From Candidatus Enterovibrio escicola (lineage in GTDB: Bacteria > Pseudomonadota > Gammaproteobacteria > Enterobacterales > Vibrionaceae), in assembly GCF_002464935.1 (NCBI RefSeq), contig NZ_NBYY01000036.1, forward strand, positions 1-64,000: DNA of 64,000 nucleotides. The letters run 5' to 3'. Both the position numbers and the translations under genes were made by a program. Below the pieces are notes generated by a model that was given only the letters and a program-made list of their open reading frames with translations, was not told the origin of the DNA and did no database searches. Shown here piece by piece: positions 1 through 64,000 of this stretch; positions within the stretch are counted from its first letter, which is position 1; each line of letters begins with the position of its first letter.

Positions 1-158
1 ATTGGAAGTGCCCTAACTGTGGCATTCAACATGACCGAGATATTAATGCAGCCTTGAATATTCAGCATCAAGGAATAATTGAAATAAAAGCGGCGGGACA
101 CGTCGTTACTGCTTGTGGAAGCTTGCGTAAATCTCGTCACGAACGAGTTGCGGCCTAA
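1..158 (+). CDS. tnpB: TnpB (IS200/IS605 OrfB) C-terminal end, cut by the window edge
   Basis: Reading from base 3 gives about 51 residues: a CPNCG half of the TnpB zinc ribbon, followed by DRDINAALNI, the conserved RuvC-III block whose first Asp is catalytic, then a short basic tail ending at TAA 156-158. TnpB is the RNA-guided nuclease of IS200/IS605 elements and uses a guide (omega) RNA that overlaps the 3' end of its own gene. The N-terminal part lies outside the window, so whether the gene is intact cannot be judged. The visible part has no lesion. The hairpin just downstream supports the family call. Confidence 0.85.
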   Translation, partial: WKCPNCGIQHDRDINAALNIQHQGIIEIKAAGHVVTACGSLRKSRHERVAA

Positions 159-190
159 GAAACAAGAAGCCTCGCCCGATTAGGGCGAGG
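159..190 (+). other. Right-end hairpin of IS200/IS605 element; possible omega-RNA region
   Basis: A perfect 8-bp stem CCTCGCCC (170-177) / GGGCGAGG (183-190) with loop GATTA begins 12 bases after the tnpB stop. IS200/IS605 elements have no terminal inverted repeats but carry subterminal hairpins recognised by TnpA, and the omega RNA of TnpB runs through this region into the flank. The exact element boundary and guide segment are not determinable here. It could also act as a terminator, although no T-run follows. Confidence 0.6.
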
Positions 191-470
191 AGTAGTCACC
201 TATACATAAATGTCTTGTTTTCTAACCTCAGTTTCCCCAAAACCTTTAATAAAAAGTCTCAATAACAATAAATGAGAGCGTTCTTTAACACGAAAGAGGT
301 GTAATATGGAATGTCACATTACAATCGGTACTGCATGCATATACACAAAAAAAGCCCCAGTCGTTAACTAGAGCTAATGTATTACTACTTTAATTTCAAT
401 GACTTATAGAGTTGTTTTCTATCTTCTCTAAGATGTTCTCCTCAATAACTTAAGTTAGTTGTTAGGTATT
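191..470. other. Intergenic, nothing recognised
   Basis: AT-rich sequence between the IS200/IS605 right end and the truncated IS982 copy. No ORF, RNA or clear repeat was recognised on either strand. Confidence 0.4.
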
Positions 471-1246
471 AATAACCTAGACGCTGTTTGCTAGACTTCC
501 CTCCCTGCGTGGAAAAAACACCTCATTTCTTCCGGTATCAAACAAGGAAACAAGCCTTCTCGCCTCTCAGTTAGCGAAGTGATGACGATAGTGATAGCTT
601 TCCATCAATCAAGATATCGCGATTTTAAAACCTATTACATCCACTTTGTTTGTCGTTACCGCACGGTCAGGCAAAGCCGACAAGGATTGCCTTCGTTGAT
701 TCGTCTAGGCTACAAATTTATCACAACCTCCGAATTTTTAAACATCAGGTTTTTGAAGGTATAGCGAAGTAAGGAAAAGAAACGATGGGGTGGTTCTACG
801 GTTTTGAATTATACTTTATTATCAATGAGTAAGCTGTTATTATCTCAGTTAAAGTGACGATGGTTAACGTGGATGATAGAAAGCTTGTGTCGGAAATTAC
901 TGACGAGTTTTGGGGTTTTTTATACGGGGATAAATGTTATATCTCTGGTCCGTTGGAGCAGGAATTCTCAGACAAGGGAGTGACACTAATAACGGGTGTA
1001 AAAAAGAACATGAAACCTAAAGTGATGAAATTTTGGGACCGCCTGATACTCCTGAAACGATTTATTATTGAAACTGTTTTTGAGCAACTAAAAAACACAT
1101 CCCAAATCAAGCATTCTCGGCACCGTAGGTGTATCAGTTTTATGGATAATTTGCTGGCGGGGTTCATCGCGTATTGATTTCAACCAAAGAAACCGTGTAT
1201 CAAGAGGACTCAGCTTGATAAGCAAGCGCTTATGCAGGTCTGAGGT
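471..1246 (+). mobile_element. IS982-family copy, 5'-truncated, transposase broken
   Basis: Translation in several frames gives IS982-type DDE transposase blocks (SEVMTIVIAFHQS, GWFYGF, VNVDDRK, GYISGPLEQE, RFIIETVFEQLKNTSQIKHSRHR). The right terminus matches the other copies and ends in AGGTT at 1246. The first ~100 bp (left terminal repeat and start codon) are missing, and frameshifts split the gene. The largest remaining piece is 854-1177. This copy has CAA at the Gln codon that is a stop in four other copies, so it is outside that dead subfamily. Confidence 0.85.
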
Positions 1247-1248
1247 TA

Positions 1249-1314
1249 AATTATTCATGCCTAAGTCAGTTTGAAACTGATTATTTAGTTCATTTCTTAT
1301 GTGTAGTTCAGCTT
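1249..1314 (-). repeat. Inverted IS982 left-end scrap abutting the previous copy
   Basis: The segment matches the first bases of IS982 copies on the minus strand (TTATTCATG, then TAGTTCATTTCTTATG and a degraded terminal AGCTT), with an internal deletion. It directly follows the right end of the 471-1246 copy, so two IS termini face each other with no unique DNA between. Confidence 0.6.
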
Positions 1315-1376
1315 GAGTCTTATATTTGGATGACTAGAAATATCTAGAGAGATGATCTTTATTATCGTTACACGAT

Positions 1377-1440
1377 GCTATATTTAAACAACTTGAAGAT
1401 GCAGGTGTCAGCGGGTTTTGCTGATTTCATGATTAGATCA
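1377..1440. repeat. 58-bp dispersed repeat, copy 1 (inverted)
   Basis: Contains AACAACTTGAAGATGCAGGT and an ATGA(A/T)ATCAG block. The reverse complement aligns with 11733-11795 and 34238-34300. A related block at 37665 abuts an IS30-type remnant, so this is probably the terminal segment of those elements. Confidence 0.5.
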
Positions 1441-1616
1441 TCATTTTGTAAGTATAGGGAGCTCCATCAAAAATGGAAAACACCGTGCAGGTCACTCTTA
1501 AATTTGCCCCACGGGGGCATCTTGGCGATCATTCCGTCGTTAAATCTCGTGAAATAGACTGATTGCTCCTATGAAGATTTACTTCGAACTGAACGTACTG
1601 ATGACCTTTAAAATTT

Positions 1617-1762
1617 GGTTATGTATTCAATAAGTTGGTTCCCGTTTAGAAAATAAACGCTTTTATGGTACAAATCCTGTTAGGACATGTGATATCTCCG
1701 GTAGTAGACAACAGGGTTGAAAGCCATACTGGCGAACCATTCAACTTATTGAATATATAACC
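1617..1762. repeat. 146-bp MITE with near-perfect terminal inverted repeats
   Basis: Left end GGTTATGTATTCAATAAGTT and right end (reverse complement) GGTTATATATTCAATAAGTT differ at one position. The centre is non-coding. A second full copy lies at 49203-49351 inside an istB pseudogene with an 8-bp near-duplication of its target, and partial copies lie at 46877-46914 and 56084-56110. The flanks share TAAAAT, a possible target duplication. It is non-autonomous; the partner transposase was not identified. Confidence 0.7.
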
Positions 1763-1807
1763 CTAAAATCGAATTTCTTTAAGTTACTTTGGTATAGCTC
1801 ATTATCA

Positions 1808-2335
1808 TTAAAGAAAATCTTCCTTTACTAATTTTGTTACCAGCGAAGGTGTTGTAAATAAAGTAATGTCGTACCCTTTAATCACTCTATTACGAATGTC
1901 GGTACTTCTCACATGAATAGTTTCCGGACATACCAGTATATTCCACCGTTCCATAATCTCGGTGAATTTATGGAATTTGCCAAAGTTTAAAAAATTGTCT
2001 GGCCCTATAACAAAGGTCAAAATAGCATTTGGATATTGGTTTTGAAGTTGATTGAGTAATGCCCACGTTGTTATCGGACCTTTTTTTCCCAATTCACGTT
2101 CATTTGAACACAGTGAAAGGTTAGCAAGACTGGCGTCCGAAATAAAAGTAGTTACCCAATCGCATCGTTTATCAAAATTGATCATTGCCTTTCCCCATAC
2201 GTGTACACGGCTTGGAACGAGTAATACCTGATCAAAGTGTGATAATCGTTTGATAACACTAAGATGTCCAAGGGTTGGAGGATTAAACGCACTCCCAAAC
2301 ACGGCAATTTGTTCTAATCTGTTCTTGTTCTTCAT
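1808..2335 (-). CDS. NadD-family nucleotidyltransferase (nicotinate-nucleotide adenylyltransferase-like)
   Basis: A 175-residue protein with the nucleotidyltransferase alpha-phosphodiesterase signature: residues 14-24 read GSAFNPPTLGH, i.e. the GxFxPxHxGH family motif with Thr replacing the first His, as in some NadD-like proteins. A second family block, STDIRNR, near the C-terminus corresponds to the ISSTxIR nucleotide-binding loop. NadD enzymes adenylate nicotinate mononucleotide in NAD synthesis. This protein is shorter than E. coli NadD (213 aa), so it may be a paralogue acting on a related nucleotide rather than the housekeeping enzyme. The start is supported by AAGGG six bases upstream of ATG. 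It stands alone between a MITE and an IS5 remnant. Confidence 0.8.
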   Translation of the reverse strand: MKNKNRLEQIAVFGSAFNPPTLGHLSVIKRLSHFDQVLLVPSRVHVWGKAMINFDKRCDWVTTFISDASLANLSLCSNERELGKKGPITTWALLNQLQNQYPNAILTFVIGPDNFLNFGKFHKFTEIMERWNILVCPETIHVRSTDIRNRVIKGYDITLFTTPSLVTKLVKEDFL

Positions 2336-2429
2336 ATTATTTCCCTTTTTTCTAGCAATGATTCTTAATTTGATTCAGTTAATTAAATAGGAGAAGTAGT
2401 ACGGATTAGTTTGAGGCAAATAAAACGGA

Positions 2430-3450
2430 GTTGTTGATTATATAATGCCTATAACGCACTGATCTTAATTTTTTTACAGTCTTAATTTGTCTGCAGGCTA
2501 AGAGGCATATCGAGTCTTATAACTTTGTGCATCGCTTTCATATTTACCAGCGCTTAACCAACTTGAGCATTGTAATTACGAAGAGTTAGTTTAGGGCTGA
2601 GCAACTATTTAATAGCGAAATAGTGTTGTCTCTGCTAATGAGTGTTTGTGATAACGCCTGTTCTTTTTCCACCTCGCCAGTTTGTCATCTATCAACGCTT
2701 TTACAGCTTCATTTCTAGGATGGCCTTCCTCCCAGTACCAAGCGTTGCTTCGAGGTGGAATGAGTTATTTCTTTGTTCTTCAGTACGTGGTGAGATGCTT
2801 TTGTAGCATAGGCCCCATCGGCACTTACTTGCTGTATCTTTCGTCGTTATAGGTTAAGAAATTATAGGTAAAACCTCATTGTCACCCACAGAAACTAGGC
2901 TAACTTTTGCAGCAATATCCTCATGAGCAAACACATCAATAGTAAGATGAAGTTTACGTCAGATATACTGCTTTTCTTTACTGTGTTTCCGCATTTTGAA
3001 TTGACCTTTGTCGTATACCTTTAGGCCTGTCGCATCAATAACGACGTGGGCGACAGCTCCTCGACTCGGTAAAAAGTACTTAACTTCTACGTTCTTCAAA
3101 CGCATTACTAATGCAAGTGTATGTAGGGGATTCCAGCGGGATATTCATCAACGTGAGAACAGAATTTAGAAGGCCTTTTAATCCACGAAGTGGCGCTTGA
3201 AAATATTTTTCACCATCAGTGATGTTGCGATCGCAGTATCCAAAAATATAAACCTACGGTCACGATGATCATGATGTTTTAAATAATACTATGCCTTAAT
3301 GGTAGCGGTGTCTATTCAAAAACTGACTGAGCCACGGTTTAGTAAAACTTGATTATATTGTTTCCAGTTGCTGATCTTGTGCTTGGCCTTTCTTATCATT
3401 ACCTCCCGTTTAACTCCATGATTATCTGACCGTAGTAATTTTGATTAGTT
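2430..3450 (-). mobile_element. IS5-family copy, near full length, degenerate
   Basis: Bounded by the recurring ends TTGTTGATTA...ACGCACTGATC (left) and CTACGATCAGAT-like sequence (right, degraded). Minus-strand fragments match the IS5-type DDE transposase seen in the other copies (HVVIDATGLKVY, EKQYI, HHVLKNK), but stops and frameshifts occur throughout. About 1.02 kb, the size of a complete element. Confidence 0.75.
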
Positions 3451-3671
3451 AAACTGAGTTGTGCATAAGAAATGAACTAAATGTCCAAGTCGCGAGTCTG
3501 GTTGTTTAAAATAACCATATTGACTGCACAAAGATTTGAGTATGAATAATTTAGACGATGTTTTCGTTGATGTCGATGAATTCTGCCAAACTTTCCTTCC
3601 TATATGGGGAAATACTTCCTTTCTTTCGATATCAAGCAAAGAAATAAGCCTTAATGCCTCTCCGTTACCGA
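3451..3671 (+). mobile_element. IS982 left-end fragment
   Basis: Starts with a degraded terminal repeat (AACTGAGTTGTGCATAAG) and includes the transposase start region (MNNLDDVFVDVDEFCQTFLP-like). Homology ends near 3671, where IS256 sequence begins. Only about the first 60 codons survive. Confidence 0.75.
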
Positions 3672-5905
3672 GTTTACTAAACTAAAAAACCCGCTTAATG
3701 AACTGCTGAAACAAGGCGTACATCAGTTGTAGGCTAAAGCTATAGAAGCCGAGGTTTAATCCTTGCTCGATAATTTCATATCACTCCAAGCTAACGGAAA
3801 GCAGGGAGTGGTTCGTAATGGACATTTGCCTGAGAGATACCTACAAACTGGACTCGGCGACATTACCGTCAAAGTTCCAAAAGTTCGAGATAGAACAGGG
3901 AGCGAGATCAAGTTCAACAACACACTGGTTCCGCTTTATCTCAAGCGAACCAAAAACATAGAAGAGCTTATCTCTTGGGTCTATCCTGCGGGAGATCCCA
4001 CGGGAGATATGCAGCTAACCTTGAAATTACTCTGAGTGAAGCAAACCAAGGGGTTGTCATCAAATAATCTTTCTCGACTCAAGCAGCAGTGGGAAGCAGA
4101 ATACGACGAGTAGCGTAAGCGGGAGCTAAGTAAGCTTAGATCTACATAAGCGCTTGCTTATCAAGCCGAGTTATCTTGATGCTTGGCTTTTTTGGTTGAA
4201 ATGAATATGCGATGAATCCTGCCAACAAGTTGGCCATAAAGCTGATGCAACTACAGTTGTCAAAATGCTTGATTTAGGATATATTTTTAGTTAGTCAAAA
4301 ACGGTTTCGATAATAAATCGTTGCTGGAGTATCAGGCAGTCCCAAAGTTTCATCACTTTGGGTTTCATATTCTTTTTTATACCCGTTATTAGTGTCACTC
4401 CCTTATCTGCAAGTTCCCGCTACAATAGATCAGAGATATAACCTTTATCTCCGTATAAACACCCCCAGAGCTCTTCAGCCATTTTTGATACAAGCTTTCT
4501 ATCATTCACGTTAGCTATCGTCACTTTGACTAAGATAATGCTACCTTGGTCATTGATAATAAGGTGTAATTTGAAACCGTAAAACACCCCATCGTTCCTT
4601 TTCCTCGCTTCGAGGTACCTTTAAAAACCTGATATCTAAGAATGCGTAGGTTATGACAAACCTGCAGCTTGAATGAATTAACGAAGGCAATCCATGTCGG
4701 CCTTGCCTGACGGTGAGTGAGGTAAGAGAAAAGTGGGACCAGAACACCTTGCATGAATTTGAGTATGTTCGTGTAGCTGACTAATTCAGGAAATTAGTTG
4801 GTGAAACAGAGGCAAGCTAAAGTGGATGTAATAGGTTTTTAAGTCTCGATACCCCGATTAATGAAAAGCTATCACTATCCTCAACACTTCGTTAACTGAG
4901 AGGAGAAAATGCTTGTTTCTTTATTTGATACCGGAAGAAATGAGGTGTTTTCCCATACAGGGAGGAAAGTCTGGCAGAAATCGTCGACATCGACGAAAAT
5001 GGCGTCTAAGTTATTCATGCACAAGTCCTTGTGCAGTCAATAGGTTATTTCAAACAATCAGATCGCGATTTTGGCATTTAGTTCATTTCTTGTGCGCAGC
5101 TTAGGTTAAGTAAACGGCAGTATGTTTAGATTTAGACTGATGGTATTTACTGTAAAGTTCGGATGGATGACAAGCTTTGTTTGCTTGTTGTCATCGGCGT
5201 CGATGATGCCGACCGTAAGGAAGTTCTAGCCGTTGTCAATGGGTACAGGGAGTTAGAGGTCAGTTAGCTTGAAGTTCTGTCATAGCTAACGTACCAAGGT
5301 ATCAGTATCACTTCTGACCCGCCATTGGTGATGGCGCTTTTGGTTTTTGGAATGCAGTGATAATGCAGGTGATAAATTATTGGTTAACGACGCGTCATCA
5401 GTGCTTCTGGGTACACAAAACGGTCTTTGTATTAAACAAAGTCCTAAAATCTGTTCAATTAGAAATGAAAGAAACGCTTCGCGATATCTAGATGACAGAG
5501 ACATAACAAGAGGTACAGAAAGCCTTCGGACAGTTCGAAACACGATATGATACTAAATAGCCTAACGCAGCGGAGTGCCTATATCAAATACAAAGTAGAA
5601 ATGCGGGCATTTTACGATTTTCCCGTCAATTACTGGACACATATTCGAACGACAAACCCCATTGAATTAATGTTTTCAACGGTGAGGCTAAGAACGAACA
5701 AAACCAAGAATTGTGGAAGCCAAAAAACGACACTGGCAATGGCCTGCAAATTGATGCGAACCGCTGAGGTTAACTGGTGTAGCCTGCGAGGCTTTAAATT
5801 ACTCTCGGATATCATCAAAGGCGTGAAATTCAGAGATGGCATTCGTGAAACAAACGTCAATCATCAGGACACTGCTCTGGAAGCTTTACACCAGATTTGA
5901 TCATA
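3672..5905 (+). pseudogene. IS256-family transposase, interrupted by IS982 and full of stops
   Basis: The 5' part (3672-4132) encodes the IS256 N-terminus (NELLKQGVHQL, VVRNGHLPERYLQTG, VKVPKVRDRTGS). An IS982 copy (4133-5107) splits it. The 3' part (5108-5905) encodes the DDE core and C-terminus (LVVIGVDDADRKE, FYDFPVNYWTHIRTTNPIE, LRTNKTKNCGSQKTTLAMACKL), ending at TGA after HQI. Several in-frame stops and at least one frameshift are present. The motif IRTTNPIE with a variable-region/LRT block is diagnostic for IS256. A second, 5'-truncated copy at 8013-8797 carries the same stop codons. Confidence 0.85.
4133..5107 (-). mobile_element. IS982-family copy of the dead subfamily, inserted in IS256
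   Basis: Full-length (975 bp) with both termini, right-end AGCTTAGATCTACATAAG and left-end AACCTAAGCTGCGC (minus strand). It is flanked by AAGTAA-like sequence on both sides, a possible target duplication. The transposase has TAA at 4858-4860 in place of the Gln codon (FHxSGYRD), a +1 insertion shortly after, and a second TAA at 4794-4796 in the resumed frame. The first two lesions are shared with the copies at 9883, 18874 and 38937; the second TAA is shared with those at 9883 and 38937. Confidence 0.85.
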
Positions 5906-6197
5906 GTTCTTCATTTCAGATGATGGAGGGTATTCTAAACCTAGACAAACTGTAAGTAAGACCACAAACAGTTAACTGTAAAATGTCAGATTAAGAGTAG
6001 CTTACTTTACATATGCATTGGAAGTTTGTGATAACAAAAGAGTATTTAAACAAGCTTATCGTGTTCATTGATAAGAGTTCTTACTAAAGTACAAAAATGA
6101 GATCTAAATCGCCTTATCAAGGAAATATCTAAGGGGTTTAATGAGAAGCTAAATCTTCATGCTTTTTCCATGTAAAGGAACCTCTTATTTTTAAAAT
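5906..6197. other. Intergenic, nothing recognised
   Basis: AT-rich, between the IS256 remnant and the NYN-domain gene. No ORF, RNA or repeat was recognised. Confidence 0.4.
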
Positions 6198-6671
6198 TTA
6201 CAGCAACATATCTTCCTCAATTGGAATAAAGTAATCCGCACTATTCACTAAGGAATTAGCCGTCAGTGAAGGTACACCAAACACGAAGGTTTTTTTGCCA
6301 TATCCCTGACTTACTTTTTCAATCAGCAAGTCAAAATCTCCATCACCAGAAAGTAAGACAACGATGTCAACATATGTTACAATGTCGAGCATATCAATGA
6401 CGATACCCACATCCCAGTCTCCTTTGCTGCTGCCGTCACTGCGTTGAATATAAGGCTTCAGTTTAACATTGAAACCTATGTGACGTAGTGCATCTTGGAA
6501 CTTAATCTGCAGATTATCATGACGACGAATCGCATAGGCCGTAGCATAAACAACTTCACCTATTTCTGCTAGTTTTTTCCAAAAAAGGTGGTAATTGAAC
6601 TGACGTCCATACACTTGCCTAGTGGTATAATAAACATTTTGAACGTCAGCGAAAACGGCGATCTTTTTCAA
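6198..6671 (-). CDS. NYN-domain protein (DUF88/LabA-like), TTG start
   Basis: A 157-residue NYN (PIN-like nuclease fold) protein. Conserved acidic positions are visible in AVFADVQN near the N-terminus, KGDWDVGIVIDML in the middle and LLSGDGDFDLLIEKV towards the end; together they form the metal-binding centre expected for this fold, suggesting RNA cleavage, though the substrate is unknown. An ATG at 6719 would add 16 residues (MCYDFTVVYYCSVGEI) that look non-coding. The TTG at 6669-6671 is preceded by AGGAGAAATC, a strong ribosome binding site, and gives the conserved start KKIAVFADVQN. The gene appears intact and stands alone. Confidence 0.8.
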   Translation of the reverse strand: MKKIAVFADVQNVYYTTRQVYGRQFNYHLFWKKLAEIGEVVYATAYAIRRHDNLQIKFQDALRHIGFNVKLKPYIQRSDGSSKGDWDVGIVIDMLDIVTYVDIVVLLSGDGDFDLLIEKVSQGYGKKTFVFGVPSLTANSLVNSADYFIPIEEDMLL

Positions 6672-6799
6672 GATTTCTCCTACAGAGCAGTAGTAAACAA
6701 CCGTAAAATCGTAGCACAATAGCCCATGGTTTTGTTGAAATATCGGAAAATAAACGACGATGAACTGAAATTCTCAATTTAAATCGCAACGAATGCAAT

Positions 6800-7165
6800 G
6801 TTCGTTGTTATGTTTAAGAAACAACACCTTCTACACATCCTCTTTATGGCTTGGAAATGTGCATGGTTCATAAACAGTTAAATGACAATGACCTATTTTA
6901 TATTAAGCTACGATTGGTTGAAGGTGATTCCTTTAACCAGATTGTTTGAACACATGGCTGTACTTCCTCCACTCTCAGTCGAGAAATAAAACGTCATATC
7001 CCAGATAATTTTTCCGATGTATACTGTCATCGCTTTGCATCAGAACAGGCTAAAGAAACCTGCCCAAACACCAGAAACGTACTGGCTTTTGGTTTTATTT
7101 ATTTGGAGAGAATGTAGGCTTTGATTCATGAACGTCTCAGTACACATACATCACTCGATGTGATT
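6800..7165 (+). pseudogene. IS30-family transposase N-terminal fragment
   Basis: Encodes the IS30 helix-turn-helix region in pieces (LNDNDLFYIKLRLVEGDSFNQI, STLSREIKRHIPDNFSDVYCHRFASEQAKE, ALIHERLSTHTS) with frameshifts and stops. A related fragment is at 49855-50145. Homology ends where the next IS982 copy starts. Confidence 0.75.
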
Positions 7166-8012
7166 AACCTCAGATCTACATAAGTGCTTGCTTATCAAGC
7201 CGAGTTATCTTGATGCTTGGCTTCTTTGGTTGAAATGAATACGCGATGAGCCCTGCCAACAAGTTGGCCATAAAACTGATGCAACTACGTTGCTGAAAAT
7301 ACTTGATTTGGGATATATTTTTAGTTGGTCAAAAACGGTTTCAATAATAAAGCGTTTCCGGAGTATCAGGCGATCCCAAAGTTTCATCATGTTGGGTTTC
7401 ATATTCTTTTTTACACCCGTTATTAGTGTCACTCCCTTATTTGCAAGTTTCCACTACAATAGATCAGATATATAACCTTTATCTCCGTATAAACACCACA
7501 AAGCTCGTCAGACATTTCAGATACAGGCTTTCTATCAGCCACGTTAACCGTTGTCACTCAGACTGAAATAATGCCACCTTGGTCATTGATAATAAGGTGT
7601 AATTTGAAGCCGTAGAACCACCACATCGTTCCTTTTCCTCGCTTCGCGGTACCTTTAAAAACTTGATGTCTGAAAATACGTAGATTGTAACAAACCTGTA
7701 GTTTGGATGAATCAACGAAGGAAATCCCTATCGGCCTTGCCTGACGGTGAGTGAGGTAATAGAAAAGAGAAACCAGAACACCTTGCATGAGCCTGAGCAT
7801 TTTCATATAGCTGACTAATTCAGAAAATTCAGTGGTGAAATAGCAGAAAACAAAGTGGATGTAATAAGTTTTAAAGTCTAGATACCCAGATTCATGGATA
7901 TCACTTCGCTAACTATAGAGACGATAAAGTTTGTTTCTTTGATACTGGAAAGAATGAGGTGTTTTTCCCATGTATGGAGGAAAATCTAGAGAAGTTGTCA
8001 ACATCAACGAAA
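7166..8012 (-). mobile_element. IS982-family copy, left end lost
   Basis: Right terminus AACCTCAGATCTACATAAG is present at 7166. The left ~130 bp is missing: IS982 homology stops in the VDINENG region at 8012 and runs straight into IS256 sequence. Two large minus-strand pieces remain (7205-7432 and 7558-7806), separated by frameshifts. Confidence 0.8.
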
Positions 8013-8797
8013 ACGGCGGTATGTTTAGATTTAGACCGATGGTCTTTACTGTAAAGTTCGGATGGATGACAAGCTTTGTCTGCTTGTTGTCATCGGCGTC
8101 GGTGATGCCGGCCGCAAAGAAGTTCTAGCCGTTGTCGATGGGTACAGGGAGTTAGAGGTTAGTTAGCTTGAAGTTCTGTCACAGCTAACGTACCAAGGTA
8201 TCAGTATTACTCCTGACCCGCCATTTGTGATGGCGCTTTTGGTTTTTGGAATGCAGTGATAATGCAGGTGATAAAGTATTGGTTAACGACGCGTCATCAG
8301 TGCTTCTGGGTACACAAAACGGTCTTTGTATTAAACAAAGTCCTAAAATCTGTTCAACTAGAAATGAAAGAAACGCTTCGCGATATCTAGATGACAGAGA
8401 CATAACAAGAGGTACAGAAAGCCTTCAGACAGTTTGAAACACGATATGATACTAAATATCCTAACGCAGCGGAGTGTCTAATCCACACAAAGTGGAAATG
8501 CGGGCATTTTAGGATTTCCCCGCCAATTACTGGACACATATTCGAACGACAAACCCCATTGAATTAATGTTTTCAACGGTGAGGCTAAGAACGAACAAAA
8601 CCAAGAATTGTGGAAGCCAAAAAACGACACTGGCAATGGCCTGCAAATTGATGCGAACCGCTGAGGTTAACTGGTGTAGCCTGCGAGGCTTTAGATTACT
8701 CTCGGATATCACCAAAGGCGTGAAATTCAGAGATGGCATTCGTGAAACAAACGTCAATTATCAGGACACTGCTCTGGAAGATTTACACTAGATTTGA
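8013..8797 (+). pseudogene. IS256-family transposase, 3' half, second copy
   Basis: Nearly identical to 5115-5905, including the TAG within DI-stop-MTET and the following TAA (8383-8408 region). It lacks the whole 5' half; the junction with the IS982 copy falls at a short shared AACGGC-like string. It ends at TAG 8789-8791 after HTR/LH. Shared nonsense codons show that the parent was already inactive when the copies separated. Confidence 0.8.
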
Positions 8798-8802
8798 TCA
8801 TA

Positions 8803-8860
8803 GCTCAGCAAGGAACAATCATCAGCCTGCAAAATGTTTAGGCCTTAAAGAACCTGCCGT
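8803..8860. repeat. Dispersed 58-bp repeat with palindromic core (partner at 11885-11945)
   Basis: The string CTCAGCAAGGAACAATCATC followed by AGCCTGCAAAATGTTTAGGC and CTTAAAGAACCTG aligns with the reverse complement of 11885-11945. The palindromic core (GCCT...AGGC) is imperfect here and perfect in the partner. It lies upstream of the DUF368 gene and may be an IS200-type end or a MITE. Confidence 0.5.
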
Positions 8861-8934
8861 TATTTCTAGCCATTTTTATCAGCCAATGGCTATAATACGT
8901 CGGAAATTTCCTAAAATAGTAGAAATGCAGATTC

Positions 8935-9864
8935 ATGAAGCAGAATATTCTGATCTTTTTTAAAGGAATGGCGATGGGTGCAGCCGACGTCGTTCCTGGT
9001 GTCTCAGGAGGTACTATCGCCTTCATCATGGGTATTTATGACCCGCTTCTCGAGAGCATACGTCGCATCAATCCTTCGTTGATCTCAAAGTGGAATAAAG
9101 AGGGGATCTACGTTGTTTGGACACATATTAATGGCACTTTTCTTTGCTCACTCCTTGCAGGTATTTTGACCGCAATTTTAACACTGGCAAAAGTCGTTTC
9201 CTATGCTTTAACTGAACATCCTATAGTTATCTGGTCATTTTTTTTCGGACTTGTTATTGCCTCCACTATTCTTATGATTAAGCAAGTTAGAAATTGGTCT
9301 ATTATAGAAATTTTACTGGTCGTAACGGGTGCTGTTTTTGCCTATGTAATCACCGTTGCCAACCCTATTACCCTAGAATTTACCTTACTTGCGGTGTTCT
9401 TTTCAGGTTTAATTGCCATTTGTGCTATGATCCTACCAGGAATTTCAGGTAGCTTCATTCTACTATTGTTGGGTATGTATGTACCCGTGCTTGATGCTGT
9501 GACAAGCTTCAACCTACCAGTTTTAGGACTGTTCACAGTAGGCTGTCTAATTGGTATTCTTTCATTTTCACATATGTTGTCTTGGTTGTTAAATAAATTC
9601 AGGAGCCTAACGATTGCGTTCTTAACGGGACTGTTGATTGGTGCATCATGCAAAATTTGGCCTTGGAAAGAAACTATCGGTTTCCGGGTAAACACCTCAG
9701 GTGAACAAATACCTCTACCTCTAATTGAAAAAGTCCTTTTTCCCGCGGCTTTTGAAACAGCGACTGGTCAGTCCGCCCAATTAGATATTGCTGTTCCCAT
9801 GATGGTACTTGGCTTCGGATTGGTACTTGGCCTAGAGAAAATATCGATAAAACCTTCAGATTAA
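8935..9864 (+). CDS. DUF368 membrane protein (PopT-type undecaprenyl-phosphate translocase)
   Basis: A 309-residue polytopic membrane protein with the DUF368 hallmarks: FKGMAMGAADVVPGVSGGTIAFIMGIYD at residues 9-36 and a second half-repeat ICAMILPGISGSFILLLLGMY around 161-181, giving the internal inverted-repeat architecture of the family. About eight hydrophobic segments are visible. DUF368 proteins (VCA0040 in V. cholerae) were shown to recycle undecaprenyl phosphate across the inner membrane for peptidoglycan and other envelope polymers. The reading frame is intact and of normal length. A TATAAT sits at 8890-8895, a possible -10 element. The ATG has only a weak ribosome binding site. IS debris flanks it on both sides. 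Confidence 0.85.
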   Translation: MKQNILIFFKGMAMGAADVVPGVSGGTIAFIMGIYDPLLESIRRINPSLISKWNKEGIYVVWTHINGTFLCSLLAGILTAILTLAKVVSYALTEHPIVIWSFFFGLVIASTILMIKQVRNWSIIEILLVVTGAVFAYVITVANPITLEFTLLAVFFSGLIAICAMILPGISGSFILLLLGMYVPVLDAVTSFNLPVLGLFTVGCLIGILSFSHMLSWLLNKFRSLTIAFLTGLLIGASCKIWPWKETIGFRVNTSGEQIPLPLIEKVLFPAAFETATGQSAQLDIAVPMMVLGFGLVLGLEKISIKPSD

Positions 9865-9882
9865 GCTTTGACAATATAAACT

Positions 9883-10855
9883 AATCTCAGATCTACATAA
9901 GCGCTTGCTTATCAAGCCAGGTCATTTTGATACTCGGCTTCTTTGGTTGAAATCAATATGCGATAAGCCCACCAGCAAGTTGACCATAAAGCTAATGCAA
10001 CTAAGGTGCAGAAAATGCTTGATTTGGGATATGTTTTTTAGTTGATCAAAAACGGTTTCAATAATAAATCGTTTTCGGAGTATCAGGCGGTTCGAAAGTT
10101 TCATCGTTTTGGGTTTCATGTTTTTTATACGCGTTATCAGTATTACTCCCTTGTCTGTAAATTCCCGTTTCAATGGACCAGATATATAACCTTTATCTCC
10201 GTATAAACACCCCAAAGCTCGTCAGACATTTCAGATACAGGCTTTCTATCATCCACGTTAGCCATCGTCATTTTGACTGAGATAATGCCCCTTGATCATT
10301 GATCATAAGGTGTAATTTGAAACCGTAGAACCACCCCCTCGTTTCTTTTTCTCGCTTCGGGGTACCTTTAAAAACCTTATATCTGAAAATACGTAGGTTG
10401 TGACAAACCTGTAGCTTAGACGAATTAACGAAGGCAATCCTTGTTGGTTTTGCCTGACGGTGAGTGAGGTAAGAGTAAAGCGGAACTAGGATACCTAGTA
10501 TGAGTTTGAGCATGTTCGTGTAGCTGACTAATTCAGGAAATTAGTTGGTGAAACAGAGGCAAGCTAAAGTGGATGTAATAGGTTTTTAAGTCTCGATACC
10601 CCGATTAATGAAAAGCTATCACTATCCTCATCACTTCGCTAACTGAGAGGAGAGAAAGTTTGTTTCTTTGTTTGAAACCGGAAGAAATTAGGTATCCTTC
10701 CCATGCAGGAAGGAAAGTCTAGTAAAAGTCGTTGATATCGACGAAAATGGTATCTAAGTTATTCATGTACAAGTCCTTGTGCAGTTAATAGGTTATTTCA
10801 AACGACCAGATCGCGACTTTTGCATTGAGTTCATTTCTTATGCGCAGCTCAGGTT
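9883..10855 (-). mobile_element. IS982-family copy of the dead subfamily
   Basis: Full length with both termini. It carries the early TAA (10605-10607), the +1 insertion in the AGCTTG stretch and the second TAA (10541-10543), exactly as in the copy at 4133-5107. Large transposase pieces remain at 9922-10215 and 10268-10513. The element starts 19 bases after the DUF368 stop codon. Confidence 0.85.
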
Positions 10856-10975
10856 AACCTAAGATCTGTATAAGTACGATTTTCTCAATTTGAGTGATTT
10901 TAAGGCTCTGCTCTTTAGGTTGGAACGTATACGCAATGAGTCCAGCAATCAGGTTGACCCTGATCTTAGACTCAA
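10856..10975 (-). mobile_element. Right-end fragment of a second, divergent IS982 type
   Basis: Begins AACCTAAGATCTGTATAAG immediately after the previous element, then diverges (TACGATTTTCTCAATTTGAGTGATTTTAAGG region). It matches the ends at 33251 and 49677 better than the common IS982 type. The remainder of the element is lost. Confidence 0.6.
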
Positions 10976-11732
10976 ATTTAAGGGTTTAAGAATAGATCTT
11001 CAGAAAATATCAATCATGTATTTATTCGGCTAAAGAGAGTGATGAAGGCTAGCGATTTTCTCTAAGTTTGTGGGCACAGGCATTAAGACATAGCGCCTGT
11101 ACAACCATTTTAGATTTTCACGTTGATATAGCTGAATTCCGTCACATATAATTTGCCTTGTAAAAACAAACGTTCAAGGCTATGAACGGAAATCTCTGTC
11201 TGTACTTTTTTAACTTAAATTTAGTAGGCTTTTAACGACTTGTATATACATATTCGTGTGATATTTCGTTACTCCAATCGCAGTGTCGATACATCACTTT
11301 AGATGTGAATAGCTATCATCATAATTTTGATTGTGTCAGCCTACTTTTACACACAAACATTTCGATGAAAAACGCGAGATTTTTTGAACATATTTTTGTA
11401 TCGAGGGTTTCAATAAAAAAGGATAACCTCACGTGCAATCTGTTAATAGAGTTCTTCTGATATTGAAACAGTCTATGGTTTCACCAGAAACCAGAGCATT
11501 GAGGCACAAGTTATCCCAGAAGTAGGATAGGTTGAAACTACTGAGCAATCTCTTAAGAAGGAGACAACTTCGTTGGATTTTTAACATCGACTTGGAGTGG
11601 CGAGATAATGCATACTACATCAATAAGGCACTCAAGCTAGAGATATACGCCTGCCCTTCCGCAGGGATAGCTTACTGACGTCACATACGATGATATCTAT
11701 TTTTGATGGCACTTACAATGCCTACAAATGGG
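10976..11732. other. Unassigned IS-flanked region
   Basis: No recognised gene. A plus-strand reading near 11560-11650 (RRRQLRWIFNIDLEWRDNAYYINKALKLEIYA) looks protein-like but is closed by stops on both sides and I do not recognise it. The rest is AT-rich without structure that I could identify. Confidence 0.35.
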
Positions 11733-11795
11733 TAGCTTGATCATAACATCAGTAAAATGCTTTGAAATCTACATCTTCAAGTTGTTTTGGTATAT
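11733..11795. repeat. 58-bp dispersed repeat, copy 2
   Basis: GATCATAACATCAGTAAAAT, then CATCTTCAAGTTGTTTTGGT. It aligns with 34238-34300 on the same strand and with the reverse complement of 1377-1440. It lies on the 3' side of an IS30-type remnant (11960-12700, minus). Confidence 0.55.
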
Positions 11796-11884
11796 ATCAG
11801 TGCCTAGGATGATTACACCTGAATTCAGGTATGAAGTGCGACACTTTTCAATCAAACATGTAAATGTATTTTTTAAAAAAATGT

Positions 11885-11945
11885 CAGGTTGCTTAAAGCC
11901 TAAGCATTTCTTAGGCCGATGATTGATCCTTGCTTGAGCGAAGGT
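11885..11945. repeat. Palindromic repeat, partner of 8803-8860
   Basis: Perfect stem GCCTAAG (11898-11904) / CTTAGGC (11910-11916) with loop CATTT, flanked by GATGATTGATCCTTGCTTGA (11918-11937), which is conserved in the inverted partner. The structure resembles a subterminal IS200/IS605-type hairpin or a small MITE. Confidence 0.5.
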
Positions 11946-11959
11946 AATATATTCATTTA

Positions 11960-12700
11960 TGATCATTTTTAACTCTGTCCCTTTTTTTGCGCACTCTCTA
12001 AAAATTCTGTGAGCATCTTCATTTGCCCATCATTTCCATGAAAAGTAGGGTGTGTAAAATAAACTTCAACATCCAAATCTTTTGCTATTCATTCATAATG
12101 AACAAACTCTCGACCATTATTTGTCATAATTGTATGGACATTATTTTTTCATGGCATCAGTAAATCAATGGGCGCTGTGGTGACATCATTTGTTGATTTA
12201 AATGCTACTTTTTTAATTAAATAAGAACGGCTTTTACGTTCTAATTCTGTGACTGATAGCATCAGTACCATTTTTGCCTAAAACTATATCAATTCTCTAA
12301 TTACCAAATTATTCCCGATGATCTACAGAAGGAGGGTAGCTCATCAATGGTGACCGCATTTTTAATGGTTGTTGACTTTTCTTTACGATCTTTTTGATAT
12401 AGTTTAAGATCCTTTTCTTAAGTGAAGATAGAGCTTACATCCTTGCCGTTTATCGGATGCGCCTAAACAATAAATTTACTCATAGGTGACGTATGCTTCT
12501 GCATTTAGTTAGTACGTGTGATATTTTCTCTAGACTCCAATCGTTTTCGGGCAGTAGATTAACAAAAGATCTTTGATCTGTTGGTATATTGTATTTGCTT
12601 GCTTACGTGTGATTTATCGTCGATAGATTCGATAGATTCGATAGATATTGAGCAATGCGAGGGCAATAAGCACAGTTATTACTATAATTTTTCAAGACTC
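11960..12700 (-). pseudogene. IS30-family transposase remnant
   Basis: Minus-strand reading in shifting frames gives IS30 catalytic-domain blocks: ERKSRSYLIKKVAFKSTNDVT, VHTIMTNNGREFVHYE (second catalytic Asp region), AKDLDVEVYFTHPTFHGNDGQMK and MLTEFLESAQKKG. Multiple stops and frameshifts are present. The N-terminal part (12480-12700) is very degraded. Confidence 0.7.
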
Positions 12701-12737
12701 AAGAAACTGGAGAACAATGGCATTTGATTGCCCTTAT

Positions 12738-12850
12738 AGGAGGTTGTTGATTAAATCAAGGCTGTAATGCACTGATCCCAATCTTTTTTACAGTCTTAAT
12801 TTATCTGCTGTTGAACAGGCATACCGAGTTTTATAACTTTGTTCTTTCAC
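12738..12850 (-). mobile_element. IS5-family end fragment
   Basis: GTTGTTGATTAAATCAAGGC...ATGCACTGATCCC and the following ~80 bases match the 3' end of the IS5-type element (C-terminal GMPVRQQ region), after which homology stops. Confidence 0.65.
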
Positions 12851-12943
12851 CTAGGAATTTCCTTCCAGAAACTCTATGGTGGTGGGGCTTAAGGCATGTC
12901 CCTTTCTGTGATACATTTAGCACGATTGAATAGATAAAAGGCA

Positions 12944-13651
12944 TGAATAAATTTCAAAGGTATCAAATCGAAGCTGCTTCGCTTTAAACGTATTTTTACT
13001 ACTAATTGGATCATATTCATATCCAGTTATCTCCACTATAATACCGATTAGTATCATTCAGAAATTGCTAAGGTGCTGAAGTGTGAAAGCTCATAAAAGG
13101 GCTTTGCCACTTACCAATGATTGGGTTGAGGTCAAGGGCAACATAAAGTTAATTTTAATTGTAAGGGGAAAGCTTGTCCGCAATGTAAAAAGCGTTATGC
13201 ACGGGAGATTGTGGTCAAAATAGGCGTCTGCCTATTTTCTAGAGTGAGCTATCGGCAAGTTGTCTTAACATTGGCTGAACAACTTCGTATTCCTTTCTAT
13301 AATCACTCCAATCAGAAGCGTTTGTATTCTGGATTTATGGTCTTGGAGGAAGCCTGCTTATTAGATTTGATTCAGGCGCACTTTAAGACCGATGAGTGTG
13401 AAAGCGCCGTCATTGTTTTCATCCATACCCACAGTCCTAATGGCAACTACAATCTTCATTTACATGTGATACTGGCTGAAGGTGCATTTTTTTCTTCGAA
13501 CCAAGATTGGAAAGGGTTTAAGCATTTATTGTTATCTCAGTTACGATTACTTTGGTAAAAACACTTACTGAAGTTAATGGAGATTGAGTTTCCGGCGCGT
13601 CAATATGTAATTAGAACCTTATGGGCTAATTATCCTAATGGTTTCTATGCC
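12944..13651 (+). pseudogene. IS91-like (Y2) transposase, broken and cut by IS66
   Basis: Starts with MNKFQRYQIEAASL and continues in shifting frames with CKGKACPQCKKRYARE (zinc-finger end), then the open stretch 13211-13558 with VVLTLAEQLRIPFYNH, VIVFIHTHSPNGNYNLHLHVILAEGAF (the HxH metal site of the rolling-circle transposase) and FKHLLLSQLRLLW. It resumes as LLKLMEIEFPARQYVIRTLWANYPNGFYA, where the IS66 copy begins. The catalytic tyrosine region is lost. At least two frameshifts and several stops are present. Confidence 0.65.
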
Positions 13652-14933
13652 GTAATCGTTTACCAGTCTCCCATTAAAAAGAAATAAGTGATGATCATCT
13701 ACCGATTGATAATTGCTTATTGAGAGATCTTTTCAGCCTGCCAAAAGGGCTTCATGAAAAAGAAGTATTTTGAAAATGAACCACCCACCGTGGAACAATT
13801 TGGCTCCGAGCAAGCCAACGTACTCATCCGTGAACTATGGAACAAGTTTCGTGAGTACGAGGATAAGTTGTCTGCTAGTTCACGGAACTCATCAAGCTCT
13901 CCGTCGTCAGACTCCCCCGCAGCGAGGGACGAGCGAAAAAAGTTTAACACCCTCGCAGCCGAAATCAGGTGGGCACTCAGCTTGACCACATTGCCGCTTT
14001 ATCTGGCCAGTATTATCTGAGTATCTGCAAAATGCAGCGCCTTTTTATGGATAAATACGGTACGCATTTTTCTATTGGACTGATTAGTGAAGCCCAAGGA
14101 CGAGTCAGTAGTATGTTAATGCCGTTGAATCAGGCGCTACATTACCATGTAAAATAATCTGCTGTTATTCATACTAGATGAAACAACGACAAACGAAATG
14201 GGGAAACGGTTACCTGATGGATCTGGCTCCTCAGTGGCAGTGATGCGGTATATCAGACCATTTGTTATCCTCGTAATGAGGAAGCCAATACTGGATGAAC
14301 AGTGCCACGCGATAGTGATAACCAACTAATGTGGTAGTTATAACTGACTGGATCCCACGTGCCACCAGTTCTGTTGGGCACATGTCACCCGTAATTTACA
14401 ACAAATTGTGGAGTACAGCGGTGGAGGTTTAACTTCTTATTATTGGCAAACGTCTTGTTCTGATCTGCCATGCGGTATTCCGAATTTAGCATCGTTATGA
14501 GCAAGGAAAAATTACCGACAGCGAGTGGCGGCGACGAATGTTTCGTCTTAGGAAAAACCTTTCGGATTGGCTAAAAAAAGGCGAACAGATCCCAACATAT
14601 CGGTACACTGGAAAGTGTTCCTATATCTTGAAGCACGAATAGGGAATCTGGGTTCTCCTTGATCATGAAGGCGTACTGTTGACCAATAATGAAGCTGAGA
14701 GGTGTATTCATGGCAGCGTCATCATGCGGAAAATCTACTTAGGTACTAGCTCTCACCGAGCATAACAGTTCCGTTTACGTGTTCTGTCTATGGTGGAAAC
14801 CTGTAAGAAACGTGGGCTGTCTGCATTGGATGTCATTAAGTGATGTAGTGTCATCGGTGATCCGAAAGAAATTTTATCCCGACGTGTTTAATTTCATAAA
14901 CATTTAGTCAAGCCACCTCTAGTGAACGCTTAC
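13652..14933 (+). mobile_element. IS66-family element, copy 1 (internal deletion)
   Basis: Ends GTAATCGTTTACC (left) and GTGAACGCTTAC (right). It encodes IS66 transposase pieces: N-terminal MKKKYFENEPPTVEQFGSEQANVLIRELWNKFREYEDKLSASSRNSSSSPSSDS, then in the DDE domain SGQYYLSICKMQRLFMDKYG, EQGKITDSEWRRRMFRL, GVLLTNNEAERCI and MRKIYLGTSSHR. A 260-bp segment present in copy 2 is missing at 13980-13988. Stops and a one-base insertion next to the first catalytic Asp (ACTAGATGAAACAACG) are shared with copy 2. No target duplication is visible. Confidence 0.8.
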
Positions 14934-15020
14934 CCTTTTCGGTAGTTGGCTTTTTATTTTACGCTAGACGACAAGTGTGGCAGTCATTATCGGAATTTAG
15001 GAAACTATAATATATTAAAA

Positions 15021-15049
15021 TTATAAATGGTATTGATTCTCATTTATAA
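15021..15049. promoter_or_regulatory. Palindromic Fur/Mur-like operator upstream of mntH
   Basis: TTATAAATG (15021-15029) and CATTTATAA (15041-15049) form a perfect 9-bp inverted repeat. The minus strand of the centre reads AAATGAGAATCAATACCATT, close to Vibrio Fur boxes. It sits about 50 bases before the mntH start, where a metal-responsive repressor (Fur, Mur or MntR) would be expected. Binding is inferred. Confidence 0.5.
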
Positions 15050-15100
15050 GTCGGGTACTTTCTCTACATTGATAGGTCCAAGTATGAAGATGAACTAGTA

Positions 15101-16360
15101 GTGGAAATTCATAAAGTGACAAGATCAAAAGGATTATCATCCTTGTCTAACCTGCAATTTATGGGTAAATTTAAACGTAAGCTGATGATGTTGGGACCCG
15201 CATTTATTGCGGCAATCGCTTACATCGATCCCGGAAATTTTGCGACCAATATTGAAGCTGGGTCATCATTTGGTTATCAACTGTTGTGGGTGGTGCTGTC
15301 TGCAAACTTAATGGCAATGTTTGTCCAGTATTTATCCGCAAAGCTCGGTATTGTCACAGGTAAGAACCTAGCAGAACATTTGCGTGATCGCTTGCCAAAT
15401 AAATGGGCGGTAGGTTTTTACTGGATCCAAGCAGAAATTATCGCTATCGCGACTGATCTGGCTGAGTTTATTGGTGCAGCGGTTGGTTTCCAGTTGGTAT
15501 TTGGCATTTCGGTGTTCGAAGGGGCGATGGTCACCGGTATCACGAGCCTCCTGATTTTGATGTTCAACAAAAGAGGACAAAAGCCCCTTGAAATTATAAT
15601 AGGATCTTTGCTGTTGTTGGTGGCAGTCATTTACATTGTTGAGTTGTTTTTTGCCCATCCGTCTGGCAGTAAATTAATGGAAGGGCTGTTGATCCCTAAT
15701 TATATTGGTGAGCATCAGATATACTTAGTTGCGGGTATATTAGGGGCAACGGTAATGCCACACGTTATTTACCTTCACTCGGCATTGTTTAAGAACAGCT
15801 ACGGAGAAAAAACGGAAATCCGTCTGAGTTCGACGCGTGTGGATATCTCAATTGCGATGGTGATTGCAGGCTTTGTGAATATCGCGATTGTTGTGATGGC
15901 TGCTGCGGTATTCCATTACTCAGGTAACCAAGATATTGCTGAGATTGAAACTGCTTATATGACGTTGACACCATTGGTGGGTACCGCAGCGTCACTTCTG
16001 TTCGGTATATCTCTGATTGTTTCAGGCTTGTCTTCAACGGTGGTTGGCACAATGGCAGGGCAGGTGGTGATGCAGGGTTTCGTTCGATTTACTATTCCGA
16101 TGTGGGTACGCCGTGTAGTAACGATGGTGCCTTCATTTGTGGTTATTGGACTTGAAAGTAATACCACTGATATTTTAGTTATGAGCCAAGTCATATTGAG
16201 TTTTGGTATAGCGTTTGCGCTTATCCCGTTAATTATGTTTACCAACAGCGAGTTATTGATGGGAAAATTTAAGAATAAAGGGTGGGTATCCTGCGTAAGT
16301 ATGGTTATCGTGGCTATCGTTCTAATGCTTAATCTATATCTGATGCTTACGTTGATATAA
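15101..16360 (+). CDS. mntH: Nramp-family Mn(II)/Fe(II) proton symporter
   Basis: A 419-residue polytopic membrane protein of normal MntH length. The Nramp metal-site motif DPGN lies at residues 43-46 ([12 protein letters not shown]) and the second metal-site segment at about 213-223 ([12 protein letters not shown]). Eleven hydrophobic segments follow the expected pattern. It imports Mn(II), and less readily Fe(II), with protons, supporting Mn-dependent enzymes and oxidative-stress defence. Translation is assigned to GTG 15101; the ATG at codon 21 (MGKFKRKL) is an alternative that keeps all conserved parts. A palindromic operator-like site lies upstream. The gene is monocistronic between IS66/IS5 remnants, and the frame is intact. 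Confidence 0.92.
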
Positions 16361-16404
16361 ACTAAAAATAAATAATGAGTTGTACGTATACTTCTTTATT
16401 CTAT

Positions 16405-16438
16405 GACGCAACAACCTTGGAGACGCAACAACCTTGGA
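16405..16438. repeat. 17-bp perfect tandem duplication
   Basis: GACGCAACAACCTTGGA occurs twice head to tail (16405-16421 and 16422-16438) just after mntH. It is probably a replication-slippage product. Confidence 0.8.
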
Positions 16439-16494
16439 CTGTCTATTCTTCTCCTATGACCACCGAAAGGGTAAGTTATGGTTAACAAGTGGAG

Positions 16495-16975
16495 GGCGTT
16501 GTTTCCCAAATATTTGAACTAATCACAATTCCTACGATCAGATCATTATGGAGTTAAGAGGGAGTTTATAATGGGAAAGATCAAGCACAAGATCATGTCA
16601 CCACGTACTGCAAAATAGAGGAATAACGCCCAGTATTCCATCTCGAAGCAATGCGGGTACTGGGAGGATGGCATCCTAGAAATGAAGCTGTAAAGGCTTT
16701 AAAATAGGACAAACTGGCGGAGTGGAAAAAGGACAGGGGTTATCACAAACGTTCATTAGCAGAGACAGTGATATTTTGGTATAAACAGTTGCTCAATCCT
16801 AAACTTGCTCTTCGTAATTACAATGTTCAAGTTAGTGAAACGCTGGCAAATGTGAAAGCGATGAACACAGTTATAAGACCCGGTATGCCTGTTCGCCAGC
16901 AAACAAAGTAAGAGTGTAAAGAATGTCAAGAAGATTGGGATCAGTGCGTTATAGGCCTTATTTAATCAACAATAC
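16495..16975 (+). mobile_element. IS5-family internal-deletion derivative
   Basis: Both element ends are present (GGCGTTGTTTCCCAAATATT at left; GGCCTTATTTAATCAACAAT at right) but the middle ~570 bp is missing: the N-terminal MGKIKHKI start runs directly into the AYHHVLKNK region near 16590. It is MITE-like in structure. Confidence 0.75.
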
Positions 16976-17029
16976 CACAACTAACTCTAAGGTAAAAAAC
17001 CTCAATGTTTCTGATCAGGAAGAATACCC

Positions 17030-18571
17030 GTAATCGTTCATCAGTCCCCTATTGAAAATCAATAAGTGATGATTATCTCCCGATTGATGATTACCTATTG
17101 AGTGATCTTCTCAGCCTACCAAACGGGCTTCATGAAAAAGAAGAATTTTGAAAATGAATCACCCACCGTGGAACAATTGGGCTCCGAGCAAGCCAATGTA
17201 CTCATCCGTGAACTATGGAATAAGTTTCGTGAATACGAGTATAGGTTGTCTGCTAGTTCACGGAACTCATCAAGCTCTCCTTCGTCAAACTTCCACGCAG
17301 CGAGGGACGAGTGAAAAAAGCTGAACACCCTCGCAGCCAAAATCAAGTGGGCACTCAGCTTGGCCATAAGGGACATAAAAGACCAGTAAGCGAGCTTAAA
17401 GAAACCGATTCCATCGTTTGTTGTTAGCCAGATATTTGCTGCACCAAATGCAGTGGGAATGTTGTTCCGAATACGGAGTCTACCCAGGGTCATCAACTCT
17501 TTGAGTTACTAAAAGCATCGTTGGATATTACTGAATATCAGTTATTCCATGGTCGATACCCACACCGTCCGAGCCAATGTGCCCGATGATGCCCCATCAA
17601 GTCAGTTAGGACCTCGTGCTTGGCCACATTGCCGCTGTATCTGGCCAGTATTATCTGAGTATCTGCAAAATGCAGCGCCTTTTTATGGATAAATACGGTA
17701 CGTATTTTTCTATTGGACTGATTAGTGAAGCCCAAGGACGAGTCAGTAGTATGTTAATGCCGTTGAATCAGGCGCTACATTACCATGTAAAATAATCTGC
17801 TGTTATTCATACTAGATGAAACAACGAGAAACGAAATGGGGAAACGGTTACCTGATGGATCTGGCTCCTCAGTGGCAGTGATGCGGTATATCAGACCATT
17901 TGTTATCCTCGTAATGAGGAAGCCAATGCTGGATGAACAGTGCCACGCGATAGTGATAACCAACTAATGTGGTAGTTATAACTGACTGGATCCCACGTGC
18001 CACCAGTTCTGTTGGGCACATGTCACCCGCAATTTACAACAAATTGTGGAGTACAGCGGTGGAGGTTTAACTTCTTATTATTGGCAAACGTCTTGTTCTG
18101 ATCTGCCATGCGGTATTCCGAATTTAGCATCGTTATGAGCAAGGAAAAATTACCGACAGCGAGTGGCGGCGACGAATGTTTCGTCTTAGGAAAAACCTTT
18201 CGGATTGGCTAAAAAAAGGCGAACAGATCCCAACATCTCGGTACACTGGAAAGTGTTCCTATATCTTGAAGCACGAATAGGGAATCTGGGTTCTCCTTGA
18301 TCATGAAGGCGTACTGTTGACCAATAATGAAGCTGAGAGGTGTATTCATGGCAGCGTCATCATGCGGAAAATCTACTTAGGTACTAGCTCTCACCGAGCA
18401 TAACAGTTCCGTTTACGTGTTCTGTCTATGGTGGAAACCTGTAAGAAACGTGGGCTGTCTGCATTGGATGTCATTAAGTGATGTAGTGTCCTCAGTGATC
18501 CGAAAGAAATCTTATCCCGACGTGTTTAATCTCATAAACACCTAATCAAGCCACCTCTGGTGAACGTTGAT
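17030..18571 (+). mobile_element. IS66-family element, copy 2, with 8-bp target duplication
   Basis: Flanked by perfect direct repeats GAATACCC (17022-17029 and 18572-18579), the 8-bp duplication typical of IS66. It contains the same broken transposase as copy 1 plus the 260 bp missing there. Shared lesions include stops and the one-base insertion beside the first catalytic Asp. No accessory tnpA/tnpB genes are present, so this is a single-ORF relic. Confidence 0.85.
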
Positions 18572-18762
18572 GAATACCCAAGTGTAAAAAAACCAGCATC
18601 ATACCTGACCAGAGTTACACTAATTGTCACCAAATACAGCTCAATATTGTATTCCAACAAGCTAGTTTTCCCATAAATCCCCAGCGGGTGACAGACAGGT
18701 AGGGTAGGTATCCAGTTAAACTTCCTATCGAGCAGCCAGAGATTGTGGAGAAATTTTTTCAA
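18572..18762 (-). pseudogene. Unrecognised ORF tail interrupted by IS66 copy 2
   Basis: The minus strand reads FLHNLWLLDRKFNWIPTLPV...LYLVTISVTLVRYDAGFFTLGYSS. Removing IS66 and one target duplication joins it to 17021-17010 and gives a stop right after GYSS, so IS66 entered within a few codons of the C-terminus of an older gene. Alternating hydrophobic stretches suggest beta structure; I do not recognise the family. No clear start is present and 18763-18873 holds nothing identifiable. Confidence 0.4.
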
Positions 18763-18873
18763 AAGCTTTTTTGATATGGTAAAGGTGATATAGTGTAATT
18801 CACAATTAAGGAGTCGATACTGCCTAGTGGGTATCCATCACACGGTGATCTTATTCCATAGCTATTGCTAGCT

Positions 18874-19846
18874 AACTTGAGCTGTGCATAAGAAATAAAC
18901 TAAATGCCCAAGTCGCGATCTGATTGTTTGAAATAACCTATTGACTGCACAAGGACTTGTGCATGAATAACTTAGACGCCGTTTTCGTTGATGTCGACGA
19001 TTTCTGCCAGACTTTCCTCCCTGTATGGGAAAACACCTCATTTCTTTCGGTATCAAATAAAGAAACAAGCCTTTTCGCCTCTCAGTTAACGAAGTGATGA
19101 GGATAGTGATAGCTTTTCATTAATCGGGGTATCGAGACTTAAAAACCTATTACATCCACTTTAGCTTGCCTCTGTTTCACCAACGAATTTCCTGAATTAG
19201 TCAGCTACACGAACATGCTCAAACTCATGCAAGGTGTTCTGGTCCTACTTTGCTCTTACCTCACTCACCGTCAGGCAAGGCCGACATGGATTGCCTTCGT
19301 TAATTCATTCAAGCTGCAGGTTTGTCATAACCTACGCATTCTTAGATATCAGGTTTTTAAAGGTACCGCGAAGTGAGGAAAAGGAACGATGGGGTGTTTT
19401 ACGGTTTCAAATTACACCTTATTATCAATGACCAAGGTAGCGTTATCTTAGTCAAAGTGACGATAGCTAACGTGGATGATAGAGAGTCTGTATCAAAAAT
19501 GGCTGAAGAGCTTTGGGGGTGTTTATATGGAGATATAAGGTTATATCTCTGGTCCATGGGAGCGAGAATTTGCAGACAAGGGAGTGATATTGATAACGGG
19601 TGTAAAAAATATGAAAACCAAAGTGATGAAACTTTAGAATCGCCTGATGTTCCCGGAAACAATTTATTATTTAAACCGTTTTTGACCAACTAAAAATATC
19701 CCAAATTGAGCATTCTAGGCACTGTAGTTGTATCAGTTTTATGGTTAACTGGCAGGTAGGGCTTATCGCGTATTTATTTCAACCAAAGAAGCTGAGCATC
19801 AAGATGGTTAGGTTTGATAAGCAAGTGTTTATGCAGATCTAAGGTT
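18874..19846 (+). mobile_element. IS982-family copy, earliest-branching of the dead subfamily
   Basis: Full length. It carries the early TAA (19121-19123) and the AGCTTG +1 insertion shared with three other copies, but retains GAA where those have the second TAA. Large pieces remain at 19234-19431 and 19373-19693. An extra frameshift splits the catalytic region. Confidence 0.85.
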
Positions 19847-20251
19847 AAAAAATCTAGATCAGTGCATTAATAGGCCTTATTTAATCATAAATACCTTGCG
19901 GTGGTGGTTGCTTCGTGGATTTCTAGATCTTGAGAAATCATCGCGGTACTCTAACCTTCAGATGCAAGCACACCCGCTTTAATACGGACGTGAATAGACC
20001 ATCACGCGTTGTATAATGCTGGGTCTCGACTGTTATTCTTGTTTTCGGTCAAAGTTCCTTTACGACGTAGTGCAGTGCGTAGTTTGACCTATATTTTACT
20101 GGAAATAAATCATTTTCAATGATTACGGGTATAGGCCTGTTGATGGTTTTGTTATTAAATGTTTTTATGTTTCTCCTATAAAACGCTTGATCAAGTTCTT
20201 TTAGTTTGTTATTAACGGTTTAATGATGCTGCCTATAGTCAAGGATTAGCT
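19847..20251. other. Leader region of pntA with IS scraps
   Basis: 19857-19895 resembles an IS5 right end (TAGGCCTTATTTAATC). The minus strand of 19930-20060 gives short protein-like stretches (LRTALRRKGTLTENKNNSRDPALYNA, RIKAGVLASEG), probably a degraded transposase I cannot place. The last ~150 bases should contain the pntA promoter; no strong consensus was identified. Confidence 0.35.
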
Positions 20252-21805
20252 ATGAGAATTGGTATTCCAAAAGAAAGAGTTGCACACGAAACACGAGTGG
20301 CTGCTACACCTAAAACGGTCGAACAGTTAATTCAAATGGGATTTGATGTGGTTGTCGAATACAATGCAGGGCAGCTTGCCAGTTTTGATAATGAGGCGTT
20401 TGAACAAGCCGGGGCTACGGTCGGTGATACTGATTTGGTTTGGCAATCAGAGATCATTATCAAGGTCAATGCCCCGATAAAGTGTGATGAATCTTGCGTC
20501 GATGAATTGGAGCTCATCAAAGAAGGCACAACGCTCGTGAGCTTTATCTGGCCAGCGCAAAATGAAACCCTGATGGGAAAACTGTCCGCTAAAAAAATTA
20601 ATGTACTAGCCATGGATGCAGTACCGCGGATTTCACGGGCGCAGGCTCTGGATGCATTGAGTTCTATGGCAAACATTGCAGGTTATCGAGCAGTAGTTGA
20701 AGCAGCGCACGAGTTTGGACGTTTCTTTACAGGGCAAATAACGGCAGCTGGCAAAGTGCCACCGGCAAAAGTTTTTGTCGTTGGTGTGGGGGTCGCTGGT
20801 CTTGCAGCTATCGGCACTGCGGGTAGCTTAGGTGCGATTGTTCGTGCCTTTGATGTTCGTCCAGAAGTAAAAGAACAGGTTGAAAGTATGGGCGGTCAAT
20901 TTCTGCAAGTTGCATTTGAAAAGCAAATGGGTAGCGGGGACTGTTCTACGAAAGAAATATCGGATGATTTTAATCGTAAAGTAGCTGAGTTATATGCTGA
21001 GCAGGCGAAACAGGTTGATATCATCATCACGACTGCATTGCTTGAAGGTCGTCCAGCACCAAAACTGATTACTACTGAGATGGTTGATGCGATGCAACCA
21101 GGCAGTGTGATCGTGGATTTAGCGTCGGCGAATGGGGGTAACTGCGAATATACCGTCGCTGATAAAGTTGTTGTAACTGATAATGGTGTGAAAATTATCG
21201 GATATACCGACATGGTCGGACGTATGCCTACTCAGTCCTCACAACTTTATAGTTGCAACGTTGTCAATTTAATGAAGCTACTTTGTAAAGAGAAAGATGG
21301 CAATATCCACATCGATTTTGCTGATGTGGTTTTGCGTGGTTTAACAGTGGTTAGAGACGGAAAAGTTACATGGCCTGCACCACCGATACAAGTATCTATG
21401 CAACCTCAAGTTGAGCATCAGGTTGAATCTGCGGTAAACCCCGTCAAGGAGTCAATCTCACCGATGAAAAGGCTGGTTGCACTTGTGTTGGGTATGGGTG
21501 GATTTACATGGGCTGCTTCGTTTGCCCCCGTGGCATTTCTTTCCCATGTTACGGTATTTGTTCTTGCCTGTGTTGTTGGTTACTATGTGGTTTGGAATGT
21601 GGCACACGCACTTCATACACCACTTATGTCGGTGACGAATGCAATTTCCGGTATTATTGTAGTTGGTGCGATACTCCAAATTACTCAAGGTAACGTTGTC
21701 GTCTCATTCCTTGCGTTTATTGCCATTCTGATTACGAGTATCAATATCTTTGGTGGTTTCACAGTAACCAAGCGCATGCTTGAAATGTTCCGTAAAGATA
21801 AATAG
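20252..21805 (+). CDS. pntA: NAD(P) transhydrogenase subunit alpha
   Basis: A 517-residue protein of the two-subunit (PntA/PntB) type. Domain I (about 1-380) binds NAD(H): the N-terminus [20 protein letters not shown] is typical of the alanine dehydrogenase/PNT family, with a Rossmann motif [18 protein letters not shown] at about 176-193 and the closing [10 protein letters not shown] block near 324. The C-terminal ~100 residues hold four membrane segments of domain II. With PntB it couples proton entry to hydride transfer from NADH to NADP+, supplying NADPH. AAGGA lies about seven bases before ATG. It is 13 bases upstream of pntB in one operon. It ends in TAG, so amber is a normal stop here. 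Confidence 0.96.
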
Positions 21806-21818
21806 GGGGTAATCAGTA

Positions 21819-23213
21819 ATGTCTGAAGGTTTAGCACAAGCGGCATATATTGTTGCTGTACTGTTTTTTATTATGAGTTTGGCAGGTTTATCAAAACAAA
21901 AATCTGCACAAGCAGGTAACTATTATGGTATCGCGGGTATGTCGATTGCTTTAATAGTGACCGTATTCGGTCCTGATTCTCAAGGTTTGGCATGGATTAT
22001 CATTGCAATGGTGATTGGTGGTGGTATCGGTATTTATTATGCAAAACGCGTTGAAATGACCGAAATGCCTGAGCTGATAGCTGTATTGCACAGTTTTGTT
22101 GGTTTGGCTGCTGTATTCGTTGGTTTCAACAGTCTTTTTGCACCTCCGGAAATGGGATTAATTAATCCTTCTGGTATGGATGCTGAGAATGTTATTCATT
22201 TAGTTGAAATATGCATCGGTGTATTTATAGGTGCAGTTACCTTTAGTGGTTCGGTTATTGCCTTTTGTAAACTGCGTGGAATCATATCTTCATCTGCTCT
22301 AAAAATTCGACATAAACATAAGTTAAACTTAGCGGCTATCGTTGTTTCATCAATGCTGTTGATCCACTTTGTGGAGGTGGATGGTAGTATAGTGGCACTA
22401 ATTGTAATGACACTCATTGCCTTTGCATTCGGAGCACATCTGGTTGCGTCAATCGGAGGTGCGGATATGCCAGTTGTCATATCAATGCTTAACTCTTACT
22501 CAGGTTGGGCAGCAGCCTCAGCAGGCTTCATGCTTGCTAGTGATCTTTTGATCGTTACGGGTGCGTTGGTAGGTTCTTCGGGCGCTATTTTGTCGTACAT
22601 CATGTGTAAGGCCATGAATCGCTCATTCATCAGTGTTATTACAGGTGGATTTGGTCAACCCAGTTTTGTCTCTGGGGATATTGAAGAAAGTGGATATCAC
22701 GAAGTGACCGCTGAAAAAGTAGCAGAAATGTTGAAAGAATCACATTCTGTGGTTATCACTCCTGGATATGGTATGGCAGTCGCACGAGCGCAATACCCTG
22801 TTCAGGAGATTACTGAAAAACTGCGTGCTAAGGGTGTGAATGTTCGCTTTGGGATTCATCCGGTCGCTGGGCGTCTTCCTGGTCATATGAATGTGTTACT
22901 TGCAGAAGCGAAAATTCCGTATGACATAGTTCTTGAAATGGCTGAGATCAATGATGATTTTTCTACAACAGATACCGTTTTGGTGATCGGTGCGAATGAC
23001 ACGGTCAATCCATCAGCCATTGATGATCCTAATAGCCCTATTGCTGGGATGCCCGTGCTTGAAGTGTGGAATGCAAAAAATGTTATTGTGTTTAAGCGTT
23101 CTATGAATACTGGTTATGCTGGTATTCAAAACCCACTTTTCTTTAAAGATAACACTTCGATGTTGTTCGGTGATGCGAAGGTAAGTATCTCTGCCATAGC
23201 AAAAGCTATTTAA
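21819..23213 (+). CDS. pntB: NAD(P) transhydrogenase subunit beta
   Basis: A 464-residue protein with about nine membrane segments (residues 1-260, domain II) followed by the soluble NADP(H)-binding domain III. Family motifs are visible: [46 protein letters not shown], and [16 protein letters not shown] with the [16 protein letters not shown] block near the C-terminus. It partners PntA in the inner membrane and forms the proton channel. AGGGGGT precedes the ATG. The length is normal and no lesion is seen. A strong hairpin lies 200 bases downstream (23414-23454). Confidence 0.96.
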
Positions 23214-23413
23214 GTGTATCAGTTTCGATATAAGTCTTTTATTCTCAACAAAAATATAAGAGATAACTTTCTATGCAGTGTATTGTCTCTGTTTTAATAT
23301 TAACTCCTCCGGTCTTTTGATAGGTATTAGGAGGAACAGTAACTTTTAGCCTTGGTAAAAGAATGTGAAACGATTCAAAACAGCATAGTTTATCATCGTT
23401 CCTCATCGAAGAT

Positions 23414-23454
23414 CTGTTTCCCACCCCTTCCTGAAAGTAAGGGGTGGGAAACAG
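23414..23454. terminator. 16-bp perfect hairpin downstream of pntAB
   Basis: CTGTTTCCCACCCCTT (23414-23429) pairs perfectly with AAGGGGTGGGAAACAG (23439-23454) around a 9-base loop. It lacks an immediate T-run (TCAAGGTTTT follows), so it may protect the pntAB mRNA 3' end or terminate in both directions rather than be a classical intrinsic terminator. Confidence 0.6.
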
Positions 23455-23520
23455 TCAAGGTTTTGCCTTGAAAACTTATAATTGGTCAAATAAATAGACA
23501 CGCTTACAGAAATAGGTATT

Positions 23521-23568
23521 TTAACCTCAGATCTGCATAAGTGGTTGCTTATGCAGATCTGAGGTTAA
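23521..23568. repeat. Perfect 21-bp palindrome made of two IS982 right termini
   Basis: TTAACCTCAGATCTGCATAA plus G (23521-23541), loop TGGTTG, then its exact reverse complement (23548-23568). Each arm is the terminal repeat of the IS982 right end. No IS982 coding sequence remains between them, so two termini are fused head to head. Confidence 0.8.
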
Positions 23569-23872
23569 ACAACTAAGTTGGAGCTTAAAAATACCTTTCA
23601 TCAGCAGTGCTGTTTCAATCGATGTATCTAAAAATATAAACCCACGGCCACGATGACCGTGATGCTTTAGACAATGCCATACCTTAATGGCAGTGTCGTT
23701 TATCCAAAAAGTGATTGAGTCTAGGTTTACTAATCCTTGATTATATTGTTTCCAGTTGCTGATCTTATATTTTGCTTTTCCTTTTCCCATCAATCACCTC
23801 TTGCTTAACTCCATGATGATCTGATCGTAGAAATTGCGATTAGTTTAGATATTTAGGAAATAACACCGCGTG
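23569..23872 (-). mobile_element. IS5-family 5' fragment
   Basis: Minus-strand N-terminal region of the IS5-type transposase (MMGKGKAKYKISNWKQYNQGLVN, FWINDTAIKVWHCLKHHGHRGRGF) with the left terminus at 23872. Homology breaks at the palindrome on its 3' side. Confidence 0.7.
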
Positions 23873-24300
23873 ATATAGGTAATACCATTAACTCTCGATT
23901 TTCACGTAGCTCTCATTCATTCGCTATGAGGTTGCTACAGCACTTTGCTTTTTCCTAGAAGTTTGCTCCAGCTGAGGCGGAATATTACAAAACCTAGAGG
24001 TGGAGGATTACGTGATTCGTGACTCATCCCCGTTCTTTGACTATTTCATCGATCTCTAGGTAGCTAAGTTGATAGGAGACGTAGTAGTGGACAGCTTGAA
24101 AGATCAGTTTATCTGGATATTGCTTACCGTTGGAATCGAGTGCCATGGAGTTAATGCTCCTTGGAAATGTCGGAGAATTATCAAAATATTAACCCACCCC
24201 GTCAACTTTGCGACAGAACTCGATCTAAAGGCTTCATTATGTAATTTTGCTTACTTAATATTATTTGACAAAGATCTAGGACGTTAGATAGTATTATTGT
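23873..24300 (-). pseudogene. IS6-family transposase remnant
   Basis: Minus strand: FPRSINSMALDSNGKQYPDKLIFQAVHYYVSYQLSYLEI near the 5' side, and PQLEQTSRKKQSAVATS followed by MNESYVKIES and YYLYHAV further on. This matches the IS6-type order (KFAPxxE...RKRKxxVGxSWRMDETYIKVKG...YLYRAV). Frame is lost several times. Confidence 0.65.
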
Positions 24301-24351
24301 ATACAAATATGTATTTTAGAAAACAACTTCAACATAAATAGGACAAACGAA

Positions 24352-24516
24352 ATGGCCAAATGGGAAGAATGGCTGCAAACAGACACTTCTAAGAAAGATA
24401 AATTTAACTTAAAATCCAACGAGGATTTTGATAACCGTCTTCAACGTGCAAAAAAAGGCCGTCGTAAGGTACGTATTAATCGTACAATTTGCTACGATAT
24501 ATATCCGTTTATTTGA
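24352..24516 (+). CDS. Small basic protein of unknown function (54 aa)
   Basis: Starts at ATG 24352 behind an AGGA (24340-24343) and encodes a 54-residue protein rich in Lys, Arg, Asp and Glu: MAKWEEWLQTDTSKKDKFNL, then SNEDFDNRLQRAKKGRRKV. No signal peptide or membrane segment. I do not recognise a named family. The good ribosome binding site and gene-like composition argue that it is real. The C-terminus (TICYDIYPFI) is less basic than the rest and abuts IS6 debris, so the protein may have been shortened by an insertion. Confidence 0.45.
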   Translation: MAKWEEWLQTDTSKKDKFNLKSNEDFDNRLQRAKKGRRKVRINRTICYDIYPFI

Positions 24517-24539
24517 TGTAAAGGGTTGCGGAGGTGACC

Positions 24540-24925
24540 ATCACTGACTCTATTATATTGAATGAATTAAACCGTAGTATCGGTGATGGACACTTAAGGT
24601 TATTGATACAATAAGTTAGAGGGTGTACCAACGTCACTGCAGCACGTTTCATTTCCCTAAAAGTCAGCTTTGGTTGAGGTGCATATTTAAAAATCCAGCG
24701 GTGGAGGGTTGAGTGATCCATGCCGAGTCCCCGTTTTTTGAATATTTCCTCGATGTTCCAGTAGTTAAGTTAAGTTGAGAGGAGATGTGGTAGCGTTTAG
24801 CTCGAAGGGTCAGTGTATCCCAGTATTTATTGCCGTTCAAATTGAGTGCCATAGGATTAATGCTCCTTGGAAATATCGGAGCATACATCAATATGTTAGC
24901 CCATCCCGTCTCTTCGAGACAGAAC
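24540..24925 (-). pseudogene. IS6-family transposase N-terminal remnant
   Basis: Minus strand encodes FPRSINPMALNLNGNKYWDTLTL, then in another frame VDHSTLHRWIFKYAPQPKLTFREMKRAAVT, the conserved N-terminal helix-turn-helix block of IS6 transposases. The element end (GGTTCTGTCTCGAAGAGACG on minus) lies near 24925, seven bases from the rbgA stop. Confidence 0.7.
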
Positions 24926-24931
24926 CGTTTA

Positions 24932-25876
24932 TTAGCGTTTGTTCTTTAGGTAGCGCTGTCGGCGTTCTTTCTTTCTCCTGATTTGTTTATCTGCTTCCAC
25001 TGCCATAGTTTCTTCCACTTTGAGTAGCTCTTTGTTGATTATGTCTGGGTATTCCAGTGTGATTAACCCTAGAACGCCATTACGTAGCTCGTTGATTAGA
25101 ATTCTAGATGCTTTGGACAGGTCAATACGCCCGCCTGAACGTAGGCAACCACGTTTCTGGCCGATCATTCCCATTAATTCGATTGCATTATCGGGTAGCC
25201 TCTCGATATGATAACGTTTTCTTAGCAAGTCTGGATACGTGTTTGCAAGGTATTCCACGATGTAGAAAGCAACCTCATCATATTCTACCACCGTGTCTTT
25301 TACTGCCCCAGTTGCAGCTAAGCGGTAACCAGTATTGGGGTTTTCTAGCTTAGGCCACAAAATTCCTGGAGTGTCAGATAGTACAATACCACTTTCCAAC
25401 TTGACACGTTGTTGCTGACGTGTGATAGCAGGTTCATTACCAGTTTTTGCTACCACACGTCTAGCCAGCATGTTGATAATTGTTGATTTTCCAACATTTG
25501 GGATACCTACAATGAGGGCATGAATATGTTTGCCAATTTTCCTTCGGTTTGGAAAAATACTGTGACAAAGATCTATGATCTTGTTTACCTCAGTGATCTG
25601 TGTAGTAGTGATAGCCATCGTTTTAGTGCCTTGCTCTTTTTCAAGGTGTTTAAGCCATAGGGCAGTCATTGCAGGGTCAGCAAGATCTCGTTTGTTTAGG
25701 ACTTTGATAACGGACTTATCCTTGCGTAGGTGACGGATCAGTGGGTTTTTACTGCTAAATGGGATACGTGCATCAAGTATTTCGACTATGATGTCGGTCT
25801 TTGGAATTATTTCTTCGATTTGTTTGCGTGCCTTATGCATGTGACCAGGGAACCATTGAATTTTTTGATTATTCAT
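24932..25876 (-). CDS. RbgA/YlqF-type ribosome-assembly GTPase
   Basis: A 314-residue circularly permuted GTPase. The motif order is G4 NKRD (61-64), G1 GIPNVGKST (124-132), G3 DTPG (168-171), diagnostic of the YlqF/YawG family. The N-terminal IQWFPGHMHKARKQI is the RbgA signature. The C-terminal helical domain ends in a strongly basic tail (RRKKERRQRYLKNKR) suited to rRNA binding. In Bacillus RbgA is required for late 50S assembly; the role in gammaproteobacteria is less studied. The ATG is preceded by a purine-rich AGAAAAGAG. The gene is intact and flanked by IS6 remnants on both sides. Confidence 0.88.
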   Translation of the reverse strand: MNNQKIQWFPGHMHKARKQIEEIIPKTDIIVEILDARIPFSSKNPLIRHLRKDKSVIKVLNKRDLADPAMTALWLKHLEKEQGTKTMAITTTQITEVNKIIDLCHSIFPNRRKIGKHIHALIVGIPNVGKSTIINMLARRVVAKTGNEPAITRQQQRVKLESGIVLSDTPGILWPKLENPNTGYRLAATGAVKDTVVEYDEVAFYIVEYLANTYPDLLRKRYHIERLPDNAIELMGMIGQKRGCLRSGGRIDLSKASRILINELRNGVLGLITLEYPDIINKELLKVEETMAVEADKQIRRKKERRQRYLKNKR

Positions 25877-26044
25877 TTTGATTATGTACTCTTTTCTAGT
25901 TACCTTAAGCGGTAAAACAAAGGGTAGTGAGATTTATTCTAAAAGATTTAGGTATTTTATTTTTGCTATTAGCCGCACCATTATGAGTTTGATCACTAAG
26001 TTTGAAAAGAACTGGAGATCGATTTTCTATGGACATATTTATGC

Positions 26045-26715
26045 TACCAGTGAATAAAACCACTTCCAGACAGACATGTAACCCGCCTTTTCCACCTCAG
26101 CTTTCCTGAGCATCTGCCACAGCCCAACATTGGTTATCGTGGCCTTAGGGGGTACTGTCAACGGATTTCCATCCTAGGCTCTGTCGCATCTTCCGCTTCA
26201 CCGGATGATAGATCTGCTCCACGATGTTGTTAAACTATTTCAGCTTGAGTGCCTCTCTATAATCATCTCAACCACCACTGAAAAACCGATGACGCAGTTA
26301 AGATTGAATAACGCCAGTTCATTGGCACTGCTCTGCTCTATAACCAGTTTTTGAGGGAGTTCATGCAGGTCGTTGACCTTATCTAAAAAGCCTAGATGGC
26401 AGACTCATCATAGATTTCAAAGGGATAGTAATCCACAGAGTGTTGCTGTGCTTATCGATAGCGAGATACAGGTAATACCATACACCCTCGATTCTCACGT
26501 AAGTTTTATCCATTCGCTAGGACGTCGCTACAGCACGTTTCCTTTCCTGAAAGTCTACTTCATCTTAGGCGTAGTAGCGGATAGCTTGAAGTATCAGTCT
26601 ATTCGGATATTGCCTGCCGTTGAAATCGAGTTTTATGGGGTTAATGCTCCTTGGAAATGTTGTTCCACCCCGTCAACTTCACGACAAAACAGAAGAAAGT
26701 CATCGTCAACTGTTG
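26045..26715 (-). pseudogene. IS6-family transposase remnant, internal deletion
   Basis: Minus strand: RKRAVATS-stop-RMDKTYVRIEGVWYYLYLAIDKHSNTL, then ALKLK(Y)FNNIVEQIYHPVKRKMRQSLGWKS, the DDE C-terminal block of IS6 elements (NNxVEQDHRxIKR). The N-terminal region is partly deleted (VDGVEQHFQGALTP joins directly to LQAIRYYA). The terminus GTTTTGTCGTGAAGTTGACG lies near 26690. Confidence 0.75.
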
Positions 26716-27401
26716 TGTAGACATTGTCTAACTTAAGATCTGCATAAGCGCTTGCTTATAAAACCGAATCCTCTTGATGCTTGGTTTCTTTGGTTGAAAT
26801 AAATATGCGATAAGCCCCGCCAGCAAGTTGCACATTTCCGATACAGGCTTTCTATCATCCACGTGATCCGTCATCACTTTGATTGAGATAATGCCACCGT
26901 GGTCATTTATAATAAGGTGTAATTTGAAACTGTAAAACCACCCCATGATTATTTTCTTACTCTTCGATATACTTTAAAAACCTGATGTCTGAGAATGCGT
27001 AGGTTGTGATAAACCTGTAGTTTGGGCGAATCAATGAAGGCAATCCCTGTCAGCCTTACTTGACGTGAGTGAGGTAAGAGCGAAGCGGAATCAGAACACC
27101 TTGCATGAATTTAAGTATTTGCGTGTAGCTGACTAATTCAGGAAATACGTTGGTAAGACAGAGGCAAATAAAGTGGATGTCATAGGTTTTGAAGTCTCGA
27201 TACCCCGATTGATGGAAAGCTATCACTATCGTTATCACTTCGCTAACTGAGAAGTGAAGAGACTTGTTTCTTTATTTGACACTGGAAGAACTTGGGTTTT
27301 TTCCCATGCAGGGAGGAAAGTCTGGCAGAAGTCGTCGACATCGACGAAAACAGCATCTAAGTTATTCATGTCCAAGTCCTTATGCAGTCAATAGTTTTTT
27401 T

Positions 27402-28716
27402 GGTATGCGGATTTAGTGATTGATTTTCACAGGATGTATTAATTGGTTAAAATCGGATTTAATGATTGACATCATAAACCAAATACACTTGTATTAAGAA
27501 CGTGGAGACATCCACAGCCGAACTCAGCGGCGACTCTGAGAAGACAAGGATTTAACCATGAAAACTATCTCTATTGCTTAATTTGAAACTCTGGTAGCTC
27601 GCAACGACTGGCAGCGAGAACAAGATTGCGAAGTTTTAGAGCGTCTTGATCGTCAGGTTGAAGAGTGGAACGAAGAAAACGAATGTTTTGATCTGAACGA
27701 TATTCCTCACGTTTTTGGTTTGGCTTCTAAAACCTCAACCTTAGATGGTATCAAAATTACTTATACCGAAGGCTTTAACTACGACGAATGCGACTCCGAC
27801 TCTCTGTCTACATGAACCGAGGGACAGGATGCTGTTTGGTCTGTAGAAAGCGTTACGGTTGTTGATGAAGATTGTGACGAGCTGAATGCACATGAATTGG
27901 CTGACTATCTGGATTCTGATTTCAGTAGCATTAATTACAGCGTACTTGAGATAGAGCAAATAATTGACGTAGACGAGGACTCTGACATGGAAACATTTAC
28001 ACTTGATATTGATAACGCGCCAAACGTTCGCTTTACTGGTGAACTGGTAGCAAATGCGGCTAGTTCTGATAATCAAGCTATTGGCAGTAGTTATAACGGT
28101 CAAACTGGTCGTTGGACAGAGTTATCTCTTTACAAGACCAAAGCGGAAAATTTATCTGTCATCAAGTCGGTCGCACTAGAAGGCAAGATGAGCGTGACCG
28201 TTTTAGCGGCAAGGTCTGTGAAACGCTGGAAGAGGTTAAAGAGTTTTTCTTTGTCATTTGGAACAGTCAGACGCGTGATGAAGCTTAGCAAGCTTAGCAA
28301 GCTTAGCAAGCTTACTACGCTTGGCTACGACTGGTTTCACCTGAAATGACGCGGTATTTCGATCCGCTAATCAAAGCTATGGGGAACTGGCACAATGAAG
28401 TTTTTGCGTACTTTGATCATCCAATAACGAATGCTTATACGGAAAGTCTCAACAACCTCATTCAAGTTATGAACCGTACTGGTCGAGGTTATAGCTTTGA
28501 AGCTATTAGGGCTAAAATGCTATTTACTGAAGGGTTCCAAAAAGTGAAACGTCCACTATATCAACGAGATCCAATTCCTGATGATGCCATTAGCTTGTTT
28601 GATATGGCTGTGGAACAGAAAATAGTAACGAACTATGGTTCGAGCATATCAACTTTGATCAAAGAATTTGAAAGGGATTTTAAAAGTCCCATTTCACTCA
28701 CTAAATCCGCATACCC
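27402..28716 (+). mobile_element. ISL3-like element with 8-bp target duplication
   Basis: Inverted termini GGTATGCGGATTTAGTGA (27402) and TCACTAAATCCGCATACC (ending 28715, plus one C) lie inside perfect 8-bp direct repeats GTTTTTTT (27394-27401 and 28717-28724). Eight bases is the usual ISL3 duplication, and the right part encodes an ISL3 transposase C-terminus. The left part carries a foreign passenger gene in place of the transposase N-terminus, so the element cannot move by itself. Confidence 0.75.
27558..28288 (+). pseudogene. Acidic passenger protein, frameshifted
   Basis: From ATG 27558 the frame reads MKTISIA-stop-FETLVARNDWQREQDCEVLERLDRQVEEWN, continues past a second stop (DSDSLST-stop), then through DVDEDSDMETFTLDIDNAPNVRFTGELVANAASSDNQAIGSSYNGQTGRWTELSLYKTK. 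Near 28145 it shifts by one base to GKFICHQVGRTRRQDERDRFSGKVCETLEEVKEFF. The composition (acidic, low hydrophobicity) and the mosaic position inside an IS suggest a plasmid-type hypothetical protein; I recall similar plasmid proteins but cannot name a function. Confidence 0.55.
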
Positions 28717-28726
28717 GTTTTTTTAA
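28346..28726 (+). pseudogene. ISL3-family transposase, C-terminal part only
   Basis: 126 residues containing the ISL3 C-terminal block: NWHNEVFAYFDHPITNAYTESLNNLIQVMNRTGRGYSFEAIRAKMLF, with the catalytic-region TNAYTESLNN motif. Full transposases are about 400 residues, so roughly two-thirds are absent. The last codons run through the right terminal repeat, and the TAA stop (28724-28726) is contributed by the target duplication and flank. Confidence 0.75.
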
Positions 28727-29077
28727 ACGATCAGATCTCGACTTGGGTATTTAGTTCATTTCTTGAGGACAGCTCAGGTTATTTATCTTTAATATACAAA
28801 GAGTAAGATACAGATATTCCTAATTCAGGATATTGTTAAATTATGAATTGCTGAGTAGTGAAGAATTATTCACTCTTATAGTACGGCATAAATAGGAGAA
28901 ACTTTCTATAATTCGTTTATATGACGTTCGCTAACTGTATCGAGTGTATTGTCATTAATCTCGTGCGATCTGAATATAAGTTAAGCTGAGTGTTGATCTT
29001 TTAACTCATTTTCTAATGTAAAATGTATGTGAGATTTTAGTTCATATTTTTAATATTTTGATTTAGGGGATTATATA

Positions 29078-30736
29078 TTGCAACAACTTTTGCGTCTGTC
29101 CCACGATAGTTGCAGAGTTTATATGACTTTGATGCCAAAGGCAGATCAATACGCCCCTCCAATTAAGAGGAAGCACATTGTGAAATGGCTGGTTGAGCAT
29201 AACGTCGCCAGTTATTTTCGTTTCGAAGAATCAATTGAAAGAATTCTCCTTAAAATTAATGATCCCACTGATGAGTGGAGAGGGGAACCCGACGATGTGA
29301 TCGTCGCAGAACGCCGAGATGCATCAGTGATCGCACGTATCGATGATGGAAAAATGACAGCATTTCTTCGTGTAAATGGTGCATGTGGTGGTAACCCAAT
29401 TAGAGGTAATGATTTACTTGTGGCATTAAAAAGAGCACATATTGCTCGTGGCGTGAAAAAGCAGACGTTACAAAAACTATTAACCGCATCCGTGCGTCTC
29501 AAACCAGGTGAATATTTAGAGGTGCTGATAGCTGTTGGTAAATGGCCAATTATTGGCGATGATTCTAAACTTGTGTACCTAGTGCCAGATAGTAAGTCTC
29601 GTATCCTGCGTCCTCAAGAACGCGATGATGGTACGGTTGATATGCGTGATTTAGGAAAAATGGTTACTGTACAAGAAAGCCAGCCATTGGTGAAACGTAT
29701 TCCACCAACGAAAGGGATAGAAGGTTTTCGTATCGACGGAACAGTGTTAGCGACAACTCCAGGTCGAGAACTACCACTCAAATTATATCCAGGTAGCCAA
29801 TTCAGTTGTAGTGATGAAAACGTTATCGTGGCGACAACCTCTGGTATGCCTATTCTACAACCAGAAGGTGTTGAAGTAGACAACGCCTTATGTATTAAGG
29901 CGGTGACTGTAGCAACAGGTCATATTAACTTTGAAGGAAGCGTGGTTATTAACCATGACGTCAATGCAGGTATGAAGGTACAAGCCACTGGCTCAATTAC
30001 CGTCGGTGGTGTGGTGGAAACAGCTATTCTTGAAGCGGGCGGAGACATTGTTATTCATAACGGTATTTTAGGAAAACAAGTACATATAGACCAGAAAAGC
30101 ATAACAAGAATTAAGGCAAAAGGCTCTATTATCGTAAGATTCGCGCAATACGCTAACATTGAAGCTGAAGGCGATATTATCGTCAGTCAACATGCGATGC
30201 ATTGTAATACGCGCACGAAAAGCAATCTACATATTGGTGATAAGGTAAAACGAACTGGCACATTAACAGGTGGCTATCATGTTGCTCGGTGTGGTATCCA
30301 AGTTGTTACTCTTGGTGCAACATCCGGTGTGGTTACACGTGTGCATGCGTTCTCAGGGCTAAGTGAACTCCTAGAAGAGACACTTAAAGTTACCAAAGAA
30401 TTAGACATCGAGTATGAGGAATTAGTAAGAATTAAAGATGCAGAATTAAGATTGTTGCAACAACCTACGAATAAACGTACAAATACTCTGATAGAGAGAT
30501 TAGCGTGGACGAAAACACATCATTTTGAACATATAGAGGAGCTTAAGACAAGAATAGAATCTAGCTCCTCTGAGCTACACACTCTTTATAGAAGACATAC
30601 GGTCGATGTGATAAAAAATTGTTTCCCAGGCGTACATTGCCACATTGGAGATGCTATGTTGACAATTGACCATGAATATGGTCCATGTCGTCTCGTGAGC
30701 AATGGAAAAGAGGTTATTATTGAAACTCGGACATAA
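29078..30736 (+). CDS. DUF342 (FapA-like) polymer-forming-fold protein
   Basis: A 552-residue protein of the DUF342 family. The N-terminal part (residues 1-200) is the variable region. Residues about 200-420 hold the DUF342 core with repeated beta-helix turns (VNAGMKVQATGSITVGGVVETAILEAGGDIVIHNGILGK, IKAKGSIIVRFAQYANIEAEGDIIV). The last ~130 residues are alpha-helical, probably coiled coil (ELLEETLKVTKELDIEYEELVRIKDAELRLL). DUF342 proteins occur across Vibrionaceae, often near chemotaxis or motility loci, without a settled biochemical role. Translation starts at TTG 29078 behind AGGGGA. The gene is intact and monocistronic. Confidence 0.82.
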   Translation: MQQLLRLSHDSCRVYMTLMPKADQYAPPIKRKHIVKWLVEHNVASYFRFEESIERILLKINDPTDEWRGEPDDVIVAERRDASVIARIDDGKMTAFLRVNGACGGNPIRGNDLLVALKRAHIARGVKKQTLQKLLTASVRLKPGEYLEVLIAVGKWPIIGDDSKLVYLVPDSKSRILRPQERDDGTVDMRDLGKMVTVQESQPLVKRIPPTKGIEGFRIDGTVLATTPGRELPLKLYPGSQFSCSDENVIVATTSGMPILQPEGVEVDNALCIKAVTVATGHINFEGSVVINHDVNAGMKVQATGSITVGGVVETAILEAGGDIVIHNGILGKQVHIDQKSITRIKAKGSIIVRFAQYANIEAEGDIIVSQHAMHCNTRTKSNLHIGDKVKRTGTLTGGYHVARCGIQVVTLGATSGVVTRVHAFSGLSELLEETLKVTKELDIEYEELVRIKDAELRLLQQPTNKRTNTLIERLAWTKTHHFEHIEELKTRIESSSSELHTLYRRHTVDVIKNCFPGVHCHIGDAMLTIDHEYGPCRLVSNGKEVIIETRT

Positions 30737-30784
30737 ACGCTCTCATACTAGATACTAGAGAGGTTGATATTTATACCTTAAATA

Positions 30785-30937
30785 GGTGTTGTTGATTAAA
30801 CTAGACCTATGATGCACTGATCCCAATATTTGTTACAGTCTTAATTTGCCTGCTGGCGAGCAGGCATACCGAGTCTTATGACTTTGTTCATCGCTTTCAC
30901 ATTTGCCAGCTCTCCACCAACTTGAGTATTGTAATTA
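30785..30937 (-). mobile_element. IS5-family 3' end fragment
   Basis: GTTGTTGATTAAACTAGACC and the adjacent C-terminal coding region (NVKAMNKVIRLGMPARQ-like, minus strand). Homology stops at 30937 where the IS982 left terminus begins. Confidence 0.65.
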
Positions 30938-31822
30938 AGCTGAGCGGCGTATAAGAAATTAACCAAATGCTAAAGTCGCGATCTGCTCGTTTGAAAAAAA
31001 CTATTGATGAAATAAGGACTTTGGCATGAATAACTTAGAAGCTATTGTCGTCGATGTCGATGACTTCTGCCAGACTTTCCTCCCTGCATGGGGAAAAACC
31101 CAATTTCTTCCGGTGTCAAATAAAGAAACAAGTCTTTTTACCTCTCAGTTAGCGAAGTGATAACGATAGTGATAGCTTTCTATCAATCTTGGTATCGAGA
31201 CTTCAAAACCTATGACATCCACTTTGTTTGCCTCTGTCTCACCAACGAATTTCCTGAATTAGTCAGCTACACTCAAATACTTAAATTCATGCAAGGTGTT
31301 CTGATTCCGCTTCGCTCTTACCTCACTCACCGTCAAGTAAGGCTGACAGGGATTGCCTTCATTGATTCGTCCAAGCTACAGGTTTATCACAACCTATGCA
31401 TTCTCAGACATCAAGTTTTTAAAGTATATCGAAGAGTGAAAAAATAACCATGGGGTTGTTCTACGACTTCAAATTACACCTTATTATAAGTGACCACGGT
31501 GGCATTATATCAGTCAAAGTGATGACGGATCACGTGGATGATATAATGCCTATATCGGAAATTGATGACGAGCTTTGGGGCTGTTTATACGGAGAGAAAA
31601 GTTATATCTCTGGTCCATTGGAACGGGAACTTGCAGACAAGGGAGTGACACTGATAACGGGTATGAAAAAATATCCCAAATCAAGCATTCTTGGCACCGT
31701 AGTTGTATCAGCTTTATGGTCAACTTGCTGGCTGAGCTTCATTGCGTATTCATTTCAACCAAAGACACAGAGTATCAAGATGACTAGGCTTTATAAGCAA
31801 GCGTTTATGCAGATCTAAGGTT
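30936..31822 (+). mobile_element. IS982-family copy, one frameshift and a deletion
   Basis: Both termini are present. The frame runs well through 31157-31447 (MITIVIAFYQSWYRDFKTYDIHFVCLCLTNEFPELVSYTQ) and, after a stop/shift near 31448, through 31450-31818 (MGLFYDFKLHLIISDHGGIISVKVMTDHVDD...). About 90 bp of the catalytic region are missing (ITGMKK joins YPKSSIL). It belongs to a lineage without the early TAA. Confidence 0.85.
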
Positions 31823-31972
31823 ATTTATCTATATAGGCCATAGGCCTGATTTAATCAACAACGCCTTCAGTGTTACAATAGAAGCCCATGATTGAATAAC
31901 TTGTTATGAAAAGTTGAAGAAATCTGTTTGTTAGTAGATATATCCTAGAAGGAAGGTGTTAGAGGATTAAAT

Positions 31973-32329
31973 TTATTTTTGCCAACTAAGGCTTAGGGAC
32001 ACGGAATCGGCAAAGCGAAGTGCATGTGGTTTATCGATAGTTACTTTCGCGTACGTGACCCAACGATGATCGACTGTTATCCTGAGAACACTAGAAACCA
32101 ATCTCTCAAGCAGCAGGAAACGTCCGTTTTCAACGTGATTGATAATAGCTTTGGTAATCACTTTATAGTTTAGGGCATCTTCGATGTTGTCATTTAAACA
32201 GGCTTCTTCTACGGGATAATGAACCTCAATATTTAATACAATATCCTGTTTTTTATTCTTCTCTTCTAAGTTGAGTCCAATATAAGTACGAAGGCGAAGA
32301 TTAGTGATCATAATTATGGCATTTTGCAT
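31973..32329 (-). CDS. folX: Dihydroneopterin triphosphate 2'-epimerase
   Basis: 118 residues, close to E. coli FolX (120 aa), with the same layout: [35 protein letters not shown] at the N-terminus, [28 protein letters not shown] in the middle and [17 protein letters not shown] at the end. It epimerises dihydroneopterin triphosphate to the monapterin form, upstream of FolM. The FolB-type fold's KPxAL motif is intact. It lies 35 bases downstream of folM on the same strand, making a two-gene pathway unit. An internal ATG six codons in (MITNL) is an alternative start. Confidence 0.9.
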
Positions 32330-32364
32330 ATTTGTCGTCCGTTATTACTATTTTTAATAGGACA

Positions 32365-33066
32365 TTATTTGAGAGCACGACCTCCGTCCAGATTGATACT
32401 TTGTCCTGTCATATATCGGCTATTCAAGATAAATTGGACAGCATTAATCACTTCAAACACACCTGGTGAGATACCTAGCAGTGACTTTGACAGAACTTTC
32501 TTCTTATGTTCATTTCGATCATGGTTATTCAACATGATCAACGCAGGTGCGATGCTATTTACTTTTAATTTTGGAGCAAATTTTTGGGCGAAGGATAATG
32601 TTAAGTTATCCAATGCTGCTTTGCTAGCTGCATAGGCGATATGTCTTGGGCTGCCTTTTTTAACGACATAGTCAGTGAAATGAATAATGTCGCTATTAGA
32701 AAGCATATAGGGTTCCAGTGCGTGATTCAGTATGTAAGGCGCTTTCGCATGAACCTGCATCATTTTATCTAGAAGGGATGCTTGGTCATCAGTCTGGCTT
32801 TCTGATTTCCAATCCGAGGCATTATGAATGAGTCCTCGAATATTAAGATTTAACTCAATCACCGCCTCGGAAAATGCAGTTATGCCCGTATTGGTAGTAA
32901 AATCAGCTTGTATACATGTTACGCCTGAATTACGAAGGCTACGGATAGTTACCCGTTCTGTGCGATAGGACACTACGACAGGTATTTGTTGCTCTGTAAA
33001 GTGTTTAGCAAGCGCTAACCCTATGCGCTGTCCAGCCCCAGTGATCACGATTGTTTCTTGCTTCAT
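32365..33066 (-). CDS. folM: Dihydromonapterin reductase (short-chain dehydrogenase)
   Basis: A 233-residue short-chain dehydrogenase/reductase. The cofactor motif TGAGQRIG lies at residues 8-15, the NA(S) block at about 87 (LIHNASDW), the catalytic YxxxK at about 148 (YAASKAALDNL) and the closing DGGRALK at the C-terminus. The pairing with folX identifies it as FolM, which reduces dihydromonapterin to tetrahydromonapterin, the cofactor of phenylalanine hydroxylase; it also has weak dihydrofolate reductase activity. The ATG at 33066 is chosen over an upstream TTG (33084), which adds LDRKY-like residues not found in the family. Confidence 0.88.
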   Translation of the reverse strand: MKQETIVITGAGQRIGLALAKHFTEQQIPVVVSYRTERVTIRSLRNSGVTCIQADFTTNTGITAFSEAVIELNLNIRGLIHNASDWKSESQTDDQASLLDKMMQVHAKAPYILNHALEPYMLSNSDIIHFTDYVVKKGSPRHIAYAASKAALDNLTLSFAQKFAPKLKVNSIAPALIMLNNHDRNEHKKKVLSKSLLGISPGVFEVINAVQFILNSRYMTGQSINLDGGRALK

Positions 33067-33250
33067 ATATTTTCTGTCCAACAAAAGTTATTGTGCGAAT
33101 TCAGGTCAAGAACAACAATAATTTCATTATGACTTATATGAGATCCAAAATCTAACTGGGCTAGCAGCCTTCAAAGGAAGTTGTATAGGGGTAAAGACAG
33201 TATTGGGGGATGGCTCACATTTTGTTAGGAGAGATGCTGGTACATAATTT

Positions 33251-33962
33251 AGCCTAAGCTCTGTATAAGCGCAGCTTTTGAGAACTGAGTAATTTTAAGG
33301 TTACGATTTGTTGGTGGGAAACGTATAAGCAATGACTCCAGTAATAAAGATGACCATAAAGGTCATCCAATTTAGGTGCTGAGAGTGCTCTGTTTGGGAT
33401 ATGTTTTTAGTCGGATAAAGATTATCTCAATGATAAATCGTTTTCTCAACGTAAGACGATCCTAAAACTTCATCACCTTTGGTTCCCTGTTCTTCCGTTC
33501 ATTCGTGATGAGATTGATCCCCAGAGATTATCGGTCATATCAGGCATAGGTTTTTTGTCATCAACATTGGTTGTTGTTACCTTTACCTCATTTAACCATC
33601 TCCTCAAACCCGCGATGCCGTGGAATACGTAAATTATGACAAGCCTGTAGCTTAGTAGAATCAACGAACGTGATACCAGAGCACTTTGCATCAACTTAAG
33701 TGTCAATGTATAGCTGACTAAATCAGGGAATTAACCTATTAGGAGATGGCAGACAAGTGGTTCGTTTCTTGTTTTGAAACCTGAAATTCGGTATTTTTCC
33801 CGATTTAGAAAGGAAAACCTGCCGGAAATCGTCGTTATCGGTGAAAACAGCGTCTAAATTATTCATGCTAAAGTCCTTTTATGACTGATAATTTAATTCA
33901 AACGATTTGATCGCGATTCTGGCATTTAGTTCATTTATTATGCGTAGTGCGTAGTTCAGGTT
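33251..33962 (-). mobile_element. Divergent IS982-type element, internally deleted
   Basis: Right terminus AGCCTAAGCTCTGTATAAGC and left terminus TAGTTCAGGTT. The coding sequence is recognisably IS982 (RFIIEIIF-like, LIPDMTDNLWG, VVNVDDKKPMPDM, LMQSALVS) but clearly diverged from the common copies and carries large deletions. Fragments at 10856 and 49677 belong to the same type. Confidence 0.7.
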
Positions 33963-34217
33963 AATCACGAAGAGTGAGTTTAGGGCTAAATAACTCTACT
34001 ATAGCTAAATATTGCTGTCTCTGCTAATGAGAGTTTGTGATAACCCATGTCTTTTCTTCACTCCGCCAATTTATTTTCTTTTATCGGCGTTGTTTCCTAA
34101 ATATCTGAACTAATCGAAATTTCTACGATCAGATCATCATGGAGTTGAGCTGGAGGTGATGATAGGAAAGGCCAAACATAAGATCAGAAACTGGCAACAA
34201 TATAATGAACAATACCC
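33963..34217. mobile_element. Two IS5-family scraps in opposite orientation
   Basis: 33963-34088 matches the C-terminal coding part on the minus strand (AETLISRDSNI-type region, LAEVKKR). 34083-34217 is the left terminus and start codon region on the plus strand (GGCGTTGTTTCCTAAATATC; MIGKAKHKIRNWQQYNEQ). They meet at TTATCGGCGTTGTT, so parts of two copies were joined. Confidence 0.65.
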
Positions 34218-34237
34218 TCTCTACACCTACACATGAC

Positions 34238-34347
34238 TGCCTTGACCATGATATCAGTAAAGATTTCTGAAACCTGTATCTTCAAGTTTTTTGGTTATAG
34301 TATGTTTGGTTAAATTATTTTAATATCTGATAACATCACCTGAATAC
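34238..34347. repeat. 58-bp dispersed repeat, copy 3, plus flank shared with copy 2
   Basis: ACCATGATATCAGTAAAGAT, then CTGTATCTTCAAGTTTTTTG, aligned with 11733-11795. The similarity continues loosely to ATCACCTGAATACAG at 34334-34348, matching TTACACCTGAATTCAG at 11813-11828. It ends a few bases before yciH. Confidence 0.5.
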
Positions 34348-34359
34348 AGAAAATTAATT

Positions 34360-34686
34360 ATGTATCATGATAAAAAATGCATAGTTTTCTCAACGGAAAC
34401 AGAGCAAATTAAAAAACAGAAACTAGGACTTCAGCACGAAAAAGGAGATGGCATTATTCGTATTCAACGCCAAACCAAAGGTCGGAAAGGCAAGGGCGTT
34501 TGTGTAATTACAGGATTAGATCCAAATAACACACATCTCAAACTGGTTGCTGCAGAATTAAAAAAAGTCTGCGGTTGTGGTGGAACTGTAAAAGGAGGTG
34601 TGATTGAAATTCAAGGTGACAAGCGTAATCAGATCAAAGCGTACTTTGAAAAAAAAGATTATAATGTCAAATTTACGGGGGGTTAG
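34360..34686 (+). CDS. yciH: YciH, SUI1/eIF1-like translation factor
   Basis: A 108-residue protein. The C-terminal two-thirds form the SUI1 domain (about 33-108), with VCVITGLDPNNTHLKLVAAELKKVCGCGGTVKGGVIEIQGDKR, including the characteristic CGCGGTVK turn and the IxIQGDKR strand. The N-terminus (MYHDKKCIVFSTETEQI) is the usual YciH lead. YciH resembles eukaryotic eIF1 and influences start-site fidelity on the 30S subunit; it is non-essential in E. coli. No clear ribosome binding site is visible. The gene is intact between IS remnants; the downstream IS5 terminus begins two bases after its stop. Confidence 0.9.
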   Translation: MYHDKKCIVFSTETEQIKKQKLGLQHEKGDGIIRIQRQTKGRKGKGVCVITGLDPNNTHLKLVAAELKKVCGCGGTVKGGVIEIQGDKRNQIKAYFEKKDYNVKFTGG

Positions 34687-34687
34687 T

Positions 34688-35741
34688 TGACGTTGTTGAT
34701 TAAATCAGGCCTATAATGCACTGATCCCAATCTTCTTTAACAGTCTTGATTTATCTAATGGTGAACAGGCAGACCGAGTTTTAAAACTCTGTGCATTGCT
34801 TTTACAATTGCCAGTACTTCATTAACTCGAGCATTGTAATAACGAAGAGTGAGTTTAGGGCTGAGCAACTCTGTTATAGCGAAACAGTGCTGTCTCTGCT
34901 AATGAGATTTTGTGATAACCCATGTCCTTTTTTCACTCCGCCAGTTTGTCCTCTTTCAACGACGTTACAGCTTCATTTCTAAGATGCCCTTCCTCCCAAT
35001 AAACCGCGTTTCTTCGAGGTGGAATACAGAGCATTATTCTTTTGTTTTTCAGTACGTGGTGACACGCTCTTATGTCAGAGGCTCCATTAGCAGTGACTTA
35101 CTGTATCTTTCGTCGTAATGGGTTAACCAATATAGATAAAACCTCATGGTCACCCACAGAAACAAGGCTAATTTCTGCAGTAATAACCTCATGAGTAGAT
35201 ACAGCCATGGCAAGATGAAGTTTGCGATAGATACACCGTTTCAGCTTACCGTGTTTATGCGTTTTCCATTTGCCTTCGCTGTAGACTTTTAGGTCTGTAG
35301 TATCAATAACGAGGTGGGTCACAGCTACTCGACTCAACAAACGGTACTTAACTTTTACGGTTCTAGAACACATTACTAATGTAGGTGTATGTAGGGGATT
35401 TCAGCGGAACATTCGTCAACGTAAAAACTGAACTGAGGAGGCCTTCTAATCTACGAAGTGGGAGCTTAGAAATACCTTTCCCCATGAGTGTCGTTTCAAT
35501 ATCAATATCCGAAAAAATAAACCCACTGGTATGATGACCGTGATGCTTTAGACAATGCTATTACTTAATGGCATCGTCGTCTATCCAAAAAGTGACTGAG
35601 CTTCTGTTTACTAATGCTTGATTATATTATTTCCAGTTGCTGATCTTGGCCTTTCCCTTTCCCATCCTCACCTACCGCTTAACTCCATGATGATCTGATC
35701 GTAGGAATTATGATTAGTTCAGACATTTGGGAAACAATGCT
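34688..35741 (-). mobile_element. IS5-family copy, near complete, degenerate
   Basis: Left terminus CGTTGTTGATTAAATCAGGC, right terminus CTACGATCAGATCATCATGG/GTTTCCCAAATGTCTG (minus). The best remaining frame is 35098-35373: VTHLVIDTTDLKVYSEGKWKTHKHGKLKRCIYRKLHLAMAVSTHEVITAEISLVSVGDHEVLSI. This holds the first two DDE blocks. Several stops and frameshifts elsewhere. The size (1.05 kb) indicates a full element. Confidence 0.8.
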
Positions 35742-35801
35742 TATATATGGCATGATAGGGATAAGCTAGTTTTGTCGCAAAGTTGAAGGTGTCGCTAATA
35801 T
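35742..35801. other. IS30 and IS6 end scraps
   Basis: TATATATGGCATGATAGGG at 35744-35762 matches the IS30-type remnants at 53980 and 63650. TTTTGTCGCAAAGTTGAAGG at 35770-35789 matches IS6-type termini. Confidence 0.45.
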
Positions 35802-36213
35802 ACCTCAGATCTGCATAAGAGCTTGCTTATAAAGCCGAGTCATCTTGATATTCGGCTTTTTTGGTTGAAATGAATACGCGATGAGGCTCAGCCAGCAAGT
35901 TGACCATAAAGCTGATACAACTACGGTGCTGAGAATGCTTGATTTGGGATATTTTTTCATACCCGTTATCCGTCATTACTTTGACTTAGCTAATGCCACC
36001 TTGGTCGTTGATAATGAGGTATAATTTAAAGCCATAGAACCACCTCATCGTTCTTTTTCCTTGCTTCGAGGTACCTTTAAAAAACTGATGTTTGATAATG
36101 CGTAGGTTGTGATAAACTTGTAGTTTAGACGAATCAACTAAAGCAATCCCTGTCGGCCTTACCTGATGGTGAGTGAGGTAAGATCAAAGCGGAACCATAA
36201 CACTTTGCTATAA
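35802..36213 (-). mobile_element. IS982-family deletion derivative
   Basis: Right terminus ACCTCAGATCTGCATAAG at 35802. Near 35960 the catalytic region is deleted (IPNQAF joins VMTD), and the copy ends near 36213 within the LMQ(G)VLV region, without its left terminus. It stops 26 bases from the cca stop codon. Confidence 0.7.
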
Positions 36214-36238
36214 CTAGATAACTATATCGTTTAATTGA

Positions 36239-37483
36239 TCAGTATTCCCCATGAATGTGGACGTTTTCCAAGTATTTAGCTATTTTGTTTATTCGCTGTC
36301 GAGTCAATTCATCACGAATGGCTTGACCTTTTAACCCTGTCGCCACTATTGATTTTACATCTACAGTGATTGCGGCATCAAATACTCCCTGTAACCATTG
36401 TGCTTGTAGGTAGGGGTGTGTTCTGCATCCTATGCTTCCTTGGTAGATTACTTGGCTTGCCAGCACGAGTTGGCCGACACGTTCCGGTTTTCGCCAAAAA
36501 TCATTTCGGTTGAAGATATCAATGAAAGTCGATGCTTTTAGTTCGCCTGCATTGTGGATATTGAGGTGTTCAACACGAATAAGAAGTGCAGCATCACGGT
36601 AAATATTTGGCACGTGAAGGCGTTTACATATGCCTTTTATGAGTCTTGCACCTTGCATTACATGCTGCTTATGCCTCGGATACTCTTCTTTTTTTTGTGT
36701 GAGTGTTTTTCCTATATCGTGCAATTGTACGGCAAAGCGAATGCAGGTGTTGTCAGTTAAACATGTTGCCCGACGTGCTACCATTAACGTATGAATACCA
36801 GTATCGATTCCAAGAGAACACCATTCCGGTTTAAATACTCCAAACAGAGTATCAATTTCTGGCAAAACCACTGCAAGTGCACCACATTCTCTTAATACGC
36901 TCAAAAATATGTCGGGATATTCTGTTGAGAGTGATTTCTTCCACTCAATCCATACGCGTTCTGGGGTCAGGGTATCAAGTTCACCACTATCAACGATAGT
37001 TTTCATTAATATCATGGTTTCGTCGACTACTCTAAAACCTAATCCATGAAAGCGCGCTGCAAACCTGGCTACGCGGAAAACGCGCAAGGGGTCTTCCACA
37101 AAGGCTGGTGATACATGACGCAGCAGGCGATTTTCTAAATCAATTTTTCCGTCGTATGGGTCGATCAAACTACCATCTTCCGCTTGGGCCATGGCATTGA
37201 TGGTTAGATCACGTCGTTGTAGATCTTCTTCTAGGGTTACATCGGGTGTGAAATGACAGATGAAGCCTGTGTAGCCTTGGCTTGATTTACGGTCAGTACG
37301 GGCAAGGGCATATTCCTCATGGGTTTTTGGGTGCAGAAATACGGGAAAATCTGCTCTAACCTGCTGGTAACCCTCCGAGACCAAGGTATCGATATTAGCA
37401 CCGACAACTACCCAGTCTTTGTCCTTGATATCTAACCCCAACAGTTGGTCTCTAATTGCGCCTCCTACGAGAAAGGTATTCAC
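36239..37483 (-). CDS. cca: Multifunctional CCA tRNA nucleotidyltransferase
   Basis: A 414-residue class II nucleotidyltransferase with the E. coli-type extension. The head domain motif LVGGAIRDQLLG lies at residues 5-16, followed by DKDWVVVG, EEDLQRRDLTINAMA near 84, and DPLRVFRVARFAAR (flexible loop and RNA-binding helix). The C-terminal HD phosphohydrolase domain is visible as HTLMVARRATCL and QLHDIGK (about 225-257). It adds and repairs the 3' CCA of tRNAs. Translation begins at GTG 37483; the overlapping ATG is out of frame, and no strong ribosome binding site is seen. Intact and of normal length (E. coli 412 aa). Confidence 0.95.
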   Translation of the reverse strand: MNTFLVGGAIRDQLLGLDIKDKDWVVVGANIDTLVSEGYQQVRADFPVFLHPKTHEEYALARTDRKSSQGYTGFICHFTPDVTLEEDLQRRDLTINAMAQAEDGSLIDPYDGKIDLENRLLRHVSPAFVEDPLRVFRVARFAARFHGLGFRVVDETMILMKTIVDSGELDTLTPERVWIEWKKSLSTEYPDIFLSVLRECGALAVVLPEIDTLFGVFKPEWCSLGIDTGIHTLMVARRATCLTDNTCIRFAVQLHDIGKTLTQKKEEYPRHKQHVMQGARLIKGICKRLHVPNIYRDAALLIRVEHLNIHNAGELKASTFIDIFNRNDFWRKPERVGQLVLASQVIYQGSIGCRTHPYLQAQWLQGVFDAAITVDVKSIVATGLKGQAIRDELTRQRINKIAKYLENVHIHGEY

Positions 37484-37659
37484 ATATTAATCCAATAATT
37501 AGATAATAATTAAAGTCATGATATACCTAAACAGGTCTCTGACGGTGGTTTAAATATCAACGATCTGCTAATAAAAGACAATAAAAGTGTGAATCATTAC
37601 CTGAATAGTTATGTCATTGTATTATCCCTGCTTGGTGGAATTTACCACACTTACAAGTG
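37484..37659. other. Intergenic upstream of cca
   Basis: AT-rich; presumably contains the cca promoter. No feature was recognised. Confidence 0.3.
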
Positions 37660-38235
37660 ATTTCCTTAATCATGACATCAGTAAATCAACTCTACTCACG
37701 TGTATTGAGGATGTATTCTATCTTGGCAATTCCCTCATTACTGACCTCGTTGAAGTCAGTTCCTTTAGGTAAAAATCTCCTTATCAAACCATTGGTATGC
37801 TCATTTAGCCCCCAACTACTTGACCGATAAGGTCTGGCAAAATAGGAATCAACGTCTGTGATTCCAGCAACCTATTCATGACCGGCAAACTCTAATAACC
37901 GTTGTTTGACGTGAGGGTGCTGAAGTCATGGAAGGTGGCATTTACAATATCAATAAATGATTTCACCACTGTACCCTCCTGCTTATTGAGCATCTTTCTT
38001 ATGTAGTTAGAGTTTATTGGCTTTATCCATCATGGTACCCAGGGAAAATCTGTGCTAAGTTCCGACGACAGTGTCAATTTCAAAACTACCAAATTCGCTC
38101 TTCTTGTCTGCAATATTAGGTCGTTTTTAAATGCCAACACGGTTATTTATTTTTACCTTATCTCCGTTGCTTATTTTGATTCTGTAGGTTTTTTCATGAT
38201 GGGAAAAATCCTTGTATAGCACCCTACCATGCCAT
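37660..38235 (-). pseudogene. IS30-family transposase remnant (C-terminal half)
   Basis: Minus-strand blocks in shifting frames: NNRVGI-stop-KRPNIADKKSEFGSFEIDTVVGT, LLEFAGHE-stop-VAGITDVDSYFARPYRSSSWGLNEHTNGLIRRFLPKGTDFNEVSNEGIAKIEYILNTR. This is the IS30 DDE C-terminus (SWERGxNENTNGLIRQYFPKGTDF). At its 3' side the 58-bp repeat motif (ATCATGACATCAGTAAATC) recurs. Confidence 0.8.
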
Positions 38236-38239
38236 ATAT

Positions 38240-40068
38240 AAGAATTGTTTCCCAATTGTCTGAACTAATCGCAATTCCTACGATCAGATCATCATGGAGT
38301 TAAGCGGGAGATGATGCGGGAACAGGGAAATGACAAGCACAATATCAGTAACTGGAAACAATATAATCAAGCATTAGTAAACCGTGGCTCAGAAGGCCTT
38401 CTTAGTTCGGTTTTTATGTTGATGAATGTTCCCCTGAAATCCCCTACATACACCTGCATTAGTAAGTGTTCTAAGACCGTAAAAGTTAAGATCCGTTTAC
38501 CGAGTCTAGGAGCTGTGGCCCACGTCGTTATTGATACTACAGACCTAAAAGTCTACAGCGAAGATAAATAGAAAACGCGTAAACACGGTAAGCTGAAACG
38601 GTGTATCTATCGCAAACTTCATCTTGCCATGGCTGTATCTACTCATGAGGTTATTACTGCAGAAATTAGCCTCGTTTCTGTGGGTGACCATGAGGTTTTA
38701 TCTATAATTGGTTAACCTATTATGACGAAAGATACAGCAAGTTGGTGCTGATGGATCTTATGACACAAGAGCATGTCGCCACGTACTAAAGAACAAAGGA
38801 ATAATGCCCAGTATTCCACTTCGAAGTAATTCTGGGTACTAGGAGGAAGGGCATGCTAGAAATGAAGCTGTAAAGGCTTTAAAAGAGGACAAACAGGCGG
38901 AGTAAAAAAGGACAGGGGTTATCACAAACGCTCATTAACCTGAGCTGCGCATAAGAAATAAACTAAATGTCCAAATTGCGATCTGATTGTTTGAAAAAAA
39001 CTATTGACTGCATAAGGACTTGGGTATGAATAACTTAGACGCTGTTTTGTTAAAGTCGACGATTTCTGCCAAACTTTCCTCCCTTTATGGGAAAACACTT
39101 CATTTCTTCCGGTATCAAATAAAGAAACAAACCTTTTCGCCTCTCAGTTAACGAAGTGATGAGGATAGTGATAGCTTTTCATTAATCGGGGTATCGAGAC
39201 TTAAAAACCTATTACATCCACTTTAGCTTGCCTCTATTTCACCAACTAATTTCCTGAATTAGTCAGCTACACGAACATGCTCAAACTCATGCAAGGTATT
39301 CTGGTCCCACTTTGCTCTTACTTCACTCACCGTCAGGCAAGGCTAACATGGATTGCCTTCGTTAATTCGTCCAAGCTACAGATTTATCACAATCTACGCA
39401 TTCTCAGACATCAGGTTTTTAAATGTACCTCGAAGCGAGGAAAAGGAACAATGGGGTGGTTCTACGGTTTCCAATTACACCTGATTATCAATCACCAAAG
39501 TGGCATTATCTCGGTTACATTGACGATAATTGACGTGGATGATAGAGTGCATGTATCAAAATGGCTGATGATCTTTGGGTGTGTTTATACGGAGACAAAG
39601 GTTATATCTCTGCTCCATTGGAGCGGGAACTTGCAGACAAGGGAGTGACACTGATAACGGGTGTAAAAAAGAATATGAAACCAAAAGTGATGAAACTTTA
39701 AACCCGCCTGATACTCCGGAAATGATTTATTATTGAAACTGTTTTTGATCAACTAAAAACATATCCTAAATCGAGCACCCTCGGCACCGTAGTTATATCA
39801 GTTTTAGGGTTAACTTGCTGGCGGAGCTTATCGCGTATTCATTTCAACTAAAGAAACTGAGTATCAAGATGACTAGTGTTTGATAAGCAAGCGCTTATGC
39901 AGATCTGAGGTTAATTACAATACTCGTATTAGTGAAGAGCTAGCAAATGTGAAAGCAATGAACAGAGTTATAAGACTCGGTATGCCTGTTCAGCAGCAGA
40001 TAAATAAAGACTGTAAAGAAGATTGGGATAAGTGCGTTATAGGTCTGATTTAATCAACAACGCCTTTT
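38240..40068 (+). mobile_element. IS5-family copy interrupted by IS982
   Basis: Left part 38240-38936 (MREQGNDKHNISNWKQYNQALVN, LLSSVFMLMNVPLKSPTYTCISKCSKTVKVKIRLPSLGAVAHVVIDTTDLKVY, HHVLKNKGIMPSIPLRS) and right part 39913-40068 (ISEELANVKAMNRVIRLGMPVQQQINKDC) flank an IS982 copy at 38937-39912. Compared with other IS5 copies about 57 bp are missing at the insertion point. The N-terminal domain also has an internal deletion. Confidence 0.8.
38937..39912 (+). mobile_element. IS982-family copy of the dead subfamily, inserted in IS5
   Basis: Full length with termini AACCTGAGCTGCGCATAAG and CTTATGCAGATCTGAGGTT. It shares the early TAA (39183-39185), the AGCTTG +1 insertion and the second TAA (39247-39249) with the copies at 4133 and 9883. 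The longest frame is 39277-39648 (MLKLMQGILVPLCSYFTHRQARLTWIAFVNSSKL...). Confidence 0.88.
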
Positions 40069-40517
40069 AGGCCTGTGGCATTAATAACGACGTGTGCGAC
40101 AACTCCTTGACTCGGTAAACGGTACTTAACTTTTACAGTCTTAGAACACATTACTAATGTAGGTCTCTGTAGAGGATTTCAGCGTGATATTCATCAACGT
40201 AAAAACCGAACTGAGAAGGCCTTTTAATCCACGAAGTGGGAGCTTAGAAATACCTTTCACCATCAGTGCTGTTTCAATATCGATATCCGAAAATATAAAA
40301 CCACGGGTATGATGACCGTGATGCTTTAGACAATGCTATTACTTAATGGTATCGTCGTCTATCCAAAAAGTGACAAAACTTCTGTTTGCTAATGCTTAAT
40401 TATATTGTTTCCAGTTTCTGATATTGTGCTTAGCCTTTCCCCTTATCACCTCCCGTTGAACTCCATGATGATCTGATCGTAGGAATTGCGATTAGTTTAG
40501 ATATTTGGGAAACAACA
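40069..40517 (-). mobile_element. IS5-family 5' fragment
   Basis: Minus-strand N-terminal portion through the first DDE block (AHVVINATGLK, FIFSDIDIETALMVKGISKLPLRGLKGLLSSVFTLMNI) with its left terminus at 40517. It lies head to head with the preceding IS5 right end. Confidence 0.75.
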
Positions 40518-41310
40518 CAGATCAAAGAGGGTTCTATCTTATAGAGATGGGTTTAAAAGCAAGTATCATGCTAAGAAATTACACAATTCCATGTAAAAAG
40601 AAAGATATAAACGGGCTTTTCGTTGATTTAAATGATTGGGACAACATGTCTACAAGGAACCTCAATGAGAAATATACTACCTGCCGTCGGCTAACTCACC
40701 AATGGTACTTCGGTCGTAGTTCCAGCTGTGTTAACTAGCCTCCGACAACAAATTCATATTGCCTAAGAATGTAAACGGTATTCGTATTTTCCTAGCGGAT
40801 TTCGGTGTTAACTGCGATTAGATCGTGGTACAAAGTCAGAGCATTGATTTCTACGGCGGAAGTAGGATGCCAAGGTTCAATTAGCATGAACACAATCTTA
40901 ATTTGAGCTGTGAATCCATCAGTAGATTGGGGTAAGTACCCTAGATCGAGAGGTATTACACGGGGACTGTGAACGTCATTAATACTACACGACTAGTGTT
41001 ATACGGTGATAGCGAATACTTAGTATCACTAAACAATGTGGATCTAAACCGCAAATGAAACTTGGCTCGATATGATGCACAAATATCAAATATAAGGGAA
41101 CGTCTTAAATGGTGTTCTTGCCACCAATCCTGTCACCTTTAATGTTGTCACCCGTTGACGTGGTTAGTCATCTTCCTAACTTATTGTAAATCAAGATTAT
41201 TACGCGATTCAAAGAGGTGATAAATGTTTAGAATACGAAATATGAACACCCGAACACATCGTTAATTTTCGCGTTTTTAAGCAGATGCGAATGAAAACAT
41301 TTCGTACGGA
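40518..41310. other. Unassigned, possibly a decayed gene upstream of gcvH
   Basis: Two plus-strand readings look protein-like: GLKASIMLRNYTIPCKKKDINGLFVDLNDWDNMSTRNLNEKYTTC (40550-40685) and, from about 40756 in another frame, PKNVNGIRIFLADFGVNCD-stop-IVVQSQSIDFYGGSRMPRFN. I do not recognise a family and the frame is not continuous. I looked for a glycine riboswitch before gcvH (purine-rich GGAGAG/CTCTC pairs) and did not find one. Confidence 0.35.
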
Positions 41311-41319
41311 GATGTATAA

Positions 41320-41697
41320 ATGGATAGAAAACTGAAGTTTAATGAAAGTCACGAGTGGATAAAAGACAATGGCAACGGTACGATCACTATCGGTATTTCT
41401 GATCATGCACAACAATTGCTTGGAGACGTAGTATTTGTTGATTTACCAAAAGTGGGCAGAAAAGTAAAAATTGGCGAAGGATTCTCACTCGTAGAATCGG
41501 CCAAGGTTGTATCGAACATCTACGCACCAGTCAACGGTGAAATCGTCGAAGTGAACAAAATTCTGGAAAGAAAACCAGAATTGATAAACGAAGAACCTTT
41601 TAATGGTGGTTGGATTGTCAAAATCAAGCTAACTGACAATTGCAACCTTGACCATCTGATGACGGCTGGTGTTTATCAAGCCAGTATCGAAAACTAA
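41320..41697 (+). CDS. gcvH: Glycine cleavage system H protein
   Basis: A 125-residue lipoyl carrier. The lipoylation site is Lys62 in FSLVESAKVVSNIYAPVNGEIVEVN, a slight variant of the usual ESVKAASDIYAPVSG. The N-terminus (KFNESHEWIKDNGNGTITIGISDHAQQLLGDVVFVDLP) and C-terminus (EEPFNGGWIVKIKL) match the family. It carries the aminomethyl intermediate between GcvP and GcvT and presents the lipoyl arm to lipoamide dehydrogenase. GGAG lies nine bases before ATG. gcvP follows 15 bases after the stop, so the two genes form an operon. Confidence 0.95.
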   Translation: MDRKLKFNESHEWIKDNGNGTITIGISDHAQQLLGDVVFVDLPKVGRKVKIGEGFSLVESAKVVSNIYAPVNGEIVEVNKILERKPELINEEPFNGGWIVKIKLTDNCNLDHLMTAGVYQASIEN

Positions 41698-41712
41698 TTC
41701 AGGATGATAAAC

Positions 41713-44577
41713 ATGATAGAATTACGCCTACTCGATCAACTTCAACCTCATGGTGAGTTCGTAACTCGTCATAATGGCCCGAATGATGCTGATCAGAAAG
41801 AGATGTTGCAAACTATAGCAACCAGCAGCCTCGATCACCTTATTGTAGAAACAATACCTTCTCATATTCGTTTAGCACAGCCTTTAGCTATTGATGATGC
41901 ATTAAGTGAAGTTGATATGCTTGACAAACTAAAAGCTATGGCTAGGAAAAATATCATCAAGTGTAGCCTCATTGGGCAAGGCTACTACGATACGCATACA
42001 CCAAACCCTATTCTACGTAACATCTTTGAAAATCCCAGTTGGTATACTGCTTATACGCCCTATCAACCAGAAATCTCACAAGGCCGTCTTGAATCACTAT
42101 TAAACTTCCAGCAAATGGTGATGGATTTAACTGGCATGGAACTGGCAAACTCATCTCTGTTGGATGAAGCAACGGCAGCAGCAGAGTCCATGACACTGTG
42201 TAAACGAGGGGGAAAAAGTAAGAGCAACACCTTTTTCGCTGCAGACGATGTCCACCCGCAAACACTCGACGTCCTTAAGACCCGCGCCCGTTTCATGGGC
42301 TTTGATGTTGTTATTGGACCTACAGATTCACTGCCACAATACGATGTGTTTGGTGCGTTACTGCAATATCCAGGTACTACAGGTCAAGTACGTGAACTGA
42401 CAGATCTGATTGCACATGCACAATCCAATAATGCACTGATTTCTATCGCTACTGATTTACTATCTCTAACACTGCTTAAAGCACCGGGAGAAATGGGAGC
42501 TGATATCGTCATTGGTTCAGCACAACGATTTGGTATACCTATGGGTTATGGTGGACCTCACGCGGCTTTTATGGCAATACGTGACAAACTAAAACGAGCT
42601 ATCCCAGGTCGAATCATTGGAGTGACTATCGATTCGAAGGGTCACCAAGCATTAAGAATGGCGCTGCAAACGCGTGAACAACATATCCGCAGGGAAAAAG
42701 CGACATCAAATATTTGTACTGCACAAGCATTACTGGCAAACATGGCAGCATTCTATGTGGTTTACCATGGACCAACCGGTCTGAAAAAAATCGCACGTCG
42801 TGTACATCACTTTGCAGCATTGGCTGCAACTGCGTTTAATCATGCAGGTATTGAATTAGCATTTCGTTATTTTTTTGATACTATCACCCTGAAAACCGGT
42901 AATCAAACAGATGCACTGTTCCAGAAAGCACAAGATGCAGGTTTCAACTTACGCAAGCTTGATGGTCAACTGGGTATCAGCTTTGATGAAACCACCACGT
43001 TGAACGATGTTAACGGTTTGCTAACTGCATTAACTGATGAAACAAATATTGCACGGTTTGCTATTTCGATTGAAGCTGATGAATTCTCGGCTATTCCGAT
43101 GGTTTGCCGGCGTACCACAGATTTTCTAACACATCCGGTCTTTAACACTTACCATAGTGAAACTCAGTTAATACGTTATATGAAAAAGCTTGAAAATAAA
43201 GACTTTTCCTTGAGTAATGGTATGATCCCTTTGGGTAGCTGCACCATGAAGTTAAATGCCACTTCGGAGATGATCCCCGTGACGTGGCCTGAATTTGGCG
43301 CATTGCATCCGTTCGTACCCGCAGATCAAGCACTCGGTTACACAGAACTAGTTGATTCATTAAGCAAAATGTTATGCAAAATTACAGGTTATAATAAGAT
43401 TTCATTGCAACCAAACTCCGGTGCACAGGGTGAATATGCTGGCTTAATTGCTATTCGTCGATATCATGAAAGCCGTGGCGATAGCCACCGTAACGTTTGT
43501 TTGATCCCAAGCTCTGCGCATGGCACAAACCCTGCCTCTGCGACTATGGTCTCCATGAGAGTGGTGGTGGTTGGTTGTGATAAAAACGGCAACGTCAATA
43601 TTGATGATCTCAAATCGAAGATCGATAAGCATCGTGACAAACTTTCTTGCATCATGATCACTTATCCATCGACACACGGTGTATACGAAGAAACAGTGCA
43701 ACAAGTATGTGAATTAGTGCATAAATCAGGAGGTCAAGTCTACCTTGATGGTGCTAATATGAATGCCCAAGTTGGTCTTACCAGCCCAGGATTTATTGGT
43801 TCAGATGTCTCTCATTTTAACCTTCATAAAACTTTCTGTATTCCTCATGGTGGTGGCGGTCCAGGTATGGGACCAATCGGCGTAAAATCACACCTCGCAC
43901 CGTTCTTACCTGGTCATGTTGAAGACGGTACGGCGTTTGCTGTGTCTGCTGCAAAATTTGGCAGTGCCTCGATCCTGCCGATCTCTTGGGCTTATATCAC
44001 CATGATGGGTGGTCAAGGTCTGATGGAAGCGACCAAGATAGCGATCTTGAATGCAAACTACCTGATAGAGCGTTTACGTCCTTACTACCCTCTACTCTAT
44101 CACGGGACACACGGACGAGTTGCGCATGAGTGTATCATTGACATTCGTCCTATTAGAGAAGCGTCAGGCATTAATGAAGAAGATATCGCAAAACGGTTGA
44201 TGGACTTTGGATTTCATGCACCCACTATGTCCTTCCCCATAGCTGGAACACTCATGATTGAGCCAACGGAAAGTGAAGACAAAACGGAAATAGATCGTTT
44301 CTGCGACGCAATGATAGCAATTAGCAAAGAAATAATGAAAGTACAGGACGGTGAATGGACATTAGAAAACAACCCACTAGTCAATGCACCACATACACAA
44401 GCTGATTTGATGGTAGAGACATGGGAACATCCCTATAGTCGTGAGCAGGCGTGCTTCCCAAGTAAACATTCCAAAGAAGCTAAATACTGGCCAACAGTTA
44501 ACCGTATCAACAATGCTTACGGTGACCGAAACCTAGTTTGCTCCTGCCCAAGCATTCAAGATGACATAAGAAACTAA
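41713..44577 (+). CDS. gcvP: Glycine dehydrogenase (decarboxylating), P protein
   Basis: A 954-residue homodimeric-type P protein (alpha and beta halves fused). The N-terminal half contains [46 protein letters not shown]. The PLP lysine lies in [26 protein letters not shown] near residue 700. It decarboxylates glycine and passes the aminomethyl group to GcvH. An ATG at 41704 is in frame, but AGGA at 41701-41704 overlaps it and is correctly spaced from ATG 41713, which also gives the family-like start [24 protein letters not shown]. The frame is intact over 2.9 kb, striking in this IS-rich setting. A hairpin follows the stop directly. Confidence 0.96.
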
Positions 44578-44578
44578 T

Positions 44579-44607
44579 CTGAACGATCATGGAGAATGAT
44601 CATTCAG
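44579..44607. terminator. Hairpin directly after gcvP
   Basis: CTGAACGATCAT (44579-44590) pairs with ATGATCATTCAG (44596-44607) around GGAGA, one mismatch in 12. It begins one base after the gcvP stop. There is no strong T-run, so termination is plausible but not certain. Confidence 0.5.
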
Positions 44608-44733
44608 TTAGATGATCCTTGTACTTATATCTTTCTCACTTTAAACACCAACCTCAGGTGGGTAACAGTGGTTAAGGGCTCATCTGAAGCACTCATGCAA
44701 TAGTGAATTGAGCCATGGATACCGAGTTTAGTT

Positions 44734-44853
44734 AACCTGAGCTGCGCATAAGAAATGAACTAAATGCCCAAGTCTTTATGCAGTCAATAGTTTTTTAAAA
44801 CGATCAGATCTTGACTTTGATATTTAGTTCATTTCTTATGCGCAGCTCAGGTT
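44734..44853. repeat. 120-bp MITE-like element with two IS982 left termini
   Basis: Begins AACCTGAGCTGCGCATAAGA and ends with the reverse complement CTTATGCGCAGCTCAGGTT; both are the left (5') terminal repeat of IS982. The arms extend for about 27 bases, and the middle contains left-end sequence (GCAGTCAATAGTTTTTTAAA). No transposase sequence remains. An IS5 copy is truncated exactly at its right edge. Confidence 0.75.
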
Positions 44854-45680
44854 AATTACGAAGAGTAAGTTTAGGAATGAGCAACTGTTTATAGCGAAAT
44901 ATTGCCATCTCTGCTAATGATCGTTTGTGATAACTTCTGTCCTTTTTCACTCTGCTAGTTTATCCGCTTTTAAAGCCTTTACAGCTTTATTTTTAGGATG
45001 CTCTTCCTCCCAGTACCCCGCGTTGCCTTGAGGTGGAATACTGTGCGTTATTCCTTTGTTCTTCAGTACGTGGTGACACGCTCTTGTATCATAGGATCCA
45101 TTAGTACTGACTTGCTGTATCCTTCGTCGTAATGGGTTAACCAATATAGGTAAAATCTCATTATCTCACACAGAAACTAGGCTAATTGCTGCAGCAATAA
45201 CCTCATGAGTAAATACATCCACGGCAAGATGAAGTTTGCGCTAAAAACACCGTTTCTCCTTGCCGTGTTTACGTGTTTTCCATTCACTTCTCTGTATCCT
45301 TTTAGGACTGTAGTATCAATAACGACGTGGGAGACAGCTCCTTTATTCGGCAAACGGTACTTAATTTTTACGGTCTTAGAACACGTATTAATGCAGGTGT
45401 ATGTAGGGGATTTCAGGGGAACATTCATCAACGTAAAAACCGAACTGAGAAGGCCTTCTAATCCACGAAGTGGGAGCTTAGAAATACCTTTCACCATGAG
45501 TGCCGTTTCAATCGCGGTATCCAAAAAGTCACTGAGCCACGGTTTACTAATGCTTGATTATATTGTTTCCAGTTGCTGATATTGTGCTTGTCATTTCCCT
45601 GTTCCCGCATCATCTCCCGCTTAACTCCATGATGATCTGATCGTAGGAATTGCGATTAGTTCAGACATTTTGGAAACAGC
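44854..45680 (-). mobile_element. IS5-family copy, 3' end lost, between gcvP and gcvT
   Basis: Minus strand: MVNPLRRRIQQVSTNGSYDTRACHHVLKNKGITHSIPPQGNAGYWEEEHPKNKAVKALKADKLAE (44947-45144) and DTAIETALMVKGISKLPLRGLEGLLSSVFTLMNVPLKSPTYTC with NKGAVSHVVIDTTVLKGYREV (45177-45524). Left terminus near 45680. The C-terminal ~25% is replaced by the IS982-derived MITE. Confidence 0.8.
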
Positions 45681-45740
45681 ACCCCGCTGAAATGTTAATA
45701 TCTTAGCAACTCGACTCGCACCATGATCATGGAGTTAAAC

Positions 45741-46859
45741 ATGTTTCAGGATCTATTCAAAACCCCATTGCATGCATTGCATATTGAAATGGGTGGCAAG
45801 ATGATTCCATTCGCAAACCATGAAATGCCAGTTCAGTATGCATTGGGCGTACGTAAAGAACATATCCACTGTCGTAAACATGCAGGCCTGTTTGATGTTT
45901 CTCACATGGGTCAACTTCGTCTTCACGGTGTAAACGCAGCAAAATCACTTGAAACATTGGTGCCTGTAGACATCATCGATTTACCAATAGGGAAGCAACG
46001 TTACGCCTTGTTTACCAACAAACAAGGTGGCGTAATGGATGATTTTATGGTAACAAACTTAGGAGACCATCTATTTCTTGTGGTTAACGCTGCTTTCAAA
46101 GAACAAGATATCGCGCACTTGCGTGCTAATCTACTAGGCGAAGTTGAGCTCGAAGTGATTGAAGATCATGCGTTGCTTGCGTTGCAAGGCCCTGAGGCCG
46201 CTAAGGTATTGGCATCAATGAATCCTGCAGTGGCTGGCATGTTCTTTATGGATGCAGCGATGCTCGACTTGATTGGCATCGAATGTTTGGTGAGCCGTTC
46301 TGGATATACAGGCGAAGATGGTTATGAGATCTCAGTACCTGCGGATAGAGCCAATGAACTTGCTCGCGCATTGCTGGCAAACGTTGCTGTAGAGTGGATT
46401 GGTTTGGCTGCAAGAAATTCTTTACGTCTTGAATGTGGTTTGTGCCGGTATGGACACGATATCGATACCAGCACCACACCCGTAGAAGCAAGCCTGATAT
46501 GGGCATTGAGTAAAGTTCGATGTGCCGACGGTGAGCGTTCGGGTGGCTTCCCCGGTGCAAAAATTATTCTTGAGCAAGTTACCACCAAAAATGTATCTCG
46601 CAAGCGTGTTGGCTTAGTAGGTTTTAGAGGAACCATTGCTCGTGATGGTGCGATTCTGTTTAATGCAGATGATAAAGAAGTTGGTGTGGTGACCAGTGGT
46701 ACTTTTGGTCCAACAATAGGTTACCCCATTGCCATGGGGTATATATCAACACCGCTTGCAACAAGGGGTACGATAGTATTCGCTGAAGTCCGAAATAAGA
46801 AGTTAGCGATGACGGTTGAAAAAATACCACTTGTATCACAACGTTACCATCGTGGTTAA
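45741..46859 (+). CDS. gcvT: Aminomethyltransferase, glycine cleavage T protein
   Basis: A 372-residue folate-dependent aminomethyltransferase. Family blocks: LFKTPLHALHIEMGGKMIPFANHEMPVQY at the N-terminus, HAGLFDVSHMGQLRLHG near residue 47, EVIEDHALLALQGPEA, and SRSGYTGEDGYEISVP near 185. It transfers the methylene group from GcvH to tetrahydrofolate, releasing ammonia. An in-frame ATG at 45723 lies in what is probably IS-flank sequence; GGAG at 45731-45734 is six bases from ATG 45741, the chosen start. It is separated from gcvHP by about 1.1 kb of IS debris and a hairpin, so it must rely on its own promoter or read-through. Length is normal and no lesion is visible. Confidence 0.93.
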   Translation: MFQDLFKTPLHALHIEMGGKMIPFANHEMPVQYALGVRKEHIHCRKHAGLFDVSHMGQLRLHGVNAAKSLETLVPVDIIDLPIGKQRYALFTNKQGGVMDDFMVTNLGDHLFLVVNAAFKEQDIAHLRANLLGEVELEVIEDHALLALQGPEAAKVLASMNPAVAGMFFMDAAMLDLIGIECLVSRSGYTGEDGYEISVPADRANELARALLANVAVEWIGLAARNSLRLECGLCRYGHDIDTSTTPVEASLIWALSKVRCADGERSGGFPGAKIILEQVTTKNVSRKRVGLVGFRGTIARDGAILFNADDKEVGVVTSGTFGPTIGYPIAMGYISTPLATRGTIVFAEVRNKKLAMTVEKIPLVSQRYHRG

Positions 46860-46876
46860 GAATTACTGGTAACTTA

Positions 46877-46938
46877 GGTCATATATTCAATAAGTTAATT
46901 TCCGTCTAGAAAATGGGTTTCTTATGCGAAGTTCAGGT
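46877..46938. repeat. Fused scraps: MITE end and IS982 left terminus
   Basis: GGTCATATATTCAATAAGTT and TTTCCGTCTAGAAAAT (46877-46914) match the MITE at 1617/49203. TTTCTTATGCGAAGTTCAGG (46918-46937) is an IS982 left terminus. Both are cut. Confidence 0.6.
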
Positions 46939-47594
46939 TAAGTACCGTTATGCCGAGTAGGGGAGATGTTTCCCACGTCGTTATTGATACTACAGGCCTA
47001 AAAATATACAGAAAAGTGAATGGAAAATGCGTAAACACGGTAAGGAGAAACGGTGTATCTTGCGTAAACTTTATCTTGCCGTGGATGTCTCTTATGATGA
47101 GGTTATTGCTGCAGAACTTAGCCTAGTTTCTGTGTGGGATAATGAGATTTTACCTATATTGCTTAACCTATTACAACGAAAGATACAGCAAGTCAGTGCT
47201 GATGGAGCCTATGACACAAGAGCATGTCACCACGTACTGAAGAACAAAGGAATAACGCACAGTATTCCACCTCGAGGCAACGCGGGGTACTGAGAGAAAG
47301 GGCATCCTAGACATGAAGCTGTAAAGGCTTTTAAAGAGGATAAACTGGCGGAGTGTACACAGAATCATAGTGATCACAAATGCTCATTAGCAGAGACAGT
47401 AATATTTCGCTATAAACAGTTGCTTAGCCCTAAACTCACTCTTCATCATTACGATGCTCAAGTTAGTGAAGTGCTGGTAAATGTGGAAGAGATGAACAAA
47501 GTATAAGACTCGGTATGCCTGTTCGCTAGAAGACAAATTAATACTTTAAAAATATTGGGATCAGTGCGTTATAGGCCTGACTTAATCAACAACG
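46939..47594 (+). mobile_element. IS5-family 3' part
   Basis: Catalytic and C-terminal regions remain: VSHVVIDTTGLKIYRKVNGKCVNTVRRNG-like start, MRKHGKEKRCILRKLYLAVDVSYDEVIAAELSLVSVWDNEILPILLNLLQRKIQQVSADGAYDTRACHHVLKNKGITHSIPPRGNAGY (47027-47293), then a stop and the tail. Right terminus GGCCTGACTTAATCAACAAC near 47594. Confidence 0.8.
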
Positions 47595-47780
47595 CCACTC
47601 CTAATTAATTAGAGTAAGTAAAAAACTTTCTATTGGCCATTAAATATACGTTTTGTTACACTAGGGTACAATGCGATTAGAGGTAACCGCTTACGCCTGT
47701 TGTAAATTATATCAAAAACTATGTTCTAAATGTTCTATCAGAGGAAAATAATTTCATCTCAATGGAGAAAGTAAAATCGC

Positions 47781-48893
47781 GTGCAACAAACTAATGATCC
47801 TTTTTTAGAAATCCGTCCTTTTTTTGACGAAGAAGTCCCTTCTGCATTAAAGCGTATAATTAATGACGATGAATTTATTACTGCCATTCTTAAATATCAT
47901 TATCCACGATTGACTGCTACCGCTTATGGGTTAATTAAACCGTTTATTAAGCAATACTTGCGCTTGAAGTGGAAAAAAGTAACAACAATACGTGATGTTC
48001 AGTTCCATGTTGCAAAATACATGGCATCTATGATCAAAAACACAACAGAAGGACTCTCGGCGAGTGGTTTAAGTAAACTTGATCCACATGAAAGTTATTT
48101 GTTCGTGTCTAATCACCGTGATATTGCCATGGATCCCGCCTTGGTGAATTGGTGTTTGTACCAGAATCAATTTGATACAGTACGCATTGCTATTGGTGAC
48201 AACTTACTTAAGAGACCTTATGCGACAGAACTGATGAAATTGAATAAAAGCTTCATCGTTAAGCGTTCGATAAAAGCCCCTCGTGAATTGATGAAAGCAC
48301 TTACTCAGCTGTCTGCGTATATAAAAATGTCGCTAGATGAAAAGCAGTCAATATGGATTGCACAAAAAGCAGGTCGTGCGAAAAACGGGCATGACAAAAC
48401 AGATCCTGCTATTTTAAAAATGTTTTTTATGGAAGGTCGTCGTCAAAAGTTAGGATTCTCAGATTACGTAGCACAACTTCGTATTGTGCCAGTCACTATT
48501 TCATATGAGAATGATCCGTGTGATGTGACAAAAGCTAACGAATTATATCGAAAAGAAAAAGAAGGCGCCTATGAAAAGAGTGAATTTGAGGACATCGAAA
48601 GTATCATTCAAGGCATTATTGGACAGAAGCGGCGAATACATGTTGCGTTTGGTGATGTGATTAAAAACGGATTAGCAACTCCTGAGTTGCTGGCTACTGA
48701 AATTGACCGCCAGATCTATGAAAACTATTATTTATTCCCATCGAACTATATTGCTGCTGGTTATGAACATAATTCAGTGACGGATAAAGAACGTAAGCAG
48801 TTTGCTATCAAGTTATTAGCACTACCAAAAGGTATCGCCGACATTGTTCGTGGGATGTATGCGGAACCAACGGATAAGAAAGTCGACATTTAA
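47781..48893 (+). CDS. PlsC-like glycerol-phosphate acyltransferase family protein
   Basis: A 370-residue protein with an acyltransferase core. The block YLFVSNHRDIAMDPALVNW (about 106-124) is the catalytic NH...D box, here His112 with Asp114/Asp118 rather than the strict HX4D spacing. Further conserved blocks are AIGDNLLKRPYATELMKLNKSFIVKRS (acceptor pocket) and IWIAQKAGRAKNGHDKTDPAILKMFFMEGRR. It probably acylates lysophospholipid or a related lipid at the inner membrane. It is larger than PlsC (245 aa) and lacks clear membrane segments, so the substrate is uncertain. It starts at GTG 47781, with GGAGA 12 bases upstream. It is monocistronic; a terminator-like hairpin follows. Confidence 0.8.
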   Translation: MQQTNDPFLEIRPFFDEEVPSALKRIINDDEFITAILKYHYPRLTATAYGLIKPFIKQYLRLKWKKVTTIRDVQFHVAKYMASMIKNTTEGLSASGLSKLDPHESYLFVSNHRDIAMDPALVNWCLYQNQFDTVRIAIGDNLLKRPYATELMKLNKSFIVKRSIKAPRELMKALTQLSAYIKMSLDEKQSIWIAQKAGRAKNGHDKTDPAILKMFFMEGRRQKLGFSDYVAQLRIVPVTISYENDPCDVTKANELYRKEKEGAYEKSEFEDIESIIQGIIGQKRRIHVAFGDVIKNGLATPELLATEIDRQIYENYYLFPSNYIAAGYEHNSVTDKERKQFAIKLLALPKGIADIVRGMYAEPTDKKVDI

Positions 48894-48910
48894 ACATGAC
48901 TAATCCTTAT

Positions 48911-48940
48911 AAAAGCTTGCTAAAACCTGCAGCTTTTTTA
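48911..48940 (+). terminator. Intrinsic terminator candidate after the acyltransferase gene
   Basis: AAAAGCT (48911-48917) pairs with AGCTTTT (48931-48937), extended inward by GC/GC with one bulge, and a run of six T follows (48934-48939). It lies 18 bases after the stop codon. Confidence 0.55.
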
Positions 48941-48944
48941 GCTT

Positions 48945-49560
48945 TAAGTCTATAACTCTCAAGACTGATCTGAACCATATGAGAATAATGTAATAGCCGG
49001 TCGAGTAAGACCGATAAGGTTGTATCATTGGAGGACGTATTCTACCAGTGTGAGACTAGTAAGTTACTGGTCACGATAATACTGCCTTCTTCATAGCGTT
49101 TGGTAATGACGTTTAAGAATAAATTAGTTTTTCCTATTTCCAAGGGTGAAATATCCAATTTTATCGACGATAAGAAGTTTTAGATCCAGTACGTTCTTTT
49201 TGGGTCGTGTGTTCAATAGCTGATTTCCGTCTAGAAAATGAATTATTTCGTGGATTAAAAATCCTTATTTAAGGTATATGATATCTGCAGTAGTCGACAG
49301 CTGTGTTACCTGTTATACCAACGAATCATTCAATTTATTGAATACATAACCTCCTTTTGAGATAGATTTACAATTGACCTTATATCTTGGTGGTTGCTAG
49401 TTGCAACATCGAATCTGAGGCTGTAATGAACATGTTGTCCTTCATTTTTGAACGACCCTGCTGGTAAGATTCATGGCAAGGTGGCTTTTGCCAACACAAC
49501 TTGTTTCAATCAGGACAACATTCTACTTTCTTGCTATGAAGGAAAATTCCGTGAATTCTC
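48945..49560 (-). pseudogene. istB: IS21 istB (ATPase helper) remnant, split by a MITE
   Basis: Minus strand C-terminal part (48945-49194): LDISPLEIGKTNLFLNVITKRYEEGSIIVTSNLLVSHW-stop-NTSSNDTTLSVLLDRLLHYSHMVQISLESYRLKAKKA, the DnaC-like helper of IS21. N-terminal part (49352-49560): VVLAKATLP and related Walker-A-region pieces in broken frames. A 149-bp MITE (49203-49351) sits between, with an 8-bp near-duplication of the target. No istA was recognised nearby. Confidence 0.75.
49203..49351. repeat. MITE, second full copy, inserted in istB
   Basis: Left end GGTCGTGTGTTCAATAGCTG, right end CAATTTATTGAATACATAACC less its last base pair match to the 1617 copy; the internal TTTCCGTCTAGAAAAT and GATATCTGCAGTAGTCGACA are shared. 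It is flanked by TCTTTTTG (49195-49202) and TCCTTTTG (49352-49359), a 7/8 target duplication. Confidence 0.72.
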
Positions 49561-49854
49561 AAAGTTAAAATTTTGGTATGATACTCTTTCAAGCTAAGCG
49601 CTTATATGCTTATTCATCTCTTAGGCGGTAAACTTAAAGCCATGTTATTTTAACGTCGCTACCAACGGGGTAATTAACCTCAGATCTATATAAGTGCGTC
49701 TTTTTTAGGCTGAGTGGTTTTAAAGCTAAGATTCTTTAGTTGATCAAAGACTATCTTGATAATAAAGGCCTCGATCAGGTGAAATGAACAACCTAGAGTA
49801 AACCTAGCCAGACTGAAGTACACTCTCCGTATCCTCTTTTATATGGAGATATGC
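49561..49854 (-). mobile_element. IS debris incl. divergent IS982-type right end
   Basis: 49677-49770 begins AACCTCAGATCTATATAAGT and continues with TAGGCTGAGTGGTTTTAAAG and TTGATCAAAGACTATCTTGA, matching the divergent IS982 type (10856, 33251). The rest is unassigned. Confidence 0.5.
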
Positions 49855-50145
49855 ATGACCAATAAATAGTTAAATGAAAAAACTCAGTTTTATATTGAAC
49901 AATAATTTGTTGAGGGAGATTCCTTTAGCCATATTTATAGAACACTGGGCTATACTCACTATATTCTCAGCCGAGAAATAAAACACTATATTCCAGATAA
50001 CTCTCACGGCGTGTACTCTCATCGCTTTGCATCAAAAACAGACTAAAGAAACTAACTCCAACGCCATGAACTGGATGGCGCTCAGTAACATTTCAGAGAG
50101 AACTAAGATATTCACTCATGAGCGTCTCAGTAAATATATGTCACC
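49855..50145 (+). pseudogene. IS30-family transposase N-terminal fragment
   Basis: LNEKTQFYIEQ, IYRTLGYTHYILSREIKHYIPDNSHGVYSHRFASKTD and HERLSKYMSP in shifting frames, matching 6870-7150. It ends exactly at the Tn3-type left terminus. Confidence 0.65.
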
Positions 50146-50181
50146 TTAGGGGTAGACAGGGAATTAGTAAATTATCCTACG

Positions 50182-53103
50182 CTAAGGGCTTGGCCAACGG
50201 TACTCTCCAGTTAATGCAATGTGCTCCCAGCCCAAGGGCGATATATGCTGAAGAAGCTTGTCATCAACCTCTATACCTTGTTTTCTAAGGGTTTCTACTG
50301 CTTTTTCTAAGTAGATTGTATTCCAAAGAACAATTGCCGCTGTGACTAGATTTAAGCCGCTGGCGCGGTAGCGCTGTTGCTCAAAACTACGGTCTCTAAT
50401 TTCACCCAGTTGGTTAAAGAAAACGGCACGTGCAAGCGCATTACGAGCTTCACCTTTGTTTAAACCTACTTAGACTCGTCGTCTGAGCTCCGGACTTTGA
50501 ATCCACTCCAGCATGAATAACGTATGCTCAAGCCGCCCAAACTTCCTTAGCGCGAGTGTTAGATCGTTTTGCCTCGGGTAACTTCCTAGCTTGCGCAAGA
50601 TTAGAGACGCGGTCACAGATCCCTATCTAATTGATGAGGCAAGCCTTAATATGTCATCCCAATAGTCTTCGATGAGTTTAATGTTGAGTTTCTGACCTAT
50701 CATTGATGATAATGCTGGAAGATCCTTTAAAATCGAGGCTGAAACAAATAGCCGCTTATCATTTAGATCTCTTATCCTTGGGGCAAAGCGAAAGCCAAGT
50801 AAATGGGTTAGCGCAAAGACATGATCAGTAAACCCAGCCGTATCGGTATAGTGTTCCTCTATTCTGAGTTCAGATTCATGATAGAGAAGCCCGTCTAACA
50901 CGTGGGTAGAATCACGTATTGCAGTGCTAATATTTTGAACATAGTAAGGCGCGTATTAGTCAGATATATGAGTATAAATCTGTGAACCTGCTTTTTGACC
51001 ATATTTAAGATTAACCCGTCCACCGTAACTACCACGAGCACCAACCTTAAAATTTTGGCCGTCAGATGACGATGTGGTGCCATCCCTCCAAACGTCAGAA
51101 TATGGGTGACGTGACTGAAAATTAACTATCTCAGCTAACGCCTCCGAGTACGTTTCATCTCTGACATACTAGGCTTGAAGCCAAGCTAGCTTAGAATAAG
51201 TGGTGCCAGGGCAGGCCTCAGACATTTTGCTTAAACCTAAGTTAATAGCATCTGCCAAAACCGTAGTCAGTAGCGATGTTCTGTCGGGCGCTTCTTTGCC
51301 TGTTTTTAAGTGGTTAAACTGCTTCGTAAAGTCTGACCGCTGGTCAACCTCTGCCAACAAGTCAGTGATTTTACTGTGTGGCAAAAGCCCTACAACCTTT
51401 GAAGCTAGAAGTTCGGTCTCATACGGAACAAAGCGTTTGAGCGATGAGACCCGCAAACCACTTTCAGAGATTGAGGCATCCGGTAAGTCACCCTTAGAAG
51501 CTAAGTTATTGATAGTTCCTGAGTTTTTGTTGAGTGTCAATAATCGCTCCTCAAGATAGCTTTCGCATCGAGGATCAATACTAACAGGTAAGGATCGGTT
51601 CTTTTCTAGATTACGATATTCTGCTAGAGGCATCATATAATCATCAAAGTCCTTGAATTAACGCGAACCGATAATGTAAATATCCCCTGATTGTAATGCG
51701 GCTTTCAATTGAGTTAACGCGCATATTTCATAGTAGTGTCTGTCGATAAGACCGTTGATTAATACCAACGGTTTCCAGCGTTTAGGAATAAATTTTAACG
51801 GGGCATTGCTCGGCACACTACGTGTGTTTTCATTATTCATCTGCTGTATTGTTTTTATTGCTTGCAGCAAATCAGAGGCTGATGGTGCCGCCTTTAAATT
51901 GAGAATATTCAACATGGCCGGTGTATAGCGCCGTAATGTTCGATAGCCGTCGGCTACAAAGTGCAAAACATCATAGTTGTTGCTAGTAGTAAGTTGTGTG
52001 GCCTTGCCAACGCTATTTTTAAACTGGCTCCAGGGCATTACATTTTCTATTGCATCAAATGGGTTCATCCCTTCCCGTTTAGCCGTGATCAGTGCTTGCC
52101 CTATTTTCTGGAACTGATTGAGCTGGTGATGAATATCTTTTGACGACTGCTATAGCTTCTCTGTTTGCGTTCGTTTTGCTTTATTGAAAATCTGGTTAAT
52201 AAAGCGATCATGTAAATCTACTATCTGATCTATCAGGGTTGCGCGAGCCTCAACTGCAATTGCAGCTAACGTGGCATAGCGTCTGTTCGATTCGAATTTT
52301 GACAAATCCTTAGTCGTCATCTTCCCTCCCTCACGGGAGATTTTTAACAATCGATTTTGATGTATAAGTCGGCCTAAGCCATCAGGCAAATCAAGACCTT
52401 CAACGACGGAAAGTCGTTCTATGTGTAATAAGATATGTTTTGTATTTGCCTTCAATGGAGGTTGGCGCAGCTATACTAGTGTCGAAGTATGAGTTTTATC
52501 ATGATGATCTAATAAACTGTTTAATGCTGTTTTTTGATTTTTAGTCAGTGCATTTGTAAGTGTCGAATAAACCCGCTTGCGTCCAGCAGTTAATGATTTA
52601 ATACAAACACGCTCAATGACCGAAATCGAGGGAACCAAAACTCCCTTTTGGCGAAGCCAAATAACCATGGCTCTAGCCAGTTCTATGCCTTTATCAGTTC
52701 GAGTTGCTAGCTCTGTTAAGTATTCAGTTACTCTTTCTCGGAGAACTGTTGTAAATGGAGTTAAATCGAAAAATTCATATAATTCCTTAAAGTGCTCCCA
52801 TCGAGTCGTTGGTTGTTCACTGTAATCGTGCCACTTACTCACATCGATCTTAAGATTCTTGGCCACCATCGTAACTAAATTTGCGTTAGGCATTACACCA
52901 ACTTCGATTACTGCACCAGTATAATCGAGATAACAAAGCTGAAGGGAAAACCCAAGTTTGTTTGCATCACCTCCTCGTTTATCGATGAGATCTTTTTCTT
53001 TCTGTGTGAATGACGTTAACCGAATTAGCGTCGATTCATCGCCCGGAATACTTTTTAGCTCCTCACGCTCTAGTTGAGTTAACAATGGTTGTTTGCGTGG
53101 CAT
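50182..53103 (-). pseudogene. tnpA: Tn3-family transposase TnpA with seven in-frame stops
   Basis: One frame runs 974 codons from ATG 53103 to TAG 50182, ending inside the terminal repeat as is usual. N-terminal MPRKQPLLTQLEREELKSIP; catalytic region with [67 protein letters not shown], and [36 protein letters not shown]. Internal stops are TAG at 52471, 52150, 51169 and 50623, and TAA at 51658, 50956 and 50470 (lowest coordinate of each). No frameshift occurs. From the family pattern each stop replaces Gln or Trp (for example SDQYAP, RQGSV, RVQVGLNKGE, QAWYVRDE). Confidence 0.9.
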
Positions 53104-53230
53104 GCAGACTTTCCTCTATTGTAAAAACGTTCGTTTGTGCAACGGTTATTAACGCAAGGCAGAATAAAGGTTTGCGCGTTGCACAAATATATTGCAAGAT
53201 AAAAACAAATAGCAATAGGTTATCGCAACA
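53104..53230. promoter_or_regulatory. Probable res site / divergent promoter of the Tn3-type element
   Basis: The gap between divergent tnpA and tnpR contains several related inverted motifs, e.g. TTTGTGCAACGGTTATTAACG (cut here), GCGTTGCACAAATATATTGC and AGCAATAGGTTATCGCAACA. They resemble resolvase subsites. The placement is as expected; subsite boundaries are not defined. Confidence 0.5.
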
Positions 53231-53786
53231 ATGAAATGTGGTTACGCACGAATATCAACTCAAGATCAAGACACCCAAGTACAGGTAGCAGCGCTCAAGA
53301 GCGCTGGGTGCAAACTGGTCTTCGAGGAACAAGCCTCTGGCGGCCGCTCTGGAATCGACCTGAGTTACACCGTCTGCTTGAGCAATTGCGCCTCGGTGAT
53401 ACGGTGGTAGTTTGGAAACTAGACCGACTATCGCGGTCGTTAAAAGATTTACTAACAATCTTAGAAAAATAGAAATTGCTGGAGCGACCTTTTTGAGTCT
53501 CACAGAATCAATCGATACCTAAGCCCCTGCTGGACGTATGATGATGCAGATAGTGGGTTCGTTTGCTGAATTTGAACGAGCTATGCTTCGAGAACGTACA
53601 AAAAATGGTCTAGATGCCGCCAGAAAAGAAGGGCGAGTTGGTGGGTGTCGGCCGAAACTAACCAAACAACAGCAAGACGAAATAGTCTCATTGGTTACGT
53701 CTGGTAAAAAAACAGGCGCTAATGCGGCCAGGTTGTTTCAAGTACATCCGTCTACAGTTAGTCGTCTTTTAGCAAAAGACAAATAA
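53231..53786 (+). pseudogene. tnpR: Tn3-family resolvase TnpR, frameshifted
   Basis: Three segments in three frames: KCGYARISTQDQDTQVQVAALKSAGCKLVFEEQASGGRSG (from ATG 53231; the catalytic Ser is in YARIS), RPELHRLLEQLRLGDTVVVWKLDRLSRSLKDLLTILEK (to 53472), and IEIAGATFLSLTESIDT-stop-APAGRMMMQIVGSFAEFERAMLRERTKNGLDAARKEGRVGGCRPKLTKQQQDEIVSLVTSGKKTGANAARLFQVHPSTVSRLLAKDK (to 53786). Two frameshifts (near 53355 and in the A-run at 53464) and one TAA. The helix-turn-helix end is intact. Confidence 0.88.
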
Positions 53787-53917
53787 ATTTTACCTGTACC
53801 ATCCCCGAACTTTTAAAAAAGTTAGGTTTTAAGGTTGGCGATTGAAGAGAAAGTACGTGTTATTTTGTGTTTTTTAATCCTTAACGTAGGATAATTTACT
53901 AATTCCCTGTCTACCCC

Positions 53918-53959
53918 CTTGAGGTTAACTGGTTACCGAGCACGATAGGGCGCTGATTG
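53918..53959. other. Short spacer between Tn3-type and IS30 remnants
   Basis: No feature recognised. Confidence 0.3.
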
Positions 53960-54605
53960 AAAGCACTATTTACCTATATATATGGCATGACAGGGATAAT
54001 GGAAGGGCGTTATACAAGGATTTTCCTCATCATGGTAAGCTCTATAAAATGAAGATGAATAGCGGAGATAAGGAAAAGATAAAAAACCGAGTTGGCATTG
54101 AGAAACTCCCTGCTATTTCTGACTACAAGGCCGTGTTTTGTCATTTCGAGATTGCCACTGTCGTTGGGACTTGGCACAAGTATTTCCGGCTTATCGTGGT
54201 TAATAAAGCAAATAAGTTCTGCTGAAATCAGAAAGATGCTCAATAAGCAAGTGCGAACTCTAGTGGAAACATTTATTGAAATTATAAATTCCACCTTCTA
54301 TGACTTCAAAACCCACACGTCAAACAACAGTACAGAGTTAACCGATTATGAGGAGATTGCTGCAATTACAGATGGTGATTTCTATTTTGCCAGATCTTAT
54401 CGGTCAAATGATCGAGGTCTAAATAAGCATAATAATGATCTGATAATGAGATTTTTATCCAAAGAAAGGGATTCCAACGAGGTCAGTAATTAAGAAATTG
54501 TCAAGATAAAAAATATCCTTAACATACGTGATAGAGAGAGTCTTGGGTATAGTTCTCTTAACGATGTCTTTTTAGAATATTGGAGGGCAGATTTAGATAT
54601 AATAC
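53960..54605 (+). pseudogene. IS30-family transposase, C-terminal two-thirds
   Basis: WHDRDNGRALYKDFPHHGKLYKMKMNSGDKEKIKNRVGIEKLPAI, then KAVFCHFEIATVVGT (first catalytic region), then in another frame ISSAEIRKMLNKQVRTLVETFIEIINSTFYDFKTHTSNNSTELTDYEEIAAITDGDFYFARSYRS (54215-54410), and ERDSNEVSN-stop-EIVKIKNILNIRDRESLGYSSLNDVFLEYW to the C-terminus. At least one frameshift and two stops. Confidence 0.75.
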
Positions 54606-54611
54606 CTATGT

Positions 54612-55555
54612 AACCTCAGATCTGCATAAGCGCTTGCTTATTAAACCGAGTCATCTTGATACTCGGTTTTTTTGGTTGAAATTAATAAGTGATGAGCCAC
54701 GCCAGCAAGTTGCTCATAAAGCTGATAGAATTACGGTGCCGAGAATGCTCGATTTGGAAGATGTTTTTAGTTGGTTAAAAACGATTTCAATAATAAATCG
54801 TTTCTGGAGCATCAGGGGATCCTAAATTTTCATCACTTTGAATTTTATATTTTTTATACTCGATATTAGTATCACTCCCTTGTCTGTAAGTTCCCGCTTA
54901 AATGGACTAGATATGTAACCTTTATCTCCATATAAATACCCTAAAGCTCGTCAGCTATTTCAAATACAGGCTTTCTATCTCCACGTTACCCTTGATCATT
55001 TATAATAAGGTGTAATTTGAAGCCGTAAAATCACCCCATCGTTCCTTTTCCTCACTTCGAGGTACCTTTAAAAACCTAATGTCTGAGAATGCGTAGATTG
55101 TGATAAACCTGTAGCTTGGACGAATCAACGAAGCTAATCCCTGTCGACCTCACCTGACGGTAAGTGCAGTAAGAGCAAAGTGGGACAAAAACACATTGCA
55201 TGGGCTTGAGCATTCGCGTGTAACTGACTAATTCAGGAAATTCATTGGTGAGATAGCGGCAAACAAAGTGGATGTAATAGGTTTTAAAGTCTTGATATTA
55301 TGATTGATGGAAGGCTATCACTATCGTTATCAGTTCTCTAACTGAGAGGCGAGAAGGTTTGTTTCTTTGTTTAACACCGGAAGAAATTAGGTGTTTTTTC
55401 CATGCAGGGAGGAAAGTCTGGCAGAAGTCGTCGACATCGACGAAAACAGCATTTAAATTATTCAGGATAAAGTCCTATTATGATTGATGTTTTAATTCAA
55501 ACAATCAGATCGCGACTTGATCCGTTAGTTCATTTCTTATTGCACAACTCAGGTT
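54612..55555 (-). mobile_element. IS982-family copy, degenerate
   Basis: Termini AACCTCAGATCTGCATAAG (54612) and CAACTCAGGTT (55555). Minus-strand transposase blocks are recognisable throughout ([41 protein letters not shown]) but heavily decayed, with a deletion in the VNVDDRK region. Confidence 0.8.
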
Positions 55556-55866
55556 AATTAAAAAATTGGCATCGAAATAGGTAACGGACGACACCGCAGT
55601 GATAATTTATTTATTGATGCCAAACAAAAAACATGTTCATCCTATTAAGGAAAATAAGGGTCGAAAGTTTACCCATGATTAAGATGATATCAAACGCTTT
55701 GGATACAGAGATTTACTTTCCCTACCTTTACTTTTCAGGGGAGCAAGGGAAAAATGAAAATGCTAATGCTCTTTTGAGACAATACGTAAAGAAAGGGTCA
55801 TATTTAAGAAGGGTCACCGATGAAGAGATTAACTTCACTGAAGTAATGATCAATTATCAACCTTAG
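55556..55866 (+). pseudogene. IS30-family transposase C-terminal fragment
   Basis: 55633-55866 reads ISNALDTEIYFPYLYFSGEQGKNENANALLRQYVKKGSYLRRVTDEEINFTEVMINYQP, the IS30 C-terminal block (SWERGxNENxNGLLRQYFPKGxDF). Upstream IGIEIGNGRHRSDNLF is another broken piece. Confidence 0.7.
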
Positions 55867-56148
55867 AAAGGTTTAAGTAGCCTATCATCTTTTCTAAAGA
55901 AATGGCATCTTCAGCTTAATTGGAAAGTATCTCATTTCGGACTTAAATTCAGATCTAGGTGATAGAATAGCAACTCTCTTCTCTATTTCCAGAAATAGCT
56001 AGTCTCCCAAGTTTTAGTTGGAATAACTATAATTTTCTTGATAGCTGAGAAATGATGTCAAGAAGTAATCTAGAAAGAATCATCTATTCAATAAATTGCT
56101 CTTTCCGTCTAACGTGCTTATTTAATACCTGTCCTGGGACAACGCCCG
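55867..56148. other. Downstream flank of the cellulose operon, with a MITE scrap
   Basis: TATTCAATAAATTGCTCTTT and CCGTCTA (56084-56110) match the MITE left end; the rest is unassigned. No intrinsic terminator was seen after the operon's last gene. Confidence 0.4.
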
Positions 56149-57606
56149 TTAAGAGTTGTATTGCCTACACTCGCCACTTTGTTTCATTAATCCACATTTA
56201 ATAATCATATATGAACGTTGATATTCGTCATTATATGGAAAGGCTTCCGCCAACTTAGTATATTCTCTAAACGCCTCAACTTTGCGGTTACTGTTGTAAA
56301 GTGACCATGCCTTAATTTCGGTCAATTTTATATCTTTCCCGTATTTTTTTATATACTCATCAATATGATAGACAGTGGTAGCAAATGTCTCAGCCTCAAA
56401 TGCGTTATAAATATGTTTTAGAGCAATCTTTTTGCCTATCGCCCCGCGTATCTTTTCACTATCAATCTGCATTGCGTGCACTTGTGCTTTATTTGAGAAC
56501 CCTGATTTTTCTAACGATAACACATAACCATATTGGATTAAATCCCATTCAGGATCGCTAGGGGACATCAAACTCACTGCAATTTCAAATTCTATCACTG
56601 CTGACATTGGGCGTTCTAATTCATATAACTTCCATCCTTTCAATGCATAATCAGATGCAGTGAATGATTGATGTTTATCTAACATTTTTAAACAGTGAGC
56701 GGCAGATTTTTTACAAGACAAGTCATCTTTTGCACCAGTATCAAAATCCATCGACACGATAGATGGGTATTTTTCTGACCATTTTGTAAGGTTTAAATCC
56801 AACTGTTCCCATTTCTCCATCCTTTCAAGACTCAGCAGTTTTCCTTCGATGCGCTTAGCAGTGGCCCCCGACCAATCAATCGAGTGCTCAAACCATTCAA
56901 CAGCATTCTCAGCATCATCATTATTTAGAAATTTCCATCCAATTAATTCTGCAGATTTTGCATCCTTATCCTTTAACACAGATTTTCCAATTCGATGTAA
57001 TTCACGGTTTGAAACCGAATATTTAGCAAGCCGAGCAAGCGCAATATCGCGTTCCATTTTTTCACCTTTCTCTGGGTCATAACCGTCAGAACCTCGATAT
57101 AGACTTAGAATATCTCTCGATGCACGGTGACTGGACCATGTTATCAACTTTTGGGTGGTGCTCAATTCGTGTCCTATACAGTCGTTCAATATAAGTTGAT
57201 ATTTTTCTTTGGCAAGAGGTCCATAGCCAGTAGATACTTCATTTTGTAAATCAAGCCATACCCACTGAATTCGTGCGCAATTCGACCACTCAGGATATTG
57301 GCTAATCAGCTCATTACTATCTATATAGTGTCCATTTTTTACGTAAGATGTTAATAGAGATAATGATTTCTGATATTTAATTTCCTTGGTAAGGTTAGGT
57401 GAAACATCTAACTCGGATACTGCGGATTGAGCCGCTTTCCAACCGTGTTCATTGAGTACCACCCAATACGGTGATTCATCAAATTCAGTTCTCACTTCGT
57501 TCGACAACTCAATTACGATACGGTCATCAAACACAGTAACTTCATCATGTTCTTGAGTGGAGACAGACGTAGCAAATATAACCGAGAGTAATATTGTTTT
57601 GTTCAT
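56149..57606 (-). CDS. TPR-like periplasmic protein of the cellulose operon (BcsK-like)
   Basis: A 485-residue, mostly alpha-helical protein with a short N-terminal hydrophobic segment (MNKTILLSVIFATSVST), probably a signal peptide. Repeated helix pairs such as AENAVEWFEHSI, YALKGWKLYELERPMSAVIEFEIAV and IKAWSLYNSNRKVEAFREYTKLAEAFP fit TPR repeats spread over residues 170-470. It occupies the place of BcsC, but BcsC is over 1,000 residues and ends in an outer-membrane barrel, which is absent here. In type III cellulose operons a TPR protein, BcsK, follows bcsZ; this protein fits that role. Its ATG overlaps the bcsZ stop by four bases. It ends at a normal stop, with no barrel remnant downstream. 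Confidence 0.65.
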   Translation of the reverse strand: MNKTILLSVIFATSVSTQEHDEVTVFDDRIVIELSNEVRTEFDESPYWVVLNEHGWKAAQSAVSELDVSPNLTKEIKYQKSLSLLTSYVKNGHYIDSNELISQYPEWSNCARIQWVWLDLQNEVSTGYGPLAKEKYQLILNDCIGHELSTTQKLITWSSHRASRDILSLYRGSDGYDPEKGEKMERDIALARLAKYSVSNRELHRIGKSVLKDKDAKSAELIGWKFLNNDDAENAVEWFEHSIDWSGATAKRIEGKLLSLERMEKWEQLDLNLTKWSEKYPSIVSMDFDTGAKDDLSCKKSAAHCLKMLDKHQSFTASDYALKGWKLYELERPMSAVIEFEIAVSLMSPSDPEWDLIQYGYVLSLEKSGFSNKAQVHAMQIDSEKIRGAIGKKIALKHIYNAFEAETFATTVYHIDEYIKKYGKDIKLTEIKAWSLYNSNRKVEAFREYTKLAEAFPYNDEYQRSYMIIKCGLMKQSGECRQYNS

Positions 57607-58622
57607 TCACAAATCCCTTCGTTAAATGCCATATGTGATAGCAGTACTAAGCTATCTGAGTAGTAATCTTTCCCTTTAGGCACGAAAGAGATCCCCTCAC
57701 CTTTAATGCGATCTCCCTTAGCCAACGAAACAAGTTGGGCGACAGCTCTTGCACCCTCTGGTGGAGGGTAAAATGCTTGCTCTCCCGATGTCACATTCGT
57801 CCATGCCACATTTTTTGTTTTAAGCCATTTAACATAATTATCATTGATTTGATGTGATTTTTTCCCCCAAACAACGTAGAGTGGAATGCGGTAGCTGGAA
57901 TAACTAAAATGTGGAGGGAAGTCACTGGCTGGTCGCCAATGACGATTAGCATACTCTATCCAATCTGGCGTGAGACCATCTCTTCCGTATAGGTTATGAT
58001 TCAAGATGGATAAACCACTTTTTGACAACAATGCCCACTGATTACTGTAGCTTGAAAAGACATCCATTGCAGGATACACCCAATAGCTCGGATTCAGAAT
58101 CGTTCTATTATTAAAGGAGAACCCCACAGTCCCTGGCAATAACACTGTTTCACCATTTAGCAACTTAACATGTGATGCTTGCAGAGCAAAAACGATGCTT
58201 CTTGCCGCTTTATCATATCCTTTGGACGGCCACTTCTCTGATGCGCGATGTAAAGCCCACGCGATTAGCAAATCACCATCACTCGCATTGTTGTGATCTG
58301 GGATATGTGGCCTTTTCGGTTGCCATTTCCACGAGAAAAGAGGATCTTCATCTCGCTGCAAGTTCAATCTTGTCCAACGCCAAAGACGTTGAAAAGTACG
58401 ACTGTCACTGTAATATTCCGCCATTAACATACCGTACCCTTGCCCTTCACTATGAGAAATACGTCGGTTAGCGTTATCGATCACCCGTCCATCTAGGCTG
58501 ATGAAGCTTTTCTTAAACAGATCCCACATCCACACATCACTATTACAGTTAGATATTGCATGGCTACTGCTATTTAGCACGATTGCAAAAACACTAAGCA
58601 TCATCATGATCGGTGTTTTCAT
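57603..58622 (-). CDS. bcsZ: Periplasmic endo-1,4-beta-glucanase, GH8 (cellulose synthase complex)
   Basis: A 339-residue secreted glycoside hydrolase family 8 enzyme. The signal peptide is MKTPIMMMLSVFAIVLNSSSHA. The acid catalyst Glu59 lies in RRISHSEGQGYGM, and NNASDGDLLIAWAL (Asp115, Asp117) is the second GH8 signature. YWVYPAMDVF and the DGLTPDW block are also typical. It trims cellulose chains during export and is needed for full synthesis in other bacteria. ATG 58622 is chosen: GGAGG lies seven bases upstream and the codon overlaps the bcsB stop as ATGA; an upstream frame extension (MVVVCYCF...) is rejected. It overlaps the next gene by four bases. Confidence 0.92.
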   Translation of the reverse strand: MKTPIMMMLSVFAIVLNSSSHAISNCNSDVWMWDLFKKSFISLDGRVIDNANRRISHSEGQGYGMLMAEYYSDSRTFQRLWRWTRLNLQRDEDPLFSWKWQPKRPHIPDHNNASDGDLLIAWALHRASEKWPSKGYDKAARSIVFALQASHVKLLNGETVLLPGTVGFSFNNRTILNPSYWVYPAMDVFSSYSNQWALLSKSGLSILNHNLYGRDGLTPDWIEYANRHWRPASDFPPHFSYSSYRIPLYVVWGKKSHQINDNYVKWLKTKNVAWTNVTSGEQAFYPPPEGARAVAQLVSLAKGDRIKGEGISFVPKGKDYYSDSLVLLSHMAFNEGICE

Positions 58623-60622
58623 TTGCGAGCCTCCAATGAACGAGAAACAATAGCAGACAACCACCAAATAATGATCAATGCAATGATTGATAATCCTGCT
58701 GGGTATCCAATAAACGCTGCTTTAATAACTTGTGATGTACTGCTTGAAAAATCCCGTTCACTGAGTACACCCGCTGGTGGGCTATGAGCTTCACTACGTA
58801 AGAATTCATTAAACTTTTCTTGATTTACCTCCGTAAATTGAATTCGATACCAACCCTTTTCATTGGTATGTATGACATTGGCAATAGTATGAATCTGATT
58901 GTCGAATGGCATATCAGTATCTATGTGTGATTCATCATTTGGTGCCACAACAAATTCAAATAACTTTTGTTTTAATGACGCCCATTGGGATCGGTTAATA
59001 GGTTCAGCAGAATGCTGCTTGTTCAGCATAATCTGCTTCATCGAAACATGAAAAGTTCGATGTTGCTTGGTATCAATAGTCACCATCAGACACGGTATCG
59101 ATTTTTGCGTAAGATGCGAGACATGACTTAGCAGGCGCCAGAGATTTGCAAGTTGTATTGAATCGTTGATATCAACCGTAATTTGCGTCTGTTTACCACA
59201 ATCATCAGCAATCGCCAAAAAATCTTGCGGTGAAACATGGTGGTCTTCAGTGGGGATAAATTTCACCCATGAACTGAGTTTTAGATTCGATCTATCGGAC
59301 ATATACACCGAAAAGCGACGTTGCTGATTAAGAATATCGACTGGGCCATAAACTTCCACCGTCACGAGGTTCACCCCAGATTTAAAATCTCGCATTGGGA
59401 TATTCAAACGATAGTGTTGCGTATCACGCCAATAACTCGAGCGTAACGGTAGACTATTCGCGTATTTTCCATTAACCCTAAGGATCATTGATCCTGCTCC
59501 AGGAGCAACGTGGGAATGGGTTAGGAGGAGATTTATTTTAGCATTGTCTTCACGGCTAAATAGGATGTTACTTGGCATGACTAAGCTCAACTCAAGTGGT
59601 TCATCCGTCAATTCTGTCTGATCAGTGAAGTCTGATAGTGGGTAGATTGAATTGCTTTTTAACGAATAATCAACGATGTCATCATCCTTAATTACCACCA
59701 TAAATTTCCTTTCTGGTAAACGACTTATATCGTTCGCAAAAATCGTTGATGCACGTTCTACTTCTCTATCATTTTTACCCGAAACAACCAACACCCATTC
59801 AACACCTTCGACAATATTTCCCATACCAATGTATGGTCCTGAGATGTTATCGAACGTCGCCTCATCAATCCAACCTGCATTCACCAATGCATCTTTGACA
59901 CCATACACAATCACGGTACCTGACAGTGGCGCTTGGTAAAGCGACAGTTGCTTGCTGTATTCTGATATATGGCGATAATCAAATACGTGCTCTTCCGAGC
60001 CACTTTTCAACGTCCAACCTTGAACCAGAGATGCAGCAATGCTGAGCGATAAATCTGTATTCTCACTGGATATGGAAATTAAATGTATTGTGTCATCATG
60101 TCGTTGACCGCTTCGGACCATTTTATCGAATGACGATAGCGTTTGGTTATCAGTATTATCGCTAGCCACATAGTTCAATTCATAAAATGATTCTTTTACG
60201 TTGATAATGGTATTCAGTTCTGTCGTATCAATAACCAATCTGGAATCATCCGACAAATGTTGGATACGAAAACTTAGCGTCGGATCTTGCTTCGAAAGAA
60301 GGCTTGGTGGTATCGTTGCTTCGATGTACTGGTAGTGACTTCGTTGTTTCATTTCAACGTTTGCCAACGAGCGAGTACCTGCTGCTATCCAAAGCACCGT
60401 TCTGTCAATGATGTTATCATTGTATATCGCCAGCAATAACCGAACACTTTCGACTTCCTGTCCCTCTAAAATTGAAATAGGCATGGAGACTGTCTGACTT
60501 TGACCACGCAACACGATGTCTTCCTTACTATCTGTTGCATATGTCAGTGGCACTTTTACCGATTTTTGAGCCTGCACAGAACAAACGATTATGAGAAAAA
60601 GTGATGCCATGAATTTAATCAT
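58619..60622 (-). CDS. bcsB: Cellulose synthase subunit BcsB, periplasmic
   Basis: A 667-residue protein with a signal peptide (MIKFMASLFLIIVCSVQA) and one C-terminal membrane anchor (AGLSIIALIIIWWLSAIVSRSLEARK), the BcsB topology. Between them are repeated carbohydrate-binding and flavodoxin-like modules: YIEATIPPSLL, LSLVMPSNILFSREDNAKINLLLTHSHVAPGAGSMILRVNGKYANSLPL, and FKSGVNLVTVEVYGP. BcsB guides the nascent glucan through the periplasm and contacts BcsA through its tail anchor. It is about 100 residues shorter than E. coli BcsB (779 aa) without an obvious break. Its start overlaps the bcsA end by eight bases, indicating translational coupling. Confidence 0.9.
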   Translation of the reverse strand: MIKFMASLFLIIVCSVQAQKSVKVPLTYATDSKEDIVLRGQSQTVSMPISILEGQEVESVRLLLAIYNDNIIDRTVLWIAAGTRSLANVEMKQRSHYQYIEATIPPSLLSKQDPTLSFRIQHLSDDSRLVIDTTELNTIINVKESFYELNYVASDNTDNQTLSSFDKMVRSGQRHDDTIHLISISSENTDLSLSIAASLVQGWTLKSGSEEHVFDYRHISEYSKQLSLYQAPLSGTVIVYGVKDALVNAGWIDEATFDNISGPYIGMGNIVEGVEWVLVVSGKNDREVERASTIFANDISRLPERKFMVVIKDDDIVDYSLKSNSIYPLSDFTDQTELTDEPLELSLVMPSNILFSREDNAKINLLLTHSHVAPGAGSMILRVNGKYANSLPLRSSYWRDTQHYRLNIPMRDFKSGVNLVTVEVYGPVDILNQQRRFSVYMSDRSNLKLSSWVKFIPTEDHHVSPQDFLAIADDCGKQTQITVDINDSIQLANLWRLLSHVSHLTQKSIPCLMVTIDTKQHRTFHVSMKQIMLNKQHSAEPINRSQWASLKQKLFEFVVAPNDESHIDTDMPFDNQIHTIANVIHTNEKGWYRIQFTEVNQEKFNEFLRSEAHSPPAGVLSERDFSSSTSQVIKAAFIGYPAGLSIIALIIIWWLSAIVSRSLEARK

Positions 60623-62837
60623 TCTGGAACTCCTTTTTGTCCTTAACAGGGATCGTTTTCAATCTGTTCCTGACTGAGGTTGTTAACACCCGTGAAAGAT
60701 TTTCACAAGCCAACGAAAAAAGATCCAACGCAGAGGAAAGAATATTTTGATTTAAGCTTTCTTCATAACGTCTACGTTTCTTCCAACGACTGCTCTGTCC
60801 GTAGGCTTTTGTATACTGAATCTGCATATCTGACGCCAGATTGCTTTCCAATAAACAGTATATTTGAGCTCCATGACGACCATTTTTCAATGCAACTACT
60901 CTCATATTAAGATGTACACGTTGATAGAGTGGTTTTTTTGTTTTGGTACTCTTTCCTTTTTCAGTGAAATACACCACATTCACAATATCGCCTTGGCGTA
61001 TACCATGCTCTCCTTCGTGAAGCGTGAGCTGTGCTCCTTTTAATGAAATGTCATTTAACGTCGCTTGGAAACTCATGTTTTCTATCTTTATCACCGCTTT
61101 TTCATTTACTAACAAACGTGGTTCACTTCGTCGTTGCTGTTTTTCAAGCATGGCACCTAAGCAAAGAATAATGAGAATGATGTTAAATGTATTAAAGATG
61201 ATGACGAGAATGAGTTGACTCTGCTCCGTGGGAAACTGAATATAACGATATATTCCCCACGCTTCTGCTAACAAAACTAAACCGAAAATAAATGCCATAA
61301 ACGGGGTTAGTTTTGAAAAACACACTTGCTTCGTTGTTTCCCCCTTGGGTGTAACAACAAAACTGGGTTTCGTAGGGTTCACTAGCACTGATAGCGTAGG
61401 CAAAAACAGATAAATAGATAGCGCTGTTTCATAAAGTTCAGAAAAGAATGCACGCCGTGTTCCACCAAACAATCGCTGTGTTATCATCACACTGGTAACT
61501 AAATGAGGCATTACAAAGATCAGGAAGTCTGTTACATTTCCGACGAATATCTGCAAATCGAGCAACAGGTATAACAACGGAGAAATCAAAAAGATCGTTC
61601 TGAAAATAGGAAAGAACCAGTACACAGTCGAGTTAAAATAGCAAAGGCGTTGTCCTAAACTAAGACCGCGTTTCAGAAGTGGATTGTTGAGTAAGAATAT
61701 TTGGATCATACCTTGAGCCCAACGAGAACGTTGCGTGACATAAGCACCAAATGTATCCGGCGATAGCCCTGCTACCATGGCAATATTAAGGTAGCCACTA
61801 TCCCATCCTTTTGAGTGGATGTTTAAGGCAGTATCTGCATCTTCCGTGATAGTTCTTGTCGAGATCCCTCCTACTTCCTCTAATGCGGTTCTGCGTAACA
61901 CCGCCGCCGAACCACAGAAGAAGCACCCGTTCCAGGAATCCATCCCAAGTAGAATTTTGTTATAGAACATTTCATTTTCAGAAGGAACTTTATCTTCAAT
62001 ACCGAGGTTCCTCTCAACTGGACCTGGGGTAACAAAGAAATGTGGCGTTTGGATGAAACCGAGATTGGGATGTCTTTGAAAGAGTCCAATAGTATTCATC
62101 AGAAAGTCACGTGTTGGAACATGATCAGCATCAAGTATAAGAATCAAATCACCAGATGTTTTTTTTAATGCATGGTTTATATTTCCTGCTTTTGCATGCT
62201 CATTTTTTTCACGTGTAATATAGCTTGCTTTTACCTCTTTGCAGAAGATTTTTAGGGTGTCCGCACGACGTTTAGCCGTGGCAGAAACATCAATATCATG
62301 GTGTTGCAATTTCTGGTATGTCCCCCCATCATCGAGAACATACACACGGAACTCACCGATATAATCCATGCGAGCAGCAGCTAAAATCGTTGGCTCTACC
62401 ACATCAATTGGTTCGTTGTACGTCGGAATATAAATATCGACTGACGGCAGGGGAGCATTAGTATCAATGGGGATTCGTTTACGTTCATATGGTTTTACCG
62501 TAACGAACATACCTAATACATAAATCATGATGCCATAGCATTCCGCCGCAAACAGAAATAGTGCGAACGGTAAGTCTAATTGACTTTCCCAAGGCAATGT
62601 TTCCTGAAACCGCCAATAAATATATCGAAATGATATGAAGGCTCCAATAATTAATATGAAGGCAGTGGCTCTCGTTGAATAATTTTTTGATAGCAAAATA
62701 ATAAAAAGGAAAGCGCTTGCAGCCAACCAAATATGTGTGTCTATCGATATGTTTAGTGTTGCCAACATAAATAGACTATAAATAGCACAAAAAACTAACA
62801 ACAATTTAATTAACCGTTTTAGCAAGTTAGGATCCAT
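60615..62837 (-). CDS. bcsA: Cellulose synthase catalytic subunit (GT2 with PilZ domain)
   Basis: 740 residues. Membrane helices occupy about 10-115. The GT2 domain shows DDG (169-171), DAD (236-238, the UDP/Mg motif), FFCGS (306-310), TED (331-333, catalytic base) and QRSRW (369-373, acceptor site). The gating-loop block FVVTPKG lies at 493-499. The C-terminal PilZ domain has RRSEPR (569-574) and DISLKG (596-601), the complete RxxxR and DxSxxG c-di-GMP signature. It therefore should polymerise UDP-glucose in a c-di-GMP-dependent way. ATG 62837 is preceded by GGAGGG with correct spacing and lies one base after the lipoprotein stop; the longer frame to 62918 is rejected. Every catalytic motif is intact. 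Confidence 0.96.
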   Translation of the reverse strand: MDPNLLKRLIKLLLVFCAIYSLFMLATLNISIDTHIWLAASAFLFIILLSKNYSTRATAFILIIGAFISFRYIYWRFQETLPWESQLDLPFALFLFAAECYGIMIYVLGMFVTVKPYERKRIPIDTNAPLPSVDIYIPTYNEPIDVVEPTILAAARMDYIGEFRVYVLDDGGTYQKLQHHDIDVSATAKRRADTLKIFCKEVKASYITREKNEHAKAGNINHALKKTSGDLILILDADHVPTRDFLMNTIGLFQRHPNLGFIQTPHFFVTPGPVERNLGIEDKVPSENEMFYNKILLGMDSWNGCFFCGSAAVLRRTALEEVGGISTRTITEDADTALNIHSKGWDSGYLNIAMVAGLSPDTFGAYVTQRSRWAQGMIQIFLLNNPLLKRGLSLGQRLCYFNSTVYWFFPIFRTIFLISPLLYLLLDLQIFVGNVTDFLIFVMPHLVTSVMITQRLFGGTRRAFFSELYETALSIYLFLPTLSVLVNPTKPSFVVTPKGETTKQVCFSKLTPFMAFIFGLVLLAEAWGIYRYIQFPTEQSQLILVIIFNTFNIILIILCLGAMLEKQQRRSEPRLLVNEKAVIKIENMSFQATLNDISLKGAQLTLHEGEHGIRQGDIVNVVYFTEKGKSTKTKKPLYQRVHLNMRVVALKNGRHGAQIYCLLESNLASDMQIQYTKAYGQSSRWKKRRRYEESLNQNILSSALDLFSLACENLSRVLTTSVRNRLKTIPVKDKKEFQND

Positions 62838-62838
62838 A

Positions 62839-63360
62839 TCAAAATCCCTCCAGCAATAGAGAGGGCTTAAATTTATTAATCCAAGAAAATTTTTGTTCCT
62901 GATCGGAAGTACAGACATTGGTAAAGATTGTAAGCCAATAATTATCTTGTCGGGAATTCTGACGAGAAATAAAACACCGCTCTCCCGTTTCCATCACCTT
63001 GATCCATTGCTGATAAGGACCTATGAAGTTATGGAAATACTGACCCTTTTGAGTTGGGACAGTGAATGAAAACATTTTTGGAGGTTGCTTAAAAGGAGAC
63101 GGACTGATAATTTGAATAACAAGATTTTCACTAGGCAGGTACGTGTTATTTTCAAGCTGAGTCCAAAACCACGTTTCTTCACCTCGTGATTGTCGGAAAC
63201 TTTTTACAGTGTCTAATCCGTCAATCAACGCAGGGAGTTGGTAGGTATCGATTTCAGTCGGGTCATAGATTTGTTGATGATGGGCTTGCTGTAATAGTTT
63301 GCAACCCGATATAACAAATAAACCACTCAACAATATTACCCTCGATAGAATCACTGTCAT
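62839..63360 (-). CDS. Predicted lipoprotein, first gene of the cellulose operon
   Basis: A 173-residue protein with a lipoprotein signal (MTVILSRVILLSGLFVISGC; lipobox VISGC, Cys20). Ser/Lys-type +2 residue is Lys, so sorting to the outer membrane is likely. The mature part is polar (ETWFWTQLENNTYLPSENLVIQIISPSP, GERCFISRQNSRQDNYWLTIFTNVCTSDQEQKFSW) with two Cys that could form a disulfide. I do not recognise a named Bcs family. It begins behind AGAGGT and ends one base before bcsA, so it is co-translated with the synthase and is probably an export or envelope-anchoring accessory. Confidence 0.7.
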   Translation of the reverse strand: MTVILSRVILLSGLFVISGCKLLQQAHHQQIYDPTEIDTYQLPALIDGLDTVKSFRQSRGEETWFWTQLENNTYLPSENLVIQIISPSPFKQPPKMFSFTVPTQKGQYFHNFIGPYQQWIKVMETGERCFISRQNSRQDNYWLTIFTNVCTSDQEQKFSWINKFKPSLLLEGF

Positions 63361-63401
63361 TGTCTACCTCTTGCATTCTGTTTTAAACGCAATGGCAATT
63401 A

Positions 63402-63417
63402 AGCAATAAGTTTGCCA
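63402..63417 (-). promoter_or_regulatory. Sigma-54-type promoter candidate for the cellulose operon
   Basis: The minus strand reads TGGCAAACTTATTGCT. The sigma-54 consensus is TGGCAC-N5-TTGC(A/T); only the sixth base differs. The essential GG (63416-63415) and GC (63404-63403) are ten bases apart, as required. Predicted transcription would start near 63391, leaving a leader of about 30 bases before the lipoprotein ATG. Enhancer binding sites were not identified; the upstream DNA to 63600 is AT-rich. Confidence 0.5.
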
Positions 63418-63639
63418 TCTATAATATGTGGCATTTTAAATAATATTTTCAATGAGTTAATGGATTTTAGTTATGTACAATTCCGTATTTCTATGAAAAA
63501 AAATCACTGCCCCACACTATTCTTAATATGACAATGAATATGATAATAAAATGGAGAATAGAAACAGAAACTATTCAAAATGATATATTTCTTTATAGAA
63601 AATAAAGATATATAGAATTATTTTCTAAACGTTGGATAA

Positions 63640-64000
63640 TTAATCGGTATATATGGCATGACAGGGGTAATACCGTGGTGGTATAAGGGTCTTCCCCATC
63701 ATGGTAAATTCTACAAAATAAAAATGAGGAGCGATGAAAAGGTAAGGATAAAGAACCGAATTGGCATTGATAAATGCCTAGATATTGTAGACGAGGAGAC
63801 CGTGTTTGGTCATTCCAGAATTGATACTGCCGTTGGCATAGTACACAAATTCTTTTCACTTATAGTGGTGGAGACGTTTATTGATATTGTAAATGCCATT
63901 TTCAATGACTTCTAGATGCTCATGTCAGACAACGATACAGAGTTTGCCGGTCATGAAGAGGTTGCTAAAATCATAAACGCTGATTTCTATTTTTGCAGAC
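63640..64000 (+). pseudogene. IS30-family transposase remnant, runs off the window
   Basis: 63658-63915 reads MTGVIPWWYKGLPHHGKFYKIKMRSDEKVRIKNRIGIDKCLDIVDEETVFGHSRIDTAVG...VETFIDIVNAIFNDF, then past a TAG MLMSDNDTEFAGHEEVAKIINADFYF, the second catalytic Asp region (DNxxEFAGHE). Similar to 53960-54605 but with different lesions. Confidence 0.75.

Follow-up and report, generated by a model that had tools for sequence, protein, structure and literature searches.

A putative type III cellulose operon with a BcsK homologue in place of BcsC in the anglerfish symbiont Candidatus Enterovibrio escacola, and a proposed export route

How cellulose crosses the outer membrane of bacteria that lack BcsC is an open question in the field, and it is raised by a compact cellulose operon in Candidatus Enterovibrio escacola MJ02, the luminous bacterium that lives in symbiosis with the anglerfish Melanocetus johnsonii (PMC6020299). 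The source genome comprises 2,645,619 bp in 39 contigs and shows extensive decay: 974 pseudogenes and 921 transposable-element genes have been reported for it (PMC6020299). An initial annotation had recognized a Vibrionaceae-like, decaying genome from the letters of one stretch of 64,000 nucleotides, hereafter the window, and the source, a Vibrionaceae symbiont in decay, bore this out (PMC6020299). Open reading frames (ORFs) of at least 150 aa cover 31% of window positions 1-56100 and 100% of the operon, the corresponding coverage in the loci of relatives being 83-91%. A resolvase/invertase-like gene at 53236-53786 is divided over two ORFs and is apparently a pseudogene.

The operon occupies window positions 56149-63360 on the minus strand, and consists of five intact, tightly packed genes. 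The first encodes a bcsN-like lipoprotein (62839..63360; 173 aa, lipobox VISGC) that is conserved in 16 loci. It is followed by bcsA, encoding the cellulose synthase catalytic subunit with a PilZ domain (60615..62837; 740 aa with the start at 62837, set from the start common to relatives; TIGR03030, E 7e-264; PilZ, PF07238), bcsB, encoding the periplasmic co-polymerase (58619..60622; 667 aa; PF03170, E 8e-11), bcsZ, encoding a GH8 endoglucanase (57603..58622; 339 aa; PF01270, E 1.5e-66), and a gene for a periplasmic TPR scaffold without a barrel (56149..57606; 485 aa), designated bcsK from its hhalign match to rhizobial BcsK. The lipoprotein stop and the bcsA start lie one base apart, and the remaining junctions (bcsA-bcsB, bcsB-bcsZ and bcsZ-TPR gene) overlap by 8, 4 and 4 bases, so that the ORFs confirm the order and tight spacing first described. 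All five operon ORFs could be assigned and none is BcsD, BcsE, BcsF, BcsG or BcsQ, as the initial annotation had stated for this operon. Its claim of intact catalytic and c-di-GMP motifs was confirmed for BcsA by a motif check, in which DDGG, DAD, FFCGS, TED, QRSRW, RSEPR (PilZ) and DISLKG were all present. BcsZ, BcsB and the TPR protein carry signal-peptide-like N-termini, and no Pfam or NCBIfam family exceeded its cut-off for the TPR protein or the lipoprotein. Our preferred reading, which we hold with good though not complete confidence, is that these genes (bcsN-like, bcsA, bcsB, bcsZ and bcsK) form an inherited type III cellulose operon, for which an export route is proposed below.

The TPR protein, the lipoprotein and the barrel

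The initial annotation had suggested comparing the TPR protein with both BcsC and BcsK, and the comparison favored BcsK. By hhalign, the window TPR family matched rhizobial BcsK with P 99.7 and a score of 214 over 417 columns, against maxima of 28 in column-shuffle and 54 in block-shuffle controls. The Rhodobacterales K protein was matched with P 98.4, whereas the TPR half of BcsC reached only P 18.6, over 37 columns. Consistently, blastp against a small database matched the window protein to the last gene of alphaproteobacterial bcsN-A-B-Z-K clusters with E 1.6e-11. The predicted structure is helical throughout, without a barrel (mean pLDDT 81); a fold search with this model returned generic TPR proteins, BcsC and AlgK not being among the matches listed, and a sequence search of the PDB with the TPR protein and the lipoprotein gave nothing useful. 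These profile comparisons identify the TPR protein as a BcsK homologue that is not specifically BcsC-like.

The lipoprotein occupies the place of BcsN at the head of the operon. A profile of the sixteen Vibrionaceae lipoproteins matched rhizobial BcsN with P 89.7 and a score of 49.4 over 140 columns; shuffled controls reached at most 20 and 32, and unrelated profiles scored 11-22. The curated Pfam BcsN model (PF17038) gave no hit to the lipoprotein at E up to 1. The structural model is weak (mean pLDDT 66), and no match in its fold search reached E 0.001. The protein is probably a distant BcsN homologue, the homology being moderate, and is referred to as BcsN-like.

The absence of BcsC, also claimed at the outset, held for the entire genome. 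The BcsC barrel model PF05420 had no match in the whole symbiont genome, with E. coli as positive control, and a second barrel profile, derived from the distant fusion proteins described below, likewise had none, with genome G257 as positive control. PF05420 was absent from all 17 congeners searched, and the window TPR protein itself has no BCSC_C β-barrel at its C-terminus, where no Pfam hit was obtained and the model remains all-helical to the end. A search of eleven type III Vibrionaceae genomes with the fusion-barrel profile also detected no BcsC-like barrel, a result that would suit a system in which the glucan needs no outer-membrane barrel, either staying periplasmic or leaving through an exit formed by BcsK and BcsN. 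A subset of alphaproteobacteria has lost BcsC, and their export has been called a likely novel mechanism (PMC7112194), which points the same way. We nonetheless regard a barrel-free route as improbable: cellulose is found outside the cell in alphaproteobacteria with bcsN-A-B-K (PMC9012009, PMC6559018), the structure predicted for BcsK is a simple helical solenoid that lacks a barrel, and there are proteins in which BcsK-like TPRs are joined to one.

Distribution of the cassette and origin of the TPR gene

A survey of 237 Vibrionaceae genomes found BcsA in 52 and the TPR gene in 14. A short BcsA lies near the TPR gene in all 14 (in E. nigricans on a separate small contig), and full BcsC is missing from 11 of them: none of the six Enterovibrio genomes has it, and three of the eight Vibrio-like genomes hold a separate BcsC operon in addition. 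The comparison with relatives recovered the same barrel-less cassette in five free-living Enterovibrio, eight Vibrio-like genomes and V. penaeicida, a distribution that speaks for inheritance of the cassette and against its having arisen through decay. Its gene order is constant in every case while the flanking genes vary between lineages, so that the five genes appear to constitute a whole unit. In BcsA trees, computed in a quick and a careful version with some long branches flagged by the program, the BcsA proteins of the Vibrionaceae cassettes, the alphaproteobacterial type III operons and the fusion operons grouped against the BcsC-type proteins with support 100/100.

Two loci show further rearrangements. 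In Vibrio penaeicida (L015:2-10458 and L019:1-10458), the complete cassette is directly preceded by another bcsZ-bcsK pair, which suggests a tandem duplication of the operon. In Enterovibrio coralii (L013:4138-6359), bcsA is divided between two overlapping frames of 376 and 364 aa, a frameshift either in the strain or in the assembly.

A TPR gene that continues into a barrel in a relative had been named as evidence against a type III reading. None of the 16 close loci shows this arrangement; four distant gammaproteobacteria, found with the BcsK profile, do. In these, bcsA-bcsB-bcsZ is followed by a TPR-barrel fusion of 870-1,086 aa (L130:7288-10506, L131:8120-10732, L132:3169-6003 and L134:4860-8120), in which BcsK-like TPRs precede PF05420. 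The N-terminal half of the fusions matches BcsK with P 99.0 (Vibrionaceae) and 100 (rhizobia), and the C-terminal third is the PF05420 barrel (E 1e-50 to 1e-59). The weak class-level matches could have been taken for generic TPR hits, an interpretation that was rejected because four of the five genomes hold bcsA-B-Z-linked BcsK-barrel fusions. BcsA of the fusion operons falls on the type III side, adjoining the alphaproteobacterial group (98/96), with the Vibrionaceae outside. With the root placed on the BcsC side, the tree requires either two losses of the barrel or a single loss followed by a regain.

These fusions bear on whether the window TPR gene could derive from BcsC by loss of the barrel during genome decay, which would make the operon a degenerate type I or II system. 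Such an origin might be expected in a decaying genome, and a TPR-barrel fusion does occupy the same operon place in distant gammaproteobacteria; yet free-living relatives with 5 Mb genomes carry the same barrel-less gene (483-492 aa), the TPR profile resembles BcsK far more than BcsC, and BcsA is placed apart from the BcsC-type proteins. The gene of the free-living relatives led us to reject a recent decay of BcsC, and we consider this account as a whole extremely unlikely, an ancient loss of the barrel in the whole lineage being possible. The fusions indicate a connection between BcsK and BcsC without thereby making the window gene a broken BcsC. Because BcsK-like TPRs are found fused to the BcsC barrel, BcsK can be expected to serve an outer-membrane channel; that it works with a barrel encoded elsewhere is supported but not proved.

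Judged from sequence comparisons, the window operon is therefore best described as an old, conserved gammaproteobacterial branch of the known type III system. BcsA with PilZ, BcsB, BcsK instead of BcsC, the lack of a barrel and the type III BcsA lineage were all found and together point to type III; the type III-like bcsA-bcsB-bcsZ-bcsK arrangement originally proposed gains support from the BcsK homology, the probable BcsN homologue and the BcsA grouping.

Control, proposed export route and use in the symbiont

A putative sigma-54 type -24/-12 promoter, TGGCAAACTTATTGCT (63402..63417, minus strand), lies 57 bases upstream of the first start codon. The strict motif is present at -45 to -65 in 14 of 15 distinct loci, the fifteenth being looser, with a chance expectation of about 0.2% per locus; it occurs once in the window, before the operon. 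Further upstream, at -174..-160 from the first gene, a degenerate site, TTCTTAATATGACAA (63520..63534, plus strand), may function as an enhancer. It has 2 mismatches to the V. fischeri SypG UAS motif, TTCTCANNNTGMDWN (PMC10162802). A UAS-like site with at most one mismatch is found at -174 to -190 in six of six free-living Enterovibrio and V. penaeicida loci, where about 0.1 per region would be expected by chance, and the symbiont site has eroded.

The symbiont encodes four complete sigma-54 activators. NtrC was assigned by a curated model, two are read as FlrA and FlrC from gene context, and another is LuxO/SypG-like; the name LuxO was withheld from the latter, which scored 652 against a cut-off of 800. 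Both sypF and sypG have been reported absent from E. escacola (PMC6773444). The LuxO/SypG-like gene (L129:11290-13714, contig C37) lies near glycosyltransferases and adjoins a receiver-Hpt ORF, apparently the remaining tail of a disrupted hybrid kinase. The c-di-GMP network of the symbiont is very reduced: the genome encodes only two GGDEF proteins (diguanylate cyclases; L113, C5:39654-40118, and L114, C36:2188-2670), whose GGEEF and GGDEF motifs are intact.

In the proposed route, sigma-54 RNA polymerase would transcribe the operon, and one of the two remaining diguanylate cyclases would supply c-di-GMP to the PilZ domain of BcsA. BcsA-BcsB would polymerize the glucan into the periplasm, where BcsZ would trim it. 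BcsK, as a soluble periplasmic TPR solenoid, would then guide the glucan to an outer-membrane pore encoded elsewhere, probably assisted by the outer-membrane lipoprotein BcsN. In alginate export, AlgK and AlgE are split; by analogy, BcsK, BcsN and an unlinked pore may represent a split version of BcsC.

Whether the symbiont still uses the operon can be weighed from its genes. It could be a relic, intact in sequence and already silent in the symbiont, that is used only in the free-living relatives. The two mismatches in the enhancer-like site fit such a relic, as do private changes of BcsK at conserved sites at about twice the level of relatives (17% versus 7-10%) and the other anglerfish symbiont (G004, taken as Ca. 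E. luxaltus), in which no BcsA or BcsK was detectable; private changes are also raised in BcsA. Conversely, all five frames and every catalytic motif checked are intact where the rest of the window is sparsely covered by ORFs, private changes are not in excess in BcsZ or BcsN, and evolution is faster across the whole symbiont lineage (PMC6020299). We therefore judge a relic unlikely. Intact frames in a decaying genome indicate that the operon was retained until recently. The suggestion that it was selected for host colonization stands in part: the genes are intact despite the decay, but E. luxaltus lacks a detectable BcsA or TPR gene, which leaves colonization a plausible hypothesis.

A wider scenario can be offered tentatively, and we lean somewhat against it: the Vibrionaceae may hold an old sigma-54-controlled cellulose branch, with the channel split from the scaffold, descended from a BcsK-barrel fusion ancestor. 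If this split-channel branch exists, the 2.65 Mb symbiont provides the smallest parts list for the missing pore, and cellulose is one of its very few remaining c-di-GMP outputs. The gammaproteobacterial type III set, comprising culturable Enterovibrio and Vibrio together with one reduced-genome symbiont, narrows the search for the pore by comparison, and the fusions connect BcsK with the barrel of BcsC. For the anglerfish symbiosis, the operon is a polysaccharide system that goes unmentioned in the main texts of the two genome papers, neither of which contains the word cellulose, and it distinguishes E. escacola, which has many hosts, from E. luxaltus, which has one.

Comparison with known cellulose systems

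The bcs operon types were reportedly defined by Roemling and Galperin in 2015. Leaving aside the coverage of Vibrionaceae in that classification, type III has so far been reported mainly from alphaproteobacteria. It is defined by the lack of BcsD, E and G, often with BcsK, 'periplasmic scaffolding only', replacing BcsC, and includes R. sphaeroides (PMC11470070); Shinella needs a bcsN-A-B-K cluster to form cellulose flocs (PMC9012009). The window operon resembles the type III operons of Rhodobacterales (Cereibacter sphaeroides, Alloyangia and Paracoccus), which have the order hyp-bcsA-bcsB-bcsZ-hyp without BcsC, a short putative lipoprotein first and a TPR protein of 458-470 aa last. However, their BcsK is about 22-30% identical to the window family, and their first gene matches the Vibrionaceae lipoprotein weakly (P 12.7). 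With the type III operons of Rhizobiales (bcsN-bcsA-bcsB-bcsZ-bcsK) it shares a BcsK homologous over 417 columns, probably BcsN, and the BcsA grouping, although the rhizobial BcsK (about 600-850 aa) and BcsN (311 aa in S. medicae) are longer.

The BcsC-type operons of types I and II, found in other Vibrionaceae and E. coli, have the BcsA, BcsB and BcsZ cores in common with the window but differ in a BcsC of about 1,150-1,290 aa with PF05420 and, in most, a longer BcsA of about 870-910 aa; in three Vibrio-like genomes, type III and BcsC-type systems occur together at separate loci. The BcsK-barrel fusion operons share with the window the order bcsA-bcsB-bcsZ-TPR, the BcsK-like TPRs and a type III-side BcsA, and differ from it in a TPR protein that extends into a PF05420 barrel.
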